This document shows positions 1-64,000 of a stretch of DNA of 64,000 nucleotides, piece by piece. The notes under the pieces were generated by a model. The model did no database searches. It was not told the DNA's origin and saw only the letters and a list, made by a program, of their open reading frames with translations. The DNA is taken from the NCBI RefSeq assembly GCF_022012475.1, contig NZ_JAKLWS010000008.1, positions 1-64,000 of the forward strand, read 5' to 3'. Position numbers and translations under genes: made by a program. The stretch comes from Rhodohalobacter sulfatireducens (lineage in GTDB: Bacteria; Bacteroidota; Rhodothermia; Balneolales; Balneolaceae). The stretch's first letter is position 1. Each line of letters begins with the position of its first letter.

Positions 1-1
1 C

Positions 2-20
2 AACGGGCAGCCTGCCCGTT
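2..20. repeat. Perfect 9-bp inverted repeat at window edge
   Basis: AACGGGCAG and CTGCCCGTT flank a single C. There is no T-run after it on either strand, so it looks more like a dispersed intergenic hairpin than a standard terminator. The gene it would follow lies outside the window. Confidence 0.5.
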
Positions 21-118
21 ACACATCAGCTCAACCCTATCGATACACGTGAAACAGGACGCTCAACAGCGCTCAACAACACAACTTCCCATTTTTCCCA
101 GAACTAAATTATGTCTAT

Positions 119-137
119 GCCGGACAAGCTGTCCGGC
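119..137. repeat. Intergenic hairpin, 8-bp arms
   Basis: GCCGGACA and TGTCCGGC are separated by AGC. The hairpin sits 126 bases before the first gene and has no T-run. It resembles the other GC-rich intergenic hairpins in this window. Apart from the two hairpins I see no gene in positions 1-262. Confidence 0.5.
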
Positions 138-262
138 GTACATATTCCAGTCTTTCCTGAGTGAAAGCGGCAGTGATTTTTTAAGATTTATATCAGATTA
201 AAATATCAATTTTGACTGAAAAGATTTATCATTGCAAGTCAATATCAAATTAAGAAAATACA

Positions 263-1111
263 ATGCAGGTATATTTAAACGGATCATTTGTTGATCATAA
301 CGAAGCAAAAGTTTCAGTTGCCGACCGGGGATTCATTTTTGGCGATGGAATTTATGAAGTCACACGAGTTGTAAATGGTTCACTTTTCCGGGAGAAAGAA
401 CATTTGGTGCGGATGGACCAGGGGTTGAAATCGTTAAAAATTGACCTGGACGATTCTGTTCGTAATGCCATCCCGGAGATCAGTCGGGAACTCCTCGAAA
501 AGAATAATCTTCTTGATGGCGAAGCGGCCATTTATCTTCAAATTACCCGTGGAACAGCCTGGCCCCGAACTCATACCTTCCCGAATCCTGCAGTAAAACC
601 ATCTATCTATCTTTCGGTCAGCGAATTTTCACCACATACCGAACTTCATAAAACCGGTGTGGATGTGATCACCCTGGCGGATGTACGATGGACGCGTTGC
701 AACATCAAAACAGTTCAGCTTCTTCCTAATACTCTTGCCCGCCAACAGGCAATTGAACATGGCGTAAACAGCGCCCTGATGATTCGTGACGGCGTGATTA
801 CCGAAAGTCCCAATGCCAATATTTTTGGTGTGAAAGATGGTGCACTCTACACCTACCCCGAATCAAACTATATTCTAAGCGGCATTACAAGAGGAGCTGT
901 TCTCGAAATTGCCGAGAAACTGGATATTCCTGTACATTTTAATCCGATTCGCGAAGAAGAGTTATTTGAACTGGATGAACTCTTTTTCTCAGGTACCACT
1001 ACAGACATACAGCCTGTTACTGTTGTAAATGGAAAGAATCTCGGAACAGGTAAACCGGGACCCATTGTGAAGTCAATACAGGACGAATACAGAAAATTGT
1101 TGTATGGATAG
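263..1111 (+). CDS. D-amino-acid aminotransferase (PLP class IV)
   Basis: Cytoplasmic PLP enzyme of fold type IV that moves amino groups between D-amino acids and 2-oxo acids, supplying D-Ala or D-Glu for peptidoglycan. The start MQVYLNGSFV and the motif DRGFIFGDGIYEV (about residues 21-33) are typical. The Schiff-base lysine is about K149 in CNIKTVQLLPN, and the conserved Glu is about E181 in GVITESPNANIF. At 282 residues it is full length for this family. The CNIK-LLPN context favours D-alanine aminotransferase over branched-chain aminotransferase or aminodeoxychorismate lyase, but class IV substrate choice is hard to read from sequence. The gene stands alone, 126 bases ahead of the next. 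Confidence 0.85.
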   Translation: MQVYLNGSFVDHNEAKVSVADRGFIFGDGIYEVTRVVNGSLFREKEHLVRMDQGLKSLKIDLDDSVRNAIPEISRELLEKNNLLDGEAAIYLQITRGTAWPRTHTFPNPAVKPSIYLSVSEFSPHTELHKTGVDVITLADVRWTRCNIKTVQLLPNTLARQQAIEHGVNSALMIRDGVITESPNANIFGVKDGALYTYPESNYILSGITRGAVLEIAEKLDIPVHFNPIREEELFELDELFFSGTTTDIQPVTVVNGKNLGTGKPGPIVKSIQDEYRKLLYG

Positions 1112-1237
1112 GATAGTGTAAAAATGCATCCTGTATGATTTTATGTAGAGGCTTGATTTTCTTTCAACAGCCATTAAATTTTGGTTCCTGCAAATAAATT
1201 TGTTCGTAAATAATCAGATTAATAAAGCTCTAATCTT

Positions 1238-2200
1238 ATGGATTCAAATAATCAATATTCCCGAAAAAAATTCTTGCGAACTCTTGGAGTCGGCAGCGTA
1301 TCTGCATTCTTAGGTTCTTCCGTTTTATTAACCGGTTGCTCTTCAGAAGAGGGTGATAGTTCTCAAATGGGCGGTGAAACGATGGGTGCGCAGGCCGATC
1401 CACTACATACCGCTTCCGTGCAGCTCTATACATTTCGGAACGAACTGAATGAAGATATTCCGGGAACTTTACAGCGGATCGCAGATTTGGGTTACAAATT
1501 TGTGGAAACCTACGATTTCTCAGAGGAAATGTCTTACGAAGAGGTGGGACAAATGCTCCGGGATGCAGGGTTATCCGTAAGTTCCATGCACAGCGAAATA
1601 CCTCTTGGCGAAACCGGTGAAAGAGCATTGCGCCGAGCTGAAGCTTTTGATAATGACAAGGTGATTTGGCATGGCTGGCCGGAAGATGAACGATATCAGA
1701 CCGAAGACGGAATTAAAGAACTTGCAGAAATCTACAACGAAGCGAGTGACTTTTTACAGTCTAACGGATTGCAGTTTGGACTTCACAATCACTGGTGGGA
1801 AATGAGGGTAGATGAAAATGGCAGCTATCCGTTTGAAACACTTGTGAATTACATCAGTGATGATATCTTTTTCGAGATTGATACCTACTGGGTAAAGACG
1901 GCTGGCCAGGATCCTGCTGAAATCATCCGAAAGTATGGTGATCGCGTAGAATTTCTACATATCAAAGACGGAGATGCCGAATGGTCTGAAGATTTGGGTG
2001 AAGGGCCTCACGACCCAATGGTACCTGTAGGGCAGGGAAGCCAGGATTTTGAGGCAATAGTTGATGCTTGTGGGGACTCACATACCTGGTTCGTTGTTGA
2101 ACTGGACGAAAGTGCTATGGATATTTTCCAGGCTGCCGGAGAAAGTATCGACTATTTGATTGAAAACAATATGGCTAAAGCTGATAGAACAACAGCATAA
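1238..2200 (+). CDS. Sugar phosphate isomerase/epimerase-like TIM-barrel lipoprotein
   Basis: The leader SRKKFLRTLGVGS, a hydrophobic run and LLTGC (Cys about 34) look like a Tat-type lipoprotein signal, with RK in place of RR. The mature part is a xylose-isomerase-like (AP endonuclease 2) TIM barrel. Candidate metal-site segments include GLHNHWWE, FEIDTYW and FLHIKDGD. The family acts on sugars or inositol derivatives, and exported versions are common in Bacteroidota-like carbohydrate users. The gene is monocistronic and has its own terminator. The exact substrate cannot be read from the sequence. Confidence 0.8.
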   Translation: MDSNNQYSRKKFLRTLGVGSVSAFLGSSVLLTGCSSEEGDSSQMGGETMGAQADPLHTASVQLYTFRNELNEDIPGTLQRIADLGYKFVETYDFSEEMSYEEVGQMLRDAGLSVSSMHSEIPLGETGERALRRAEAFDNDKVIWHGWPEDERYQTEDGIKELAEIYNEASDFLQSNGLQFGLHNHWWEMRVDENGSYPFETLVNYISDDIFFEIDTYWVKTAGQDPAEIIRKYGDRVEFLHIKDGDAEWSEDLGEGPHDPMVPVGQGSQDFEAIVDACGDSHTWFVVELDESAMDIFQAAGESIDYLIENNMAKADRTTA

Positions 2201-2223
2201 TTCGGACATCAAAAAAGAAGTTC

Positions 2224-2253
2224 AACCCCGTATCTAATGGCGGGGTTTTTTTT
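2224..2253 (+). terminator. Rho-independent terminator
   Basis: AACCCCG and CGGGGTT form a stem around a 10-base loop, followed by a run of T. It lies 24 bases after the isomerase stop. Confidence 0.85.
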
Positions 2254-2435
2254 ATGAATTAGCTTATCTTAATAGGAATTTGGGGCAAAGCAATCTAATT
2301 CAGAATCACGTGCTTATCCCACTCATCCGTCCGTCATACTTACACTCAGGTCATAGTAAGGGATTCCCTTATTACGGTGCGTAGTCTTTTTTGGTATTGT
2401 TTGTATAAGAAATTACACAACTACAAAACACCAAG

Positions 2436-2870
2436 ATGATGGAAGCTTTAAAACAACCCCCAACAAGAGACGAACTTAAAACTGTTCTCAACGAGAACGA
2501 ACTGGCGTACTTTGAAGCCCTAATAATACGAAAGAGAGATGAGGCCATGAAAGAGCTCGACTTCCTGTTGAGTTCACTTGAGGAACAACGTTCATCAGAC
2601 GACGATGATGCATCATCTATTGATCATCACATGAGCGATATGGGAAGCATAGAAGAGAGTCTTGACCTTACAAACAGATTAATCGAGAGAAATCGAAAAT
2701 TTATCAATCAACTAAACAGAGCACTTGAGAGAATTGAAAACGGAACCTATGGGATTTGTCGGGCAACTGGGCAACCTATTGAAAAGGAACGCCTTGAATT
2801 TGCACCACACACCAGATACAGTATTACTGCTAAAAACAGCGGATTAGACAAGAGAGTAGTAATGTCCTAA
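2436..2870 (+). CDS. DksA/TraR-family protein with degenerate zinc finger
   Basis: An acidic coiled-coil-like N-terminal half (residues about 10-100) is followed by the DksA C-terminal signature YGICRATGQPIEKERLEF and APHTRYSI. DksA-type proteins enter the RNA polymerase secondary channel and modify initiation, often with ppGpp. Only one of the usual four zinc-binding cysteines remains (about C108), as in low-cysteine DksA variants, so zinc binding is unlikely. Length (144) fits the family. The start codon is a double ATG, and either could be used. It converges with the cold-shock gene, and a shared terminator lies between them. Confidence 0.85.
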   Translation: MMEALKQPPTRDELKTVLNENELAYFEALIIRKRDEAMKELDFLLSSLEEQRSSDDDDASSIDHHMSDMGSIEESLDLTNRLIERNRKFINQLNRALERIENGTYGICRATGQPIEKERLEFAPHTRYSITAKNSGLDKRVVMS

Positions 2871-2933
2871 CGTACAAAAAGAGAGAAAAATCAAAGAGAA
2901 GAAATGTTCCGGCAGGGGTTCCGGAAATAAAAA

Positions 2934-2967
2934 AAGCCCGTCTCCGATTGAGGCGGGCTTTCCTTTT
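2934..2967. terminator. Bidirectional terminator between dksA-like and csp genes
   Basis: An 11-bp stem, AAGCCCGTCTC with GAGGCGGGCTT (one wobble), has a 5-base loop. T-runs are available on both strands. It serves the two convergent genes. Confidence 0.88.
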
Positions 2968-2980
2968 TAAAAACTAAAAA

Positions 2981-3199
2981 TTATTCGTAGGTAAGGCTAC
3001 GTACATCAACAGCGCTCAGTCCTTTCGGTGTTTCTTCAACATCGAATTCTACTTCTTCGCCGTCTTCAAGACCTTGGTTAGGTCCTAAATTCTCTACATT
3101 ATTTCTGTGTACAAAAATATCTTTGCCGCCGTCGTTTGGCTGGATAAATCCAAATCCTTTCTCAACGTCGAACCATTTTACTTTTCCTTGTTGACTCAT
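2981..3199 (-). CDS. Cold-shock domain protein (CspA family)
   Basis: A single cold-shock domain of 72 residues that binds single-stranded RNA or DNA, melting RNA structure as a chaperone. RNP1 is KGFGFIQP (about residues 14-21) and RNP2 is DIFVHRNNV (about 28-36). The start MSQQGKVKWFDVEKG is the usual one. The AT-rich leader upstream (3200-3340) is long enough to hold the structured 5' UTR common in csp genes, but I cannot show one. Confidence 0.93.
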   Translation of the reverse strand: MSQQGKVKWFDVEKGFGFIQPNDGGKDIFVHRNNVENLGPNQGLEDGEEVEFDVEETPKGLSAVDVRSLTYE

Positions 3200-3399
3200 T
3201 GTAATATGTAATAGGTATTAAATTAAATAGTAGTTATCGCACCCGAGAAAAGATTCAAAAAACTTGAGTTGGGTTTACTCGCTCGTCCTGAGAAGGGCTT
3301 TACTAAGGTGTTATGTTGCAGGTAATATATAAGATCTGTTCACCAATAGCCATAACCGATTCCAACAATTTCAAAAATTTATTCTTTAGAAATAGTAAT

Positions 3400-3660
3400 T
3401 TAACAGACATTACCGGTCTCTGGATTGATATAACAACCATCTCCGCTTATTGAACGCTGCCACTTCAATTCACCTTCGAGTTTCCGAAACCACGTTTCAA
3501 TCTCCTCTTTTCCCTGGATTTTTTCTCCCCCATCTTCAATGAAGAGATCTGATATTTCACCTTCAATTTCTTCAACCTGGTAGGCCAGTACAAGATCTTG
3601 AAGTTTTTCTTCAATCTTGGCAGCTTGCTGATCGTCTTTATGCCGGTGAAGTGTAATCAT
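3400..3660 (-). CDS. Small conserved protein of unknown function
   Basis: 86 residues with no signal peptide or membrane segment. The sequence has a helical acidic N-terminal part, a central FIEDGGEKIQGKEEIETWF that reads like a thioredoxin-fold C-terminal half, and a C-terminal tail SGDGCYINPETGNVC with two cysteines about ten residues apart. The motif GKEEIETWFRKLE resembles the substrate-selection helix region of glutaredoxin-like proteins, but no CxxC redox site is present. I do not recognise the family with certainty. It is encoded alone between csp and the DinB-like gene. Confidence 0.7.
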   Translation of the reverse strand: MITLHRHKDDQQAAKIEEKLQDLVLAYQVEEIEGEISDLFIEDGGEKIQGKEEIETWFRKLEGELKWQRSISGDGCYINPETGNVC

Positions 3661-3786
3661 GGCTTATTCGTGATAATATTAACTTATTTTGGTGAGAATA
3701 TTCAAACTTCAAAATACTACATTTATCATACTGCTAATTAAACAATTTGCACAAGTTAAAACCAATATTGAACTGGGAGAATTCAA

Positions 3787-4347
3787 ATGAACAAATCTGG
3801 AAATAGGTTGGATGGTATCAATCAACTATTCAAGTACTATAAATCTCTGACAGAAAAGTCAATTGAGCAGATCTCGAACGAACAGGTTCATAAATCCCCA
3901 AAACCGGGACAGAACTCAATTGCCATCTTAATGAAGCACCTTGCCGGGAATATGATCTCCCGCTGGACCAACTTTCGAAAAGAAGATGGCGAAAAACCAT
4001 GGAGAGATCGGGAGACAGAATTCATTGATGATTTTGAATCTGCAGAAGAGTTGAAGGGTTATTGGGAGAAAGGCTGGGGTGTACTGTTTGATGCGCTCGA
4101 ATCCATTGATAATGATGAGCTGGATTCTATCATTTACATCCGAAATGACGGGCACAAGTTGATAGAAGCCGTCGAGCGGCACCTTGCTCACGTAGCCTAT
4201 CACAGTGGACAAATTGTCTATCTCGCCAAAATGTATTCCGGTGATGACTGGCAAAGTCTCTCTATTCCAAAAGGAAAAACTGAAGAGTATAATCGCAAAA
4301 AATTTAACAGAGAAAAAGGACGCCGGATCTATACAGATCGGACGTGA
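3787..4347 (+). CDS. DinB-like protein (DUF1572 type)
   Basis: A four-helix DinB-fold protein of 186 residues. HLAGNMISRWTNF (about 54-66) and the C-terminal AVERHLAHVAYHSGQIVYLAK give the three histidines that bind a metal in this fold. Members of the larger YfiT/DinB superfamily include thiol-dependent transferases, but DUF1572 members are uncharacterised. The region before ATG (AACTGGGAGAATTCAAATG) has a plausible ribosome site, GGGAG. A second, unrelated DinB-like protein lies at 16691-17251. Confidence 0.82.
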   Translation: MNKSGNRLDGINQLFKYYKSLTEKSIEQISNEQVHKSPKPGQNSIAILMKHLAGNMISRWTNFRKEDGEKPWRDRETEFIDDFESAEELKGYWEKGWGVLFDALESIDNDELDSIIYIRNDGHKLIEAVERHLAHVAYHSGQIVYLAKMYSGDDWQSLSIPKGKTEEYNRKKFNREKGRRIYTDRT

Positions 4348-4528
4348 TAAAAATTATTTATCATGTTTTCATTATGATTGACTTCAATCGTTTTGATCTG
4401 CACAATCGTAATTTCCCCATTTAACCAAGCATTCCGACAACAGGCTTTGTAAATTGTCTGGAATGAAGATTTGAATTTTCCCAAAAAAATGGGATAATTG
4501 TTCAGCTAATAATAATCTAATTAACCGG

Positions 4529-5983
4529 ATGGATATGGATAAACAGGATGAAGCGGTAATCGAAGGAACGGGAAATGTCGGACGGGTACTTTTCCTCTCC
4601 CTTGTTGCTGCAATTGGAGGCTTTTTGTTCGGGTTTGACAGTGGTGTAATCAACGGAACGGTTGACTCCCTTCAGCTCGCATTTAACTCAGATGCCGTTG
4701 GTACAGGTTTTAATGTAGCTTCGATGTTGCTTGGGTGTGCGGCTGGTGCTTTTTTTGCCGGAACTCTTGCTGATAAATTTGGACGTAAACCCGTTATGAT
4801 TGCAACGGCTATTGCATTCATTATAAGTGCATGGGGATCCGGTATTGCCGGCGGCTCCCTGCAATTTGTAATGGCTCGAATTGTTGGTGGTTTTGCAGTA
4901 GGTGCAGCCAGTATTCTTGCACCGGCTTATATCAGTGAAATTGCGCCGGCAAAAATTCGCGGAAGCCTTGCCACCCTGCAACAGTTGATGATTGTGATTG
5001 GGTTGTTTGTTGCTTTTCTAAGTAACTACTGGCTTGCAGGAATGTCGGGTGGAGCCACTGAACTGCACTGGTGGGGTTTTCAAACCTGGCAGTGGATGTT
5101 CTGGATGGAAATTGGGCCCGCTGCAATTTTCTTATTAGCCCTTTTCTTTATTCCAGAATCCCCTAGATATCTTGTTGCTGCGAATCGTGAGGATGAAGCT
5201 AAAGATGTACTAACCAGTCTTTCAGATGCGGTGGATGCAGAGAATAAAGTTGCAGACATTAAATCAACCCTCAGAAAAGATCACCGGCCGAGTCTCCGTG
5301 ATATTATTCTTGAACATACCGGAAAGGTTCACCCCCTCGTTTGGGTAGGTATTGGCCTTGCTGCTCTTCAACAGTTTACCGGGATCAACGTGGTGTTTTA
5401 CTATGGAGCTACACTTTGGCAAGCAGCCGGATTCACAGAAGCCGATGCCTTGCTGCAAAATGTAATCACCGGGTCGGTAAATATTCTCTTTACCTTTGTA
5501 GCCATTGCCCTTGTAGATAAGGTTGGACGTAAACCGTTGTTATCTATCGGTGCTCTTGGCCAGGCTGTGATGCTTGGAATTTTAGGTTTGATTTTCGGAA
5601 CTGCCGGTGTGGATGCAGCAGGAAACCTGATGCTTGAAGGTAATATGGGTATTTACGCCCTTATTTCTGCAAATGCGTATGTAGCTTTCTTTGCATTCTC
5701 ATGGGGTCCTGTAATGTGGGTTATGCTTGGTGAGATGTTCCCGAACCAGTTCCGCGGAGCTGCTTTGGCAATTTGTGGTTTGGTACAATGGGTCTCAAAC
5801 TTCACTATCACCATGACCTTTCCAATTCTGCTTGCCGGAATTGGCCTGGGACTTTCATACGGAATTTATTCCTTCTTCGGAATTGTAGCCTTTATCTTTG
5901 TTAAGAAATATGTACTCGAAACCAAAGGGAAAACCCTCGAGGATATTTCACGCGAAGCTGCAGCAGAATTCGAAGGACTCTAA
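4529..5983 (+). CDS. Sugar-porter family MFS transporter (XylE/GalP-like)
   Basis: A 12-helix inner-membrane sugar:proton symporter of 484 residues. Family signatures are FLFGFDSGVINGT in TM1, DKFGRKP in loop 2-3, PESPRYLVA after TM6, QQFTGINVVFYYG in TM7 and DKVGRKPLL in loop 8-9. The QQ-TGIN motif contributes to hexose or pentose binding in XylE. It is monocistronic, with a strong terminator behind it. The pairing with a sugar-isomerase-like lipoprotein upstream is suggestive, but the genes are 2.3 kb apart. Confidence 0.9.
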   Translation: MDMDKQDEAVIEGTGNVGRVLFLSLVAAIGGFLFGFDSGVINGTVDSLQLAFNSDAVGTGFNVASMLLGCAAGAFFAGTLADKFGRKPVMIATAIAFIISAWGSGIAGGSLQFVMARIVGGFAVGAASILAPAYISEIAPAKIRGSLATLQQLMIVIGLFVAFLSNYWLAGMSGGATELHWWGFQTWQWMFWMEIGPAAIFLLALFFIPESPRYLVAANREDEAKDVLTSLSDAVDAENKVADIKSTLRKDHRPSLRDIILEHTGKVHPLVWVGIGLAALQQFTGINVVFYYGATLWQAAGFTEADALLQNVITGSVNILFTFVAIALVDKVGRKPLLSIGALGQAVMLGILGLIFGTAGVDAAGNLMLEGNMGIYALISANAYVAFFAFSWGPVMWVMLGEMFPNQFRGAALAICGLVQWVSNFTITMTFPILLAGIGLGLSYGIYSFFGIVAFIFVKKYVLETKGKTLEDISREAAAEFEGL

Positions 5984-6011
5984 CCACTTTAAACTGAAAT
6001 TATACCCTAAT

Positions 6012-6046
6012 AAGCCCGGTGATTAAAATCATCGGGCTTTTTTTAT
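6012..6046 (+). terminator. Rho-independent terminator after the sugar porter
   Basis: The 13-bp stem AAGCCCGGTGATT with AATCATCGGGCTT (one wobble) has a 2-base apex and is followed by T7. Confidence 0.9.
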
Positions 6047-6208
6047 TTCCAGAACGGGCCGCTGCCGCGTTCCTCTCCTTTTTTTACATAAACTCATCGT
6101 AAACAAGTTTCATATCATTTATAACTAAATTAACTCATCAGACGAACCAAAAATAAACGTATCGTGCCTATGAGCCCGTAAATTCCCGATTTATTTTTTT
6201 TACATTAA

Positions 6209-7129
6209 ATGGACAATCATTCATTTCAAGACACCATCATGGAGAAATTCAGGACTATTCGAAATAACCTCCTTTTTCCATCACTCTTGTTGATAATTGT
6301 CGGCTGTGATCAAACCTTTGAACCTCTTGCCGATAATAATCAATATCACTTTTCAATCTATGGTTACCTGGACACCGCTGCCGACACTCAATGGGTTCGG
6401 GTGGGAACAGCCCGGGAAGCCATTGATGATGTTCCGGATCCCGCCGGGATAACCGTAACATTAGAGAATCTGCAAACCGGTGAAACGGTAATAATGCAAG
6501 ATTCACTTTTCTCGCCGGAAAATTTTCTGAATTATTGGACAACCTCTCGCATCGAAAATGAACAATCCTATCGGATTTTAGTAGAGGGCACCAATGGTAA
6601 ATCCAGCCATACAGATGTAACAACTCCTACAGAATTACCCACTCCTCTTGTTCTTGTAAATACCTACCGGCCGTTTGGTTATTCTGTTTACATCGATGAT
6701 GTTGTTGAACACGTTGCAGATATTCAAACAAGGTGGTATGTAATTATAAACCCTGAAACTGATCCCCTCAGGAAAGTTTACACTTTCACATACAGACCTG
6801 AAGTAGAACATGTTGAAGTTTATGGCGGAAGTTATACAATTTTTGCCCCTTTGGAAGAGGAAGCGGGACATATTGAAGCAAGCGTAGGAATCAAAGATTA
6901 CGAAGTTGTACACCGCCAGGTCTTTATCGCCGCTGCCGGCCCCGAATGGGACGATGAAATTTCCACCACTGGAGATCTTGAATATTTTATAAATTCCACA
7001 TCATCGAACGTTGTGAATGGCTTGGGGTATGTAGTTGGAATCGACTCGAAATGGGTTCCCTACCGCTCTTGTAAGAATGAAAATGAATCACTCGCTGTGC
7101 CTTGTCCCGAAGAAGAACCTTTTTGGTGA
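6209..7129 (+). CDS. DUF4249-like surface lipoprotein
   Basis: A predicted lipoprotein with lipobox LIIVGC. Starting at the ATG used here, the Cys is residue 33; starting at the internal ATG at 6239, it is residue 23, which is the more usual leader length. The mature part has beta-rich stretches (HFSIYGYLDTAADTQWVRVG, ITVTLENLQTGETV) like DUF4249 proteins, which often accompany TonB receptors in Bacteroidota. No receptor is adjacent here. Function is unknown and the family call is tentative. Confidence 0.65.
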   Translation: MDNHSFQDTIMEKFRTIRNNLLFPSLLLIIVGCDQTFEPLADNNQYHFSIYGYLDTAADTQWVRVGTAREAIDDVPDPAGITVTLENLQTGETVIMQDSLFSPENFLNYWTTSRIENEQSYRILVEGTNGKSSHTDVTTPTELPTPLVLVNTYRPFGYSVYIDDVVEHVADIQTRWYVIINPETDPLRKVYTFTYRPEVEHVEVYGGSYTIFAPLEEEAGHIEASVGIKDYEVVHRQVFIAAAGPEWDDEISTTGDLEYFINSTSSNVVNGLGYVVGIDSKWVPYRSCKNENESLAVPCPEEEPFW

Positions 7130-7181
7130 GTTTAATTCAGACTTTAGATGTGAGATTTGAGATGATAGACAGGAGTCCCAG

Positions 7182-7299
7182 ATTTATCGGATAAGTAATT
7201 GAACTTCAATTCAAAGAACTGACATCTTCACTTATCCGATGAATTGTGGTTGATTAAGGGTTATCTTAAAAGAAATGGCACAAGCAAGATGCTTGCGCC
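7182..7299. repeat. Two intergenic hairpins between lipoprotein and ppc genes
   Basis: An imperfect 15-bp inverted repeat (ATTTATCGGATAAGT at 7182-7196 against ACTTATCCGATGAAT at 7230-7244) is followed by a compact hairpin at 7277-7299 (CAAGCA-AGA-TGCTTG inside GGC/GCC). Both lie between convergent genes. They may help end transcription but have no clean T-run. Confidence 0.5.
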
Positions 7300-7335
7300 T
7301 TTCAAATCTCATGACTCACGACGCAAGGCCGGTTT

Positions 7336-10143
7336 CTAACCCGTACTCTGCATTGCCGCTGCCACACCATTAATACTCAGGAATAGCGCATGCTTGAGAT
7401 CCCGCAACTCTTCATCATCTGCGTCCTCTAATGCATCTTTCCACCTGTTTAAGAGTTCCACTTGCACCAAGTTCAGAGGATATGTAAACACATTTCTGAA
7501 TTCGATGGAGTTCTGAATCACCTTCCTCATGTCCAGGATATTTTCCTGTCCGGTGATTTCCAGAACCATATCCCGCGTCTTTACAAAATCATCCATAATT
7601 GTCTTATGTAACCTCTGATCGGCATCACGGGTATACATTTCCGTCGTTAACACATGGGTTCTGGCAAGTTCTCTCTGTGCATTATCTACAATAGTACCGA
7701 AGAAACTCCACTCTTTGTACCATTTTTTCAGTGTTTCCATCACAGTGGGATCGTTCTCTAGCATTGGCCCAAGAGAAGCCCCCAATCCGTACCAGCCGGG
7801 AACATTATATCGAACCTGTGTCCAGCCAAATACCCATGGGATCGCCCGAAGATTTTCGAATTGTAATCCCTGGTCACCACCACGCGAAACCGGTCGTGAT
7901 GCAATTGGCAGATTCCCAATATGTTCAACCGGTGTTATTCCTTTGAACCACTCCCAAAATTCCGGGTCGTCTATCAGGTCGCGATAGGCCTTCATGGAAC
8001 CTTCCGAAATTTTGTCCATGATAACTTCTGTTTCATCACCTGTTTTAATCTCTTTCTGACCCTCACCCCCGGTTACACGAGCCACCGCGTTCACAACCTG
8101 TTCGAGGTGGCGGCGGGTAATATCTGGCAGAGAATATCGGAAGGAGATGATCTCTCCCTGCTCTGTAAATCGAATTCGTCCGTTATTACTGACGGAGGGT
8201 AATGCCAAAATTGCTCTGTTTGATCGTCCACCACCCCGTCCTACAGTACCGCCACGCCCATGGAAAAGCCGGAAATCAACATTATGCTTCCTCAATACCC
8301 GGCCCAACTCCATCTGTCCTTTTTGAAGAGCCCAGTTGGCCATCCAGTATCCGCCGTCTTTGTTACTGTCTGAGTACCCGAGCATGATCTCCTGGAAGTT
8401 GTTTCTTGCTTCCACTTGTTGCTTGTAAAGGTCGTTTGTGAGAATCGTTTCCGTTAGCTCTGCACCCTTATCTAAATCTTCAATGGTCTCAAGCAGGGGT
8501 ACAATATCGATCTTGCTCTGCACGCTTCCATTTTCAATCCACCACAATCCGGCTTCCTTCGCCAGGATCGCAACTTCCAGCATGTCGCTCACTCCATGCG
8601 TCATACTGATGATGTAGCAGCCAAATGCATTTTCATCCAGCTCAAGAATCTGGTTGATCAGTTTAAATACATCTAAAATCTCAACTGTAGCCGGTTTCAG
8701 TCTTGCATGTTTCGGTGCCAACGGACGAGGGTTACGAAGCTCCTGCATCAGTGCTTCTACTTTCTCTTCCTCCTCCAATTTGGAATAGTTCTCATGCACA
8801 TTTGCTACTGAAAAAAGGTCCTTCACCGCGTTCTCGTGCACACCGCTATGTTGACGTATATCCAGTGCTGCAAGATGGAATCCGAACGTATTCGCACGAA
8901 TTCGCAGATCATTGAATTCACCAAATTTGGCGATATCCTCAAGACCACTGTCAATCAACGATTCTGCGATCAAATCCAGGTCTTCGATAAAATCACTGGT
9001 TTTATACGATTTCGAGGATTCCAATAGCTCTTGTTCAGTACCCTTCAAATCATTCAGCATGTTTCGAAGGCGATGCATGATGTGAGTAATCTTCCTTCGA
9101 TACGGTTCATTTCTATAGTGTCGTTTGAATTGAGTTGAAAGTGGTACCTCCCTTTCATCCTTTTTCAATGACTTCGCAAGCTTATCGGATACCGGTACAA
9201 AATTCTGCGATATGGAAAGATAACGCCGGATCTTTTCGAGCTCATCCAAGTAGAGCTTTAATGCACTTTTACGATGCTCAATAAGTGTTTTCCAGGTTAC
9301 ATCCCGCGTAACATTCGGGTTTCCATCACGATCACTGCCTATCCAAGAGCGATATTTGAGTACAATGGGCAGATCAGGCGTTTTGTTATACTGCTGGGCA
9401 AAAGCAGAACGAATATCATCATACAACCTGGGAACTGTATTCCAGATGGAATTTGTAAAGTAGAAGAGCCCGTTTTCCACTTCATCTTCAACCGTTAATC
9501 GTTCGGACCGTACTTCGTCAGTAGAGATCAAAAGAGCAATTTCGTTAATGATCTGTTTAAGCTGCGCATCCCGTTCGTGGGGCGTTAGTCTTGGATCATC
9601 CAGATCACCGATCATAGCGGTAATATTCTCCTGCTTATGTAAAACACTGCGGCGGCGGGCCTCTGTCGGATGCGCTGTTATCGTCGGCTGAATATCCATC
9701 TGTTCAAACAGCTCCAACGCATCTTCGTAACTAAATCCTTTCTTTTTGAAAAACTTCAGGGCATCGGCAATACTTTCGGGCCTTGGATGGTCTACATCAA
9801 TTTTCTTGGCTCGCTCACGGTTGATTCGAATGATCTCGTGTTGTTCCAGTGAGTTCACCAGGTGAAAAAAGATCGTTGTCAGACGCAATAAATCTCGGAT
9901 CTGATGAACGTCCATCTGACTGATTCGCTCTATGAGCTGTTCATTAAATTTCTCACCGGAATCCTTAAAGGCTTTAGCGGAGAGTTCAGGGAGCTCAGCA
10001 GATAGTTCTTGCAAGGTTTTATGATCCCGCTGCTCGAGATATTTTTCCAAAAAACCTGTCAGGGTAATCAGGTTGGCAGTTAAAGGATCGCTTATATTTG
10101 CTGATTCGGCGTAATGTCGTATGGTATCTTTCCAGGTCATCAT
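7336..10143 (-). CDS. ppc: Phosphoenolpyruvate carboxylase
   Basis: Converts PEP and bicarbonate to oxaloacetate, refilling the TCA cycle. The 935-residue length is typical. Catalytic signatures are TITAHPTEARRRS with the essential His near 158, GYSDSNKDGGYWMANW, and FHGRGGTVGRGGG, the mobile loop that closes the active site. The C terminus ends in the conserved small-residue tail (AMQSTG). No N-terminal phosphorylation serine of the plant type is present. A stem-loop covers the ribosome site and start codon (see 10142-10169). Confidence 0.97.
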   Translation of the reverse strand: MMTWKDTIRHYAESANISDPLTANLITLTGFLEKYLEQRDHKTLQELSAELPELSAKAFKDSGEKFNEQLIERISQMDVHQIRDLLRLTTIFFHLVNSLEQHEIIRINRERAKKIDVDHPRPESIADALKFFKKKGFSYEDALELFEQMDIQPTITAHPTEARRRSVLHKQENITAMIGDLDDPRLTPHERDAQLKQIINEIALLISTDEVRSERLTVEDEVENGLFYFTNSIWNTVPRLYDDIRSAFAQQYNKTPDLPIVLKYRSWIGSDRDGNPNVTRDVTWKTLIEHRKSALKLYLDELEKIRRYLSISQNFVPVSDKLAKSLKKDEREVPLSTQFKRHYRNEPYRRKITHIMHRLRNMLNDLKGTEQELLESSKSYKTSDFIEDLDLIAESLIDSGLEDIAKFGEFNDLRIRANTFGFHLAALDIRQHSGVHENAVKDLFSVANVHENYSKLEEEEKVEALMQELRNPRPLAPKHARLKPATVEILDVFKLINQILELDENAFGCYIISMTHGVSDMLEVAILAKEAGLWWIENGSVQSKIDIVPLLETIEDLDKGAELTETILTNDLYKQQVEARNNFQEIMLGYSDSNKDGGYWMANWALQKGQMELGRVLRKHNVDFRLFHGRGGTVGRGGGRSNRAILALPSVSNNGRIRFTEQGEIISFRYSLPDITRRHLEQVVNAVARVTGGEGQKEIKTGDETEVIMDKISEGSMKAYRDLIDDPEFWEWFKGITPVEHIGNLPIASRPVSRGGDQGLQFENLRAIPWVFGWTQVRYNVPGWYGLGASLGPMLENDPTVMETLKKWYKEWSFFGTIVDNAQRELARTHVLTTEMYTRDADQRLHKTIMDDFVKTRDMVLEITGQENILDMRKVIQNSIEFRNVFTYPLNLVQVELLNRWKDALEDADDEELRDLKHALFLSINGVAAAMQSTG

Positions 10144-10169
10144 AGCTCTTTTTTATTAATAAGAGCTAT
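10142..10169 (-). promoter_or_regulatory. Stem-loop over the ppc ribosome site and start codon
   Basis: In the transcript ATAGCTCTT pairs perfectly with AAGAGCTAT across a 10-base loop. The 3' arm contains the AAGAG ribosome site and the first two bases of the first ATG. It could mask translation initiation at ppc; as DNA it could equally be an operator. Confidence 0.5.
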
Positions 10170-10277
10170 AGATACCCATTATTGATCTTAAAATCATCAT
10201 CCTTTTAGAGATTTCAGAGTACGGAAGCGCTTTTAATAGAAGATTTCAGTGTGACATCAAATATACTTACAATATCT

Positions 10278-11171
10278 CTATTTGTTAGATTCTAAATGAC
10301 GGCCTTCCTGACTGAAATCAAGAATTTTTTGAGACAGCCACTCCCGGAACTCAGCTGTAGTTGGAGGCGAGTGTTTAGTATTCATCATCAACTCTGTCTG
10401 AATATCTCTGTTGTTCGATTTTATTTTGTTAATCATTGGCTTTCCGGGAAATGATACATCATCTTCTGCTGCAAAAACAATTGTGGGAACACTCCATTCA
10501 GCAAGTTTTTTTTCAGAAATAAGGGGTGGAATTCGAAAGTCCGGTTTAAATAGCATGAACGATTTTCCAATGTAAGTCCCCCAGTCATCATCCCAGGTTG
10601 ACATCAATGGTTCCACAAATTTTTTGAGACGATCTTCTGTGGGATTTAACCGATAAAGAATTGCTGGGAGCATCATCTTTCTCACACCCTCCCATATTGA
10701 GCCTTTCACAATTCCAGCCGGTACAATCAAGAATAAACTCTTCACCTTTTCGGAATGGACATCTGCAAATTGCAGAGCAGCATATCCGCCTAAACTTATT
10801 CCCAGCAGATCAATTTTTTCCAATTTCAATTCATCCAATATCTCAAGCAACCAGTTTGCAAATGAATCGTCTTTATAAGAAAATCGAGTCTCCATACCTC
10901 GTACAGATTGACCCGGCAGATCCGGCGCAATGATGTGATACTTCGCCAGGAGTAACTGTAATTCAGATGCCAAATGTGCCGAACTTGTCAACATGGAGTG
11001 CAGGCATAATAGAGGTGGCTTCGCCTGATCACCTACTTTTAGGATATGATTTTCACCATGGGTTGTTTGAACCGTCACGGATTCTGTTGGAGCCACTATC
11101 TTATTCCGGAATAGCTGGTACCACTCTTCAAGTTCTTTCCTGGCCTCATCACTTTGAAAAATTTTCCCCAT
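10278..11171 (-). CDS. Alpha/beta hydrolase
   Basis: A cytoplasmic alpha/beta-hydrolase-fold protein of 297 residues. The oxyanion region is LLCLHSMLTSS, the nucleophile elbow GISLGGYAA puts the catalytic Ser near 126, the acid is probably in FAAEDDVSFPG, and the His is in NTKHSPPTTAEF. APDLPGQS is also typical. The family hydrolyses esters, lactones or C-C bonds, and no substrate can be inferred here. It lies 134 bases upstream of ppc on the same strand and is divergent from the oxidoreductase at 11407. Confidence 0.85.
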   Translation of the reverse strand: MGKIFQSDEARKELEEWYQLFRNKIVAPTESVTVQTTHGENHILKVGDQAKPPLLCLHSMLTSSAHLASELQLLLAKYHIIAPDLPGQSVRGMETRFSYKDDSFANWLLEILDELKLEKIDLLGISLGGYAALQFADVHSEKVKSLFLIVPAGIVKGSIWEGVRKMMLPAILYRLNPTEDRLKKFVEPLMSTWDDDWGTYIGKSFMLFKPDFRIPPLISEKKLAEWSVPTIVFAAEDDVSFPGKPMINKIKSNNRDIQTELMMNTKHSPPTTAEFREWLSQKILDFSQEGRHLESNK

Positions 11172-11406
11172 TTTATCTCCTATTGTAAGTATATGATTCA
11201 GTTCACTTCAAATTTCTCTCAAATTTGTTGAATAATATCTGGTCTGATTATTACAGTATTTTTACAAAAATGATACAAATCAAAAATTAATTTGAATTTT
11301 TTAGATAAATACATAACAATTTTTGATTGATTATATACCGGCAATTTTTTTCTGTTGAGTATTTTCAGTTACTTACCTGAACATTTAAACTAACTTCATA
11401 GATATC

Positions 11407-12501
11407 ATGGCTGACAAAATTTCAAGAAAAATATTTTTAAAAAGAACAGGGGCTTTGGCTGCTGTTTCGGCAATTGGATTTCCCTCAATTCTACTGTCGC
11501 AATCAAAAGAGAAACTGGGCGTAGCGTTAGTTGGATTGGGAAGTTATAGTACCGGCCGCCTGGCACCCGGGCTGCAAATGACGGATCACTGCGAACTACG
11601 CGGGATAGTAACCGGATCACCCGAGAAGATCCCCGAGTGGCAGGAACAGTACAACATCCCCGACAGCAATGTGTACAACTATGAGAATATGCACGAGATA
11701 GCCAATAACGACGATATCGATATCGTCTACATTGTTTTACCAACCGGACTTCATGCCAAATATTCCATTATTGGTGCTGAGGCCGGAAAACATGTCTGGT
11801 GCGAAAAGCCAATGGCTATGAATGTTGAAGAGTGCCAAAATATTATTGATGCTGTAAACAGAAACAATGTGAGTCTTGCGATTGGATACCGGTTGCATCA
11901 CGAACCAAATACACAGCAAATTATGCAGTTTGCAAGAGAGCAAACCTATGGAGCGGTTACTGAAGTTCGTACTGCCGCCGGGTATGACGGGTATCACGAA
12001 GACGGTAACTGGAGAAAGAATGCGGAACTTGGTGGAGGTGCTTTGTATGATATGGGCGTTTACCCAATTAATGCCATTCGGTATGCAACTCAGATGGAAC
12101 CGATCGCAGTAAACGGTCGCCAAAGTACCGTTCGGAAGGAGGTCTATCCCGAAGTAGATGAGATCACTGACTTTCAGTTGGAATTTTCGAACGGCATGGT
12201 CTGCACGGGAGAAACCAGTTTTGGTAAGTCGATGAACTACCTGAATGTGAATACAGACAATGGCTGGTATTACCTGAAACCGATGTCCAACTACAGTGGC
12301 GTTCAGGGAATGACGAGTGACGGCACTGCATTACCAGCGGATCCCGGTCACCAACAAGCCCGCCAGATGGATGGTGAAGCACTGGCGATCAAAGAGGGCC
12401 GGCCACCGATTGTGCCCGGCAGCCAGGGATTGAACGACATTCGAATTGTAAATGCCATTATGGAGAGTTCAAGGAATGGACGATCGAGGGTTGTGCTTTA
12501 A
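11407..12501 (+). CDS. Gfo/Idh/MocA-family oxidoreductase, Tat-type leader
   Basis: An NAD(P)-dependent sugar or cyclitol dehydrogenase-like protein of 364 residues. The leader SRKIFLKRTGALAAVSAIG resembles a Tat signal with RK, so export to the periplasm is likely. A Rossmann glycine stretch (GVALVGLGSYSTG), the catalytic-region motif WCEKPMAMN and GGGALYDMGVYPIN are family hallmarks. Exported Gfo/Idh proteins are frequent in carbohydrate degraders; the substrate is unknown. Confidence 0.9.
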   Translation: MADKISRKIFLKRTGALAAVSAIGFPSILLSQSKEKLGVALVGLGSYSTGRLAPGLQMTDHCELRGIVTGSPEKIPEWQEQYNIPDSNVYNYENMHEIANNDDIDIVYIVLPTGLHAKYSIIGAEAGKHVWCEKPMAMNVEECQNIIDAVNRNNVSLAIGYRLHHEPNTQQIMQFAREQTYGAVTEVRTAAGYDGYHEDGNWRKNAELGGGALYDMGVYPINAIRYATQMEPIAVNGRQSTVRKEVYPEVDEITDFQLEFSNGMVCTGETSFGKSMNYLNVNTDNGWYYLKPMSNYSGVQGMTSDGTALPADPGHQQARQMDGEALAIKEGRPPIVPGSQGLNDIRIVNAIMESSRNGRSRVVL

Positions 12502-12524
12502 AATCTCTCCTTCGTGCTCGAGTC

Positions 12525-12582
12525 ATCCCCCGAGCTCACACGACATTCGTCGTGCTCACATTCCCCCTTCAAAGGGGGATTT
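12525..12582. repeat. Dispersed intergenic hairpin element, copy 1
   Basis: This block holds ATCCCCCGAG, a hairpin CACGAC-ATTC-GTCGTG and a second hairpin CCCCCTT-CA-AAGGGGG. A related block occurs inverted at 55549-55630. Lying between convergent genes, the second hairpin may also end transcription. Confidence 0.6.
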
Positions 12583-12586
12583 CTCG

Positions 12587-14025
12587 TCAAACATCTTCTA
12601 AATCTTTCAATGAAACCGGGTTCAGATAGAGCGACAGATACTTTCGTTTCCACCAATTCCCGGTTTCACGCTTCTCTTTAATGCTGGTGAATTCATACCG
12701 AAAGAGCCGAACCCGAATATATCTAGGCGGTTCTTCCTCAAACGGATTGCTTTTGATGAGTTTCAAAGTTGGTTTATCATCCTGCAGAAATCGCTTGATT
12801 AGTTTTACAAGCCACGGTGCATTTCGAATACCACGCATAGCTGCAAACCACATCTGCCAGTCGAGTCGGCAGTGATATGGAGCAATCTGTGGAGGCATTC
12901 TCGATGGATCAGTCGGTTTGCCTTTAAATTCGTAGGCGTCCCATTCTGTCTCATGGGTGATTTCCTCATCGGTCGTCCCCTCAATCACTATCTCGTTTCT
13001 TTGTCTTGTAACTGATCCAAAAGCACCATATGTGTTTACGAGATGAATGGGATTGAAACTGAAATTCATCTTTTGGGACGGCGAAATCATATTCATGACC
13101 GGCCCTCTGCTCATCCAGATGACAGCCACTGCAAGTGCAACTATCAATATCCAAAACCAGAGAGGAGATGCCGTGGTGGCAGGTATAGAAATTGAAAGTA
13201 TTGATTGCATGAATCCATCACTTAAACCGCTTGTAGCCAAAATTACTGTCATCCAGTTGAGCCAGGAGTAGTTCCCGCTAATAATCAGGTAGATTTGCGA
13301 ACCCATAATCAAGAGTGCAGCAATGGAAGCAAATGGCTGCGGAAAAAATAGAAACCAAACGGCCACCAGTTGTACAAAGTGGTTCCCCAATGTTTCAAAT
13401 TTATGATATCCCTGTGGCAGATTATGGAATAGCCAGCTTAGTGGGTTGGGCATCGGTTGTGTTTCGTGGTGATGATTCATGCACGTGAGTTCGCGCCAGC
13501 AGGAGTCTCCCCGCATTTTAATCAAACCGGCTCCAAACTCCACGCGAAAGACAAGCCATCGCAAGATGAATATTACAATAATAGACGCTTCATACTGCAA
13601 TGGACCCAAAAAGATCACGTAAAACCCGGCTTCCAACAGTAGCGACTCCCAGCCATATCCCCAAAATATTTGTCCTACATTTACAATCGATTGATAGAGT
13701 CCCCACAACAACAGCCAGATCAGCATCGAAACCCAGATCGGGCCCATATCAGAAAATCCAAAAACGGCCAGAAGTGACAGAATAACGCCGCTCCAGGCGA
13801 TGATTGTGAAAACGAATCTGAGTATTTCCAGTAAAAGATACTGGGTGATTTTTTAAAAGGTATCCTGTTTATAAATCGTCGAACCGGGTATAAACCGTTC
13901 TCACCCACAAGAGGTTTAAACTGGTTCAGAGCAACTAAAAAAGCTATCAGGTAAGATAGCCCTACCCCTCTTTGGATGATAAACCGGGTAAGCGAGTAAC
14001 TGTCATTATAAAGACCTTCCAGCAT
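12587..14025 (-). pseudogene. Lipase maturation factor family protein, one-base frameshift
   Basis: Two overlapping frames encode one polytopic membrane protein of the LMF family. The N-terminal part (14025 down to about 13813) carries LTRFIIQRGVGLSYLIAFL. The C-terminal part (about 13812 to 12587) carries the hallmark DSCWRELTCMNHHHETQPMP and NPLSWLFHNLP. Reading the second frame upstream of its first ATG gives FTIIAWSGVILSLLAVFGF, which continues the YWKYSDSF of the first frame. One missing base in the A4 run at 13809-13812 (T4 on the coding strand) explains the break. In animals LMF1 folds lipases; the bacterial role is unknown. It could be a true lesion or a sequencing error. Confidence 0.85.
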
Positions 14026-14086
14026 ATTGTTAGATCATTAATTGTAGCTCTTAATAATCTATAAATAAAACAGGAAGCTGAAAGAA

Positions 14087-14830
14087 TTAGTTTAAATCAG
14101 CGCGTTTAGGATCCCCACTACTGTTAGGTTCTTGTTTGCTCTTCCTGGCTCCTTCCTGAAGTGATGATGCCAAAAGCCCGGCAGGAATAGATACAATACT
14201 CAGGCCAACCATCAGAATCACAAATGTAAATATTCGCCCTCCCAACGTAATCGGGTAGACATCTCCGTAACCAACGGTTGTAAGCGTAGCCACCGCCCAC
14301 CATAAACTGTGAAAAACAGATTTGAAAGATTCGGGCTGAGCAGCATTCTCGAAATAGTAAATACCAACTGCGGCAATATAAATCACGAAAAAAGTAGCTA
14401 TCGAAAAGATTGTCAGTTCCTCTTTAATACTGACAAATGCTTCCTTAAATGTTTTGATAGCTGCATTGTATCGAACAATTTTAAATATTCTGAAAAGCCT
14501 GAACAGGCGTAAAACCCTGATGGATCGTAAATCGATGGCTGTACTTAAATAAAACGGGAGGATTGCGAGCAGGTCGATAATTCCGTAAAAACTGAGAATA
14601 TAATCCAGTTTCTTTTCTGCTGCATAAATTCTGAGGATATATTCAAGGGAAAAAATAACAACGGTAACGATCTCCAGGATTGAAAGAATCAATAGTGCCC
14701 TTTCGCCCAGATCCGGAATGGTTGAGATAGAGAACGTAATCAGTGATAAAATGATGAGTGCCTGGATGGTGATATCGAATACGCGGCCGGCTCCGCTCGA
14801 GGTTTCCTTTACCAGTTTTTTAAGATTCAT
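14087..14830 (-). CDS. Voltage-gated potassium channel (Kv-like, six-helix)
   Basis: A six-helix inner-membrane cation channel of 247 residues. The selectivity filter TLTTVGYGDVYP sits between S5 and S6, and S4 is an arginine ladder, RSIRVLRLFRLFRIFK (about residues 102-117), so it should sense voltage. The pore-helix segment HSLWWAVATLTTVGYGD is typical. The C-terminal tail is short, polar and has no RCK domain. It is on the same strand as the broken LMF gene but separated by 61 bases. Confidence 0.92.
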   Translation of the reverse strand: MNLKKLVKETSSGAGRVFDITIQALIILSLITFSISTIPDLGERALLILSILEIVTVVIFSLEYILRIYAAEKKLDYILSFYGIIDLLAILPFYLSTAIDLRSIRVLRLFRLFRIFKIVRYNAAIKTFKEAFVSIKEELTIFSIATFFVIYIAAVGIYYFENAAQPESFKSVFHSLWWAVATLTTVGYGDVYPITLGGRIFTFVILMVGLSIVSIPAGLLASSLQEGARKSKQEPNSSGDPKRADLN

Positions 14831-14912
14831 CAGTCGAATAAATTTATTCAGGTTTGAGTGCGATTATACCTGAAAACTGATTTCCGAACAAATCTGAAAG
14901 ATTGTTGATTTT

Positions 14913-15314
14913 TTATTTCATGAACTCAAGGTAATCACCGGAGGCGATCTCCTCCTTATCTGTTACCTGCTGGGTGTATAAATAGATCCATGCCTCTACT
15001 GAAGTGCTATTTGACAAGATCACGGATTTCTTCATGCGGACAAATGCATGTGGTTTGGGATCGGATCGTGAGCACCCTTCATACCGGTCTAACTTTGAAA
15101 AAACCTCGGCTCTGTCAATAATTTTGTAAACTTCTCCGATTACACAGTCACCCGGATCATCTGAAGGCACAACCCCGGGATACCAGTCAATCTTATACAG
15201 TTTTCCCCGGAATATAGCCTCCCCAACATATTCGGCATGATTGTCTAAAACCTCGCTTGCAGGAGATGAGAAATCTTTTCGAAGTGAACCATATACAAAG
15301 ATTAAATCAAACAT
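14913..15314 (-). CDS. Gamma-glutamylcyclotransferase-like (AIG2/GGCT) protein
   Basis: A small cytoplasmic GGCT-fold protein of 133 residues. The substrate-binding loop LIFVYGSLRKDF (about 4-15) and the segment VFSKLDRYEG with the likely catalytic Glu are present. The family releases 5-oxoproline from gamma-glutamyl compounds. Bacterial members of this length have varied or unknown substrates. Confidence 0.85.
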   Translation of the reverse strand: MFDLIFVYGSLRKDFSSPASEVLDNHAEYVGEAIFRGKLYKIDWYPGVVPSDDPGDCVIGEVYKIIDRAEVFSKLDRYEGCSRSDPKPHAFVRMKKSVILSNSTSVEAWIYLYTQQVTDKEEIASGDYLEFMK

Positions 15315-15379
15315 TTTCTGATAGCTGGTTTATAATTGCAAAAACTTAAATTTAAAAACCTGAAAATGCCGATCCTATT

Positions 15380-16573
15380 TTAATCTGTATGCATCCCTGC
15401 AAAATTACTGAGTAAGTCATCCAGGTAAACTCCCTCTTGAAATACCCGGGATTTCCAGCCATCTTGAACTTGATCCAGTAACATAGCCTGCAACATACCG
15501 GTGTGATAAAACCTGCTTTCTCCTTCTCTGGCAACTGCCCTTTTTGTTTCTGCAACCTGGTTCTCGAAATAACTTTCAAAAGATTGGTAGCTGTTGAAAT
15601 CTGAATCAATATCTTGGAGCTTGGGTTCCGGTGTATAGTTGGTTGTCTCCGCTGCTATCAAACCCATTTTTAATTCCGCATATTTTGCCATTCCTTCCAG
15701 CCATTCCCGCTCTTTTTCATACCTGACCTCTTCTGCAGAAAGGTCAGCATTCATTCTGCGATTTTCTCTGACCTCCAGGAACCGGTTGATTAATTCACGA
15801 GTTTCAAGCTCCGATGATGACTGATAAGCTTTTATCAATAAATCTGCCTCTTGGGCCCATCCTTGTCGGTTTTGCTCGTTTTCCCAGGGGTACTGAGATT
15901 CAACGGAGTTGATGTACTCAGCACTTGAAAGACGATCCGGAACACGAATTCCTTGTAAGGCATGGAAAGACTCATGGACCAGACCCGCAACATAGTTTTC
16001 GGAATTCCCCATAATTAAGTTCCAAAATAATTTGTACGGAAAAACTGAACTCACTACTGCCGGCAGCTCCTCTTTAAAACCATGATAAAACGCAATTTCA
16101 GCATATTCGCGTGTCTGTAAGGTTGCAACCCACCTATCTCCAACCTTGACAGTAAAATTTTCAGGTGTGATCTCCGGGTCTCTGAGCCTTTGCCTGTAAT
16201 ATGAGTCGCTAAAAAAATCATCCGACTGAACCAATATCCATTCTTCTCCCCTCAGGATGTCAGCGGGCATTTTTCTCCAGCCGTCATCAGGATTCTTCAT
16301 ACCTACCAGGAAAGCATATTTCTCATTATAGACAATCACCGGCACATAATGATCACTCCAGTTGGGAAATATCTTATCTCCAAGGTTTGATTGTAAATGA
16401 AATGCCTCTAAAATGTAACTTTTTTGAGCTTCCGACAGATATTCGACCTCTTCTGATTCTTCCGGCAGGAACTGATTATAAATCGCTGAAATACAAAGGA
16501 TTAGGAGTACTGTGAAAAGCAACCATTTCAGTACTTTAAAAACTGTTGATAATATCTTTTTTAAAATCTCCAC
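15380..16573 (-). CDS. Putative membrane-anchored zinc metalloprotease (HExxH)
   Basis: 397 residues with one N-terminal membrane helix (about 15-33), the rest predicted outside the cytoplasm. It holds the zinc motif H200-ESF-H204 (VHESFHALQG) and, about 90 residues on, WLEGMAKYAELK with E293 as a probable third ligand, the arrangement of gluzincin peptidases. I do not recognise a named family. The catalytic Glu of HExxH is intact, so it may be an active protease. It lies 65 bases upstream of the GGCT-like gene on the same strand. Confidence 0.65.
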   Translation of the reverse strand: MEILKKILSTVFKVLKWLLFTVLLILCISAIYNQFLPEESEEVEYLSEAQKSYILEAFHLQSNLGDKIFPNWSDHYVPVIVYNEKYAFLVGMKNPDDGWRKMPADILRGEEWILVQSDDFFSDSYYRQRLRDPEITPENFTVKVGDRWVATLQTREYAEIAFYHGFKEELPAVVSSVFPYKLFWNLIMGNSENYVAGLVHESFHALQGIRVPDRLSSAEYINSVESQYPWENEQNRQGWAQEADLLIKAYQSSSELETRELINRFLEVRENRRMNADLSAEEVRYEKEREWLEGMAKYAELKMGLIAAETTNYTPEPKLQDIDSDFNSYQSFESYFENQVAETKRAVAREGESRFYHTGMLQAMLLDQVQDGWKSRVFQEGVYLDDLLSNFAGMHTD

Positions 16574-16690
16574 TCTCTTCTTTATCTATTTTAGATTAGC
16601 TTTTAAAGAACGACCATAAATGTATGATCGGGTATATTTTTGAATAGGGAATGAAGACGGGATTAGACAGAACAGTAGCGCTTCAATGCA

Positions 16691-17251
16691 CTAATTCTTT
16701 AAATCATGCAAAGTGAGTTCTATTCTATTTTCTATCTGCTTTTTATGATGGTTGAAATGGATATCAAAAAATTGCAGTGTCTGTTTCATATTCAGCATTC
16801 CCAGAATTGGATGCTTAAAGATTTGACCCTTTAGAGTATTTTCATCCAGTTTTCGGATGAGTTCCTTCATTTCACTCCTTACCCCCTGCCACTCCATTTT
16901 TAACTCTTTATAGTTCGGATTCTTACCTGTAGAGTCACTAATCTTGGGCGCTTTATACTTAAAGGGAAGAAAGAAGGCGAGTTTCAAAGTAAAAATTCGA
17001 AATCTCGATAAAAATCCTGATCGCTCAATGCTGTTGCCTGAACTTGTTTTTCTTTTAATGTAGACTAGGCTCAACTTCTCAGAAGTCATTAAATGGTCAA
17101 GAATCTGCAAAATAGTCCATTTATCAGGTGATCTTCTGAAGTGAAGTTTCTCTTGAGATAAATCATCCAATTCCGCAAAAAGTTTTTTTCGGTCAGATTC
17201 AATCCGATCCAAATGGTCTACCAGCTTATCTTTATGGATTGTTCCAGGCAT
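16691..17251 (-). CDS. DinB superfamily protein
   Basis: A four-helix DinB/YfiT-type protein of 186 residues. Metal-site histidines are expected in WTILQILDHLMTSE (about 46-59) and in FFDIHFNHHKKQIENR near the C terminus. Members of the superfamily include metal-dependent thiol transferases, but this subgroup is uncharacterised. It is the last gene of a minus-strand group with the DUF3565 and 59-residue genes and follows the DUF488 remnant by about 25 bases. Confidence 0.8.
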   Translation of the reverse strand: MPGTIHKDKLVDHLDRIESDRKKLFAELDDLSQEKLHFRRSPDKWTILQILDHLMTSEKLSLVYIKRKTSSGNSIERSGFLSRFRIFTLKLAFFLPFKYKAPKISDSTGKNPNYKELKMEWQGVRSEMKELIRKLDENTLKGQIFKHPILGMLNMKQTLQFFDIHFNHHKKQIENRIELTLHDLKN

Positions 17252-17276
17252 ACGCTTAAAATAATAGTTGAGGTGT

Positions 17277-17455
17277 TTAATTCAACAGATCTTCGAGAAA
17301 CTCTTTTAACAATACTGTGCTGTTGTGTTCCTCATCTTTTGAGTCATATACAAAAGTCACAGTTTTATGGATTTTGATGATCTCAATCATTTCTTCTACA
17401 AACTTTGATCCAAATAGCTCTCTTCGGTTGACTGCCGCATAAATGGACAAGCTGC
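17277..17455 (-). pseudogene. C-terminal remnant of a DUF488 (YeaO-like) gene
   Basis: Reading the minus strand to a TAA at 17277 gives about 60 residues, among them NRRELFGSKFVEEMIEII, TVTFVYDSKDEEHNST and VLLKEFLEDLL. This matches the C-terminal end of DUF488 proteins, whose hallmark is LLYSAKDEEHN followed by LKEYL. No start codon or N-terminal half is found upstream, where the frame runs through a GC-rich stretch and then stops near 17500. I read it as a 5'-truncated relic. Confidence 0.65.
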
Positions 17456-17528
17456 GCCAAAAGCCAAACTCTGTCAGGAGTTCGCTCCACTATGATTCTC
17501 TAAATCATACCTATTTCTAAATTTAGTT

Positions 17529-17726
17529 TCATATACTATCACTCTTTTCACACTTCTTGCAATTCAACTCCATTCCAATTTTTGATTTTCGGCCTTCCTC
17601 GGATATAACCCATGGCCGAAGCTGCCAGGGCGGATCATGTCGTACATGTTGCGTATGGCCGCATTTCAGATCAGCTACCCAGTCGTCATATTCATCTTTA
17701 TGAAATCCAACGATTGGCTGTTCCAT
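17529..17726 (-). CDS. DUF3565 family zinc-ribbon-like protein
   Basis: 65 residues matching the DUF3565 pattern: IVGFHKDEYDDWVADLKCGH, then QHVRHDPPWQLRPWV and a C-terminal LNCKKCE. The Cys and His residues (CGH, CKKC) probably bind a metal. Function is unknown. It starts 5 bases after the stop of the 59-residue gene, so the two are co-transcribed. Confidence 0.85.
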   Translation of the reverse strand: MEQPIVGFHKDEYDDWVADLKCGHTQHVRHDPPWQLRPWVISEEGRKSKIGMELNCKKCEKSDSI

Positions 17727-17731
17727 AACAC

Positions 17732-17911
17732 TCAGGAGTTCTCATCCAGTATTTTTTGAGGGTCCAGTTTTTGGATGGAACTTACCGCTGCTTCCATCGC
17801 CCCATCCGTACATAAACCACTGATCGAAGCATCCTTGAACCCATCTTTCGCAACTTCAATACAAGCTTCTTTCACTTTTTCAGCGAGTTGATAATGTTCT
17901 TCAGTCGTCAT
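17732..17911 (-). CDS. Small conserved helical protein (59 residues)
   Basis: It begins ATG at 17911 and ends TGA at 17732. The sequence includes EKVKEACIEVAKDGFKDASI and SGLCTDGAMEAAVSSIQKLD. Short proteins with EAC...GL-CxxGxxEAAVxAIxxLD are found in many bacteria, often beside DUF3565, and are sometimes mislabelled acetyltransferase. Function is unknown. It forms a tight pair with the DUF3565 gene (5-base gap). Confidence 0.75.
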   Translation of the reverse strand: MTTEEHYQLAEKVKEACIEVAKDGFKDASISGLCTDGAMEAAVSSIQKLDPQKILDENS

Positions 17912-18111
17912 CCTTGAACTTACTCAAACTTTCACTACATCTCTATATGGTAAATGACAGCTACCTACCAAACAAATCCGGTTGATAACATCAGGCAGAT
18001 CCTTGAAATATAGAATCCAAAAATAAATGTAGCAGACCTTCTTCTCGAGGGCTTTGAATACTGGGCATATTTAGACTTCTCCTATAGATAGACATTTCCG
18101 GGACTTCCAAT

Positions 18112-18221
18112 CGAGATTGACAAGGTTAAGTGAGGAAGCGGCGGGCATCATAGACTCTGCTTGAAAAAAATGATTCGTATTTGCCCGCCGCCGGTACCCC
18201 ACCACTTCTCTGTCAATCCCG
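18112..18221. repeat. Long imperfect inverted repeat (about 37-bp arms)
   Basis: In the 535-base gene-free stretch 17912-18446, CGAGATTGACA and TGTCAATCCCG form the outer arms (one mismatch) and GCGGCGGGCA with TGCCCGCCGC the inner arms (10 of 10). The loop is 34 bases and itself contains TCAT...ATGA. It could be a MITE-like insertion or a structured RNA. I see no believable gene in the rest of the gap. Confidence 0.55.
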
Positions 18222-18446
18222 ACCAAATGAGCAGAGCGAATGTGTGGAGTGATCTCTTTAATAAAGGACTATATCTGCACTTTGAATATTTGAGAAGATA
18301 TTTCCACACGATAGGAAGGTTCGGGGCAGGCTGTTCCGCTCCGCTTAATTGGACGTCAGTTTGAAGGCAATAAGAAGGTACGACGAATGAAATCGAAAAC
18401 TAATCGTGGTTCTACAAAGCCCTCTTTTTACAATATTCTCGTTTAT

Positions 18447-20852
18447 TCAAAAATCCAGGATAAACCCAATGGTCGGTAATATTGAGGATTCATCAAGCTG
18501 ATCCACTCGTACAAGTTCCGGGCTATTGCCATTTTCCAGCAGGTAACTCGGCTCCGATGGAGCATCCTGGGCAAAGACATTCTGAATTTCGAGATAGAGG
18601 TCAAATGAAAAGTTTTGAAAATTCCACTTCCGGTCGATACGAATATCAGTAGCGTTAAACGGCTTTAAGCGCTCACTGCCGAGACGGCTATAGTTGAACA
18701 CGAACTCGGGATAGGTTTCGATACTGCGTTCCTCATTAATAGGCGCAAACGGTGTTTTGCCAATCAGTCGTGTTCTGAGGCTGAATTCCCAGCTGTTGCC
18801 AATTTGATAACCACCAGTAAAAGTGAGAAGGTGTCGGCTATCCCAGGCTGAAGGTAAATAGAGGTCGCGATCAAAACCGGTAAACTCACTCCAAAAAAGC
18901 GTATAAGCGAAAATTGCATAAAAATTTGTGATCAGTGTTTGTTGAGCCAGGAATTCAACGCCGTAGGTTCTGCCCTTTCCAACAGACTTTACGTTATCGT
19001 TTCCGAGAACCTCAAATCCGCCGCCGAGATTGGCCAGGCTGACCTCTTCTCGCATGGAAACCGGGTAATCATCATACAACTTCAGGAAACCCTCAACAGA
19101 GATTTTTGTACTCGATCGCGGAAAATAGTTGATTCCACCGGTTATGTGATCCGACCTGATATATTGTGCATCTTTATTCACGAAATTACTGCCTTCTTTA
19201 TAGCCCAGCAATGTAAGCGGCGGTATTTTGAAATAGCGCCCGGCGGAGAGTACACCTCTCCATTGTCCTTCTTCATCTAGTTTGACGGTGAGTGCAGCCC
19301 TTGGGGATAGCGTCCGGTAAATCTCGTTACCACTGTCGGTGAATGTGTTACCGTCAAATCGAATGCCCGCAGTGAGGTCTAACCTTTCTGTAAGTCCCTC
19401 AGATGACCACTGAATAAATCCTCCATAACTCAAGAAGTTCAGATCTGATTCAAATGAAACACCCGTATTGTCATCAAAAAAATCATTCTCAAAGATATTC
19501 AGCCGTGTCGACGCGCCAACAGATATCGTGGATCGCTCACGGAAAAAGGTTGTTTCATTCCTCAGTGTATTACGAACCTCACGAGCACGGTTTCTGGAAA
19601 AACGTCCATCCTGGTTCTCGTTGTCACGATATCGCGAAAAATCGTTATAAAAACTGCTTCGGCTCAGCGATGTACGACTCACACCGAAACCATTGCTCAG
19701 TCGGCGTTCATATGTAATCCCTGTAGTATTGGTTTGCTGCTGAATAACCGGTACCTGGTCAAGAATAGCTTGCTGATCGGGGGTGATATCATCGGGAACG
19801 TTTATCTGAAAATCGTCGATGGATCCTACACCTATCAGTGAAATCTGATTTTTGGAGTCAAATTTATGATCCACTTTATATTGATAATCCCAGTAGTCAG
19901 GCAGAAATGGGAGATCGATGAGTTGAAACAGAAGCTGAAGATATGAACGACGAACAGAGGCAATAAAGGTCGTGTTGGAAGATGTTGCATCCCCCTTAAA
20001 AAGCGGCCCTTCAGTGGTTAGTGCAGCCTCACTTGCTCCCACTCGAAAATTCGTTCGAAATTCACGGTCGTTTCCATTCCTTTGGTTAAATCGCAGCACA
20101 CCGGAAAGGGCATTCCCTGCCGAAGCACCAAATGCACTTGTACTAAGTTCCACCCCTTCAAAAAACGATACATTAAGCAGGCCCGCAGGTCCGCCTGCAC
20201 TGCCTTGTGTGGAAAAATGGTTGATTGTCGGAATCTCTATACCATCCAGGTAGTAGACATTTTCATTTGGTGCACCACCGCGAATAATTACATCATTTCT
20301 GAACCCTGTAACGGACCCGGAAACTCCCGGCAGCGATTGTACAACCTTGGCTATATCGCTGTTTCCGGCAGGATATGTTGAGATCGCTTCGGGTGAAAGT
20401 CGCCTGAAGCTAACCGGATTTTCAGGAGGAGCGATAAACGGCTCAGATACTGTTACGACCACTTCTTCGAGTTGCTCAGATGTAGGAGATAGTTCAAAAT
20501 TTATATTCCTGTTCCCTGCACTTCGCACGTTAATGTTGTTTTGCCGCTGACTTTCATAACCAACATAAGTGGCTACTATGATATATGTGCCGGGCTCAAT
20601 ATTTTCAATTTCGTAAAAACCGTCACTATCCGTGCTTGATCCCATGTTGGTTCCTTGAAGCCCTACATTGGCTCCTACCAGTGGTTCACCGGATCGAGCG
20701 TCTGTAACATAACCCGTCAGTGTTCCTGTAGACTGAGCCCGGATACTGGTTGAGAAACCGATCAGAAATTGAATAGAAATACCAATTGATAAATAAAGTA
20801 AAATCCTAAACACAAATTTCATGGGATATTGTTGTGATGCAGTCATTTGCAA
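18447..20852 (-). CDS. TonB-dependent receptor with carboxypeptidase-regulatory-like domain
   Basis: An outer-membrane receptor of 801 residues. The likely true start is the internal ATG at 20822 (MKFVFRILLYL), giving a normal signal peptide ending ...SIRAQS. Next come a CarboxypepD_reg-like domain (GTLTGYVTDARSGEPLVGAN), a plug domain with RGGAPNENVYYLDGIEIP, and a 22-strand barrel ending in a C-terminal Phe (ILDF) as needed for BAM insertion. The ligand is unknown. No SusD-like partner is adjacent. An inverted repeat lies upstream (20896-20925). Confidence 0.92.
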   Translation of the reverse strand: MQMTASQQYPMKFVFRILLYLSIGISIQFLIGFSTSIRAQSTGTLTGYVTDARSGEPLVGANVGLQGTNMGSSTDSDGFYEIENIEPGTYIIVATYVGYESQRQNNINVRSAGNRNINFELSPTSEQLEEVVVTVSEPFIAPPENPVSFRRLSPEAISTYPAGNSDIAKVVQSLPGVSGSVTGFRNDVIIRGGAPNENVYYLDGIEIPTINHFSTQGSAGGPAGLLNVSFFEGVELSTSAFGASAGNALSGVLRFNQRNGNDREFRTNFRVGASEAALTTEGPLFKGDATSSNTTFIASVRRSYLQLLFQLIDLPFLPDYWDYQYKVDHKFDSKNQISLIGVGSIDDFQINVPDDITPDQQAILDQVPVIQQQTNTTGITYERRLSNGFGVSRTSLSRSSFYNDFSRYRDNENQDGRFSRNRAREVRNTLRNETTFFRERSTISVGASTRLNIFENDFFDDNTGVSFESDLNFLSYGGFIQWSSEGLTERLDLTAGIRFDGNTFTDSGNEIYRTLSPRAALTVKLDEEGQWRGVLSAGRYFKIPPLTLLGYKEGSNFVNKDAQYIRSDHITGGINYFPRSSTKISVEGFLKLYDDYPVSMREEVSLANLGGGFEVLGNDNVKSVGKGRTYGVEFLAQQTLITNFYAIFAYTLFWSEFTGFDRDLYLPSAWDSRHLLTFTGGYQIGNSWEFSLRTRLIGKTPFAPINEERSIETYPEFVFNYSRLGSERLKPFNATDIRIDRKWNFQNFSFDLYLEIQNVFAQDAPSEPSYLLENGNSPELVRVDQLDESSILPTIGFILDF

Positions 20853-20895
20853 GAAAACTTAAAAACAGCTTCTTGCGTTCAACATCTTTTGTGTC

Positions 20896-20925
20896 AAGAT
20901 TCATTTTTCATGCATTTTGAATCTT
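20896..20925 (-). promoter_or_regulatory. Candidate operator upstream of the TonB receptor
   Basis: AAGATTCA and TGAATCTT form a perfect 8-bp inverted repeat with a 14-base spacer, 43 bases before the annotated start. The regulator is unknown. Confidence 0.35.
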
Positions 20926-20953
20926 TTTCATGCCCATATTATTATCGATTCAA

Positions 20954-21304
20954 TCAATGACCGTATGAAGAGGCGATATACGCGGCCATCCCACTGGCGT
21001 GATCTGCACGTTTAACTTCGAAAAGTTAATTAACAGTTGATTTAAACAATCCAAACTACCTTGAGAAATCACCCTTTATGATAGGAAGCGGAGAATGCTG
21101 CCGAAACGGTTTCCCCTAATACCGCCTGGTTTGGAAAAGAAGGTTTGACCAGGAATCAACTTTTTTTGGTTGATGTTCATCCCGGTCTAGATCGACAATA
21201 TCATTAAAAATGTATTCTAAACGATCATCTTCTTCTACTTTGCCATAAAATATGTGCACCCGTTTTCGGATGTCTTCATCATTTTTGATGTCATTTTATG
21301 ACAT
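20954..21304 (-). pseudogene. Group III truncated haemoglobin pseudogene, in-frame stops
   Basis: One minus-strand frame gives NDIKNDEDIRKRVHIFYGKV, FNDIVDLDRDEHQPKKVDSW, SNLLFQTRRY, stop, GKPFRQHSPLPIIKGDFSR, stop, FGLFKSTVN, stop, LFEVKRADHASGMAAYIASS and YGH. This is the order of a group III (Ctb-like) truncated globin: the proximal His is in RQHSPLP, and the YxGxPxxxH motif and C-terminal YGH are kept. The stops are TAG, TAG and TAA, where family members have a polar residue, Trp and probably Glu. A further TAA lies two codons after an in-frame ATG at 21304. No frameshift is seen. The intact family binds O2 and NO. Confidence 0.82.
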
Positions 21305-21320
21305 TTTACAAATGTAAAAT
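21288..21320 (-). promoter_or_regulatory. Two overlapping palindromes at the globin pseudogene 5' end
   Basis: ATGTCAT-TTT-ATGACAT (21288-21304, 7-3-7) and ATTTTACA-AA-TGTAAAAT (21303-21320, 8-2-8) are both perfect. They look like operator sites left from the globin promoter, or like an end signal for the 602-residue gene just upstream. Confidence 0.4.
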
Positions 21321-21337
21321 TTGAATGATGAATAATC

Positions 21338-23146
21338 TCAGGCTTCAACCAGATCGGTGTCAAAAATATCTGCCAGCCTTTTTCTCTGGTTCTCCACGGT
21401 AGATTTCAATGAATCGAGATTTTCCCCTTCGTAGGAATTACCATTGGCTATCTCCAGGCAGAGATCCATTCCTGTTTCCAGGTTTTTTCTCATACGAAGC
21501 AATTTCTTCCATTCCGGACCTTCCGGGTCAGACAATATTGAAAGCTCACTGATATAATCCACATACATCACCAACTCTTTGGCAAACATGTGTGGACGTT
21601 CTTTAGGCACCAGTGATTCTCCACGTCCATTTATATGATCGACCATTTCATCCAGGGTATATTCCCTGTTGAACCATGCGATATTGGGACCCGGGCAAAT
21701 GGATTGACGCCCATATGATGGTTTCAAAATCCCTAAGCGAATCATTGAACCGGCGCCCAGATTCACACACAAACAGGTTTTTTCGGTTACCCGGTTAATT
21801 TGATCCTCCTTCTCCTTGTCAGGTAGTTCACTGCTTTTAATGGATTTGATCTTTAACATCTCATATTCAGTCGAAGCTGTACAGATCGGTTCTTTTGTAA
21901 ACTCTGTATTCGTCACTAAAAATCCTTTCGGGCATTCTGAACCTGGTGTTCCTTTTCTTACCCGTTCTTTTGTATACTTTTCAGAACCAGTACCACGTAC
22001 ATTATTAAACGGTACGCCAAGCGGGGAAACATTGCTTAGATATAGATCCTTTTCTTCAGCTTTCGCGAGTATCTTTTGTGTAGATTCATCCACACAGGTT
22101 GCTTCCGGAACCAATAGAAAAGGACTTCCCCAACCTGTTGCATCCATTCCGTAATCTTCAAGCAGGCGACGCATCTCCCCAAAATTTCCAATTCCACCCT
22201 GAACAGTAATCTTCGGAGTTGTATCTTCTTTTGATAATTCCGGATACTCCCATCCCTGAGTTTCATAAAAGCTTTGAATCATGGGCTGAAATGTTTCCTT
22301 GAGTTGATTTTTTTTCTCTCGGAATTCTTTCAGCAGTACGGGTAATAAGTATCCATCTGAAGCAAATGCATGACCTCCGCAATTCAAACCGGATTCAATT
22401 CTGAATTCTGCAACTTCAAGTCCTTTTTTTGCCAAAAATTTTCCCTGTATTAAAGCAGATCTGAAATCACTGACTTTCAGAATAATCTTCTTTTTGATCT
22501 CACCCGTCTTATCTCGATAAAAGTCTTTGAATTCAGAAAGATAACTGTACAATCGTGGATTAAAACCAGCTGATAAAACCAATGAAGAAGACAAAGAACT
22601 CTTAGCGTATCCGCGAAGCGCTGCACTCGCATCACTGTATTCATTACTCAGCGGCTCACCATTTTTATCTGTACCCAGTGCGTCTACTTTTGCCATTATG
22701 TTGACATCGATAGAGCCCGGTGTAATTTGTTTCGTAAGCTCTTGAATCTTTGCACTTTTAATTGACTTATTGGACAATGCCGAGATCTCCTCATATTTCT
22801 GACGCAAAGGGTTACTCTCCGGCAATAGTCTAAAATATCGATCCTTCTCTGTGTTCTCGAAAAGGGGCAACTCCTTAATCTCCTCAAACTTTTTATTTAC
22901 AAGCTCGGCAACTGTATTTAAATAGGCAGTAATTCTCAGTGCCCGACCATCAGCCACTGTGTTTGAAATATTTTTGTAGTCAAGGTCATTAGATAAGCAG
23001 TAATGTTTCCGAATCTTTTCACAAAGCATATCATCTACAATGGAGATCACTGAATGAATGCCAAGGTGAGCAACTCGAATGGGAGTATCGATGGAATGCC
23101 CCGTTCCCATCACCGGGATATGAAAGAGGTGCTGATTTTGAATCAT
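21338..23146 (-). CDS. Conserved Bacteroidota-type protein of unknown function, cysteine-rich
   Basis: 602 residues, no signal peptide. The N terminus IPVMGTGHSIDTPIRVAHLG followed by IHSVISIVDD and the motif IESGLNCGGHAFASDG recall flavin TIM barrels of the nitronate monooxygenase group (which have GxEAGGH), but the match is weak. Several spaced cysteines (PEATCVDE, GSECPKGF, EPICTAS, KTCLCVN, QSICPGP) could hold an iron-sulfur cluster. I recall close relatives only as uncharacterised proteins of Bacteroidota. The gene is monocistronic; 33 bases after its stop the globin relic begins. Confidence 0.75.
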   Translation of the reverse strand: MIQNQHLFHIPVMGTGHSIDTPIRVAHLGIHSVISIVDDMLCEKIRKHYCLSNDLDYKNISNTVADGRALRITAYLNTVAELVNKKFEEIKELPLFENTEKDRYFRLLPESNPLRQKYEEISALSNKSIKSAKIQELTKQITPGSIDVNIMAKVDALGTDKNGEPLSNEYSDASAALRGYAKSSLSSSLVLSAGFNPRLYSYLSEFKDFYRDKTGEIKKKIILKVSDFRSALIQGKFLAKKGLEVAEFRIESGLNCGGHAFASDGYLLPVLLKEFREKKNQLKETFQPMIQSFYETQGWEYPELSKEDTTPKITVQGGIGNFGEMRRLLEDYGMDATGWGSPFLLVPEATCVDESTQKILAKAEEKDLYLSNVSPLGVPFNNVRGTGSEKYTKERVRKGTPGSECPKGFLVTNTEFTKEPICTASTEYEMLKIKSIKSSELPDKEKEDQINRVTEKTCLCVNLGAGSMIRLGILKPSYGRQSICPGPNIAWFNREYTLDEMVDHINGRGESLVPKERPHMFAKELVMYVDYISELSILSDPEGPEWKKLLRMRKNLETGMDLCLEIANGNSYEGENLDSLKSTVENQRKRLADIFDTDLVEA

Positions 23147-23371
23147 GTTTAAATCGGTTCTTGAATAATTATATAGTCAAGGGATAATATAAACAATAAA
23201 TAAGATAAAATACTCTTACTACCTATTTTTTACGGAATGTTAGTCCATATCACACCAAAAACGCTCAAAAGTTTGAACGAAAACAATTTCATGCCTTGAA
23301 AATCACTCTATCGGGAAAAATCAAAAGATTACTTACTTATTGATTTTTATGAACATGAGAGACCTTCAATC

Positions 23372-23387
23372 GAACATTATAACATTC
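23372..23387 (+). promoter_or_regulatory. Possible ArsR-type operator
   Basis: GAACATTATAACATTC is an imperfect GAA...TTC palindrome in an AT-rich setting, about 60-80 bases before the ArsR-rhodanese start. ArsR/SmtB proteins often bind such sites and repress themselves. The link is inferred from position only. Confidence 0.3.
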
Positions 23388-23429
23388 AATTGATTTATTG
23401 ATTGTTTTAAAATACCTCCTTATAATTAT

Positions 23430-24119
23430 GTGAATCAAAAAAGAAAACCAATGGATATAAAGAGTTTTAAAAAATCTATCTATAAAGAAATGGCCGATGT
23501 GACCAAGGCACTGGGTAATCCAAACCGCCTTGAAATATTGGACCTTCTGGCACAGGGCAGCTGTTCGGTAGAATATATTGCTGATCAAACGAACCTGTCT
23601 GTAGCGAATGCTTCGCAACATCTGCAAGTACTGAAAAATGCAAAACTGGTTGCCACAGAAAGAAAAGGAAAATACAGTTACTACCAACTGGCAAACAGTC
23701 ATGTGTTTAATTCTTGGTGTTCTCTTCGAAGATTGGCGCTATCTCAAAATGCGGAAATCTCTCATTTAATCGATGATTTTCGAAGAAACCAGGAGGGCAT
23801 ACAAACCATCTCTTCGGATGACCTTATCAAAAAAATGGAAACCGAAGATATTATGATTATTGACGTGCGACCGGAGGAGGAATACAAAAAAGGCCATATT
23901 CGCAACGCCATCTGTTTTCCAAAAGATATGCTCGATGATAACATGAAGAACCTCGAAAAGAACAAACAGATCGTAGCTTACTGCAGGGGCCCTTTCTGTA
24001 TGCTAGCGGATGAAGCCGTTGAAATGCTGAAGCAGAAGGGATACAAAGCCGCGCGGCTCGAAAATGGATATCCCGACTGGGCAGCAAGAGAACTTCCTGT
24101 TGAAGAATCAGCAAAATAG
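23430..24119 (+). CDS. ArsR/SmtB-family regulator fused to a rhodanese domain
   Basis: The N-terminal winged helix (residues about 15-95) has ALGNPNRLEILDLLAQGSCS and VANASQHLQVLKNAKLV, the recognition region of ArsR proteins. After a linker, the C-terminal rhodanese (about 120-225) has IIDVRPEEEYKKGHI, and the active-site loop YCRGPFCMLADEA with the catalytic Cys. Fusions of this kind are thought to sense sulfane sulfur or thiol-reactive stress. The frame opens with GTG; an ATG at 23451 (MDIKSF) is an equally good start. It heads the DUF2892-TolC-MFP-RND run and probably represses it. Confidence 0.9.
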   Translation: MNQKRKPMDIKSFKKSIYKEMADVTKALGNPNRLEILDLLAQGSCSVEYIADQTNLSVANASQHLQVLKNAKLVATERKGKYSYYQLANSHVFNSWCSLRRLALSQNAEISHLIDDFRRNQEGIQTISSDDLIKKMETEDIMIIDVRPEEEYKKGHIRNAICFPKDMLDDNMKNLEKNKQIVAYCRGPFCMLADEAVEMLKQKGYKAARLENGYPDWAARELPVEESAK

Positions 24120-24153
24120 AAATTACCAAATTGAAAAATAAACTCAGGATTGA

Positions 24154-24354
24154 ATGAATAAAACAGAACGAACAATCAGGCTTTTTGCAGGCACCTTGAT
24201 CACTATAAGCATCCTTTTAGGATATTTTATATCCCCTTATTGGTTTTTGCTTACGCTTTTCGTGGGGGTCAACATGACACAGTCCGCTTTCACACGATGG
24301 TGCCTTGCTGAAATTATCATCAAGAAATACAACCTTGGTTTCAAAAGGGGTTAG
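24154..24354 (+). CDS. DUF2892 family small membrane protein
   Basis: 66 residues with two membrane helices (about 7-24 and 27-44). NKTERTIRLFAGTLI and the CxxE segment FTRWCLAEIIIKK match DUF2892, the C-terminal part of YgaP-type rhodaneses. Here the rhodanese is on the preceding gene, fused to ArsR, so the YgaP pieces are split over two neighbours, 34 bases apart. Confidence 0.82.
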   Translation: MNKTERTIRLFAGTLITISILLGYFISPYWFLLTLFVGVNMTQSAFTRWCLAEIIIKKYNLGFKRG

Positions 24355-24408
24355 ATCCTTTCCCTGAAGAATGTAATCACATAAGTAACTAAAAAATAAT
24401 AAGATAAA

Positions 24409-25773
24409 ATGAATCATTTTAAATCTCATGTACCGAAGTTATATCTGGTATTCATGATATTTCTAATCCCGTTTCAGGTAACTGCACAATCGGACCTTTC
24501 CGATGCCGATACGATGAACCTGTCATTGTCTGAAGCAATGAACATGGCTCTGGATCAGAATTTTAATCTTGAACAGGCCGGTTTTGACGTCGATAAAACC
24601 CATGCCCAGTACCGGCAGACAAACGCGGTTTTCCTGCCTCAGCTTTCATTTGAATACAATGCTATTTCAACGGATGATCCATTGAATGTATTCGGATTTA
24701 AACTGAAACAGGAGGTTGTTTCTCAACAGGATTTTAATCCGGCATTGCTTAACTACCCGGATGCTTACGAAAATTACAGCGCTAAGTTTGAGGTACGTCA
24801 ACCTCTATTTAATCCCGACATGATTATGCAGCGGAGCGCAGTAAAAAGTAAACTGAATTCTGCAAACGAGCAGCTCGACGGAACGAGGAACTATATCCGG
24901 TTCCAGGTTCGACAGCAGTATTTCAACCTGGTCTTACACCTGGGACAGTTGGAAGTCCTGGAAACAGCTCTTGAAACTGCGGGAGAACACCGTCGGCAAG
25001 CGGAAAATTATTTTGACCAGGGCATGATCAGCAGAGAAGATTATTTAGCTGCAAAAGTATATGAACTGGACATGGAGAGCCGTGTACTGCAGACAGAAAA
25101 TGATATTGAAAAAGTTCAGGAGCAGCTGGCACTCATGCTTGGATTGGAAGGCTCTGTTGCCATCCGGCCGACAGAAGATCTTGAATTCGTCCCCGCTCCT
25201 CAAATTCCTGTTGACCTTTCTGATTTTGAACTCAACAACGCTCAAACCCGGGCTTTCGATTACCAGGTAAGTGCCGCTCAAAAAATGGTGAAATCGGCCG
25301 GCTTCAGTTTCCTGCCCTCGGTAAATCTTTTTGGAAGTTATGAATTCAACGATAACGAATTTGCCAACTTTGATGCCTCATCTTACATGATCGGCGCCAA
25401 CCTCCGATGGAATATTTTTTCGGGATTCAGCAAAGCCGGCAAAGTGATGGAGGCCAGAGCAGATTACAGGAAAGCCAAAAGTATGCAGGAACAACACCTC
25501 CTTGAACAGGAAAATCGTGTCAGAGAGGCTGTCCGGTCACTGAATCACGCCACAAAAGAGATTGAATTAACAGAGGAATCGATCAATCAGTCCACTCAAA
25601 ATGTGGAGATCCGGAGCAACCGGTACGAGGAAGGAATGGAGAGAACCACCGACCTGCTGGAGGCCGAGACAAAATTAGCTGAAGCCAAGCTCAAAAACGT
25701 GATGGCTCTTTATAAATACAACATGAGCATCGCCGCACTGGAAATGCTACTCGAAGAAGATTTTAATAATTAA
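24409..25773 (+). CDS. TolC-family outer-membrane efflux protein
   Basis: The outer-membrane channel of the tripartite pump encoded here. A signal peptide ends near VTAQS, followed by two OEP repeats rich in long heptad helices (for example MNMALDQNFNLEQAGFDVDK and DLLEAETKLAEAKL). The 454-residue length is normal. It is the first structural gene; the adaptor follows 19 bases downstream, so this is an outer-membrane-first operon order. Confidence 0.92.
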   Translation: MNHFKSHVPKLYLVFMIFLIPFQVTAQSDLSDADTMNLSLSEAMNMALDQNFNLEQAGFDVDKTHAQYRQTNAVFLPQLSFEYNAISTDDPLNVFGFKLKQEVVSQQDFNPALLNYPDAYENYSAKFEVRQPLFNPDMIMQRSAVKSKLNSANEQLDGTRNYIRFQVRQQYFNLVLHLGQLEVLETALETAGEHRRQAENYFDQGMISREDYLAAKVYELDMESRVLQTENDIEKVQEQLALMLGLEGSVAIRPTEDLEFVPAPQIPVDLSDFELNNAQTRAFDYQVSAAQKMVKSAGFSFLPSVNLFGSYEFNDNEFANFDASSYMIGANLRWNIFSGFSKAGKVMEARADYRKAKSMQEQHLLEQENRVREAVRSLNHATKEIELTEESINQSTQNVEIRSNRYEEGMERTTDLLEAETKLAEAKLKNVMALYKYNMSIAALEMLLEEDFNN

Positions 25774-25792
25774 CGATTAAACAGATCAAACA

Positions 25793-26890
25793 ATGAACAA
25801 CAAAATGATCTCTTGGTTCAAACCACAATTGGGAATCTTATCCCTATTTACAGTACTGATATTTGCTGCAAGTTGCAGCTCAGAAGAACAAACAAGCAGT
25901 GAGGAAAATGCAATAGAAGTTGAGGTTCAAGCTGCTCAATCTTCCATCTCTGCAACAGCCCAACATTTTCCCGGCCGGGTGGAAAGTGAAGATCAGGCAA
26001 ACCTGAGCACGATTGTTATGGGGACAGTGACCCGTGTACCCGTTAATGTGGGGGACAATGTCCGTGAAGGTGATCTGCTTGTACAAATTAAAGACGACCA
26101 AATCCTGGCCCAAAAAAGTCAGCTGGAAGCCAATATGGTTCAGGCAAAAGCCAATCTTGAGAACACCGAAAAAAATTACAACCGGATTAAAAACCTCTAT
26201 GCCGAAAAAAGTGCAACATCCAAAGAGCTGGATGATATCTCAACCATGTATGAGATTGCCAAAGCAAATATGGAAGCACTGGAGGCCCGGATGAATGAGG
26301 TCAACGAAATGCTGCAATACACTGCTATCCGTGCCCCATTTGACGGCGTTGTAAGCAGCAAGTTTGTTTCAGCCGGTGATATGGCAGCTCCCGGTCATCC
26401 GCTGGTTACTGTTTCAAATCCTGGATCCATCAAAATTACAGCCAATATCCCTGAAAAATGGATTGGCAAAGTTGCCGAAGGTGATACAATCAGTGTATCG
26501 GTTGAATCAGCTGGAATCCGGAATGCACCTGCGCAGCTCTACGCTGTCAGCGAAGCAGGCGATCCGGCTAGCCGGCAATACGCAGTTGAAGCTAAACTTA
26601 TGGACCCTCCTGCTGCAGAAAGCCTTAAACCCGGGATGTTTGCACAGGTAAGTATGAACCTGGCCGGTAGGGATGCGCTGATTATACCGCAGTCTGCTAT
26701 TATTCATCGGGGGCAATTGACCGGTGTATATACGCTCACGGACGATAATAAAGCAGTTCTAAGATGGGTTCGAACCGGTGAAGTTTCAGGTGATAATATC
26801 GAAATCCTGACCGGATTATCAGAGGGAGAACAATATGTGGTATCTGCCGATCAACCTCTCAGGCAGGGACAATTACTCACTATTCGATAA
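25793..26890 (+). CDS. RND efflux periplasmic adaptor (MFP) lipoprotein
   Basis: 365 residues with a lipoprotein signal (LIFAASC, Cys near 28). A barrel-sandwich (lipoyl-like) domain is split by a coiled coil (about 100-170); its halves are VTRVPVNVGDNVREGDLL and YTAIRAPFDGVVSSKFV. Beta-barrel and membrane-proximal domains follow (LKPGMFAQV, IIPQSAIIH). It links the inner-membrane pump to TolC. No metal-binding His-rich extension is seen. Confidence 0.93.
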   Translation: MNNKMISWFKPQLGILSLFTVLIFAASCSSEEQTSSEENAIEVEVQAAQSSISATAQHFPGRVESEDQANLSTIVMGTVTRVPVNVGDNVREGDLLVQIKDDQILAQKSQLEANMVQAKANLENTEKNYNRIKNLYAEKSATSKELDDISTMYEIAKANMEALEARMNEVNEMLQYTAIRAPFDGVVSSKFVSAGDMAAPGHPLVTVSNPGSIKITANIPEKWIGKVAEGDTISVSVESAGIRNAPAQLYAVSEAGDPASRQYAVEAKLMDPPAAESLKPGMFAQVSMNLAGRDALIIPQSAIIHRGQLTGVYTLTDDNKAVLRWVRTGEVSGDNIEILTGLSEGEQYVVSADQPLRQGQLLTIR

Positions 26891-26953
26891 AGACTCTGAA
26901 TGACTCAGTTGATTGATAGAATTAAACAAGAATTTGAAAGTAAATAAGAAGTA

Positions 26954-29900
26954 ATGAAAACCGGATTTGCAGGAAAAATTGCACAAGCGTTTATCGATTC
27001 TAAGCTAACGCTGCTTTTGATGGTCGCTTTTTTAGCAATTGGAATATATGGTGTATGGCTTACACCCAGTGAAGAGGAACCTCAAATTGATGTGCCGATG
27101 GCTGATATCTTTGTAGGATATCCGGGTGCATCACCCCAGGAGGTGGAAAACAGGATCTCCATTCCTTTGGAAAAAATACTGTCGAACATTTCTGGCGTGG
27201 AGTATGTCTACTCAACATCCATGCCGGAAATGGCGATGGTCTCCGCAAGGTTTTATGTTGGACAGGATGTGGAAGAGAGCCTTGTTAGGCTGTACAACGA
27301 GATCATGAAATTTATGGACACCAAACCCGAGCCGGTAACCATGCCGCTCATTAAAACGCGATCCATAAATGATGTACCCATCGTAACGTTAACACTGTGG
27401 AGCGACTTTCACGACGATTACGAAATTCGCCGTATCGCACAGGAACTTGATAATGAGATCAAATCGATTACAGACGTTGCCGAAACCAAAATCCACGGCG
27501 GACGATCGCGCACACTCCAGGTGGTACTCGATAAAGAGAAAATGGCTTCATTATCTATCGATCCGCTGCGTGTAGCACAAACCATTCAAGCCGCAAACCG
27601 GGAATTTAAATCAGGTTCTTTTACCGTCAACGACGAAGAGTACCTGGTTCAAACCGGAAGCTTTCTGAAGAGTGCTGAAGATGTCGGCAGTCTTGTTTTA
27701 GACGTCCGCGGAGGTGATTCCATTCTGCTCAGGGATGTTGCTGACATTCAGGACGGACCGGGCGAACCCGTTAATTATGTATCCTATTCTCCGGGGCCGG
27801 TATCTGCAGAACAGAGCGGCCTTCAGCCCGGAAATTCCTATTCTGCGGTAACCATTTCTGTTGCCAAACGACAGGGTGCCGATGCCATGACTATTGCCAC
27901 GGATATTGACAAGATGGTTGAGAAATTGAATGGATCTGTTATTTCGGAGAATATTCATGTTGAAACCACACGTAACTATGGAGAAACAGCTACCGAAAAA
28001 GTGAATACTCTTTTGATACACCTTATAGTCGCTGTGTTATCAGTCTCGTTTGTTGTGTTCCTTGCCATGGGATGGAGAGGAGCATTGGTTGTATTTATCT
28101 CTGTTCCCATTACATTTGCCCTTACGCTGTTTTTCTACTTCATGTATGATTATACACTGAACCGGATTACACTCTTTGCACTGGTATTTGTGACCGGTAT
28201 TGTGGTAGATAATTCCATTATTGTGGCAGAAAATATGCACCGCCATTTTAAGATGAGAAATCTCCCGCTGAAGCAGGCCGCGATCTACGCGATTAACGAA
28301 GTGGGGAACCCCGCGATCCTGGCTACATTTACGGTTATCGCTGCAGTGATCCCGATGGCTTTTGTTTCCGGGTTGATGGGGCCCTATATGAGCCCGATCG
28401 CCATTGGAGCTACCGTAGCCATGCTTTTATCGCTGATTATTTCCCTCATCGTCACTCCGTGGCTGGGATACCGGTTGCTGAGTGCGGTCAGAGTTCATTC
28501 CGGCGGCAGTTCCGGAAAACGCTATAAACTTGAAGACACCATGATTTTCAAGTTGTATGAAAAAACGATGCGCCCGTTGATGGAAAGTACCTGGAAGCGA
28601 TGGACATTCTTAATCGGGACAACCGTAATTCTGCTCGCATCACTTGTTCTGTTCTACACACGTGCAGTTGAAGTGAAAATGCTGCCCTTTGACAATAAGA
28701 ATGAGGTACAGCTGATTATCGACATGCCGGAGGGAACAACGCTTGAGCGAACAGACGCCGTGGCACGTGAAGTGGGCCTGGTTCTGCTCGACATTCCTGA
28801 AGTGTATGATTATCAAGTCTATTCGGGAACAAATGCGCCCATCAACTTTAACGGTTTGGTTCGCAGCTACGATATGAGACAAATGTCCAATGTTGCCGAT
28901 ATACAGGTGAATCTTGTAGATAAAAGCCTGAGATCGGATCAAAGCCACGACATTGCCAAACGAATGCGTCCGCTGGTTCAAAAAGTGGGTGAGAAGTACG
29001 GCGCGAATGTCAAAGTTGTAGAAGTTCCTCCGGGTCCACCTGTTCTTTCTACATTAGTGGCCGAAGTTTACGGCCCGAACCTGGATATGCAGCGCTCTGT
29101 AGGAGAAGATATTAAAACCATCTTTTCAGAAACGCCCGGCATTGTAGACACAGACTGGATGGTGGAAGCAGATCAAACAGAATATCGCTTTGCCGTTCAG
29201 AGAGAAAAAGCTGCCCTGACAGGTGTGATGCCTCAACAAGTAACAGAATCATTAGGCATGATTTTGGGGCAGCACCCCGTAAGCTCCCTGTATGATGAGA
29301 ATGAGGCCAGCCTGGTCCCCATTCAAATGAAACTGCCTGAGGCATCCCGCGCCGGAGTTCAACGTTTAGGAGGACTACATGTTCAGTCTCAAATGGGATC
29401 GATGGTACCTGTTACCGACCTGGTAACTGAGGAAGAGAGAACACTGGAAAAAAGTATCCATCGGAAGAACCAGCGTCGAGTTGTGTATGTAACTGCAGAA
29501 GTAGCCGGCGAAATTGAAAGCCCTGTTTATGCAATCCTGGATGCACAGGATCAAATTGATGGCATTAATTTACCATCAAATTATACACTTGAACAGCAAT
29601 ATGCCGGCCAGCCGTTTACAAGTGAAGACGTTACGGTGAAATGGGACGGAGAATGGCAAATTACCCTGGAAGTTTTCCGGGATTTGGGAATTGCATTTGC
29701 TGTTGTTTTACTGATCATCTACATCTTGATCGTCGGCTGGTTCCAGGATTTCGGAGTGCCTTTCATCATGATGATCGCGATACCGCTTTCATTGATCGGC
29801 ATCCTGATTGGTCACTGGCTGACAGGTGCGTTCTTTACAGCCACATCCATGATTGGAATGATTGCATTGGCGGGAATTATGGTAAGAAACTCCGTGCTGC

Positions 29901-30175
29901 TGATCGACTTCATCAAGATCAGCCTGAAGGAGGGAAATAATCTTCAGGATGCCGTTATTGAGGCGGGAGCTGTTCGTACCATGCCGATTCTTTTAACGGC
30001 GGGAACTGTGGTGATCGGTGCTATCGTGATTCTCTTTGACCCTATCTTCCAGGGCCTGGCCATCTCTTTGATGGGAGGTGCGATCGCCTCCACGGCTCTG
30101 ACCCTCATCACCGTACCATTGATCTACTTCATGGTTAAGAAAAATAAATCAACATCAGATATTATCACGAATTAA
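26954..30175 (+). CDS. RND efflux transporter permease
   Basis: The inner-membrane proton-driven pump, 1073 residues, with two repeats of one plus five helices around large periplasmic loops. TM1 begins at LTLLLMVAFLAIGIYG, and PSEEEPQIDVPMADIFV marks a subgroup distinct from classic AcrB. TM4 has FALVFVTGIVVDNSIIVAEN, where the Asp is the likely proton-relay residue, and the second half has MIALAGIMVRNSVLLIDF. Substrate is unknown. With an ArsR-rhodanese regulator it may export a thiol-reactive or sulfur compound, or metals; this is inference. Confidence 0.93.
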   Translation: MKTGFAGKIAQAFIDSKLTLLLMVAFLAIGIYGVWLTPSEEEPQIDVPMADIFVGYPGASPQEVENRISIPLEKILSNISGVEYVYSTSMPEMAMVSARFYVGQDVEESLVRLYNEIMKFMDTKPEPVTMPLIKTRSINDVPIVTLTLWSDFHDDYEIRRIAQELDNEIKSITDVAETKIHGGRSRTLQVVLDKEKMASLSIDPLRVAQTIQAANREFKSGSFTVNDEEYLVQTGSFLKSAEDVGSLVLDVRGGDSILLRDVADIQDGPGEPVNYVSYSPGPVSAEQSGLQPGNSYSAVTISVAKRQGADAMTIATDIDKMVEKLNGSVISENIHVETTRNYGETATEKVNTLLIHLIVAVLSVSFVVFLAMGWRGALVVFISVPITFALTLFFYFMYDYTLNRITLFALVFVTGIVVDNSIIVAENMHRHFKMRNLPLKQAAIYAINEVGNPAILATFTVIAAVIPMAFVSGLMGPYMSPIAIGATVAMLLSLIISLIVTPWLGYRLLSAVRVHSGGSSGKRYKLEDTMIFKLYEKTMRPLMESTWKRWTFLIGTTVILLASLVLFYTRAVEVKMLPFDNKNEVQLIIDMPEGTTLERTDAVAREVGLVLLDIPEVYDYQVYSGTNAPINFNGLVRSYDMRQMSNVADIQVNLVDKSLRSDQSHDIAKRMRPLVQKVGEKYGANVKVVEVPPGPPVLSTLVAEVYGPNLDMQRSVGEDIKTIFSETPGIVDTDWMVEADQTEYRFAVQREKAALTGVMPQQVTESLGMILGQHPVSSLYDENEASLVPIQMKLPEASRAGVQRLGGLHVQSQMGSMVPVTDLVTEEERTLEKSIHRKNQRRVVYVTAEVAGEIESPVYAILDAQDQIDGINLPSNYTLEQQYAGQPFTSEDVTVKWDGEWQITLEVFRDLGIAFAVVLLIIYILIVGWFQDFGVPFIMMIAIPLSLIGILIGHWLTGAFFTATSMIGMIALAGIMVRNSVLLIDFIKISLKEGNNLQDAVIEAGAVRTMPILLTAGTVVIGAIVILFDPIFQGLAISLMGGAIASTALTLITVPLIYFMVKKNKSTSDIITN

Positions 30176-30189
30176 AACCACAAAATTAG

Positions 30190-30230
30190 TTCATGCAGGC
30201 ATTCTGAAATTGAAGAAATGCCTGCATGAA
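30190..30230. repeat. Perfect 14-bp stem-loop within the efflux operon
   Basis: TTCATGCAGGCATT and AATGCCTGCATGAA are exact complements around a 13-base loop, 14 bases after the RND stop and 30 before the next gene. There is no T-run, so it is more likely a processing or attenuation hairpin, or a dispersed repeat, than a terminator. Confidence 0.65.
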
Positions 30231-30260
30231 TATTGACTTAAACTTTCAAATCAACCTGTT

Positions 30261-30572
30261 ATGAAGTTACTAATTATCCTCAGTGTGGGCGAATATGAAG
30301 ACAAAGTTCGTGCCATGATGACAAAAAACAACGTGCCGATCTACAGCGAAACCGAAATGTATGGATTCAGAACAGCGGATCATCAGCCCGATATCCGGAG
30401 CTGGTTTTCTCAGCCGGACAAAGGCATCTATTCCACACTCTTCTTTTCGTTCCAGGATGAAGCCACCGTAAAAAAGATTCTGGATGATGTGAATGAGTTC
30501 AACAGCAAAATGGAAGATAACACGGAAAATCCGTTACATGCCTACCAGATAGCTGTAGAAGCATTTGCTTGA
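30261..30572 (+). CDS. Small PII-like protein at end of RND operon (DUF3240-like)
   Basis: 103 residues, no signal. The pattern MKLLIILSVGEYEDKVRAMM then TLFFSFQDEATVKKILDDV suggests a ferredoxin-like beta-alpha-beta fold as in PII-like or DUF3240 proteins, which are often encoded behind heavy-metal RND pumps. It may sense pump status or substrate. The family match is from pattern only. Confidence 0.6.
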   Translation: MKLLIILSVGEYEDKVRAMMTKNNVPIYSETEMYGFRTADHQPDIRSWFSQPDKGIYSTLFFSFQDEATVKKILDDVNEFNSKMEDNTENPLHAYQIAVEAFA

Positions 30573-30623
30573 TTTGTATTAACGCATGTTGTGCTGTTGA
30601 GTTAAAATCGATTAAATTTTCCG

Positions 30624-30790
30624 CCCTTTGAATGGGGGAAAGCGATTCCGAAAGCGTTCGGGAGTGCAGGGGGATGACTTGGTGAACATTGATTTAGTCG
30701 AATATATTGAAGGTTGTACAAAAAACATTTCTAATCATCCCCCATTGCCCTTTCCCCCGCAGGGATCCCGATGGGAGAAGGGGGACACTT
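30624..30790. repeat. Intergenic G/C-tract inverted-repeat region
   Basis: Within the 500-base gap 30573-31074, GCAGGGGGATGA (about 30666-30677) faces TCATCCCCCATT (30736-30747), and CTTTGAATGGGGGAAAG near 30626 faces CCCTTTCCCCC near 30749. The segment resembles the CCCCCTT/AAGGGGG elements elsewhere in the window. Open frames here are low-complexity shadows; I see no gene. Confidence 0.45.
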
Positions 30791-30918
30791 GTTGGATGAA
30801 TGTTAACCACAAAACAAGTTGGTATCATTAAAACCTGTCACAATCTGATCGAAGAGAGGTCCTGATAGATTTAAAAAATGGAGAAGAAGTCCCAAACTTA
30901 TTAGACAACCGTTTTAGA

Positions 30919-30952
30919 ACCTGTCTGACCTTATGAAGCGGTCTGACGGGTT
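30919..30952. repeat. REP-like hairpin, copy A
   Basis: AACCTGTCTGACC, a short apex, then AAGCGGTCTGACGGGTT. It is the same family as the hairpins that flank the RAYT gene at 57664 and 58341, with a diverged left arm. Confidence 0.7.
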
Positions 30953-31074
30953 ATTTGCTATCTGCCACGACCTGATACTATAAAAGGTCATTCATCAGAA
31001 TAAAATAGCATACAAAATTGTCTTAAAACTGTTATTTTACGCCCATTGAAAATTCTCTTTTCACCTGAACATTT

Positions 31075-32352
31075 ATGAGATCATTTGCTTCAAATAATCA
31101 GCCGGAACAGGAATTCAAAACTCGACATGCTGAAATTATGGCTCCCGCAGGCAGCCGGGCTTCATTTCATGCTGCGTTGCAAGGTGGTGCCGATTCCATC
31201 TACTTCGGAATTGAGCAACTGAACATGAGAGCACGGGCTTCCAATAACTTTGCCATGGAGGATCTTCCCGAGATTTCCGCTTTGGCGCAAGATCATGGCG
31301 TAAAAACCTATCTTACTCTCAATACCGTATTGTATGATCACGACCTGCCTTTGATGAGAAAAATCATTGATGCAGTCAAAGAGCATGGAATCACCGCGAT
31401 TATCGCATCCGACCAGGCCGCAATCTCTTATGCTTTTAAACAGGGAGTTGATGTACATATTTCGACCCAGGCAAATATCTCCAATATTGAAATGGTTGAG
31501 TTCTACAGCCATTTTGCGGATGTGATGGTGCTGGCCCGTGAGCTCAGTTTAGGACAGGTCAAAAAGATTGTGGAGGGAATTAAAGAGCGAAATATTACCG
31601 GCCCCTCCGGAGAATTAGTTCAGATTGAAGTTTTTGCTCACGGTGCATTGTGCATGGCTGTATCCGGTAAATGTTATTTGAGCTTACATACCTATAATTC
31701 ATCAGCCAATCGCGGAGCCTGCAAGCAGAACTGCCGACACGCTTATAAAGTGGATAATGATGAAGGCATTGAGCTTGAGATTGACAACGAATATATCATG
31801 TCTCCAAAAGATCTCTGCACGATCGATTTTCTTGACCAGGTCCTGGATTCGGGAGCTACCGTTTTAAAAATTGAAGGTCGCGGCCGCTCGCCGGAATACG
31901 TGCAAACGGCAACACGCTGTTATAAAGAAGCTGCCCTTTCCGTTGCTAACGGCACCTACACGCCTGAAAAGGCATTGCAATGGAAAAATGAGCTGGAACA
32001 GGTTTATAACAGGGGATTTTGGGACGGTTACTATCTCGGCAGAAAAGTGGGTGAATGGAGCCCCGTTTATGGGTCAGCCGCCAAAAAGGAGAAAACGTTC
32101 GTCGGAAAGGTGATTCATTATTATCCGAAGGCGAAAGTTTCGCATATACAGATGAAAGCAAGGGAGATTTCAAAGGGAGATACACTTCTTGTGATTGGAG
32201 ACCGTACCGGTGTGGTAGAACAGGTAATTCAATCGCTTTGGGTGGATGATAAACCCGCTCAAAAAGCTGTAAAGGGTGAAGAGTGCACGATTAAAATGGA
32301 TGAACCTGTCCGGGACGGAGACAATGTTTACCTCTGGAAAGACAGGGCATGA
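31075..32352 (+). CDS. Peptidase U32 family protein (RlhA/TrhP-like)
   Basis: 425 residues. The TIM-barrel N-terminal part has EIMAPAGSRASFHAALQGGA and DSIYFGIEQLNMRA. The signature FAHGALCMAVSGKCYLS plus GACKQNCRH gives four cysteines that hold a [4Fe-4S] cluster in RNA-hydroxylation U32 members. A small beta-barrel C-terminal domain follows (FVGKVIHYYPKAKVSHIQ). Characterised members use prephenate to hydroxylate tRNA or rRNA; true protease activity is doubtful. The ferredoxin that follows overlaps it by 4 bases, suggesting an electron or cluster partner. Confidence 0.9.
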   Translation: MRSFASNNQPEQEFKTRHAEIMAPAGSRASFHAALQGGADSIYFGIEQLNMRARASNNFAMEDLPEISALAQDHGVKTYLTLNTVLYDHDLPLMRKIIDAVKEHGITAIIASDQAAISYAFKQGVDVHISTQANISNIEMVEFYSHFADVMVLARELSLGQVKKIVEGIKERNITGPSGELVQIEVFAHGALCMAVSGKCYLSLHTYNSSANRGACKQNCRHAYKVDNDEGIELEIDNEYIMSPKDLCTIDFLDQVLDSGATVLKIEGRGRSPEYVQTATRCYKEAALSVANGTYTPEKALQWKNELEQVYNRGFWDGYYLGRKVGEWSPVYGSAAKKEKTFVGKVIHYYPKAKVSHIQMKAREISKGDTLLVIGDRTGVVEQVIQSLWVDDKPAQKAVKGEECTIKMDEPVRDGDNVYLWKDRA

Positions 32353-32573
32353 TGCGAATTATTTTTTACAGGAATAAATGTATCGGCTGCAATTACTGTG
32401 TTGAGGTTTGGCCCGAGCGCTGGCAAATGTCTAAACGTGACGGTAAGTGCGTGTTGGTCGGCGGCAAGAAAAAGGGACAGGTTTACAGGGCTGATTTTGG
32501 CGAACATGAACGAGACCAAAACGAAAAAGCCGCAGATGTTTGTCCCGTGGATGTGATCCGTGTTGAGGGGTGA
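32349..32573 (+). CDS. Single-cluster ferredoxin
   Basis: 74 residues with NKCIGCNYCVEVWPERW near the N terminus and ADVCPVDVIRVEG at the C terminus. The CxxCxxC...CP pattern binds one [4Fe-4S] cluster. The region between carries a Lys/Gly-rich insert (GGKKKGQVYR). Its ATGATG start overlaps the U32 stop, so the genes are translationally coupled. Confidence 0.88.
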   Translation: MMRIIFYRNKCIGCNYCVEVWPERWQMSKRDGKCVLVGGKKKGQVYRADFGEHERDQNEKAADVCPVDVIRVEG

Positions 32574-32589
32574 TTTTCTTATCCAAACT

Positions 32590-32638
32590 TACTCGTTCCA
32601 ACGCTCCGCTCGAGACGAAAATCACATTCGAACGAGTA
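32590..32638. repeat. Intergenic inverted repeat, 9-bp arms
   Basis: TACTCGTTC (32590-32598) and GAACGAGTA (32630-32638) are exact complements with a 31-base spacer. It lies directly beside the tighter hairpin at 32669. Confidence 0.5.
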
Positions 32639-32668
32639 GAAGAAGCGGATCTTTCCGAATTCTCAGGA

Positions 32669-32693
32669 CGTACCGAAGGAGACCTTCGGTACG
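32669..32693. repeat. 11-AGA-11 hairpin (second dispersed hairpin family)
   Basis: CGTACCGAAGG, AGA, CCTTCGGTACG. The same architecture with a different stem base recurs at 52992-53016, and a close variant occurs at 52896-52921. It lies between convergent genes and may also end transcription. Confidence 0.65.
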
Positions 32694-32730
32694 AGTTAGA
32701 GTAATTATTATCTCTTGACTGTCAAATTGT

Positions 32731-33663
32731 TCACTGAACAACTGCCTTTAATTCCATGATATCCTCATCGGTCAATGGCTTGAATTGTTTGGCATTGCGC
32801 ACATTCTCTTCAAGATGTTCCATCTGCGAGATACCCACGATGGTCGTTGACACCGGCTGACTCATTGTGTAATAGAGAAGCTGTTTAGGCGTCAATCCGC
32901 GGCCGATGAGTCCGCCGCCTCCAAACACCTTCATTGCGATAACTCCCATATTTTTCTCGGAAGTAAGCCCGAAAAATCGATCGAGGTTTCCATCATCCTG
33001 TAAAATGGACCCGGCCGCATTCAACGGGATCAAAACACAATCATAGTCATAATTTTCAATCGCATCTGATAATATCCGTGCCGAGTGCCCGGTTACACCG
33101 ATATTTCGAATCACACCCTCTTCCTTCAGCTCTTCAAATGCATGTCGTGCACTGTCTTTTTTAAGAAGCCTGTCATATCGTTCCTGGAACATGTAGTGAT
33201 GCTGGTAGAGATCCAGGTGATCTGTATTCAGGCGGCGAAGGCTCTCCTCTATTAATCTCATCGTGCCGTCATAGGTGTAATCGTGGCTTTTCGTTGCCAG
33301 GAAGACTTCATCACGCCGCGTCTTCATAACCTCACCAATGTACATCTCACTGGAACCGGATCCGTAATACGCTGCTGTATCGATATAGTTGACACCCAGG
33401 TCAAGAGCCCGGTTGATGATCGCAACGGATTTATCAAAGGTACCCGGAACCTCAAGAGCGCCCTGGCCACCGAGACTGTAAATGCCTACATCATACCCAG
33501 TATTTCCCAACGGCTGTTTTGGCATTGGGTTGTTTTCAGGATCCGAGAGCCATGCGGCAGATTTGGCAAACAGATCTTTATTTGCTGTACTTGCGAGTCC
33601 GATTCCGGTTGCGGCAATCAAACTGTTCTTTAGAAAAGTTCTTCGATCTAATCTCTTACTCAT
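32731..33663 (-). CDS. Aldo/keto reductase with Tat signal
   Basis: An NADPH-linked carbonyl reductase-like protein exported by Tat: LDRRTFLKNSLIAATGIG holds the twin arginine. The start at 33663 (MSKRLDRR) is chosen because GAGAGGTG stands just before it; the frame itself stays open to an ATG at 33699. The catalytic tetrad is visible: Asp and Tyr in YIDTAAYYG, Lys in LATKSHDY, His in LYQHHYM. The barrel is complete to the C terminus. The substrate is unknown. Confidence 0.88.
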   Translation of the reverse strand: MSKRLDRRTFLKNSLIAATGIGLASTANKDLFAKSAAWLSDPENNPMPKQPLGNTGYDVGIYSLGGQGALEVPGTFDKSVAIINRALDLGVNYIDTAAYYGSGSSEMYIGEVMKTRRDEVFLATKSHDYTYDGTMRLIEESLRRLNTDHLDLYQHHYMFQERYDRLLKKDSARHAFEELKEEGVIRNIGVTGHSARILSDAIENYDYDCVLIPLNAAGSILQDDGNLDRFFGLTSEKNMGVIAMKVFGGGGLIGRGLTPKQLLYYTMSQPVSTTIVGISQMEHLEENVRNAKQFKPLTDEDIMELKAVVQ

Positions 33664-33798
33664 AATCACCTCTCTCATCTTATTTTCTCTATCTATCATT
33701 TAAATTAGGTAATAAAAAAGTTAAGAGAAATATCAAATCCGCTATTCCATTCAATTACTTGCTTGTTCACATTTACTGCGATGCATAAAGAAATATAA

Positions 33799-33814
33799 AA
33801 GACACTTTTGTCTT
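33799..33814 (+). promoter_or_regulatory. Candidate Rrf2 operator upstream of ric
   Basis: AAGACA-CTTT-TGTCTT is a perfect 6-4-6 palindrome, 80 bases before the ric start. The same pattern precedes both Rrf2 genes (34717 and 44049). NsrR-type control of ric is well known in other bacteria. Confidence 0.6.
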
Positions 33815-33893
33815 AATATAAATCTTTCTAACTTCTTCCCCCATCATACTTATTGAATCGAATCGTATAACCATCAAATTTTATAAAAACATT

Positions 33894-34625
33894 ATGAATC
33901 AAATTGAATCATTAAAAGAGAAACGAATTGGAGATATAGTTGCAAAAAATTATCACACTGCAGGCGTATTCAGAGAATTTGGAATTGACTTTTGCTGTGG
34001 CGGAGGGGACCGATTGGCCGATGCATGTGACAAGAAAGGGATCCGGATACACACTGTGACTGAGCAGCTGAAACCACTTTTTAGAAAATCTAAACAACAC
34101 GAACTCAACTACAGTGATTGGTCGCCTGCCTTTTTAATTGACTATATCATTAGTACTCACCACAAATTTGTTCGGAAGAAAACTGATGAGATTAGTGCAT
34201 ATGCAAAAAAAGTTGCCGGTGTTCATGGTGAACATTATCCCGAAAACGTTTCTATTTATAAAATGTTTGTGGAATTAAGTCATGAACTAATTGAGCATCT
34301 TGAGGCCGAAGAGAAGAGAGTTTTTCCACTGATTAAACAAATTGAACAGGATATTAATAACGGGACCAATCCATCCCAAGGAGACTTGGAATCCCTGAGA
34401 CTTGAAATTGAGAATATGGTCGAAGATCGTGAAGAGGCCGGCAATATAATGGCCGGAATTCGTACACTGAGTAACGATTTTCAAACTCCGGAAGATGCTT
34501 GTGCAACTTACCGAATTCTCTACCAAAACCTTGCGGGATTTGAAGAAGATCTGCACAAACACGTTCACCTGGAGAACAATATTCTGTTTAGAAAAGCGGA
34601 GAATTTCCTAGCTAATGTTGCTTAA
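33894..34625 (+). CDS. ric: Iron-sulfur cluster repair di-iron protein (RIC/ScdA/YtfE)
   Basis: A cytoplasmic protein that repairs Fe-S clusters damaged by NO or oxidation. The N-terminal ScdA domain has GDIVAKNYHTAGVFREFGID then FCCGGG (the CxGG-type cysteine pair near 34-35). The hemerythrin-like part carries the di-iron His and Glu ligands (STHHKFVRKK, GVHGEHYPEN, LIEHLEAEEKRVFP, HKHVHLENNILF). At 243 residues it is full length. It opens the nitrogen-oxide island and lies 117 bases before an Rrf2 regulator. Confidence 0.95.
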   Translation: MNQIESLKEKRIGDIVAKNYHTAGVFREFGIDFCCGGGDRLADACDKKGIRIHTVTEQLKPLFRKSKQHELNYSDWSPAFLIDYIISTHHKFVRKKTDEISAYAKKVAGVHGEHYPENVSIYKMFVELSHELIEHLEAEEKRVFPLIKQIEQDINNGTNPSQGDLESLRLEIENMVEDREEAGNIMAGIRTLSNDFQTPEDACATYRILYQNLAGFEEDLHKHVHLENNILFRKAENFLANVA

Positions 34626-34716
34626 AAAACAGGCAGGAATTATCTCACAACTTTAAAATTTAAGACAAACGTATCCAAAAATAATTTTGACTTACTCAGC
34701 AAAACTATCATATATT

Positions 34717-34732
34717 AAGATAAAGTAGTCTT
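34717..34732 (+). promoter_or_regulatory. Candidate Rrf2 operator (autoregulatory)
   Basis: AAGATA-AAGT-AGTCTT keeps the 6-4-6 spacing seen at 33799 and ends 10 bases before the Rrf2 start, a position suited to repression. A weaker partial match, AAGACA-AACG-TATCCA, lies at 34662-34677. Confidence 0.5.
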
Positions 34733-34742
34733 TAATCTTCTT

Positions 34743-35171
34743 ATGTCACTTTCATACTCATGCATATATGGTCTTCGCGCTTCAGTTCTGCTTGCCGGCA
34801 GGCAGGAAGATGGGTTTGTAACCATTCGGGAAATCAGCAATGAACTTGAAATATCATTCCATTTTTTGACAAAAGTATTGCAGAGACTCACAAACTCAGA
34901 TATCCTGGAATCTTACAAGGGGCCGAATGGAGGAGTTAAACTTGCAAAAGATGCTTCGAATATTACGATCCGGGAGATTATTGATTGCCTTGAGGAAAAT
35001 TTTACAATTCCTGAATGTGCACTTGGCCTTCCGATTTTTCAGAATCATGAGGCCTGCCCTTTTCATGAAGATTGGCGAGAATTAAAAGGAAAAATTGAGA
35101 AAGCAGTTGATACTCTCACCCTTCATGAATTGGCAGAGAGAGATAAAAAAATTTTTATTAGTAACAGATAA
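34743..35171 (+). CDS. Rrf2-family transcriptional regulator (NsrR/IscR-like), first copy
   Basis: 142 residues. Winged helix: SCIYGLRASVLLAG, then VTIREISNELEISFHFLTKV, with wing SYKGPNGGVKL. Cysteines C92 (PECALGLP) and C105 (EACPFHEDW) sit where Rrf2 proteins hold an Fe-S cluster, with C82 nearby; the middle Cys of the usual three is missing (the second copy has it). It probably senses NO or redox state and controls the nos genes that follow. The cytochrome c gene starts 13 bases after its stop. Confidence 0.9.
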   Translation: MSLSYSCIYGLRASVLLAGRQEDGFVTIREISNELEISFHFLTKVLQRLTNSDILESYKGPNGGVKLAKDASNITIREIIDCLEENFTIPECALGLPIFQNHEACPFHEDWRELKGKIEKAVDTLTLHELAERDKKIFISNR

Positions 35172-35184
35172 AATACTCTTAAAC

Positions 35185-35673
35185 ATGAATACTATGAATT
35201 ACAGAAAAATTCAAATCATCCTACTGGCTCTTGCAGTGTCGGTTTTTACTGCCTGTGGAGGAGGATCATCAGAACAAGAATCAGCTGATAATGAACAGGG
35301 ACTGACTGAATTTGAGCTTGAACACGGAATTGGGCCGGTTAACGAGGTTGTAGAGCTGGGAGAACTCGATCCCGATCTCGCAGCACAAGGCAAGGAAGTC
35401 TTTGAAGCAAAATGTACTGCTTGCCATAAACCTAATGAACGATATATCGGTCCTGCATCGAAAAATATTCTCGATCGTCGATCACCAACGTATATCATGA
35501 ATATGATCATGAATCCAGACGAGATGACCAAGAAACACCCCGAAGGTATAAAAATGATGCAAGAATATATGGCTCCAATGCCCTATCAAAATGTGACAGT
35601 TGAGCAAGCAAGAGCCATTGTTGAATACTTCAGAACACTCGAGGATGAAAACGAACAAGAAAAACAACCTTAA
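35185..35673 (+). CDS. Monohaem cytochrome c lipoprotein
   Basis: The start at 35185 gives a clear lipoprotein leader (IILLALAVSVFTACGGG). One haem site, CTACHKP, lies in a class I cytochrome c domain, and the axial Met is probably in EYMAPMPYQNVT. It is 162 residues long. Directly before nosZ, it is the likely periplasmic electron donor for N2O reduction, as in many clade II nos clusters. The frame extends further upstream into the Rrf2 gene, but that part is not needed. Confidence 0.9.
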   Translation: MNTMNYRKIQIILLALAVSVFTACGGGSSEQESADNEQGLTEFELEHGIGPVNEVVELGELDPDLAAQGKEVFEAKCTACHKPNERYIGPASKNILDRRSPTYIMNMIMNPDEMTKKHPEGIKMMQEYMAPMPYQNVTVEQARAIVEYFRTLEDENEQEKQP

Positions 35674-35702
35674 CCTTACTCATTCACTAAACAACTAATA
35701 CC

Positions 35703-37682
35703 ATGCAAACAAAAAAACAAAACAAACGACTTTTGTGGTGGTCCATACCGTTGATAGCTGTGCTGGGAATTACACTCTATGGATGCCCTTCACAGCAAAA
35801 TTTAGCAGGTTCCAGTGACGCCGCTCAAAAAGTATATGTAGCTCCCGGAGAGCACGACGAGTTTTACGGGCTGTTCTCAGGTGGTTATAGCGGTCAGTTA
35901 ACGACCTATGGTCTCCCCTCCGGACGACACCTCTATACCATACCTGTATTTTCTCAGGCACCGGTAAGCGGATATGGATACTCCGAAGAGACCAAACCGA
36001 TGCTTCAAACAACCCACGGGTTTATTCCCTGGGATGATGCCCACCACCCGGAACTTTCACAAACAGATGGTGTTCCCGACGGACGCTGGGTATTTATCAA
36101 TGCGAATAACACTCCACGTGTGGCTCGTATAGATCTCGGTAATTTTCAAACGGCTGAAATTATCGAAATTCCGAATGCCGCCGGAAACCATGCCTCCCCA
36201 TTCGTAACGGTAAATACCGAATACATATCAGCAGCTACACGATTCAGTGTACCTATGGATGAAAATACTCTTGAAAATGAGGATGTAGCGATCTCCTCCT
36301 ATGCCGAAAACTTCAAAGGAACCCTTTCTTTCATCAAAATCGGTGAAGAGGGTGAAATGAGTATCGACTTCCAGATTTTGGTACCGGGATTCAACTACGA
36401 TCTGTCTCATGCCGGCAAAGGCCCGTCTGAAGATTGGGCGTTTTTTACCAGCTATAACACAGAAGAAGCCCATACCCTGCTTGAAGTGAATGCTTCCAGG
36501 AACGACAAAGACTTTATTGCCGCCGTAAACTGGCGAAGAGCGGCAGAGTTGGTTGCCAACGGCGAGGGACGTGAAATTCCGGCTGAGCACTACCGCAATT
36601 ACATAGATCATGATGAACACAGGGCAAAATCTGAGCTGATTGAAACCGTTACTGTTCTTGATCCCACAGAAAACCCGGGCATCATCTACTATCTGCCTAC
36701 GCCGAAATCACCACATGGTGTGGATGTAGATCCTTCCGGACGATACATTGTAGGCGGCGGAAAGCTGTCTTCTGTTCTACCGGTTCATTCATTTGAAAAG
36801 ATGATCCAGGCCATTGAAAACGAAGACTTTGAAGGCGAAGTTGATGGAATTCCGGTTCTGAATTACGATTCTGTTATTCAGGCTGAGGTTGAAAATGCCG
36901 GTATCGGTACACTTCACACCGAGTTCGACGGAAACGGTTATGCTTATACAACTGCTTTTATCTCCTCCGAAATTGTAAAATGGAGCCTGGAAACGTTTGA
37001 GGTTGTCGATCGGATCGATACTTACTACTCACCGGGTCACCTGATGATTCCCGGCGGAGATAGTCGTCAGCCCGCAGGAAAATACCTGGTAGCATTAAAC
37101 AAAATTACCAAAGACCGCTACCTGCCAACAGGACCTGAGCTGTTCCACTCGGCTCAACTGATCGACATTTCGGGAGATAAAATGGAACTGTTGCTCGACT
37201 TTCCTACAGACGGTGAACCTCATTACGCCCAGGGAATTGCTGCCGATATTGTGAAAGAACGGCAGGTAAGGTTCTACCCTCTTGAAGAGAACAATCACCC
37301 CGACGCTGTGAAAAGTGAAGCGGATACACGAGTCGTGCGCGAAGGTAATGAAGTACATGTTTATATGACGACTATCCGAAGCCACTTTGCACCGGATAAT
37401 ATTGAAGGCATACAAGTGGGAGATAAAGTGTACTTCCACGTAACCAATCTCGAGCAGGACTGGGATGTACCTCATGGTTTTGCCATGCTGGGTGCTCAAA
37501 ATGCCGAGTTATTAGTTATGCCGGGTGAGACCAGAACCTTAACCTGGGAACCGAAAAAAGTGGGGGTATTCCCGTTCTACTGTACAGACTTTTGCTCAGC
37601 TCTTCACCAAGAGATGCAGGGTTATGTACGGGTATCCCCAAGCGGATCTGATGTGCCAATTTCCTATGGAACTGGCGACTAA
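35703..37682 (+). CDS. nosZ: Nitrous-oxide reductase, clade II (Sec type)
   Basis: Reduces N2O to N2 in the periplasm. The leader (KRLLWWSIPLIAVLGITLYGC) is Sec-type, not Tat, and ends in a lipobox-like LYGC, so the enzyme may be lipid-anchored. CuZ-site histidine segments include DDAHHPELS, GNHASPF, DLSHAGKGP, SPHGVDVDP, GTLHTEFDG and SPGHLMIPG. The CuA site is C627, C631, H635 and M638 in YCTDFCSALHQEMQGY. At 659 residues it is complete. It is followed by its maturation genes; no nitrite or NO reductase is in the window, so the cell may reduce N2O only. Confidence 0.97.
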   Translation: MQTKKQNKRLLWWSIPLIAVLGITLYGCPSQQNLAGSSDAAQKVYVAPGEHDEFYGLFSGGYSGQLTTYGLPSGRHLYTIPVFSQAPVSGYGYSEETKPMLQTTHGFIPWDDAHHPELSQTDGVPDGRWVFINANNTPRVARIDLGNFQTAEIIEIPNAAGNHASPFVTVNTEYISAATRFSVPMDENTLENEDVAISSYAENFKGTLSFIKIGEEGEMSIDFQILVPGFNYDLSHAGKGPSEDWAFFTSYNTEEAHTLLEVNASRNDKDFIAAVNWRRAAELVANGEGREIPAEHYRNYIDHDEHRAKSELIETVTVLDPTENPGIIYYLPTPKSPHGVDVDPSGRYIVGGGKLSSVLPVHSFEKMIQAIENEDFEGEVDGIPVLNYDSVIQAEVENAGIGTLHTEFDGNGYAYTTAFISSEIVKWSLETFEVVDRIDTYYSPGHLMIPGGDSRQPAGKYLVALNKITKDRYLPTGPELFHSAQLIDISGDKMELLLDFPTDGEPHYAQGIAADIVKERQVRFYPLEENNHPDAVKSEADTRVVREGNEVHVYMTTIRSHFAPDNIEGIQVGDKVYFHVTNLEQDWDVPHGFAMLGAQNAELLVMPGETRTLTWEPKKVGVFPFYCTDFCSALHQEMQGYVRVSPSGSDVPISYGTGD

Positions 37683-37743
37683 ACCGCATGAGTAAATTAT
37701 CAACTTTGAGAGGGGTTTTGATCGACCCCTCTCTATTCACCGA

Positions 37744-38343
37744 ATGTTAATAAGAGAGAGGATTCTCATGAAAAAGACTGGAAAATATATCATGGCGATA
37801 GCTGCCCTCCTGCTCGGATTTGTTTTCATCACTCCTATTTGGACGATTGATATGGAAGCCCCGCAATACCCGGAGGGAATCGGAATGGAGATATCCATCA
37901 ACAAGATTGAAGGGAAGTCAAAGCAGGATTTACAAAACATAAACGGGCTGAATCACTATATCGGTATGAAACCGATTACCCCCGAATCTATTCCTGAGTT
38001 AAAAATTATGCCATGGATCTTCGGATTCTTAATAGTTTCCGGCCTTGGAATTGCAGTTTGGGGCAATCGAACAGCACTCTTATTCTGGATCATTCTGTTT
38101 ATACTCCTGGCAATTGCCGGCCTTGTAGACTTTTATCTCTGGGGATATGACTACGGACACAATCTTGATCCCAATGCAGCTATTAAAATTCCGGGTATGA
38201 CCTACCAGCCACCGCTCATCGGGTCTAAACAGTTGCTGAATATCAATGCGACATCTCTTCCCGGCTTTGGATTTTATGTTTCTCTTCTAAGCATGGGCCT
38301 GGCAACATATGTCTACTGGAGAAGCAAGCCCGACACTAAATAA
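37744..38343 (+). CDS. Membrane protein of clade II nos clusters
   Basis: 199 residues with about four membrane helices (near 15-35, 87-106, 109-131 and 175-193) and a periplasmic loop carrying NGLNHYIGMKPITPESIPEL. The likely start is the internal ATG at 37768 (MKKTGKYIMA). Similar proteins stand between nosZ and nosL in Bacteroidota-like nos clusters, and the conserved Asn-His and Met residues could serve copper handling. Function is not established. Confidence 0.72.
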   Translation: MLIRERILMKKTGKYIMAIAALLLGFVFITPIWTIDMEAPQYPEGIGMEISINKIEGKSKQDLQNINGLNHYIGMKPITPESIPELKIMPWIFGFLIVSGLGIAVWGNRTALLFWIILFILLAIAGLVDFYLWGYDYGHNLDPNAAIKIPGMTYQPPLIGSKQLLNINATSLPGFGFYVSLLSMGLATYVYWRSKPDTK

Positions 38344-38367
38344 ACAAAAAGCAAAAAGAGCAGAACC

Positions 38368-38817
38368 GTGAAAAACATAATTCTCTTATTACTACCCGTA
38401 TTATTCTTATTGAGCGGATGCCTGAGCCAGGAACCTTCAGAGGTTCAGATCCATACGGATGAGTGTACCTATTGTAAGATGGTCATTTCTGATGGGCGCT
38501 ATACAGCACAGCTTGTATCCGATAAAGGAAAGTCATACCCGTTCGACAGCATTGAATGCATGGCTGCCTATGAGCATACCAACCCCGGCGTTGCAGAAGG
38601 TGCAAAACTGTACGTAACCAGCTTCACCGAACCCCGACATTGGTTGCTTGTTGAAGAATCAGACATTTACAAATCCGACGATATCCAGAGTCCTATGGGA
38701 TTATCATTGTTTGCTCTCAGAAGTGATTCAAATGTTCCTGAGATGATTGATGATGCTGAACTGCAAACATGGCAGCAAATCGTTCAGTATGTAACTAGCA
38801 GTTGGGAGATCAGGTAA
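38368..38817 (+). CDS. nosL: NosL copper chaperone lipoprotein
   Basis: An outer-membrane-type lipoprotein (LLSGC leader, GTG start) that delivers Cu(I) to NosZ. The metal motif DECTYCKMVISDGRYTAQL has the CxxCKM cysteines and Met, followed by YPFDSIECMAAY. It is 149 residues long. Its TAA overlaps the nosD ATG by one base. Confidence 0.93.
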   Translation: MKNIILLLLPVLFLLSGCLSQEPSEVQIHTDECTYCKMVISDGRYTAQLVSDKGKSYPFDSIECMAAYEHTNPGVAEGAKLYVTSFTEPRHWLLVEESDIYKSDDIQSPMGLSLFALRSDSNVPEMIDDAELQTWQQIVQYVTSSWEIR

Positions 38818-40103
38818 TGAAATCTGCGATTTTTTTAAAAACATTTCGGACACGACATCTTTTTTTAAGTCAACTTCTGCTGATTCTGTTTGTTATGTTC
38901 GAATCACTGACCGCCCAGACCAACACGATCCGTGTAAAATCTGAGCCCGGAATTTTGAATTCATCTATTGAAAACGCAATACAACGTGCCGATTCCGGGG
39001 ATACAGTTCTTCTTGAGCCCGGAGTTTATGCCATTCATGACCTCCAGATTAGCAAATCCATTACTCTACAAGGGCAAGAGGGATCCATCCTTGACATTGA
39101 AGAGCGGGGATACGGTTTGATTTTGAAGGGGACAAACATCACCCTCAAAAATTTTGAAATCCGAAACTCCGGGTCCGGTTTTATGGAAGACTTCGCTGCC
39201 ATTCTAATCGAAAACAGCAGAGATATTCATGTTGAAGACCTGACTCTAACCAATAATTTCTTTGGCATCTTCATCGCCAAAAGTGAACGTATTCTAGTAT
39301 CAAACAACAACATTTTTTCCAATGCAAAGAGGCAAACCACATCGGGTAATGGCATCCATTTGTGGTACAGTAAAAATGTGGAAGCTCACAATAATACAAT
39401 TACCGGGCACCGCGATGGCATCTATCTTGAATTTGTAGAAGAGAGCAAAATGAGCGGAAACAATGTTTTCAGTAACATCCGCTATGGCCTGCATTTTATG
39501 TATTCCAATTCATGCAGCTATATCGGTAATACTTTTGAGGATAATACTTCCGGAGTGGCTGTGATGTATACCAAAAATGTGGAGATGCTGCACAATCATT
39601 TTATCAATAACTGGGGAGCGAATCGATACGGCCTGCTTCTTAAAGAGATTAACGACAGCGTTGTGAAATATAACCTGTTCGAGTCGAACTCAGTGGGAAT
39701 CTACAGCGAAGCTTCAAACCGGGTTCTCATTGAACAGAATGAATTTCGAAACAACGGCACAGCTCTGCGAATGATGGCCAATGGATTAGATAATCGAATT
39801 GAGCAAAACAACTTCATCAGTAATGTATTTGAAGTTACAACCAACAGCCGCCAAAATCCCAATCACTACGAGGGCAACTACTGGAGCCAGTACGAAGGTT
39901 ACGACCTGAATGGCGATGGAATCGGAGATGTGGAATACCGCCCGGTACGGCTATTTTCACTTCTTGCAGAGAAAGAACCACTTTCACTTATTATGCTGCG
40001 AAGTATAATGGCCGGTGTTTTAGATACAGCAGAGCGTGTTTTCCCGGTGTTGACTCCAAAAAACCTCGTTGACCCAAAACCTTTAATGCAACCAAACCAA
40101 TGA
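38817..40103 (+). CDS. nosD: NosD periplasmic copper-processing protein
   Basis: A right-handed beta-helix protein with many CASH/pectate-lyase-like repeats (for example ILIENSRDIHVEDLTLTNN, YGLHFMYSN, YGLLLKEIND). It is exported by a signal peptide ending near SLTAQT and works with NosFY to assemble CuZ. The start at 38817 (MKSAIF) is chosen by the TAATG overlap with nosL. The stop overlaps nosF by 4 bases. Confidence 0.93.
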   Translation: MKSAIFLKTFRTRHLFLSQLLLILFVMFESLTAQTNTIRVKSEPGILNSSIENAIQRADSGDTVLLEPGVYAIHDLQISKSITLQGQEGSILDIEERGYGLILKGTNITLKNFEIRNSGSGFMEDFAAILIENSRDIHVEDLTLTNNFFGIFIAKSERILVSNNNIFSNAKRQTTSGNGIHLWYSKNVEAHNNTITGHRDGIYLEFVEESKMSGNNVFSNIRYGLHFMYSNSCSYIGNTFEDNTSGVAVMYTKNVEMLHNHFINNWGANRYGLLLKEINDSVVKYNLFESNSVGIYSEASNRVLIEQNEFRNNGTALRMMANGLDNRIEQNNFISNVFEVTTNSRQNPNHYEGNYWSQYEGYDLNGDGIGDVEYRPVRLFSLLAEKEPLSLIMLRSIMAGVLDTAERVFPVLTPKNLVDPKPLMQPNQ

Positions 40104-40810
40104 TTACGATCCAACAACTACAAAAATCATTCGGGGATCATCATGTTCTCAGGAATATAGACCTGGAGATTCCCACCGGTCAATCTATCGGAATCGTGGG
40201 GCCGAACGGATCAGGCAAAACCACACTCATTAAAACAATGCTTGGCTTAGTAAAACCCGATTCCGGTACCATTACTATCAACAACACGGTATTAAACGGA
40301 AATCACATCTATCGCCGGGATATCGGTTATATGCCACAACAGGCCCGTTATCCTGAAAATATGTATGCTACTGAACTATTTGATTTTATGGAGAACCTAC
40401 GGGACCAACCGGGAGAGTTTAGAAATCAACTCATTGAGGAGTTTAACCTCTACTCTGAGGTAGAAAAACCACTGCGTGTTTTGTCAGGTGGAAATCGGCA
40501 GAAAGTAGGGGCTGTTCTCGCCATGATGTTCAACCCATCCATCCTTTTTCTTGATGAACCAACCGCAGGCCTTGACCCACGCTCAAGCTACATCTTTAAA
40601 GAGCGTATTCGGAATGAGAAAAGGGCCGGAAAAACGATTCTGATCACCTCGCATATTATGAGTGAACTCGAACAGCTCGTTGAACATGTGGTCTTTATCC
40701 TCGAAGGCAAAATCCAATATTACGGTACTATTGGGGATCTGCTGAAAGATAACCGTCAGGATCACCTAGAGGGTGCGATTGCACAAATGATGGAGGGGGT
40801 CGAATTATGA
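40100..40810 (+). CDS. nosF: NosF ABC transporter ATPase
   Basis: The cytoplasmic ATPase that powers NosDFY. Walker A GPNGSGKTT, signature LSGGNRQKVG, Walker B ILFLDEPTAGLDP and the switch His in ITSHIMSELE are all intact. At 236 residues it is a single ABC domain. Overlaps of 4 bases on both sides show tight coupling. Confidence 0.95.
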   Translation: MITIQQLQKSFGDHHVLRNIDLEIPTGQSIGIVGPNGSGKTTLIKTMLGLVKPDSGTITINNTVLNGNHIYRRDIGYMPQQARYPENMYATELFDFMENLRDQPGEFRNQLIEEFNLYSEVEKPLRVLSGGNRQKVGAVLAMMFNPSILFLDEPTAGLDPRSSYIFKERIRNEKRAGKTILITSHIMSELEQLVEHVVFILEGKIQYYGTIGDLLKDNRQDHLEGAIAQMMEGVEL

Positions 40811-41604
40811 TAGCTGTTTATTATCAAATCGTACGAAATGAATTCCAGACGCTTTTGCGGGCACGATGGCTGATTGGTTATGGTCTTATTTTCCTTCTTC
40901 TTACAGATACCCTTTTCCGATTTACGGGCGGTGGAGCGGAAGTTTTAGTTAGCCTGAGCAATGTAATTCTGCTATTTATTCCACTCATTAGCATGCTTTA
41001 TGGTATCCTCTTCATCTATCAGTCAAGAGATTACCTTGAGCTTTTACTTACACAACCTGTAAACCGTGAAACCCTTTACTGGGGATTGTTTACAGGCATT
41101 TCGGGACCCCTAACCTCAGCTTTCCTTGCCGGTACTACGCTGCCACTCATCTGGCACGGTAATTTTTCAGGTGAACCGGCCATGCAAACTGTTCTGGTTT
41201 TGGGAATCGGTGCCATTTTAACTTTCATCTTTACCGGTCTCGGTTTTGTGATGGGCCTGGCCTATTATGAGGAGAAAATTAAAGGATTTGGCTATTCATT
41301 GATGATCTGGCTTTTCATGGCTGTTATCTATGACGGTTTAATCCTCCTTCTGATTTTTCTCTTAGGAGACTATCCAATCGAAACAGGTGTAGTAGGATTA
41401 ACCATGCTAAACCCAATAGACCTCGGTCGAATCCTGATACTGCTTGAGTTTGATATTTCCGCACTGATGGGGTATACCGGGGCCGTTTTTAGTCAATTTC
41501 TCGGCTCATTAAAAGGGATGCTCACAGCCTCTTTCATGCTGGTTCTGTGGCTCATTTTACCCATGTGGCTTGGACTGAGACTCTTCAGGAAAAAGGATTT
41601 TTAG
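40807..41604 (+). CDS. nosY: NosY ABC transporter permease
   Basis: The inner-membrane partner of NosF with six predicted helices in 265 residues. Signatures are ILFIYQSRDYLELLLTQPVN (coupling region) and a C-terminal LILPMWLGLRLFRKKDF. With NosD it is required for CuZ maturation. It ends the nos run; a REP-like hairpin follows 36 bases later. Confidence 0.93.
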   Translation: MIAVYYQIVRNEFQTLLRARWLIGYGLIFLLLTDTLFRFTGGGAEVLVSLSNVILLFIPLISMLYGILFIYQSRDYLELLLTQPVNRETLYWGLFTGISGPLTSAFLAGTTLPLIWHGNFSGEPAMQTVLVLGIGAILTFIFTGLGFVMGLAYYEEKIKGFGYSLMIWLFMAVIYDGLILLLIFLLGDYPIETGVVGLTMLNPIDLGRILILLEFDISALMGYTGAVFSQFLGSLKGMLTASFMLVLWLILPMWLGLRLFRKKDF

Positions 41605-41640
41605 AGATTTTTTTGTTAATAGATGCTTTAAGGTACGAAC

Positions 41641-41673
41641 ACCCGTCAGACCGCCTGGAGCGGTCAGATGGGT
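41641..41673. repeat. REP-like hairpin, copy B
   Basis: ACCCGTCAGACCGCC, TGG, AGCGGTCAGATGGGT. Its reverse complement reads ACCCATCTGACCGCT then CCAGGCGGTCTGACGGGT and aligns closely with the copies flanking the RAYT gene at 57664 and 58341. It lies between nosY and the haem A synthase gene. Confidence 0.8.
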
Positions 41674-41769
41674 AAAATCTAATCAGGGATTACCTTATAA
41701 AAATCATACTTTCTCACCATTATCTTTAGCATCCTAAACACTAAGACTTTAACTCATTATTATTGAAGT

Positions 41770-42819
41770 ATGACTTCTGATGATAAAAAACACGTTCGAC
41801 GTTGGTACTGGAGCGGTGCAATTCTGATTTTTGTAATGGTGGTTGTAGGTGGAATCACCCGCCTGACCGGTTCCGGCCTCTCAATGGTAGACTGGAACCC
41901 CATTATGGGTGCTATTCCTCCTCTTTCTGATGCACAATGGGAAGAGACATTTGAACAATACAAGCAGTTTCCGGAGTATCAGCAAATAAACTACAATATG
42001 GAACTTCCGGAGTTTAAGACCATCTTTTTTTGGGAGTATATTCACAGACTGATCGGGCGTATTCTTGGATTAGTTTTCATAGTACCATTTGCGTGGTTTG
42101 TCATCAAAAAGAAAATTGATTCGAAGAACATCAAAAGGGGAATCATTCTATTTACTTTGGGTTTAAGCCAGGGTTTTTTGGGTTGGTTTATGGTGATGAG
42201 CGGACTGGTGGATATTCCTGAAGTAAGCCACTATCGACTTGCCGCTCACCTTTTACTGGCTTTCACTATTGTGGGATTCTGCATCTGGTACGCCCTGGAT
42301 TTAACCCCGTCAGCAAATCCGCGCGAAGAAACCGGCAAAGAGTTGCGTTGGTGGCTCTATGGACTGATGGGACTGTTGGTTATCCAGATTATCTACGGTG
42401 CTTTTGTTGCCAATATGCAGGCAGGGCATGTCTATAATACCTTCCCAAAGATGTATGAGCACTGGGCGCCTCCGGAACTTTGGGTTATTGAACCCATAAT
42501 TCTCAATTTTTTTGATAATATCGTTACCGTGCAGTGGATCCATCGGGTTTTTGGGACGTTGATTGGCCTGATAGCAATTGCCATCTGGATTCGCTCCTTC
42601 ATACTGGATACTACATTCTTCACAAAAAAATGGAGTCTTTCACTCCTGGCAATTGTGTTAGCACAATATCTTATCGGTGTCTTTACCCTGGTCTTTCACG
42701 TTCCAATCTGGCTCGGAGTTCTTCACCAGGCGATGGCTCTTGTACTTTTTGGTTTTATTGTTGCATTCCTGAAAACCCTGAATCAAACCGATTCTTTGGG
42801 TTCCCATGAAATCAATTAA
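41770..42819 (+). CDS. ctaA: Haem A synthase (COX15/CtaA)
   Basis: A polytopic inner-membrane haem protein that converts haem O to haem A for aa3-type oxidases. MVVVGGITRLTGSGLSMVDW is the family hallmark. Haem-ligand histidines lie in FWEYIHRLIGR, SHYRLAAHL, VQWIHRVFGT and GVLHQAMAL. At 349 residues it is the longer COX15 type. It overlaps the next gene by 14 bases. Confidence 0.95.
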   Translation: MTSDDKKHVRRWYWSGAILIFVMVVVGGITRLTGSGLSMVDWNPIMGAIPPLSDAQWEETFEQYKQFPEYQQINYNMELPEFKTIFFWEYIHRLIGRILGLVFIVPFAWFVIKKKIDSKNIKRGIILFTLGLSQGFLGWFMVMSGLVDIPEVSHYRLAAHLLLAFTIVGFCIWYALDLTPSANPREETGKELRWWLYGLMGLLVIQIIYGAFVANMQAGHVYNTFPKMYEHWAPPELWVIEPIILNFFDNIVTVQWIHRVFGTLIGLIAIAIWIRSFILDTTFFTKKWSLSLLAIVLAQYLIGVFTLVFHVPIWLGVLHQAMALVLFGFIVAFLKTLNQTDSLGSHEIN

Positions 42820-44002
42820 CAACCAATACAACCGGATTTGGAAGCTTTCTATACTTAGCTTTCTGATTGCAGCTTTTACCGGTTTCATCTATCGAGTTGG
42901 GATGCTCTATCCATTGCCCGGTTCAATGGATTTGGTAAATATTCGTCACGCCCATTCCCACCTGATGTTTTTTAATTGGATCTCTCCCCCCATCATGGTG
43001 TGGATGGCCTCTGTACTAGCCGGCCAAAAGCGTGATCTCAATCACAAAGCATTCAAATCATGTCTCTATACCATGATGGGGTTGGGTTTTCTCTCCTATC
43101 CCTTTTTCTTGTTGTATGGATACCGGTCCGTTTCACTTGGTCAGGCTAATCTGCCTATCGCTGCAATCATTTCAGGACTTATCATGATTACATGGTACTG
43201 GTTTGCCTGGCTCTATTATCAACATCGAAAGAGAAAAATTTCAGACTTTTCTTTGAACTTGTTCGACGGAGCATTAACGGCGCTTCTGATCAGTTCACTC
43301 GGGGCCTGGGGAGTTTCCGTGTTTCAGTTCAGCGGAATCCATAACCCGCTTTTTTCATCAGCACTCACACATTTTTTCCTTGCTGTTTTTACAGAGGGGT
43401 GGGCACTCCTCGGAGTAATGGGCATTATTTGGAATTACATGAATCTGCAGCCACGATCAATTCAAACCGGATGGTTATGGCAGCCTCTTTTAATTGGATC
43501 GATTTTAATCTTTCCCTTTAGCCTCACTCAATCGCTGGTCACACCAATTATGCTTCTTTCAGCTAAAGTTGGTTTGGGGCTGATCATTCTGTCCTTCGTG
43601 CTTCATCTTTATATATTTCTCAAATCAAAGAAGTTCACAGGTTTTGTATGGAAAACAATCCTTGTTTTGATTGGATTGAAAATTTTATTCCAGGCTGTTG
43701 CTGCACTTCCAATTGATCTTTGGCCGGCTGAACACGGCTTGCGGATTCTCTACCTCCACCTAATTCTGCTGGGTATTGTTTCCATCAGTATGTTCAAAAT
43801 TTTTTCATTTCGGGATCATTCAATAGTTGTACAAATATTTACTGTGTCGGTAGTGTTGGTCATAGGGTCTTTATTCCTGATCAGCGGATACAGTCCTAAC
43901 CGGCTGACCCCTGATCAACCTTACCAAATTGTGATGTATATTGCATTTCTGCCGGTATTTCCTGCCGCCTGGATACTTCTCAGAAAAGTGTCGAAAGGGT
44001 AG
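42806..44002 (+). CDS. Polytopic membrane protein, possibly haem- or copper-related
   Basis: 398 residues with about 11-12 membrane helices. The second helix holds NIRHAHSHLMFFNWISPP, a His-rich motif that recalls the haem-ligand helix of oxidase subunit I or NnrS-like proteins (HAHxxLxxW). No signal peptide. The overlap with haem A synthase and the nearby nos and hemN genes suggest a job in haem or oxidase biology, or NO tolerance. I cannot name the family. Confidence 0.6.
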   Translation: MKSINNQYNRIWKLSILSFLIAAFTGFIYRVGMLYPLPGSMDLVNIRHAHSHLMFFNWISPPIMVWMASVLAGQKRDLNHKAFKSCLYTMMGLGFLSYPFFLLYGYRSVSLGQANLPIAAIISGLIMITWYWFAWLYYQHRKRKISDFSLNLFDGALTALLISSLGAWGVSVFQFSGIHNPLFSSALTHFFLAVFTEGWALLGVMGIIWNYMNLQPRSIQTGWLWQPLLIGSILIFPFSLTQSLVTPIMLLSAKVGLGLIILSFVLHLYIFLKSKKFTGFVWKTILVLIGLKILFQAVAALPIDLWPAEHGLRILYLHLILLGIVSISMFKIFSFRDHSIVVQIFTVSVVLVIGSLFLISGYSPNRLTPDQPYQIVMYIAFLPVFPAAWILLRKVSKG

Positions 44003-44048
44003 TTTTTTGTAGATTTAAATGGCATATGAACGGAAAAAAACATATTTT

Positions 44049-44064
44049 AAGACAAAAGAGTCTC
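44049..44064 (+). promoter_or_regulatory. Candidate Rrf2 operator, second regulator gene
   Basis: AAGACA-AAAG-AGTCTC is the third 6-4-6 site of the series, 20 bases before the start codon of the second Rrf2 gene. Confidence 0.55.
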
Positions 44065-44084
44065 AATAACCTAAAATAGAGAAT

Positions 44085-44564
44085 ATGCTATTATCAAAAT
44101 CGTGTGTATACGGCTTGCGGGCTTCACTATTCCTCGCAACCAGAGACAACGGAGAGTATGTACCCATTCGAAAAATGAGTGACAAACTTGAAATTTCCTT
44201 CCACTTTTTAACAAAAATTCTACAACAGCTTACGGCTGAAGGAATTATGGAATCTTTTAAGGGGCCTAATGGCGGAATTCGTTTGAATCGCAATGGAGCA
44301 GAAGTTCCACTTATGGATATTGTCCTGGCGATTGACGGATCACAACTGCTTACAGAGTGTGCGCTGGGATTACCCGGTTGCGGAACGAAAAACCCATGCC
44401 CTCTTCATGATAAATGGGCAGAAACACGCGACGGAATCCGGGAAATGCTAGAAGAAACTACTTTGACAGAACTTGCTGAAAAGGGTATGGAGGAAAACCT
44501 TCGCCTGACAACAGACGGTGGTTTCGATATTCTTTTTAATGACCATGAGGATGAACCAAAGTGA
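44085..44564 (+). CDS. Rrf2-family transcriptional regulator (NsrR/IscR-like), second copy
   Basis: 159 residues, strongly similar to the copy at 34743 (shared SCVYGLRAS, KLEISFHFLTK, KGPNGGIRL, ECALGLP). All three cluster cysteines are present: C92, C99 and C105. It overlaps hemN by 14 bases, so the regulator and the oxygen-independent haem step are made together. Probably NO- or redox-sensing. The two copies may bind the same operator. Confidence 0.92.
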   Translation: MLLSKSCVYGLRASLFLATRDNGEYVPIRKMSDKLEISFHFLTKILQQLTAEGIMESFKGPNGGIRLNRNGAEVPLMDIVLAIDGSQLLTECALGLPGCGTKNPCPLHDKWAETRDGIREMLEETTLTELAEKGMEENLRLTTDGGFDILFNDHEDEPK

Positions 44565-45939
44565 TTTAGAGAGTTCAAGTCTCCCTGCACTGATCGAAAA
44601 ATATAATGTAGCAGGCCCGAGGTACACCTCGTACCCTACTGCCGTTCAATTTGAACCAAACTTCGATCCAAAATACCTGCAGGATGAACTCAAAAACCGG
44701 CAAAATTATCCGCGAGACTACTCGCTCTATATCCACATTCCATTCTGTTTTTCGTTATGCTGGTATTGTGGATGTACAAAAATAATTACCAAAGTTCAGG
44801 ATCGGGGTACGCTGTATCTTGATTTTCTCGAGAAGGAGATGCAGCTCGTTTCAGAGCAGATGCACGAGGATTCAAGTCTCAAACAGATTCATTTTGGCGG
44901 CGGCACTCCCACCTTCCTCGATCCCGGACAACTTCGCCGACTTGGAGAAATGATTCAGACGTACTTCAAAGTACATCCAAATCCTGAATATAGCGTTGAG
45001 ATCGATCCAAGGAGGGTTTCGGAGGAGCATATCGCAGCTCTTGCTGAAATTGGCTGCAACCGTGCTTCACTTGGTGTTCAGGACACAAACCCTGAGGTAC
45101 AAAAAGCAATCCACCGTATTCAGCCATTCGAACAGTCACAGAAAGTAACCGAATTTCTTAGGAATCACGGTATTCATCATGTCAATATTGATTTGATATA
45201 TGGGCTGCCAAAGCAAAAACCGGCTTCATTTCAGAAAACTCTTGATGATACTTTAAGCCTGAACCCGAATCGTTATGCCATTTACAGCTACGCACATATT
45301 CCCTCGATGATGCCCGCTCAAAAGTTGCTGAAGGAGGAAGATTTTCCATCGACTCAAGAGAAGCTTTCTATGCTTTTAACGGCTATCGAATACCTGCAAG
45401 AAAATGGGTATGAATATATCGGGATGGATCACTTTGCCAAAGAGACTGATGAGCTCAGCAAGGCGCTCCATGAAGGTACGCTGCACAGAAATTTCCAGGG
45501 ATACAGCACGCATGCCGAGCTGGACATGATTGCGCTTGGAATGTCCGGCATCTCCCAGAGCAGCAGGCTTTTTTATCAAAACACCAAGGATCTCGATGAG
45601 TATTACCGCCTTCTCGAAGAAGGACAACTTCCGGTCAAAAAAGGGTATTCATTGACGGATGAAGATAAACTCCGGAAAAAGATCATCATGCAGATCATGT
45701 GCAAAGGAGCAATCAACTATTCACAGTTCCTTGAAGAAACGGGAGTCGATATACCGAAAAAATATCCAGCAGAGCTTGATCTGTTACCAGAATTTGAAAG
45801 AGACGGACTTCTCATTCAAACTCCAAACGGATTCCACATCACCGAAACCGGCCGACTCTTTTTGAGAAATATCGCGATGGTATTTGATGAGTATTTGAAA
45901 CAATCCCGACTTAAAGCTGCATATTCGAAGACAGTTTGA
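44551..45939 (+). CDS. hemN: Oxygen-independent coproporphyrinogen III dehydrogenase
   Basis: A radical SAM enzyme that makes protoporphyrinogen IX under low oxygen. The cluster motif YIHIPFCFSLCWYCGCTK shows CxxxCxxCxC. HFGGGTPTFLDP and SVEIDPRRVS are typical, and the HemN C-terminal domain is present (GYSTHAELDMIALGMSGISQ). The start at 44551 (MNQSDLES) overlaps the Rrf2 stop; the frame opens further upstream, but that part is not family-like. About 462 residues. Confidence 0.95.
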   Translation: MNQSDLESSSLPALIEKYNVAGPRYTSYPTAVQFEPNFDPKYLQDELKNRQNYPRDYSLYIHIPFCFSLCWYCGCTKIITKVQDRGTLYLDFLEKEMQLVSEQMHEDSSLKQIHFGGGTPTFLDPGQLRRLGEMIQTYFKVHPNPEYSVEIDPRRVSEEHIAALAEIGCNRASLGVQDTNPEVQKAIHRIQPFEQSQKVTEFLRNHGIHHVNIDLIYGLPKQKPASFQKTLDDTLSLNPNRYAIYSYAHIPSMMPAQKLLKEEDFPSTQEKLSMLLTAIEYLQENGYEYIGMDHFAKETDELSKALHEGTLHRNFQGYSTHAELDMIALGMSGISQSSRLFYQNTKDLDEYYRLLEEGQLPVKKGYSLTDEDKLRKKIIMQIMCKGAINYSQFLEETGVDIPKKYPAELDLLPEFERDGLLIQTPNGFHITETGRLFLRNIAMVFDEYLKQSRLKAAYSKTV

Positions 45940-45966
45940 TTGAACACAGACGTTTCAACCCCAACA

Positions 45967-46129
45967 TTTTACTGTCTTACCAGTAAAATTTACTTTTTTT
46001 ACTACTCTTCCTCATCTATCCATTGTTTTATTGATAATATTACTGCTTTAACAGTAATTAATATTATTACAGAATGAATTTCTAAAATTTATTTATTATA
46101 ATAATTAAAAATTATGCTTAAACAGTAAT
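45967..46129 (+). promoter_or_regulatory. Three candidate HipB operators (TTACTG-N6-CAGTAA)
   Basis: TTTTACTG-N6-CAGTAAAA (45967-45988) and ATTACTG-N6-CAGTAAT (46039-46058) are perfect palindromes. A third, degenerate copy (ATTATG-N6-CAGTAAT, 46111-46129) ends just before the hipB start. Repeated upstream palindromes are how Hip-type operons self-repress. Confidence 0.7.
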
Positions 46130-46133
46130 ATAT

Positions 46134-46373
46134 ATGCTTATGGAACGATTCGGAGATCTCATCTGCTGCCATCGCAAAAAGAGTAGGCTAACGCAAAAAC
46201 AATTAGCTGATTTAGCGGGTGTGGGGAAAACCGTAGTCTTTGATATCGAACATGGTAAGGAAACCATTCAGTTCGACTCACTGAAAAAGGTATGCAATGC
46301 TCTGAATATCACAATAATGTTAGAAAGTCCCATTATGAAGAACTGTGAGGAAGAGGTTTATGAAAAAGGCTGA
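46134..46373 (+). CDS. hipB: HipB-like XRE-family antitoxin/repressor
   Basis: 79 residues, essentially one helix-turn-helix domain: GDLICCHRKKSRLTQKQLAD, then LAGVGKTVVFDIEHGKETIQ, with SLKKVCNALNI after it. It should dimerise and bind the three palindromes upstream, repressing the operon with HipS/HipT. It is the first gene of a three-gene operon and overlaps hipS by 14 bases. Confidence 0.88.
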   Translation: MLMERFGDLICCHRKKSRLTQKQLADLAGVGKTVVFDIEHGKETIQFDSLKKVCNALNITIMLESPIMKNCEEEVYEKG

Positions 46374-46674
46374 AGTTTTTATGCATGGCGAAAAAGCCGG
46401 TATCCTCATCGAGCAGAAAAAAAATAAACGATATCGGTTTAGCTATAGCAGTGATTATGATGGACCGCCTATCTCGGTTACAATGCCGGTGAAAAAAAAG
46501 ATATTCGAGTACAACCACTTTCCTCCCTTTTTCGAGGGCCTGTTACCTGAAGGAGTAAACCTGGAGATGCTGCTACGGACCAATAAGATTGACCGTAATG
46601 ATTCTTTTGCTCAATTGATTGCCGTTGGAGAAGACACCGTTGGTGCGGTGACAATTCGGGAGGTATGCGAATGA
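46360..46674 (+). CDS. hipS: HipS-like protein (HipA N-terminal subdomain as separate gene)
   Basis: About 104 residues corresponding to the N-terminal subdomain 1 of HipA (KAEVFMHGEKAGIL, FPPFFEGLLPEGVNLEMLL, DSFAQLIAVGEDTVGAVTI). In E. coli O127 HipBST, this small protein is the antitoxin that blocks the HipT kinase. The start at 46360 (MKKAEV) is preferred; the frame also allows 46345. It ends overlapping hipT by 4 bases. Confidence 0.85.
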   Translation: MKKAEVFMHGEKAGILIEQKKNKRYRFSYSSDYDGPPISVTMPVKKKIFEYNHFPPFFEGLLPEGVNLEMLLRTNKIDRNDSFAQLIAVGEDTVGAVTIREVCE

Positions 46675-47603
46675 CCCGTTGTCCAATTACATATCAGGAG
46701 GTGACTTCAGGAACCTACAGCAAAACGGGATTGAACAGATTAAATCCAACTTTAAAAGAACTGGGTCCCTTTCCGTTTACACGCCGGGAACAGGTCAGGG
46801 AAGCACAAAAACGGATGACAAAAATGTCGATCGCTGGTGTGCAGCCCAAGCTGAGTGCACAACTCAGTGTAAAGGAGGGTATTTTTAAAGTAGTTGATAA
46901 GTACGGAAGCTACATCTTAAAACCACCGTTGTCGGATTATGAAGAAGTTCCGGAAAATGAAGATGTAACAATGCGTATGGCTGTCGCTTGTGGTATTGAT
47001 GTACCCTTCCATGGACTTATTTATGCCAAAGATGGCTCCATACTCTATTTTATTCGTCGATTTGACCGGGTTGGACGAACCGGCAAGAGGCATGTGGAAG
47101 ATTTTGCTCAGGTTGCTGGCAAAAGCCGCAGTACAAAGTATAATTACTCCATGGAAAAAGTAGTTACACTCATCGAGGATTATTGTACCTTTCCCATGGT
47201 TGAAAAAATGAAGTTATTTCGCAGGGTTCTGTTTTCCTGGCTTTGTGGCAATGAAGATATGCACCTCAAGAATTTTTCTTTGATTCACCAGGATGGTAAG
47301 ATAGAACTGTCTCCGGTCTACGATTTATTGAATACGACCATCGTGCTTGCTGATGCAACAGAGGAGATGGCACTGCCGCTTCAGGGGAAAAAAACAAACT
47401 TTAATGAAGAAATATTTTTCGACTATTTCGGAGGTGAAAGGCTGGGTTTAAATCAAAAAGTATTAACGAATATAAAACAAGATATTCAATCTGCCTTTCC
47501 AAGATGGAATCAATTAATAGAAATCTGTTTTCTAAGTGATGACATGAAAAAAGCTTATAAAAACATATTAAGCAAACGGCGAAAAGATATAGGCTGGCTG
47601 TAG
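46671..47603 (+). CDS. hipT: HipT-like serine/threonine kinase toxin
   Basis: About 310 residues, the HipA kinase core without subdomain 1. The Gly-rich loop MSIAGVQPKLS (Ser about 53), ATP lysine in SYILKPP, catalytic GNEDMHLKNFSL and metal-site SPVYDLLNT are all intact, so it should be active. In characterised HipT the loop is SIS with two autophosphorylated serines; here it is SIA, so only the first is present. E. coli HipT phosphorylates TrpS; the target here is unknown. Confidence 0.88.
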   Translation: MTRCPITYQEVTSGTYSKTGLNRLNPTLKELGPFPFTRREQVREAQKRMTKMSIAGVQPKLSAQLSVKEGIFKVVDKYGSYILKPPLSDYEEVPENEDVTMRMAVACGIDVPFHGLIYAKDGSILYFIRRFDRVGRTGKRHVEDFAQVAGKSRSTKYNYSMEKVVTLIEDYCTFPMVEKMKLFRRVLFSWLCGNEDMHLKNFSLIHQDGKIELSPVYDLLNTTIVLADATEEMALPLQGKKTNFNEEIFFDYFGGERLGLNQKVLTNIKQDIQSAFPRWNQLIEICFLSDDMKKAYKNILSKRRKDIGWL

Positions 47604-47646
47604 GTCACTTATAGCAGTAAACCTTTAAATATATTTGAACAGCGCA

Positions 47647-47724
47647 TTTACCGGTTAATAGACGGAAGGACCTCCGTCTTGAACCTTCGGGAGTGCTTCA
47701 ACTACACATTGGCTAACCGGTAAA
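47647..47724. repeat. Compound hairpin after the hipBST operon
   Basis: Outer arms TTTACCGGTTA (47647-47657) and TAACCGGTAAA (47714-47724) are exact complements. They enclose an inner hairpin, AGACGGA...TCCGTCT (47660-47679), whose apex AAGGACC resembles the second dispersed hairpin family. It lies between convergent genes. Confidence 0.6.
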
Positions 47725-47760
47725 CGCGTTAGATAACATTTTTATAAATCTTCATATCAC

Positions 47761-49788
47761 TTACCGATACTTCTCAAACCATGCCAGTACGTGATCTACT
47801 TTTGTAATCAGTTGACTGGGTCGACTCACAATCGAATGGCTTGCACCCGGGATCTCAACGTACGCCGTTTCAATATCCCTGATTTTCAAAGCGCTGTAGA
47901 GTTGTTTGGCTTCTGAAGGCGGTGTTCGTAGGTCATCCGTTCCAACCATTACCAATGTCGGTGTCTCCACATTCCCGACCAGCGAGATCGGTGAGTAGCT
48001 CCAATACTCCTCAAAATTTTCCCAGGGTTGCCCCGGATACCGATAATTCGCATATCCGTAATAATTATCAGCTGACAGGGTTTTGCTGATCCAGTTCATG
48101 ACCGGTTTTACCACAGCCGCCGCTTCAAACCGATCGTTCTTGCCGACCATCCACGCTGTCATAATTCCTCCGGCACTTCCGCCCGTTACATAGAGGCTGT
48201 CTTCTGTAGTGATTCCTCGCTCAATCAATAGATCTACGCCATCCATCACGTCCTGGTAATCATCTCCCGGATAATCATGATAGAGCAGATTCCCGAACTC
48301 CTCGCCATATCCCGTACTTCCCCTTGGATTGGGATAAAAAATAACATAACCGGCCGAGGCATAAAGCTGAACTTCCGCCGAAAACCTTTCGCCGTAATTA
48401 GAAATCGGTCCGCCGTGATTTTCAACCAATAGAGGATAGGATCGATCCGGATCGTAATTTGGAGGCGTCACAATCCAACCTTGAATATCTATTCCATCCA
48501 CAGACGATTGGTACCAAATCTCTTCTACTTCACCTAAATTTCTGTTGCTGAAAAGCGGCTCGTTCAAGCTTGTGATTTTCTGGGCTTCTTCTCCCATCCC
48601 AACCAATGCCAACTCTGCAGGATGATACGGTGATGCCAACGTAAAAGATATCTGATCATCCTCCGACTTGGAATAGGACCCTCCACCATACGGACGACCA
48701 ATAGTTGTTCCACCAATATTTTCAGCGACAAGTTCAGTATCTCCATCCAGATCGGTAAAACCGATTTTTGTTATACCTTCATCATCATACATAAAATAGA
48801 TTCCGGTACCATCGCTACTCCAGGAGATATCAGAAAGAGACCGATCCAAACCGGTTTCAATCTCCCTTCGGTTTGATCCGTCGCGATCCATCAGCCAAAG
48901 TTTGGTTACCTGGTAAGTTTGAACCATATCCATATACCCAAGATACGCGATTGTCTCTCCATCCGGCGAAACCGTTGGTGAATAATCAGGGCCATTTCGG
49001 TCGGTCAATTCCTTGATTTCACCGCTGCTTATATCCAATGAATAGATCTCAGAGTTTCGATAATTTCGTTCCCAGTCCGGACGCCGATTGGCTGAGAACA
49101 GCAGATGTTTGCCATCCGGAGTCCAGGTTGGCTGACCACCGTTGTGATAATCATCATCCGTAAGTTGCCGAACCGCACCACCATCTGCATTCACCACAAA
49201 CAACTGTCTAAAACCCGGTTCGATATATCCACTTCCATCCTGCTCATAATTCAGGCGAGTTGTAACTCTCGGGGCATCGGCCCATTCAGCACCGTCCGGT
49301 TTGGATGGAGGAGTGACAAGCGTGGGATTTGACTCCGGTACCTTCATTGAAAATGCTATCTGACTGCCATCAGGCGACCATGAGAGTCCGCCGGGCGAAC
49401 GCTCCAATTGAGAAATGCGAGCTGTCTTGCCGGAATCAACCCAGTAGATAAACAGCTCAGATCCATGATCTTCCTCGGAACTGGTGAACGCAATCCGGTC
49501 ACCGCTGGGCGACCATACCGGGCTGGATTCACTTTCTGATCGGTTGGTTAATTTGTGATGTCCCGTTCCATCAGCATTGATCATCCACAAACTTGCCGTT
49601 CGACTGTCTTTCATGATATCCATCCCGCGACGGACATAGATAATTTGGTTGCCATCCGGTGAAATTTGGGGATCCTGAATCCATTGAAGATCAAAGATAT
49701 CCATTCGCGAAAATGGTTGATTTTGAGCGAATAGAAGAGTCGGGATTGAAAACAGTAAAACTAGGACAAACAGACGCTTACGAAGCAT
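47761..49788 (-). CDS. S9-family prolyl oligopeptidase-like serine peptidase
   Basis: 675 residues, exported (leader ending LLFAQN). The N-terminal half is a WD40-like/TolB-type beta-propeller with repeats such as SPVWSPSGDRIAFTS, GLSWSPDGSQIAFS and QPTWTPDGKHLLFS. The C-terminal alpha/beta hydrolase has the nucleophile in TGGSAGGIMTAWM, Asp in VGTDDLRTPP and His in PGASHSIVSRP. It degrades peptides in the periplasm. It is monocistronic. Confidence 0.93.
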   Translation of the reverse strand: MLRKRLFVLVLLFSIPTLLFAQNQPFSRMDIFDLQWIQDPQISPDGNQIIYVRRGMDIMKDSRTASLWMINADGTGHHKLTNRSESESSPVWSPSGDRIAFTSSEEDHGSELFIYWVDSGKTARISQLERSPGGLSWSPDGSQIAFSMKVPESNPTLVTPPSKPDGAEWADAPRVTTRLNYEQDGSGYIEPGFRQLFVVNADGGAVRQLTDDDYHNGGQPTWTPDGKHLLFSANRRPDWERNYRNSEIYSLDISSGEIKELTDRNGPDYSPTVSPDGETIAYLGYMDMVQTYQVTKLWLMDRDGSNRREIETGLDRSLSDISWSSDGTGIYFMYDDEGITKIGFTDLDGDTELVAENIGGTTIGRPYGGGSYSKSEDDQISFTLASPYHPAELALVGMGEEAQKITSLNEPLFSNRNLGEVEEIWYQSSVDGIDIQGWIVTPPNYDPDRSYPLLVENHGGPISNYGERFSAEVQLYASAGYVIFYPNPRGSTGYGEEFGNLLYHDYPGDDYQDVMDGVDLLIERGITTEDSLYVTGGSAGGIMTAWMVGKNDRFEAAAVVKPVMNWISKTLSADNYYGYANYRYPGQPWENFEEYWSYSPISLVGNVETPTLVMVGTDDLRTPPSEAKQLYSALKIRDIETAYVEIPGASHSIVSRPSQLITKVDHVLAWFEKYR

Positions 49789-49885
49789 GATGAAGGAATT
49801 AATTCTGATTTTAAATTTGCAAATAAGTAATGGACTAATCTACTGAATTGCCAATGATTTTAATCTCAACCTTGTATACGATGCC

Positions 49886-49977
49886 ATGAGGAGTGGGGAG
49901 TGCGGTGTGAATAAACCCACTCACCGCATACCTTACTCCACATTCCTATCATTGACAAAATTTACCATAAATTATGG
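49886..49977. repeat. Imperfect hairpin and a short palindrome upstream of the Fur-family gene
   Basis: In the 320-base gap 49789-50110, ATGAGGAGTGGGGAGTGCGG (49886-49905) pairs imperfectly with the stretch to 49952. CCATAA-A-TTATGG (49965-49977) is a perfect 6-1-6 palindrome, possibly an operator. I see no gene here. Confidence 0.4.
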
Positions 49978-50110
49978 CTCATGAACCTCAACGACTCAAA
50001 GAATCCACAACGATCTCCACGTTTACTCTCTATGGTTCTCTGTACCTCCGTGGCAAACCTTAGCGACAGATAATTTTTTTATCTCAAAAGTGTTATATCT
50101 TTACACTCAC

Positions 50111-50542
50111 ATGGAATCAGCTACTAGAAATAACGCTCTCGTTGAGAAGTTGGAAAGCCGCAGCATCAAACCCACGGCGATGCGGTTGCTGGTTTTGGAA
50201 TATCTGGTGCAAAAAGATGAGGCAGTGAACCTGTCCGATGTTGAACAGCATTTCAAAAATTCAGATCGAACAACTCTTTACCGAACTCTGAAAACGTTTG
50301 AGGATAAAGGGCTCGTTCACGAAATTCATGATTTGAGTGGCAGTGCCAAATATGCTCTCTGCGCAGATGATTGTAGTTGTGCCTACCCTGAAGATGTACA
50401 TGTCCATTTCTACTGCAACTCCTGCAAAAAAACGTATTGTTTCCCTGATCGGTCCGTTCCAAGCATCTCCCTCCCTGATGATTACCACCCCGTCTCCGGA
50501 GATTTTGTAATTAACGGTGTTTGTCCGACTTGTAGAAATTAA
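50111..50542 (+). CDS. Fur-family metalloregulator (Zur/PerR/Fur type)
   Basis: About 143 residues from the ATG at 50111 (MESATRNN). The winged helix has KPTAMRLLVLEYLVQ and DRTTLYRTLKTFEDKGLVHE. The dimer domain has cysteines in ALCADDCSCAYPED, FYCNSCKKTYC and CPTC, enough for a structural zinc, plus VHVHF for a regulatory site. Next to a Zn/Cd-type P-ATPase, a zinc or iron sensor is likely. AGTGT...ACACT flanks the region before the start (50087-50107) and could be its own operator. Confidence 0.88.
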   Translation: MESATRNNALVEKLESRSIKPTAMRLLVLEYLVQKDEAVNLSDVEQHFKNSDRTTLYRTLKTFEDKGLVHEIHDLSGSAKYALCADDCSCAYPEDVHVHFYCNSCKKTYCFPDRSVPSISLPDDYHPVSGDFVINGVCPTCRN

Positions 50543-50782
50543 CAGTGGCTTTCACGGATTTTTCATTCATCAGAAAGAATTGGTTGGTAACCAATATTCA
50601 GGTCCCATCTGTTTCCGACCCAATCTGAACGAGTGGTAATGGCTGTTAAGAGAGTCCATCATTTTTCAAAATCTTTAGCCCTTTTTTCACCAAGCGTACC
50701 CTAAAGGGACGCCCTCCCAAATCAAGCACTTTTTTACCCTCCAAATGTCCCGGTAGAGCAAAGATCTGCTTGTATCAATCTT

Positions 50783-50797
50783 TGCAATATTGTTGCA
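50783..50797 (+). promoter_or_regulatory. Candidate Fur-family box upstream of the P-ATPase
   Basis: TGCAATA-T-TGTTGCA is a 7-1-7 inverted repeat (6 of 7 pairs) like Fur/Zur boxes, about 35 bases before the ATPase start. The Fur-family gene just upstream is the obvious candidate regulator. Confidence 0.45.
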
Positions 50798-50831
50798 TCT
50801 CTTTACTTCCTAATTTTCGGTTGATGTATTG

Positions 50832-52844
50832 ATGGAAGTAAAGATTTGTTTGATGAATAAAAGTATAGATACCAGTGATAGCTGCTGCACTCCGCAGCCT
50901 CAGAATGCAAGTCAAGGCTGTTGTTGCTCAGGCTCATTACATGATGCTGATCATAAAACTACCGATGATAGCTCATCCTATATAAAAGATCATTGGCAGC
51001 CGCTTGTTAGTTTTTTGATGCTTGTAATTGGCCTGATATTGGATGCGTTCATTCAGCCCTCTTGGTTTTCTGAGCCGGTTCGAATCGGGTGGTATGGTCT
51101 CGCTTATCTTCCTGTAGGGCTGCCTGTTTTGAAACAGGGATACAATCAACTTAAAAAAGGTGACCTGTTTACAGAATTCTTTTTGATGGGAATTGCCACT
51201 ATTGGCGCTTTTTTGATTGGTGAGTATCCCGAAGGGGTAGCAGTGATGCTTTTCTATTCTGTAGGTGAAGCGTTTCAGCTCAGAGCGGTTCAAAAAGCAC
51301 GTGGTAATATCAAAGCACTACTGGATATCCGACCAAAAACGGCTCTTTTGAAACGTGACGATGCATTCGAAATCGTACATCCCAAAGATGTTCAGATTGG
51401 TGATATCATCCAGGTGAGGCCCGGCGAACGCATTCCTTTGGATGGTATTTTATTAACTGAAAGTACTTCGTTTGATACATCCGCCATCACCGGGGAAAGT
51501 AAACCGAGACAATTTCAGAAAGATGAAAAAGTACTTTCGGGATTTATTAACCAGGACCAGCTGATTGAGATTGAGGTTATCAGCACTTACGAAAATAACT
51601 CCATCACCCAAATCCTGAAAATGGTTCAGGAAGCTGCTTCCAGAAAATCAAAAACTGAACAGTTTATCCGTTCTTTTGCTCGAGTCTACACTCCTATTGT
51701 TGTATTGTTGGCAACACTTCTGGTTCTGACTCCATGGTTTTTTGTTGATAATTACCTGTTTGAAGAGTGGTTTTATCGAGGATTGGTTTTTCTTGTAATT
51801 TCATGCCCTTGTGCGCTCGTAATCTCTATTCCGCTTGGTTACTTCGGAGGAATTGGAGCTGCTTCTCGAAATGGAATCCTTGTAAAAGGTTCAAACTATC
51901 TCGATGCCCTCAAATCTGTAAAAACTGTCGTATTTGATAAAACCGGTACACTCACTAAAGGTGTCTTCGCTGTTCAGGAGTTTCAGAGTTTCGGTCATGA
52001 TAAAGATCAACTCTATTCCTATTTACATGCCGCGGAGAAGAACTCAACACATCCCATTGCTAAAGCAATCACAGATTTTACGAAGCATAATAACGGATCA
52101 TCTTTAAAGGTATCTGAACAATCAGAAATACCGGGCCACGGAATACAAGCAAATGTGGATGATTCGAAGATCCTGATCGGAAATAAAAAGTTGATGGATC
52201 TTAAAAACATCGACCTCAATGGATACTCAAATGGTTCTAATGAGACATTGATTCATTTAGCAGTTGATGGAAAACACGCCGGATTGTTAACCATTTCTGA
52301 CAAAGTAAAGGAGGACTCGGCCAACGCTATTCAAAAAATTCGTAATCTTGGAGTTGAGCGTACATTTATGCTTAGTGGCGATCTTAAATCAGAAGCGGAT
52401 AGAATCGGAAATCTTTTGAACATCGACCAGGTGTTTGGCGAACTACTTCCTGAAGATAAAGCAGAAAAATTCGAAGAGATCAAAATACAATACCAGGGAA
52501 CCACTGCTTTCGTGGGCGATGGAATTAATGATGCGCCGGTTCTGGCTTTAAGTGACATTGGTATCGCCATGGGTGCGATGGGAAGTGACGCTGCCATCGA
52601 AACGGCGGACGTTGTGATTCAAACGGATCAACCATCAAAAATTGCCACTGCAATAAAAATCGCAAAAAAAACCCGCAATATTGTATGGCAAAATATTGGC
52701 CTTGCGATGGGTGTTAAAGGCATCGTACTTTTCATGGGAGCCATCGGAATTGCCACACTTTGGGAGGCTGTATTTGCAGACGTGGGTGTGGCTCTTCTTG
52801 CGGTTCTAAATGCCGTTCGTATTCAGAGAATGGATTTTGATTAA
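50832..52844 (+). CDS. Heavy-metal P1B-type ATPase (Zn/Cd/Co type)
   Basis: About 670 residues. Instead of an HMA domain, the N terminus has a cysteine patch (DSCCTPQPQNASQGCCCSG). Transport helix motif is SCPCALVIS, phosphorylation DKTGTLTKG, actuator SAITGES, nucleotide-site HPIAKAI and hinge GDGINDAPVLA. The last helices carry GVKGIVLF and ADVGVALLAVLNA, whose Lys and Asp mark the Zn/Cd/Pb subgroup (ZntA-like). Start could also be the ATG at 50853 (MNKSIDTS). Its 3' end is duplicated at 53019-53147. Probably exports excess zinc. Confidence 0.93.
   Translation: MEVKICLMNKSIDTSDSCCTPQPQNASQGCCCSGSLHDADHKTTDDSSSYIKDHWQPLVSFLMLVIGLILDAFIQPSWFSEPVRIGWYGLAYLPVGLPVLKQGYNQLKKGDLFTEFFLMGIATIGAFLIGEYPEGVAVMLFYSVGEAFQLRAVQKARGNIKALLDIRPKTALLKRDDAFEIVHPKDVQIGDIIQVRPGERIPLDGILLTESTSFDTSAITGESKPRQFQKDEKVLSGFINQDQLIEIEVISTYENNSITQILKMVQEAASRKSKTEQFIRSFARVYTPIVVLLATLLVLTPWFFVDNYLFEEWFYRGLVFLVISCPCALVISIPLGYFGGIGAASRNGILVKGSNYLDALKSVKTVVFDKTGTLTKGVFAVQEFQSFGHDKDQLYSYLHAAEKNSTHPIAKAITDFTKHNNGSSLKVSEQSEIPGHGIQANVDDSKILIGNKKLMDLKNIDLNGYSNGSNETLIHLAVDGKHAGLLTISDKVKEDSANAIQKIRNLGVERTFMLSGDLKSEADRIGNLLNIDQVFGELLPEDKAEKFEEIKIQYQGTTAFVGDGINDAPVLALSDIGIAMGAMGSDAAIETADVVIQTDQPSKIATAIKIAKKTRNIVWQNIGLAMGVKGIVLFMGAIGIATLWEAVFADVGVALLAVLNAVRIQRMDFD
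52715..52843 (+). repeat. Direct repeat copy 1 (3' end of the P-ATPase gene)
   Basis: These 129 bases recur at 53019-53147 with one mismatch (GCCACA here, GCTACA there). This copy is the functional end of the gene. Confidence 0.95.
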
Positions 52845-52895
52845 ACATCCATGCAGTCACTGAAAATAAGCGTTGCCATTCTTAACGTTTAAACT

Positions 52896-53016
52896 CGTTG
52901 CGAAGGTCCTCCTTCGCAACGCCCCTTTGGAAGCTCCGCTTCAGTTACGGTAGAGGGTTTCTACTTTAGTAGAAGCAGAGCTTCAGGCGTAGGTTCCAAA
53001 GGAGACCTTTGGAACC
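52896..53016. repeat. Hairpin-rich segment between the ATPase-end repeats
   Basis: It holds CGTTGCGAAGG-TCCT-CCTTCGCAACG (52896-52921), a TTCTACT-TT-AGTAGAA hairpin near 52960, and GGTTCCAAAGG-AGA-CCTTTGGAACC (52992-53016). The outer two belong to the same 11-bp-arm hairpin family as 32669-32693. The last arm ends 2 bases before the second repeat copy. No gene is seen in 52845-53311. Confidence 0.75.
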
Positions 53017-53018
53017 AG

Positions 53019-53147
53019 TAAAGGCATCGTACTTTTCATGGGAGCCATCGGAATTGCTACACTTTGGGAGGCTGTATTTGCAGACGTGGGTGTGGCTCTT
53101 CTTGCGGTTCTAAATGCCGTTCGTATTCAGAGAATGGATTTTGATTA
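53019..53147 (+). pseudogene. Duplicated 3' fragment of the P-ATPase gene
   Basis: A 129-base copy of 52715-52843 that encodes the last ~42 residues (KGIVLFMGAIGIATLWEAVF and on) and its own stop, TAG in place of TAA. It has no start and is not expected to be expressed alone. The near-identity points to a recent duplication. Confidence 0.92.
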
Positions 53148-53265
53148 GCCTTTTCTCCATCATAGGATGAGAATGCTTTTTAAAAAAAGATCTGGCTGCA
53201 TCCACTCATTCGATATATCCCTAATCACTTATCTATTTTTTAAAATTCCCTGCTTGACTTAATGT

Positions 53266-53297
53266 ATTAGATAAACTAATTTTTAGCTATGGCTAAA
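53266..53297 (+). promoter_or_regulatory. Two DtxR/MntR-like palindromes before a TonB receptor
   Basis: ATTAG-ATAAA-CTAAT (53266-53280) and TTTAGC-TATG-GCTAAA (53282-53297) stand side by side and end 14 bases before the start codon. The TTAG...CTAA pattern resembles DtxR/MntR-family operators. No such regulator is in the window. Confidence 0.5.
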
Positions 53298-53311
53298 TTA
53301 ATAGTTTTAAT

Positions 53312-55546
53312 ATGAGAAAGTCACATCTTTTTCCACTCGTTTTCTTTCTATTACTTCCCTTTGTGGGAACTGCCCAGAATCAGGTTGGAGAAATTCATGG
53401 CATTATTACATCGGATGGTGAACCCGTGATAAGTGCCAATGTTGGCTTTGCCGAAAGCCAAAAAGGAGTAGCTACTGATCTGGAAGGATTTTATCAAATA
53501 AAAAATATTACACCCGGCACATACACACTTGAAGTATCATCAGTTGGGTTTAAAAAATATTCTGAACGTATTGAAGTTCCTGCAGGTGAAACTCTGGAAC
53601 TGAATATTCAACTGGAAGCATCTACTCTCGAACTCGAGCAGGTTGTTGTGACCGGAACTATGCGGAAAACCTATGTAAAAGATTCTCCCGTCAAAGTCAG
53701 TGTGGTAAAATCTGAACAGCTCCAGCAGGGGAAGATCAGTGCCAATATCATGGATTTGATCAGCAGTGTGAATGGACTTTCCACGCAACTAAACTGTGGA
53801 GTTTGCGGGACCAATGCAATTCGAATCAACGGAGTGGAAGGCCCCAACACAGCCGTACTAATCGACGGAATGCCGATTATGGGGGCTTTGGCTTCGGTTT
53901 ATGGGTTGAATGGAATCAGTCCATCTATTATCGACCAGGTGGAAGTGATCAAAGGCCCACAATCTACATTATACGGTACACAAGCGTTAGGAGGCGTGGT
54001 TAATATTATCACAAAGAATCCGGCTACTACACCCACATTTTCAGCAGACCTTTATGGAAAGAGCACTGAGGAGGGAAACTTAAATATTGCCTACTCTCCA
54101 AAATTTGATCGATTTGAAGGATTTGTCAGCGGAAATATTGTCCGCCTTGAAAACTATTTTGACAAAAATGAAGACAGCTTTAATGACCTCGTAAAACAGT
54201 CCCGAGTCTCTCTTTTCGGGAAGGGCACATTGCTCGGTAAAAATATGGAGCAGCGACTAAATGTAGCCACAAAGTTTTACAGTGAGAATCGAACAGGAGG
54301 CCTCCGGGAGTTTACGGATGACCTTCGGGGATCTGACCAGATATACGGTGAATCGATCTACACAAATCGCTTTGAATTGATGACAGATCTCCGCCCTGGT
54401 GGATTAAATGAGCAACTTAGATTTAGCGGAGCTGTGACATACCATGACCAGGACAGCTATTATGGCACTGATTGGTACGATGCTCAGCAGGGTATCATAT
54501 TTGGCCAGGCTACGTGGGATCAGACCATTGGTGATCATTTTAAACTGCTGTCAGGAACAACTTTACGATACGAAACTTATGACGACAATACTCCTGCTAC
54601 CTCTGATGGCATCGATCGACGCTGGATCCCGGGAATATTCTCTCAGGGCGAACTGACTGTTGGTGATTTTACACTTCTCGGCGGATTCCGAGTCGATCAC
54701 CATTCCGAACACGGTTACGTAACCGCACCGCGCTTATCCACAAAATTCAGCCCAACAGATTTGACCACTTTTCGCGCAAGCGCAGGAACAGGATTTCGGG
54801 TTGTAAATGTGTTTACAGAAGATCATGCTGCACTGACCGGATCGCGTGATGTTGTCTTCAATGAAGATCTCAATCCCGAAAAATCAAGGAGTATCACGGC
54901 GAGTTTGGAGCAAATTATTCCTTTTGGAACAAACCCAATGACAGTCGGCCTGGATGGGTTTTATACTCATTTTTCAAATAAGATCATTCCCGATTATGAT
55001 CAGGACCCAAAACTAATCATTTATGAAAACCTCAATGGATTTTCTGTTACGCGCGGCTTCTCGGTTGACCTGGATCAAAATTTTACCGGTATTCCATTCA
55101 GTTATAATGCAAGCATCACCATTATGGACGTGTACACCGATGAGAATGGACAGAAGCAAGCTTTGACCTACGCACCGGAGTATACAGGCACATTTGGAGC
55201 TACTTACGATATTCGTTCTTTGGATCTTTCATTAGGATACAATGGAAACCTGGTCGGAAGTAAACGAATGCCAAAAAGTTATGTTGAAGATTTTGAGCGA
55301 GACCAGTGGTCACCTGCGTATTCAACTCACGATCTAAAAGTCACTAAAGAGTTCAGCAATGTGAACAGCTCTAACGGAATTGGTTTTGAAGTGTATGTCT
55401 CGGCAGAAAATATTTTTGATTATACCCAGGGCAGCCCTCTTGTGGATGCCAGGAATCCCTTTGGTCCTGACTTCGATACAATTTATACATGGGGACCCAT
55501 TGTGGGACGAACATTCTCGCTGGGTGCAAGATTAAATCTCAGGTAA
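53312..55546 (+). CDS. TonB-dependent receptor, probably for a metal
   Basis: 744 residues. A signal peptide (ending GTAQN) is followed by a CarboxypepD_reg-like domain (GEIHGIITSDGEPVISANVG), a plug with VLIDGMPIMGALASVYGLNG and EVIKGPQSTLYGTQALGGVV, and a barrel with a near-terminal aromatic (FSLGARLNLR). The plug holds an unusual Cys pair, LNCGVCGTNAIRING, which could bind a soft metal or form a disulfide. Neighbouring Zn ATPase and DtxR-like palindromes suggest metal uptake. Confidence 0.92.
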   Translation: MRKSHLFPLVFFLLLPFVGTAQNQVGEIHGIITSDGEPVISANVGFAESQKGVATDLEGFYQIKNITPGTYTLEVSSVGFKKYSERIEVPAGETLELNIQLEASTLELEQVVVTGTMRKTYVKDSPVKVSVVKSEQLQQGKISANIMDLISSVNGLSTQLNCGVCGTNAIRINGVEGPNTAVLIDGMPIMGALASVYGLNGISPSIIDQVEVIKGPQSTLYGTQALGGVVNIITKNPATTPTFSADLYGKSTEEGNLNIAYSPKFDRFEGFVSGNIVRLENYFDKNEDSFNDLVKQSRVSLFGKGTLLGKNMEQRLNVATKFYSENRTGGLREFTDDLRGSDQIYGESIYTNRFELMTDLRPGGLNEQLRFSGAVTYHDQDSYYGTDWYDAQQGIIFGQATWDQTIGDHFKLLSGTTLRYETYDDNTPATSDGIDRRWIPGIFSQGELTVGDFTLLGGFRVDHHSEHGYVTAPRLSTKFSPTDLTTFRASAGTGFRVVNVFTEDHAALTGSRDVVFNEDLNPEKSRSITASLEQIIPFGTNPMTVGLDGFYTHFSNKIIPDYDQDPKLIIYENLNGFSVTRGFSVDLDQNFTGIPFSYNASITIMDVYTDENGQKQALTYAPEYTGTFGATYDIRSLDLSLGYNGNLVGSKRMPKSYVEDFERDQWSPAYSTHDLKVTKEFSNVNSSNGIGFEVYVSAENIFDYTQGSPLVDARNPFGPDFDTIYTWGPIVGRTFSLGARLNLR

Positions 55547-55548
55547 CG

Positions 55549-55630
55549 AAATTCCCCCTTCGAAGGGGCTCATTTATTGAACGCGAAAGCGAAATGTTAT
55601 CACGACGAATGTCGTGGGAACTCGGGGGAT
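55549..55630. repeat. Dispersed intergenic hairpin element, copy 2 (inverted)
   Basis: The reverse complement of this block shares ATCCCCCGAG, CACGACATTCGTCGTG and CCCCTTC-AAGGGG in the same order with 12525-12582. Here it is some 20 bases longer in the middle. Confidence 0.65.
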
Positions 55631-55703
55631 GTACACCCTTGCCTTTAAATGATGAACTTCTGCCAGCTGGTGGAGAGAATATTCACTCAAAATCATTTAA
55701 ACC

Positions 55704-56213
55704 GTGAATCGAACTCAATCATCAAATACCGCCTTCTTGATAGTTGCATTCATGCTGATAGGATCCCTTTTTCTCAAACCGGCCATCGCTCAAGATAAAT
55801 CTATATATTGGCGTCCTTTCGAAGAAGCTCTTCAGATAGCTGAGAAAAAACAACAGGTTATAATTGTGGATGTATGGGCACCGTGGTGTGGCTGGTGTAA
55901 AAAAATGGAGAAGCAAGTGTATCCGAATGTGTCAGAGAATCTTTCAACCCGGTTTGTTTGGACTCGGTTGAACCGGGACGATAACAACTCGACAATTCAA
56001 TTCAGTAATCAACCATTCTCTCCGCTTCGACTGGCACAAAAGCTGAATGTTCAAAATGTGCCGGCTCTTGTCTTTCTTGCGCCAAATGGTGATTATCTAT
56101 TTCACAAATCAGGTTTTACCGAGGTGAATACTTTCGAATCCATAATGAGTTATATTGCGTCAGATACTAACCCTAATGGGTCATACGAAAACTTTATATC
56201 TACAAACCAGTAA
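55704..56213 (+). CDS. Exported thioredoxin-fold protein
   Basis: 169 residues with a GTG start and a signal peptide ending KPAIAQDK. The active site is VDVWAPWCGWCKKMEK (CGWC), in the style of thioredoxin_7/DsbD-gamma-like domains, followed by the cis-Pro loop NVQNVPALVFLAPNGDYL. It probably reduces or checks disulfides in the periplasm. It follows the cysteine-bearing TonB receptor by 157 bases across a hairpin element, so co-transcription is uncertain. Confidence 0.88.
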   Translation: MNRTQSSNTAFLIVAFMLIGSLFLKPAIAQDKSIYWRPFEEALQIAEKKQQVIIVDVWAPWCGWCKKMEKQVYPNVSENLSTRFVWTRLNRDDNNSTIQFSNQPFSPLRLAQKLNVQNVPALVFLAPNGDYLFHKSGFTEVNTFESIMSYIASDTNPNGSYENFISTNQ

Positions 56214-56320
56214 TATTCCTTTCTTAAAAGAACTTTTTTTCAATCCCTTCTCTTTTAACATCTTCTCCTGATGTTCGTATTGTTTTATACACTTTAATTT
56301 CAAGACAATACACAAATCAA

Positions 56321-57169
56321 ATGAATCTACACCGCTTAATTTTTGATTTCTATGAAGGTATTTTCTTATTCACTGCAATTCTCATTATTACTCCCCTGAT
56401 CCCTCCTCAACAGATGAATGCTCAAGTTCCTGTTGATCGCCAGGAAGAAATTGAAGTGATGATTCTTGGCACTACTCATTTTGGAAATCCAGGTCAGGAT
56501 GTGATTAATATTGAATTTCCGGATGTACTTCAGCCCAAATACCAAAGTCAGATCGACAAAGTAATAGAGGATCTTTCTGAGTTTCAACCTACAAAAATTG
56601 CCCTCGAAGCCCGGCCCGATTATAAAGCTAAAGTAGACAGCATGTATAATGCTTACATAACCGGGGAACATTCTCTCTCGAGAAACGAAAGGCAACAACT
56701 GGGTTTTAAATTGGCAGGCAAAATGAATCATGATCAGGTTTACTCAATTGATCATGATGGAGAATTTCCATTCCAGTCAGTTCTTGATTTCGCTAAAGAA
56801 CATCAACCGGAATTTGTTGAACAGATCGAAAAGCTTAGCAAATATGTAGAAAACAGAAACCAGGAGTTAGTCAGCAGCAATACCATCCCTGAAATTCTTA
56901 GAAAGAAAAACAGTCTCGAATATCTTGAAGTCCAGAGACATTTCTATGCAGAAACAGCATCCGTTGGAAATGATACAACTTTCGTTGGTGCAGGTTTAGT
57001 TAGCAAATGGCATGAGCGAAATATCAAAATTTTTTCAAGCCTGAGCCAAATTGCAAAACCGGGCGATCGCATTATCGTAATCTTCGGCTCCGGACACGCT
57101 CCGCTTCTACGATATTTTGTTAAATCAGACCTGCAGATGAAGCTGGTTGAACCAAACGACTACCTGTAA
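56321..57169 (+). CDS. DUF5694-like exported protein
   Basis: 282 residues with an N-terminal hydrophobic segment (about 14-32) that is a signal or anchor. EVMILGTTHFGNPGQDV and ALEARPDYKAKVDS at the start of the domain, with VIFGSGHAPLLRYF near the end, recall the TraB/GumN/EreA-like group, whose Gly-His-Glu residues suggest a hydrolase, and match DUF5694. No reaction is established. Confidence 0.75.
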   Translation: MNLHRLIFDFYEGIFLFTAILIITPLIPPQQMNAQVPVDRQEEIEVMILGTTHFGNPGQDVINIEFPDVLQPKYQSQIDKVIEDLSEFQPTKIALEARPDYKAKVDSMYNAYITGEHSLSRNERQQLGFKLAGKMNHDQVYSIDHDGEFPFQSVLDFAKEHQPEFVEQIEKLSKYVENRNQELVSSNTIPEILRKKNSLEYLEVQRHFYAETASVGNDTTFVGAGLVSKWHERNIKIFSSLSQIAKPGDRIIVIFGSGHAPLLRYFVKSDLQMKLVEPNDYL

Positions 57170-57174
57170 GAATT

Positions 57175-57636
57175 TTATTGAACCAACCCAGACCGATCCC
57201 TCGGATTCTGAAAATATTTAATCACGTTTGTAGCACCGTAAAGCAAAAGAAATGCAGCGATAAAGTATGCCACAGAATCGGGATTCATGATGATTAATAC
57301 GGCAATAATCAGAGTTAGGAATCCCATGATGGAAAACTGGAATGCCATCAAGAGTATCACACCAAAAAAGCCAAGAAAAACAGCAAAGGTGATAGGAATC
57401 ACCTCTGGAAAAACGAAAATGAGTACTCCCGTTATCATTGGAAAAGCTGCAATGATGGCGGGTGTTCTGGCGTACATGAAAACAAGTCCAAGAGCGATGA
57501 GATATCCGCCTGCTATCAGGTAAAGAAAGTTTGGATAGGTGAGCGTTAAAATGCCGGTTACCAGCGCCAACAAAGCATTCAGAATTCTACGCTCCCTGGA
57601 TTTGTGTTCAATATTTATGTGAAAGTATTGTTTCAT
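57175..57636 (-). CDS. DUF308 (HdeD-like) membrane protein
   Basis: 153 residues with about five or six short helices (for example ILNALLALVTGILTLTYP, LYLIAGGYLIALGLVFMYA, AVFLGFFGVILLMAFQF). The repeated helix pairs are typical of DUF308/HdeD proteins, some of which aid acid tolerance. It converges with the DUF5694 gene, leaving only 5 bases between stops. The C terminus is short and polar. Confidence 0.78.
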   Translation of the reverse strand: MKQYFHINIEHKSRERRILNALLALVTGILTLTYPNFLYLIAGGYLIALGLVFMYARTPAIIAAFPMITGVLIFVFPEVIPITFAVFLGFFGVILLMAFQFSIMGFLTLIIAVLIIMNPDSVAYFIAAFLLLYGATNVIKYFQNPRDRSGLVQ

Positions 57637-57663
57637 TTTATTCTTTATTCTTTTTGAAAAGTT

Positions 57664-57696
57664 ACCCGTCTGAACGCTCCAAGCGGTCTGACGGGT
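57664..57696. repeat. REP-like hairpin, copy C (after the RAYT gene)
   Basis: ACCCGTCTGAACGCT, CCA, AGCGGTCTGACGGGT. The stem has one mismatch. It lies 8 bases beyond the RAYT stop codon. Confidence 0.88.
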
Positions 57697-57704
57697 CCAG
57701 GTAT

Positions 57705-58304
57705 CTACGAATATATTTGCTTAATATGTTCTTCGGGAATCGTTTGATTCGACATTTTAACAAATTCATTTACCCCACTTGGCAACTCTAAATTTTTTAT
57801 TCCCAATTCTCGATTACAAAGTTTCCCATTTCTTAAACCTGCATAATCCCGATACGATGAAAATTTCCAACCTGCCAGATCTTCACATATTCCGGCACGC
57901 AATGGATTCTGATGGATATAGAGAAAACATATCAACGCATAATCTGGATCATCAATTTTTTGGGATTTTGTTTTACTCCTGAATAATGAACCGCTTCTAT
58001 TCTCTTGCTTATTGATGGCTTGTGTGTATGAACTCAGCAAATTTGCAATACAGCGAACTAATGAATGTTGAGGATGAGAATTCATTTTAGAACTTTCTAT
58101 ATCTTCTAAATCATCTAGGCCCTTTGTTTTAATCAACCAATGAAAATGATTCTGCATCAGGCAGTATGCAAGAATCTCACAATAATTTTTTAGTGTACTC
58201 ATCTTCTTAAGAAAATAGAGATAATTGTGTTTGCTGAAATAGATGGGTTGTCTGTTATTCCCCTGATTGTAGACATGATAAAATCTATTTGGTTGAAAGT
58301 TCAT
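57705..58304 (-). CDS. REP-associated tyrosine transposase (RAYT, IS200-like Y1 fold)
   Basis: 199 residues. The HUH motif HFH (about 53-55, in MQNHFHWLIKT) and the catalytic Tyr (about 129, in LYIHQNPLRAGI) are intact. RFYHVYNQGNNRQPIYF, NRSGSLFRSK and WKFSSYRDY fit RAYT proteins. Y1 enzymes nick single-stranded hairpins; RAYTs act on REP sequences and appear domesticated. REP-like hairpins flank this gene at 8 and 36 bases, and two more copies lie elsewhere in the window. No IS200/605 accessory TnpB is near. Confidence 0.92.
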   Translation of the reverse strand: MNFQPNRFYHVYNQGNNRQPIYFSKHNYLYFLKKMSTLKNYCEILAYCLMQNHFHWLIKTKGLDDLEDIESSKMNSHPQHSLVRCIANLLSSYTQAINKQENRSGSLFRSKTKSQKIDDPDYALICFLYIHQNPLRAGICEDLAGWKFSSYRDYAGLRNGKLCNRELGIKNLELPSGVNEFVKMSNQTIPEEHIKQIYS

Positions 58305-58340
58305 ATGCCATGTTTAAGATTTCATCTCAGTTGTTCGGGT

Positions 58341-58374
58341 ACCCGTCTGACCGCTTGAAACGTTCTGACGGCTG
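58341..58374. repeat. REP-like hairpin, copy D (before the RAYT gene)
   Basis: ACCCGTCTGACCGCTT, apex, AACGTTCTGACGGCTGGT. It is the same family as copy C and in the same orientation, with a decayed right arm. It lies 36 bases upstream of the RAYT start codon and 4 bases past the pepP stop. Confidence 0.82.
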
Positions 58375-58378
58375 GTTC

Positions 58379-59713
58379 TTACCTCATCATATCTTCAATA
58401 TCGCCAATCTCTTTCGGCACATCCGTCAAATTCTCATATCCATCTTCGGTGATGATCAGGTTGTCTTCTATTCGAATACCCCCAAAATCAAACAGTGATT
58501 TAACTTTCTCCTTATTCAGAAATTTCGATTTCTCTTCATCCTCAAGAGCCGGCTTCAGTAGGGCCGGAATAAAATAGATTCCGGGTTCAATGGTTATCAC
58601 CATTCCGGGAATGAGTTCACGACGAACACGCAGATATTTAATACCGGGCCGTTCAATACGCTCCACTCCCTTGGGATATCCACCCACATCGTGCGTATCC
58701 AACCCGAGAAAATGTCCCAAACCATGTGGGAAGAAAAGGGCAAAAATATCATTGTCCATCATCTCTTCCAGGTCTCCTTTTACAACGCCAATATCTTTCA
58801 AACCTCCCAGGATAATCCTACAGGCATTCAAATGCAGTTCTTCCATTTTCACACCGGGTTCGGTTTTATCAATAGATTTGTTTAGAGCTTCCAGAACAAC
58901 TTGATAAATTTTCGCCTGGTCAGATGAAAACTTCCCATTAATCGGGTACGTTCTCGTAAAATCAGATGCATACCCCTCATACTCAAAACCGGCATCAATC
59001 AGATACAAATCCCCGTCTTTAATCTTTTGATTATTCTCCACATAGTGCAAAATGGCACTGTTCACTCCACCTGCGTGAATTCCGGTATAGGCTGGTTGTA
59101 ATAACCCATGTTTTTCTTGATGATAATCGAAAATAGCTTTTGCTTCGTGCTCGTACATTCCCGGTTTTACACTTTTCATTACTTCTCTATGGGCGATATT
59201 ATTAACCTCAGCCGCCCTTCGCATCAAATCCAACTCATAATCGGTTTTTATGCAACGGCAATAGGTGATAGCATCCACCAGCGTATCAATTTCCAGGTTA
59301 AAATCACGGTTCAAATCTTCCAGGTATTCTGCTTGTTCTTCATCCAGGCAGTAGATCTTATCCGAATCTAATTCATTCAGTACCGACAATAACTGATTGT
59401 CGTAATGCAGGTGATCCGGCTCATATAAATCCTGGATCTCCTCCATAGGCTTGATGCGCCCGTGCCAAACCGCAAACTGCGAATCCCGTTTTGGAGTAAA
59501 CAGATGATATTCTCCAGATTTAATATCCAAAATCGCATGATAGCCAGGCTCATTCACTCCTGTCAGATACCAAAAATTGCTCTCCTGGCGGAAAGGAAAT
59601 TCATAATCGGTTGCATACCGGTACATAAGCTCCGCCCCTTTGAGATAAATAATTCCCTCTTCACTGTCTTCAAAAAGTGATAATAACTTACTTCTATGGA
59701 GTTGATTTGACAT
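58379..59713 (-). CDS. pepP: Xaa-Pro aminopeptidase (aminopeptidase P)
   Basis: A cytoplasmic metalloprotease that removes an N-terminal residue before proline. The pita-bread C-terminal domain has the di-metal ligands Asp in LIDAGFEYEG, Asp in YASDFTRTYP, His in FFPHGLGHFLGLD, Glu in VITIEPGIYF and Glu in GGIRIEDNLII. The N-terminal AMP_N domain is present (RSKLLSLFEDSEEGIIYLKG). At 444 residues it is full length. It is monocistronic. Confidence 0.95.
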   Translation of the reverse strand: MSNQLHRSKLLSLFEDSEEGIIYLKGAELMYRYATDYEFPFRQESNFWYLTGVNEPGYHAILDIKSGEYHLFTPKRDSQFAVWHGRIKPMEEIQDLYEPDHLHYDNQLLSVLNELDSDKIYCLDEEQAEYLEDLNRDFNLEIDTLVDAITYCRCIKTDYELDLMRRAAEVNNIAHREVMKSVKPGMYEHEAKAIFDYHQEKHGLLQPAYTGIHAGGVNSAILHYVENNQKIKDGDLYLIDAGFEYEGYASDFTRTYPINGKFSSDQAKIYQVVLEALNKSIDKTEPGVKMEELHLNACRIILGGLKDIGVVKGDLEEMMDNDIFALFFPHGLGHFLGLDTHDVGGYPKGVERIERPGIKYLRVRRELIPGMVITIEPGIYFIPALLKPALEDEEKSKFLNKEKVKSLFDFGGIRIEDNLIITEDGYENLTDVPKEIGDIEDMMR

Positions 59714-59847
59714 AGTATCTTTCTATTTAATTCATCGAGTGAGTAATTAATCAATCGGGCCGCCTGACGGCAAAATCGATATCACAAATATTATCCTTCG
59801 ATCTCTTCCGGTTTTTCATTGTATCGGAAAGTTAGCAGAAGATGCAT

Positions 59848-60771
59848 TCAATCAAAAAATTTCATGACCATTTCGGTCAATTTGTTCAATTCGGACGGAT
59901 CGAAAGATATCAGAGTTTTTGAATTTCTTTTTTTTGACGTGATATCAAGTATGTCTCCATTCTTAAATAAGAGGATGGCTTCTTCCTCGTTAGCAGTAAT
60001 CTTAGCCAGATTTACTGATAAAATTGCCCGGTTGGTACCCTCTTCATTCAAAATTGCAATCAAATGAGATTCGGAGGAATCCGTTCCGGTAAATGAAATT
60101 GCCACTCTTCGATCTGAATCAATATCAAACAATTTGTAATACTGATTCATGGGCACAGGCAACAGGGTTTGTTTAAAATCAAGATACAAACGATTGCCTT
60201 CCGTCCCCTCCGACCAAAAGTTGTTTAGCAGCTCAACCAGCCAATCTTTCAATTCAGCATTGACCTCCTTGGAACAAAATCCCCGGCGATACCAGTAATT
60301 ATGATCTCTTTTGACCTCTGGAAAACTGAATTTCTCATCAAAAAAATTTACCTCCTCCTCTATCGAATCATCGGCTCGTTCAAACCAATAGTCCTCAATC
60401 CCGTTTGTCAAAACCAGGTGCCTTGCATTTACCTGCTTATTGTACCTTGCAGCCTGTACAGCCACGGCCTGGTTAAGATTTACGGTATCTGATTTGCACT
60501 CAATAAGAGTATGAGGTTTCATTTCATCAGAGTATAAAACAAGATCCGCCCTGAGTGTATTTTTGCTTTGTTGAAGTTTGACGGGTGTCTCAAATCCTAT
60601 TCTGGATTTTTTCCAATCGGTTTGATGCAGTAGATACTCTACCCATTGGAGACGGACTCTCTCCTCGGGACGGTTTTCGTACCGTTTCCTCAAGATGGGA
60701 TTGAAAAGCCAAAATCGATTATCCTGGACTACGACCTGTGGGAAATGGTTGTAAGCTATACTCTTCTTCAT
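59848..60771 (-). CDS. HsdR-N-like PD-(D/E)xK nuclease-domain protein
   Basis: 307 residues. The middle part has VRLQWVEYLLHQ, LRADLVLYSDEMKPHTLIECK, and AARYNKQVNARHLVLTNG. The Asp of LRADLV with ECK forms a PD-(D/E)xK nuclease core as in the N-terminal part of type I restriction HsdR. No methylase or specificity gene is nearby, and similar stand-alone proteins are common in Bacteroidota, so a housekeeping DNA role is as likely as restriction. The C-terminal third is unassigned. Confidence 0.78.
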   Translation of the reverse strand: MKKSIAYNHFPQVVVQDNRFWLFNPILRKRYENRPEERVRLQWVEYLLHQTDWKKSRIGFETPVKLQQSKNTLRADLVLYSDEMKPHTLIECKSDTVNLNQAVAVQAARYNKQVNARHLVLTNGIEDYWFERADDSIEEEVNFFDEKFSFPEVKRDHNYWYRRGFCSKEVNAELKDWLVELLNNFWSEGTEGNRLYLDFKQTLLPVPMNQYYKLFDIDSDRRVAISFTGTDSSESHLIAILNEEGTNRAILSVNLAKITANEEEAILLFKNGDILDITSKKRNSKTLISFDPSELNKLTEMVMKFFD

Positions 60772-60836
60772 GCGTAAAACTTACGAAAGATTAGATAAAG
60801 GAAAACTTCAAGGAATTGCTTGACTACTGAAACTAC

Positions 60837-62660
60837 CTACCCTTCGCCACCGCCTTTTACCACTTTATTGATATAAGCTTGCTGCGCAATTGAAAGAACA
60901 TTGTAAACCAGGTAATACAAGCTGAGCCCGGCTGCAAAGTTATTAAAAACCACAAGCATAATCACCGGCATGAGATACATGAATCCCTTCATGTTTGGTC
61001 CACCACTCGGGGCTGCTCCTCCACTCATACCACCGGAGAGCTTGGATTGGAAAAACATGGCAACGGACATCAGAAGAACAAAACCAGCAATCTGATCACC
61101 TATAACCGGCAGACTAAATGGCAGACTTAGTATGTAATCCGGTGCGGATAGATCACTCGCCCACAGGAACGATTCCTGGCGAATAATCATCGAATTTTGG
61201 AAGAAGTAGAACAGCGTAATTAAAATTGGGAACTGCATTAGCATGGGCAAGCAACCGCCAAGCGGATTCACCCCTGCTTTCTTGTAGAGAGCTATGGTCT
61301 CCTTCTGCTGTTTTTGAGGATCATCTTCATACTTTTCCTGGATCTCCTTCATTTTGGGCTGCAACTCTTTCATAGCTGCCATGCTCTTGAAACTCTTCTG
61401 AGTGAGCGGGAAGAGCAACAGTTTTACAATCACCCCAAAAAGGATAATCAAAATTCCGTAGTTCGAGACAAGACTGCTTCCAAACGCAAAGAATGGGATG
61501 ATGAGATATCGAACGAGCGGATCTGCAAACCATCTGAAAATAGCGTACCCGATCTCCACGACATCATAAGCATGCTCATCAAATTGATTGAGATCGTAAT
61601 AGCGGAGCGGGCCGGAATACAATTCGTAAGACAACTCATTACTTTGGACGTAGCTTGATTGTACCGCAGCCTGGTATCGATAGTATGTTTCAGGCAGTCC
61701 GCCTTGGGCCATATCTTCACCCCTCAAAATGGCAGCATTCGAATTTGTAACAGGTTTAATATATGTGCCGAAAAATCTTGATCGGGTAGAAACCCAATCA
61801 ATCGTACCGTTAATTCTCTGCTCTGTTTGTTCGGCTTCAGGAACCTGGAACTTCTCAAGTTCACCCCCGGCGAACACATAGGCGGCTGTGGCCTGCGCAT
61901 CCTGCGCCCTGTCTTGCTCGGTTAAATTCAATGCGGCCGTCCATCCAAAATCTACATTCGTACCGCTGATGTAATCCTGCATATTCACCAACCGGATATC
62001 CAGGTTGTAGGAATATTGATTACCAAAAAATGTATAGTTGAATATTAACTCCGAATCACCTTCCAGAGCCAATCGATACGACAATTCAGCACTTTCCCCA
62101 CCGCTGATCTCTATCGTTTCGGTTTCGGTAAGCGGCTCAAATACAAGCTTATCTGTTTCAATATTGAAATTCTGACTGGATAGAAATCCAAGCGAATAAG
62201 CAGAATGTGCGGTATTTCGAATCATTTGAACCTGTTGTTGATCCCAGGTCTGGTGATCTTTTAATATAATTCTTGATGGCCCAGCACCGAGATTGGTCAT
62301 CTCTATGGAATATTTTTCGGTTTGAACCATCGTGTATACCGTGTCGGCAAAACTGGCCGCACTAAATGCGCCCATATTCAATTCTCTTTGTGTCTCACCA
62401 ATTATTGGAGAACCCTGATTTTCGGTCTGCTCGGAATCATCACCCTGAGGTTCTGTTCTATCTGTTTGATTAGCAGTATCCTGGTTTGCAGCAATCAGAG
62501 AATCACTCTGTTGCTCAGCTTGTGCAGCGGCAATACTGTCTTGGGTTGCCTGTTCGGCTTGTCTGCGAGCGAGTTCTTCTTCACTGGGCATTGTGAACCA
62601 CGCCCACGCGATCGTTATCACAAAAATTAAAAGAAGACCGGTTACGGTGTTTCTATCCAA
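60837..62660 (-). CDS. yidC: Membrane protein insertase YidC
   Basis: Inserts and folds inner-membrane proteins alone or with Sec. TM1 is at residues 5-22 (TGLLLIFVITIAWAWF), followed by an acidic, Gln-rich linker, the P1 beta-supersandwich, and the core of five helices with LFPLTQKSFKSMAAMKELQP and GGCLPMLMQFPILITLFYFF. At 607 residues it is the Gram-negative type. It ends GGGEG. It follows rnpA with a 4-base gap, in the usual rpmH-rnpA-yidC order but without yidD. Confidence 0.96.
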   Translation of the reverse strand: MDRNTVTGLLLIFVITIAWAWFTMPSEEELARRQAEQATQDSIAAAQAEQQSDSLIAANQDTANQTDRTEPQGDDSEQTENQGSPIIGETQRELNMGAFSAASFADTVYTMVQTEKYSIEMTNLGAGPSRIILKDHQTWDQQQVQMIRNTAHSAYSLGFLSSQNFNIETDKLVFEPLTETETIEISGGESAELSYRLALEGDSELIFNYTFFGNQYSYNLDIRLVNMQDYISGTNVDFGWTAALNLTEQDRAQDAQATAAYVFAGGELEKFQVPEAEQTEQRINGTIDWVSTRSRFFGTYIKPVTNSNAAILRGEDMAQGGLPETYYRYQAAVQSSYVQSNELSYELYSGPLRYYDLNQFDEHAYDVVEIGYAIFRWFADPLVRYLIIPFFAFGSSLVSNYGILIILFGVIVKLLLFPLTQKSFKSMAAMKELQPKMKEIQEKYEDDPQKQQKETIALYKKAGVNPLGGCLPMLMQFPILITLFYFFQNSMIIRQESFLWASDLSAPDYILSLPFSLPVIGDQIAGFVLLMSVAMFFQSKLSGGMSGGAAPSGGPNMKGFMYLMPVIMLVVFNNFAAGLSLYYLVYNVLSIAQQAYINKVVKGGGEG

Positions 62661-62664
62661 AGTA

Positions 62665-63147
62665 TTAAACCTGTTTAGTTTCGCTGTTGGTGTTCGTTAC
62701 GGATCGAGTGTCTGCTTTCAACTGACGAGGTTCAAAATGTAATAAAGCCTCTCGCACCTCTTTTAACATTGGAAGCATTTCTTCTTGAACCTGGCCGAAT
62801 GAAAGTTCGGCTTTTCGGGCTAAAAAAGCTCCATGAAATCCAAACTGTTTGCTTGAAAAAAGATCTTGTACGAAATCCTGGTGGATTCGATACACTTCTC
62901 TCATGAGTCTTTTTGCTTTATTTCGTTGAACCGCGCCGGGAATGATCTTTTTAGGAGCTATGAACCCGATCAAACAACCTTCGGAGGGATCGTTATACAA
63001 TCTGTATCTAAACTGGATTGAGTCGGAAGTTAGCACGGTTGATTTTTCAAACAGACGTTGGAAGTTACGCCGGCCGCGTAAAATTTTTGATCGTGGTAAA
63101 GATTGATCAGGTTTGTCACTATCAGACCTATTTGGGTCCTTTTTCAT
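62665..63147 (-). CDS. rnpA: Ribonuclease P protein component
   Basis: The protein subunit of RNase P, which matures tRNA 5' ends. The hallmark RNR-like motif is [18 protein letters not shown], with [11 protein letters not shown] and IGFIAPKKI before it. An N-terminal extension of about 20 polar residues ([16 protein letters not shown]) precedes the conserved [11 protein letters not shown], so the true start could be later. With this ATG the gene overlaps rpmH by 20 bases in another frame. 160 residues is longer than the usual ~120. Confidence 0.93.
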
Positions 63148-63283
63148 TACTTGTTGTAAGCTTGTGTCGCCCTTTTCTGCGGCGGCGTTTAATCACATCT
63201 TTTCCGCTTTTGCTTTTATTGCGCTTACGGAATCCGTGTTTATTCGCTCTCTTTTTCTTACTTGGTTGGTATGTACGTTTCAT
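63128..63283 (-). CDS. rpmH: 50S ribosomal protein L34
   Basis: 51 residues from ATG at 63283 to TAG at 63128: [20 protein letters not shown], then [17 protein letters not shown] and TTSNEKGPK. The start and RNKSKSG/GRHKL pattern match L34. The C terminus is extended by about seven residues past the usual KL, which is what creates the 20-base overlap with rnpA. Confidence 0.97.
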
Positions 63284-63719
63284 AACCAGAATTTGGTCTA
63301 AAATTCAATGTCCTGTTTTTCGATAGACTCCAAAAATAAGAAGAAAATTATTAAAACCGAATCCCTTATTTCACAAAAATTTTCAGCAATTTGTTTCCGG
63401 GTAATGGCTGATTGACAGTTGTCAACATTTAGTGGTCAATTTAATGTTTTATATAAAAACTTATTGATGGCAAATGGGTATCTCGTTTGCTCCATCCTGA
63501 ATTTGCCCGGTAATTACTTGGTTGACAATTTTACCTACTCTCAACTGCTTTTTTGTAGTTTCACCACAAACCCCAATCTTTCTGTCATTATTACGTTAGG
63601 ATAATAAATTAAAACACTGGCATAATTATTGTAGCTTTATTAATCCTCCTGAAGCTTGTTGAACACTGGAATTATTAGCTGTAACTTGCTTAACTGAATT
63701 TTAAACGCTTCTTACTTAT
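63284..63719. other. Divergent promoter region of rpmH and secA
   Basis: A 436-base gap with no gene. It contains the palindrome TTGACA-GT-TGTCAA (63412-63425) and an imperfect direct repeat: CCGGGTAAT...GATTGACAGTT near 63398 and CCCGGTAAT...GGTTGACAATT near 63508. I saw no DnaA-box cluster (TTATNCACA), so there is no sign of oriC despite rpmH. Confidence 0.5.
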
Positions 63720-64000
63720 ATGTTAGAATATATATCAAAATTTCTCACCAGCATTTTCGGAACAAAGAGCGAAAGAGATCTAAAGAAAATCTGGCCCATT
63801 GTTGACGAAATCAAAAGCTATGAAGACGAAATTAAGGCTCTTTCGGATGAAGAGCTGAAACAAAAGACCGAGGAATTTAAACAGCTCATCAAAGACAGGA
63901 CACAGGAAGTCACAGATGAGATTAATGAAATTAAGGAAAAGATGGATTCGAACGATGAGTCTATCACGCTTGCCGAACGCCGGGAATTTTCTGATATAAT
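63720..64000 (+). CDS. secA: SecA preprotein translocase ATPase, N-terminal part (cut by window)
   Basis: From ATG at 63720 the frame is open to the window end: MLEYISKFLTSIFGTKSERD, KKIWPIVDEIKSYEDEIKAL, SDEELKQKTEEFKQLI. This is the N-terminal helix of SecA, which drives proteins through SecYEG. The stretch TQEVTDEINEIKEKMDSND looks like the start of the insertion seen in Bacteroidota-type SecA. The motor motifs lie beyond the window. Confidence 0.9.
   Translation, partial: MLEYISKFLTSIFGTKSERDLKKIWPIVDEIKSYEDEIKALSDEELKQKTEEFKQLIKDRTQEVTDEINEIKEKMDSNDESITLAERREFSDI

Follow-up and report, generated by a model that had tools for sequence, protein, structure and literature searches.

The 64,000-nucleotide stretch of DNA analysed here (the window) very probably carries a REP-RAYT system, in which a Bacteroidota-type RAYT has a 33-nt hairpin, hairpin A, as its REP. 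The present copies of this hairpin are better read as remnants of earlier mobility, possibly retained as 3'-end hairpins, than as a family that the gene maintains now. We observed the fold and catalytic motifs of the enzyme, linkage of its gene to hairpin A, dispersal of the hairpin, a conserved bulge within it, placement shortly downstream of stop codons and sharing of orthologous sites. Below, G000 is the genome of the window, other G numbers are further family genomes, and L numbers are fetched loci.

The RAYT gene (57705-58304, minus strand), encoding a TnpA-REP-like HUH/Y1 transposase, has an intact reading frame in G000 and a product of 199 aa with the motifs NHFH and YIHQNP. The HUH motif is N52-H53-F-H55, and the presumed catalytic tyrosine, Tyr129, lies within YIHQNP. 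H53, H55 and Y129 are invariant across a 25-row alignment of RAYT relatives, giving the HUH motif and single tyrosine of a RAYT. The best and sole NCBIfam match was REP_Tyr_transpos (NF047646; E=1.1e-14, positions 6-146 of 146), at 54.6 bits and thus below the 80-bit cut-off of this equivalog model, and Pfam Y1_Tnp scored 21.5 bits, slightly under its cut-off of 23. We predicted the structure with AlphaFold2 (pLDDT 93.2) and compared it with solved structures. The model aligned with 4er8, the E. coli RAYT with its REP hairpin, at Z 15.7 and rmsd 2.6 over 154 residues, and 4er8 also ranked first in a Foldseek search. The best IS608 chain reached Z 8.9 over 100 residues, so the modelled fold is of the E. 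coli RAYT kind and not of the IS200 TnpA kind. A sequence search of solved structures gave one match only, which was meaningless. Read from its predicted fold, the protein is a distant member of the REP-associated tyrosine transposases. The gene is present once in G000, not in the several near-identical copies per genome of IS200/IS605 elements. Four more RAYT-like matches in this genome are 28-40% identical to it, and Pfam Y1_Tnp gave 10 matches there, eight of which were fetched; the six readable ones are IS200-type proteins of 120-172 aa. The neighbours of the RAYT site are an M24 aminopeptidase P gene (58379-59713, minus strand), our marker for the same site in congeners, and a gene for a small protein (57175-57636, minus strand) that matches DUF3096 above the cut-off of that model and DUF308 slightly below its own.

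Hairpin A lies on the 3' side of the RAYT gene at 57664-57696 and on its 5' side at 58341-58373, in the same orientation, with a T.T mismatch on the plus strand in both; the latter copy lies 5 bases past the stop codon of the M24 peptidase gene. The intact HUH/Y1 RAYT between two similar hairpins of the original prediction was thus confirmed, with the second hairpin ending at 58373 and not at 58374. The dispersed copies that it placed at 30919 and 41641 were also borne out. One spans 41641-41673 (minus strand, with T.T on that strand) and is intergenic, 36 bases past a gene end; the other, at 30919-30951 (plus strand), is degenerate. Eleven copies give the consensus ACCCGTC-T-GACCGCT-nnn-AGCGGTC-T-GACGGGT, that is, 7 bp, a T.T mismatch, 7 bp and a variable loop of 3, with 15-nt arms. 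The central mismatch reads T.T or A.A, depending on the strand. The arms noted earlier belong to real hairpins but hid this mismatch, which is conserved: pair 8/26 is T..T or A..A in 67/85 copies examined. Relative to ACCCGTCNGACCGCT-NNN-AGCGGTCNGACGGGT, the copies at 57664, 58341, 41641 and 30919 have 1, 3, 2 and 4 mismatches, respectively. One arm with <=3 mismatches matched eight times within the window, against a mean of 0.87 and a maximum of 4 in shuffled sequence; two of the eight matches (41857 and 43898) are in no hairpin, even allowing 9 mismatches. Folding as single-stranded DNA gave z-scores of -6.4 (plus) and -4.3 (minus) for 57664, -5.2 for 30919 and -5.1 for 41641 (both plus), and -1.3 (plus) and -3.5 (minus) for 58341, a weak hairpin on the plus strand.

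In the 5.1-Mb G000 genome, the hairpin A pattern with <=3 mismatches occurs at 10 places and the reversed pattern at none. A covariance model, for which 37 copies were used, gave 36 matches at E <= 0.01 when both strands are counted, one of them partial, and these come down to at least 23 distinct places, a lower bound, with the best 150 of 1928 candidates scored. Hairpin A is not confined to the four places first noticed. The RAYT gene at 57705-58304 has copies of this genome-dispersed repeat on both flanks, as in a REPtron. An Rfam search of 57000-59000 gave no match, and the exact hairpin A core had 0 matches in viral contigs. The proposal of a REP-RAYT system holds on the fold, the catalytic motifs, the best match to REP_Tyr_transpos (under its cut-off) and the linked, dispersed hairpins. 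On another contig of G000, two opposite-strand hairpin A matches (C50:423977-424011 and 424029-424063) lie 17 bases apart and resemble a REP doublet.

Judged by its motifs, the signature of the window RAYT appears nearest to subclass 2.6, also called RAYT group 5. This type is described by Quentin and colleagues in 2018 and, as relayed there, reportedly by Bertels and colleagues in 2017. In the available text of Quentin et al. 2018 (PMC6006769), this type is mostly from Bacteroidetes and has NH[LIV]H, WQ, YIH[QN]NP and SS motifs, with atypical hairpins that lack GTAG and have copies elsewhere. The window system agrees in its Bacteroidota host, YIHQNP, SS after the core, absence of GTAG and hairpin copies elsewhere in the genome, and its hairpins are likewise atypical. 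It differs in NHFH (theirs NH[LIV]H), FR (theirs WQ) and a length of 199 aa (their median 179). GT[AG]G, which canonical REPs have at the 5' foot, stood directly at either foot of hairpin A in 0/67 oriented copies, on either strand. AT[TC]C followed the T.T strand in 12/67 copies against 0.6 expected, and a mirror control at the opposite side gave 3/67. With nine of the 12 coming from G055 and G056, and with a test picked after the list had been seen, AT[TC]C as a guide tetranucleotide is a lead only. Our literature searches listed no publication on Balneolaceae REPs and REP-RAYT work mainly on Proteobacteria, in line with the original prediction, which called a system in this lineage with its own REP sequence worth defining; Bacteroidetes RAYTs with atypical REPs were nevertheless already described as subclass 2.6 (available text of PMC6006769). 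Of the described types the window system fits this one best, with differences in its HUH and W motifs.

Other known systems resemble this one in part. With E. coli TnpA-REP, as described in the available text of PMC8266576 and PMC2817692, it shares the fold (Z 15.7), an HUH motif with one tyrosine and a mid-stem hairpin mismatch, but identity in the structural alignment is 13%, and the window system has no GTAG and has direct flanking hairpins. Tens of hairpin A copies were found, compared with the >100 usual for REPs according to the accessible part of PMC2817692. CGTC-tagged REPs (Di Nocera et al. 2013, PMC3733652) are likewise short palindromic intergenic repeats without GTAG, and hairpin A carries CGTC in its outer arm. 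In the available portion of that paper, the CGTC of these repeats is an end motif that stays unpaired beside a stem of 8-9 bp, and the repeats have no linked transposase gene; in hairpin A it is paired within the 15-nt arm, and a RAYT is linked.

The RAYT would bind folded hairpin A on one DNA strand when that strand is single, and the T.T/A.A bulge probably tells the strands apart. The analogy is with E. coli TnpA-REP, for which unpaired mid-stem bases are required and which acts on one strand only (available text of PMC8266576). Tyr129 would then nick beside the hairpin foot, and the RAYT could move or copy hairpin A. The same-strand flanking hairpins would also permit cassette removal of the IS200/IS605 kind.

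The flanking hairpins of the window are direct (T..T on the plus strand in both), not the inverted REPs of a REPtron, and published RAYTs are always between inverted REPs, as far as the available text of PMC2817692 goes. Of 22 clade loci, 18 have a direct repeat as their best flank repeat, one (G055) has an inverted repeat and three have none. Many clade RAYTs lie between other repeats, and these are often two-hairpin units that stand on either side in direct orientation. For 74 usable of 80 relatives on titled contigs, flank repeats scoring >=25 were direct in 23 and inverted in 7, compared with 0/370 and 1/370 in mismatched-pair controls. This lineage therefore differs from the published pattern, with both orientations occurring in it. 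Direct flanks lower the case for a canonical REPtron, not that for a RAYT.

Hairpin A was found by pattern in 10/92 family genomes (0 with reversed-pattern controls), with 29 copies in G068, 14 each in G043 and G056, 10 in G000, 9 in G042, 6 each in G045 and G055, 3 in G016 and 1 each in G066 and G076. The covariance model at E <= 0.1 placed it in 11/28 congeners and in none of the other 17 (best 150 candidates per genome scored; some genomes incomplete). By this model G068 has at least 39 distinct places and G066 has 3. RAYT matches of >=45% identity over >=100 residues were listed in 24/92 genomes, G000 among them, at most two per genome among the matches listed. By title, near relatives of the RAYT are from Balneola and Gracilimonas and more distant ones mostly from other Bacteroidota. 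A RAYT tree of 30 rows contained a 23-row clade supported at 100/100; in this tree G000 had no supported grouping with G055/G056. G045, G047, G064 and G065 have relatives of the window RAYT yet other repeats on their flanks, which ties hairpin A to one sublineage.

We located the RAYT site in congeners through the M24 peptidase gene, which matched in 28/28 genomes with 24 clear orthologues (>=70% identity), and measured gaps in the 16 of these 24 that also have the DUF3096-like neighbour. The RAYT at this site is intact in G000 and G055 and broken in G056; G042 retains a 52-residue remnant with an IS200-like tnpA alongside. G043 has two hairpin A and no RAYT there, and G045 has a single hairpin B, its RAYT relative being on a contig other than that of its M24 gene. 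The gaps of G068 (137 bp) and G051 (168 bp) are without hairpin A. In 8/16 genomes (G066, G057, G060, G065, G044, G053, G058 and G049) the gap is 20-49 bp, stop codon included. The 137-bp gap of G068 (locus L161) holds a different repeat, CATCCTGAACTTGATTCAGGATCT.

Hairpin A numbers do not track the state of the RAYT. By pattern, genomes with an intact RAYT at the site have 10 (G000) and 6 (G055) copies, those with a broken or remnant gene have 14 (G056) and 9 (G042), and those in which no RAYT of this clade was found have 29 (G068, the highest of all) and 14 (G043). Active maintenance of hairpin A by the window RAYT is thus not supported, contrary to the original prediction that a single-copy enzyme maintains the repeat family, and the expected fall in copy number in relatives lacking this RAYT was not seen. 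Equal frequency in relatives without any RAYT, the outcome that had been named as refuting the system, was not strictly reached: G068-like relatives do have more distant RAYTs, with nine RAYT-like matches in G068 (27-38% identical among the six listed), and those of G068 and G043 are at most 38% identical to the window RAYT among the matches listed. In E. coli, by the available text of PMC8049555, RAYT-bearing genomes hold more REPINs than RAYT-less ones. Because the RAYT is broken or missing in some congeners while the hairpins stay, the copies are better seen as a legacy than as a family maintained now.

The positions of the hairpins also point to age. Homology on both flanks identifies orthologous hairpin A copies: four pairs in G000 and G068, several pairs among G042, G043 and G045, and copies common to G055 and G056. 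Along 120 kb of sequence that is collinear in the two genomes, G068 has counterparts of the G000 copies at 30919, 41641 and 82377. The copy at 30919 has its orthologous hairpin at C22:127152 of G068, and the counterpart of 41641 in G068 consists of hairpin A arms split by an insert, a 203-bp element. In the peptidase S58 (P1 family) gene, hairpin A is an in-frame insertion in G042, G043, G045, G055 and G056; the hairpin-encoded peptide is absent from the other 12 aligned congeners, and G000 retains one hairpin arm there. The RAYT gene of G016 contains a hairpin A and is interrupted by one stop close to its start; REPs within the gene are described for subclass 2.4 in the available text of PMC6006769. 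The hairpin A population looks old and largely inherited rather than newly spread by the window RAYT. A long version of hairpin A with inner sequence between the arms (67 bp) is present at G068:C22:4655-4721.

We examined 85 hairpin A in 80 fetched stretches, covering 22 of the 29 pattern places of G068 and leaving aside the single G076 place; 12 fall within open reading frames, not all of them certain, and for 2 one side is undefined, which leaves 71 intergenic. With gene ends taken from simple ORF calls and orthologous sites each counted separately, 34/71 intergenic copies lie <=10 bp from a stop codon, against 11.6 expected and a maximum of 21 in 2000 random placements in the same gaps. Twenty-six are between convergent genes and only four between divergent genes. 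This placement, with the keeping of copies at orthologous sites and in genomes without this RAYT, speaks for a reading in which the hairpins now have a host role at 3' ends, stabilising mRNA or acting as bidirectional end signals, selection on that role keeps them, and the RAYT is incidental today. Such a role, compatible with a RAYT origin, is possible, and we hold it with less than even confidence. Purifying selection on insertions likewise gives placement past stop codons, no T tract follows the hairpins, a terminator scan of 57100-58900 passed over both flanking hairpins, and 17/28 congeners have no hairpin A. Covariation speaks on both sides. In an author-selected sample of 37 copies, cells changed on both sides of a pair numbered 6 against 1.9 in shuffles (1/500 reaches 6), but all six are at one pair (2/32) of 14, and by number of pairs the alignment was no better than shuffles (442/500), so that the sequence and not the shape of hairpin A is conserved.

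A further alternative is that hairpin, RAYT and hairpin form an IS200/IS605-like unit that enters and leaves whole, the scattered hairpins being solo ends; we think this unlikely. IS200/IS605 elements have end hairpins that share strand polarity, and the window resembles them (IS608, ISDra2) in its catalytic core and in a hairpin on either side of the gene with the same polarity. Direct repeats also flank related RAYTs, and the RAYT of G045 is away from its M24 contig. The 20-49 bp sites in half of the measured genomes agree with such a unit, as do the positions of the RAYT in an M24 tree built from matched stretches, in which inner branches are weak: RAYT-bearing G000, G042 and G055/G056 fall in separate parts, and G066 shares a 100/100 clade with G000 and G068 while its site is near-empty. 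These near-empty sites fit cassette removal and equally fit never having been filled, and ancestral presence of the RAYT with repeated loss also explains the pattern. Unlike the many copies of an IS, the RAYT gene is single in G000, with at most two matches of >=45% identity per genome among those listed; the fold match to IS608 is clearly weaker (Z 8.9), hairpins are scattered alone, and the 60-bp flanks of the ten G000 copies show no evident relation to one another. Neither a target duplication nor a donor joint could be demonstrated.

It is improbable that a different Y1 enzyme, either an IS200-like TnpA or one of the more distant RAYTs, mobilises hairpin A in trans and that the window RAYT is a passenger. 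IS200-like tnpA genes with Pfam Y1_Tnp scores of 82-85 bits lie 173 bp (G042, locus L089) and 268 bp (G068, locus L131) from a hairpin A, and G068, with its nine RAYT-like matches, has the most copies. These are, however, 2/85 examined copies, against 6/85 inside or <=82 bp from a RAYT of this clade (in G000, G055, G056 and G016), despite the 10 Y1_Tnp matches of G000, and contig C6, which carries the best RAYT-like match of G068, has none of the hairpin A places listed for that genome. Chance palindromes unrelated to the RAYT gene, for which only the weak plus-strand fold of 58341 speaks, are refuted by the reversed-pattern controls (0 in 92 genomes) and by arm matches exceeding shuffles, and their probability is negligible. 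The tnpA genes of L089 (2382-2834) and L131 (1284-1733) are ~73% identical to each other.

Tentatively, and as a speculation that we would not put at even chances, the REP population may outlive and even outgrow its RAYT: the locus would be repeatedly emptied or broken while the hairpins stay, are inherited and have their sequence kept through host use past stop codons, with direct flanks letting the cassette leave, so that REP-RAYT would be an IS-like element half-way to a host 3'-end signal. For the question of how REP populations persist, the congeners offer a graded series at one site with which hairpin numbers do not keep step. This natural series is unusually clear and makes 'kept by enzyme' versus 'kept by host' directly testable, here in Bacteroidota and with hairpins lacking the GTAG guide used by studied enzymes.

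GTSNSAC was considered as a wider signature of such loci. In an exploratory set, the best 80 of at least 570 relatives gathered by protein pattern, it had 171 matches in 47/80 loci within 300 bp of the RAYT relative and 22 in 13/80 at 700-1000 bp. In a hold-out of 32 loci (13 new loci outside the family and, beyond the original plan, the next 20 by rank, with one duplicate dropped), 10/32 had it near and 11/32 far, which failed the criterion set beforehand, and we withdrew the claim; the matches numbered 40 near and 13 far, mainly from locus L326, and one control motif, GASNSTC, was near in 10 loci and far in 4.

Other hairpin families accompany these genes. The genus-g2 type has 1-4 copies in 5/92 genomes (9/15 copies at a RAYT locus), and a third type occurs in 7/92. 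Hairpin B (CTCGTGGCACG..., CTCGTGGCACGnCTnnnAGnCGTGCCACGAG) was found in 5/92 genomes (G042, G043, G045, G055 and G056), all of which have hairpin A too. It flanks the RAYT in G055 and G056 (loci L175 and L178), three copies in G043 are 10-21 bp from a hairpin A, and five copies at G045:C35:11590-13111 are spaced at 340-386 bp like a tandem array. In G000, locus L067 (C67:36200-39300) has a RAYT fragment at 37617-37844 and a strong hairpin, AGATCCGCGAAGTTTTGGAAACTTCGCGGATCT, at 37961, and locus L006 (C45:28045-31389) has an IS200-like tnpA between identical GGTTCCAAAGGTCTCCTTTGGAACC hairpins at 1244 and 2063, 819 bp apart.
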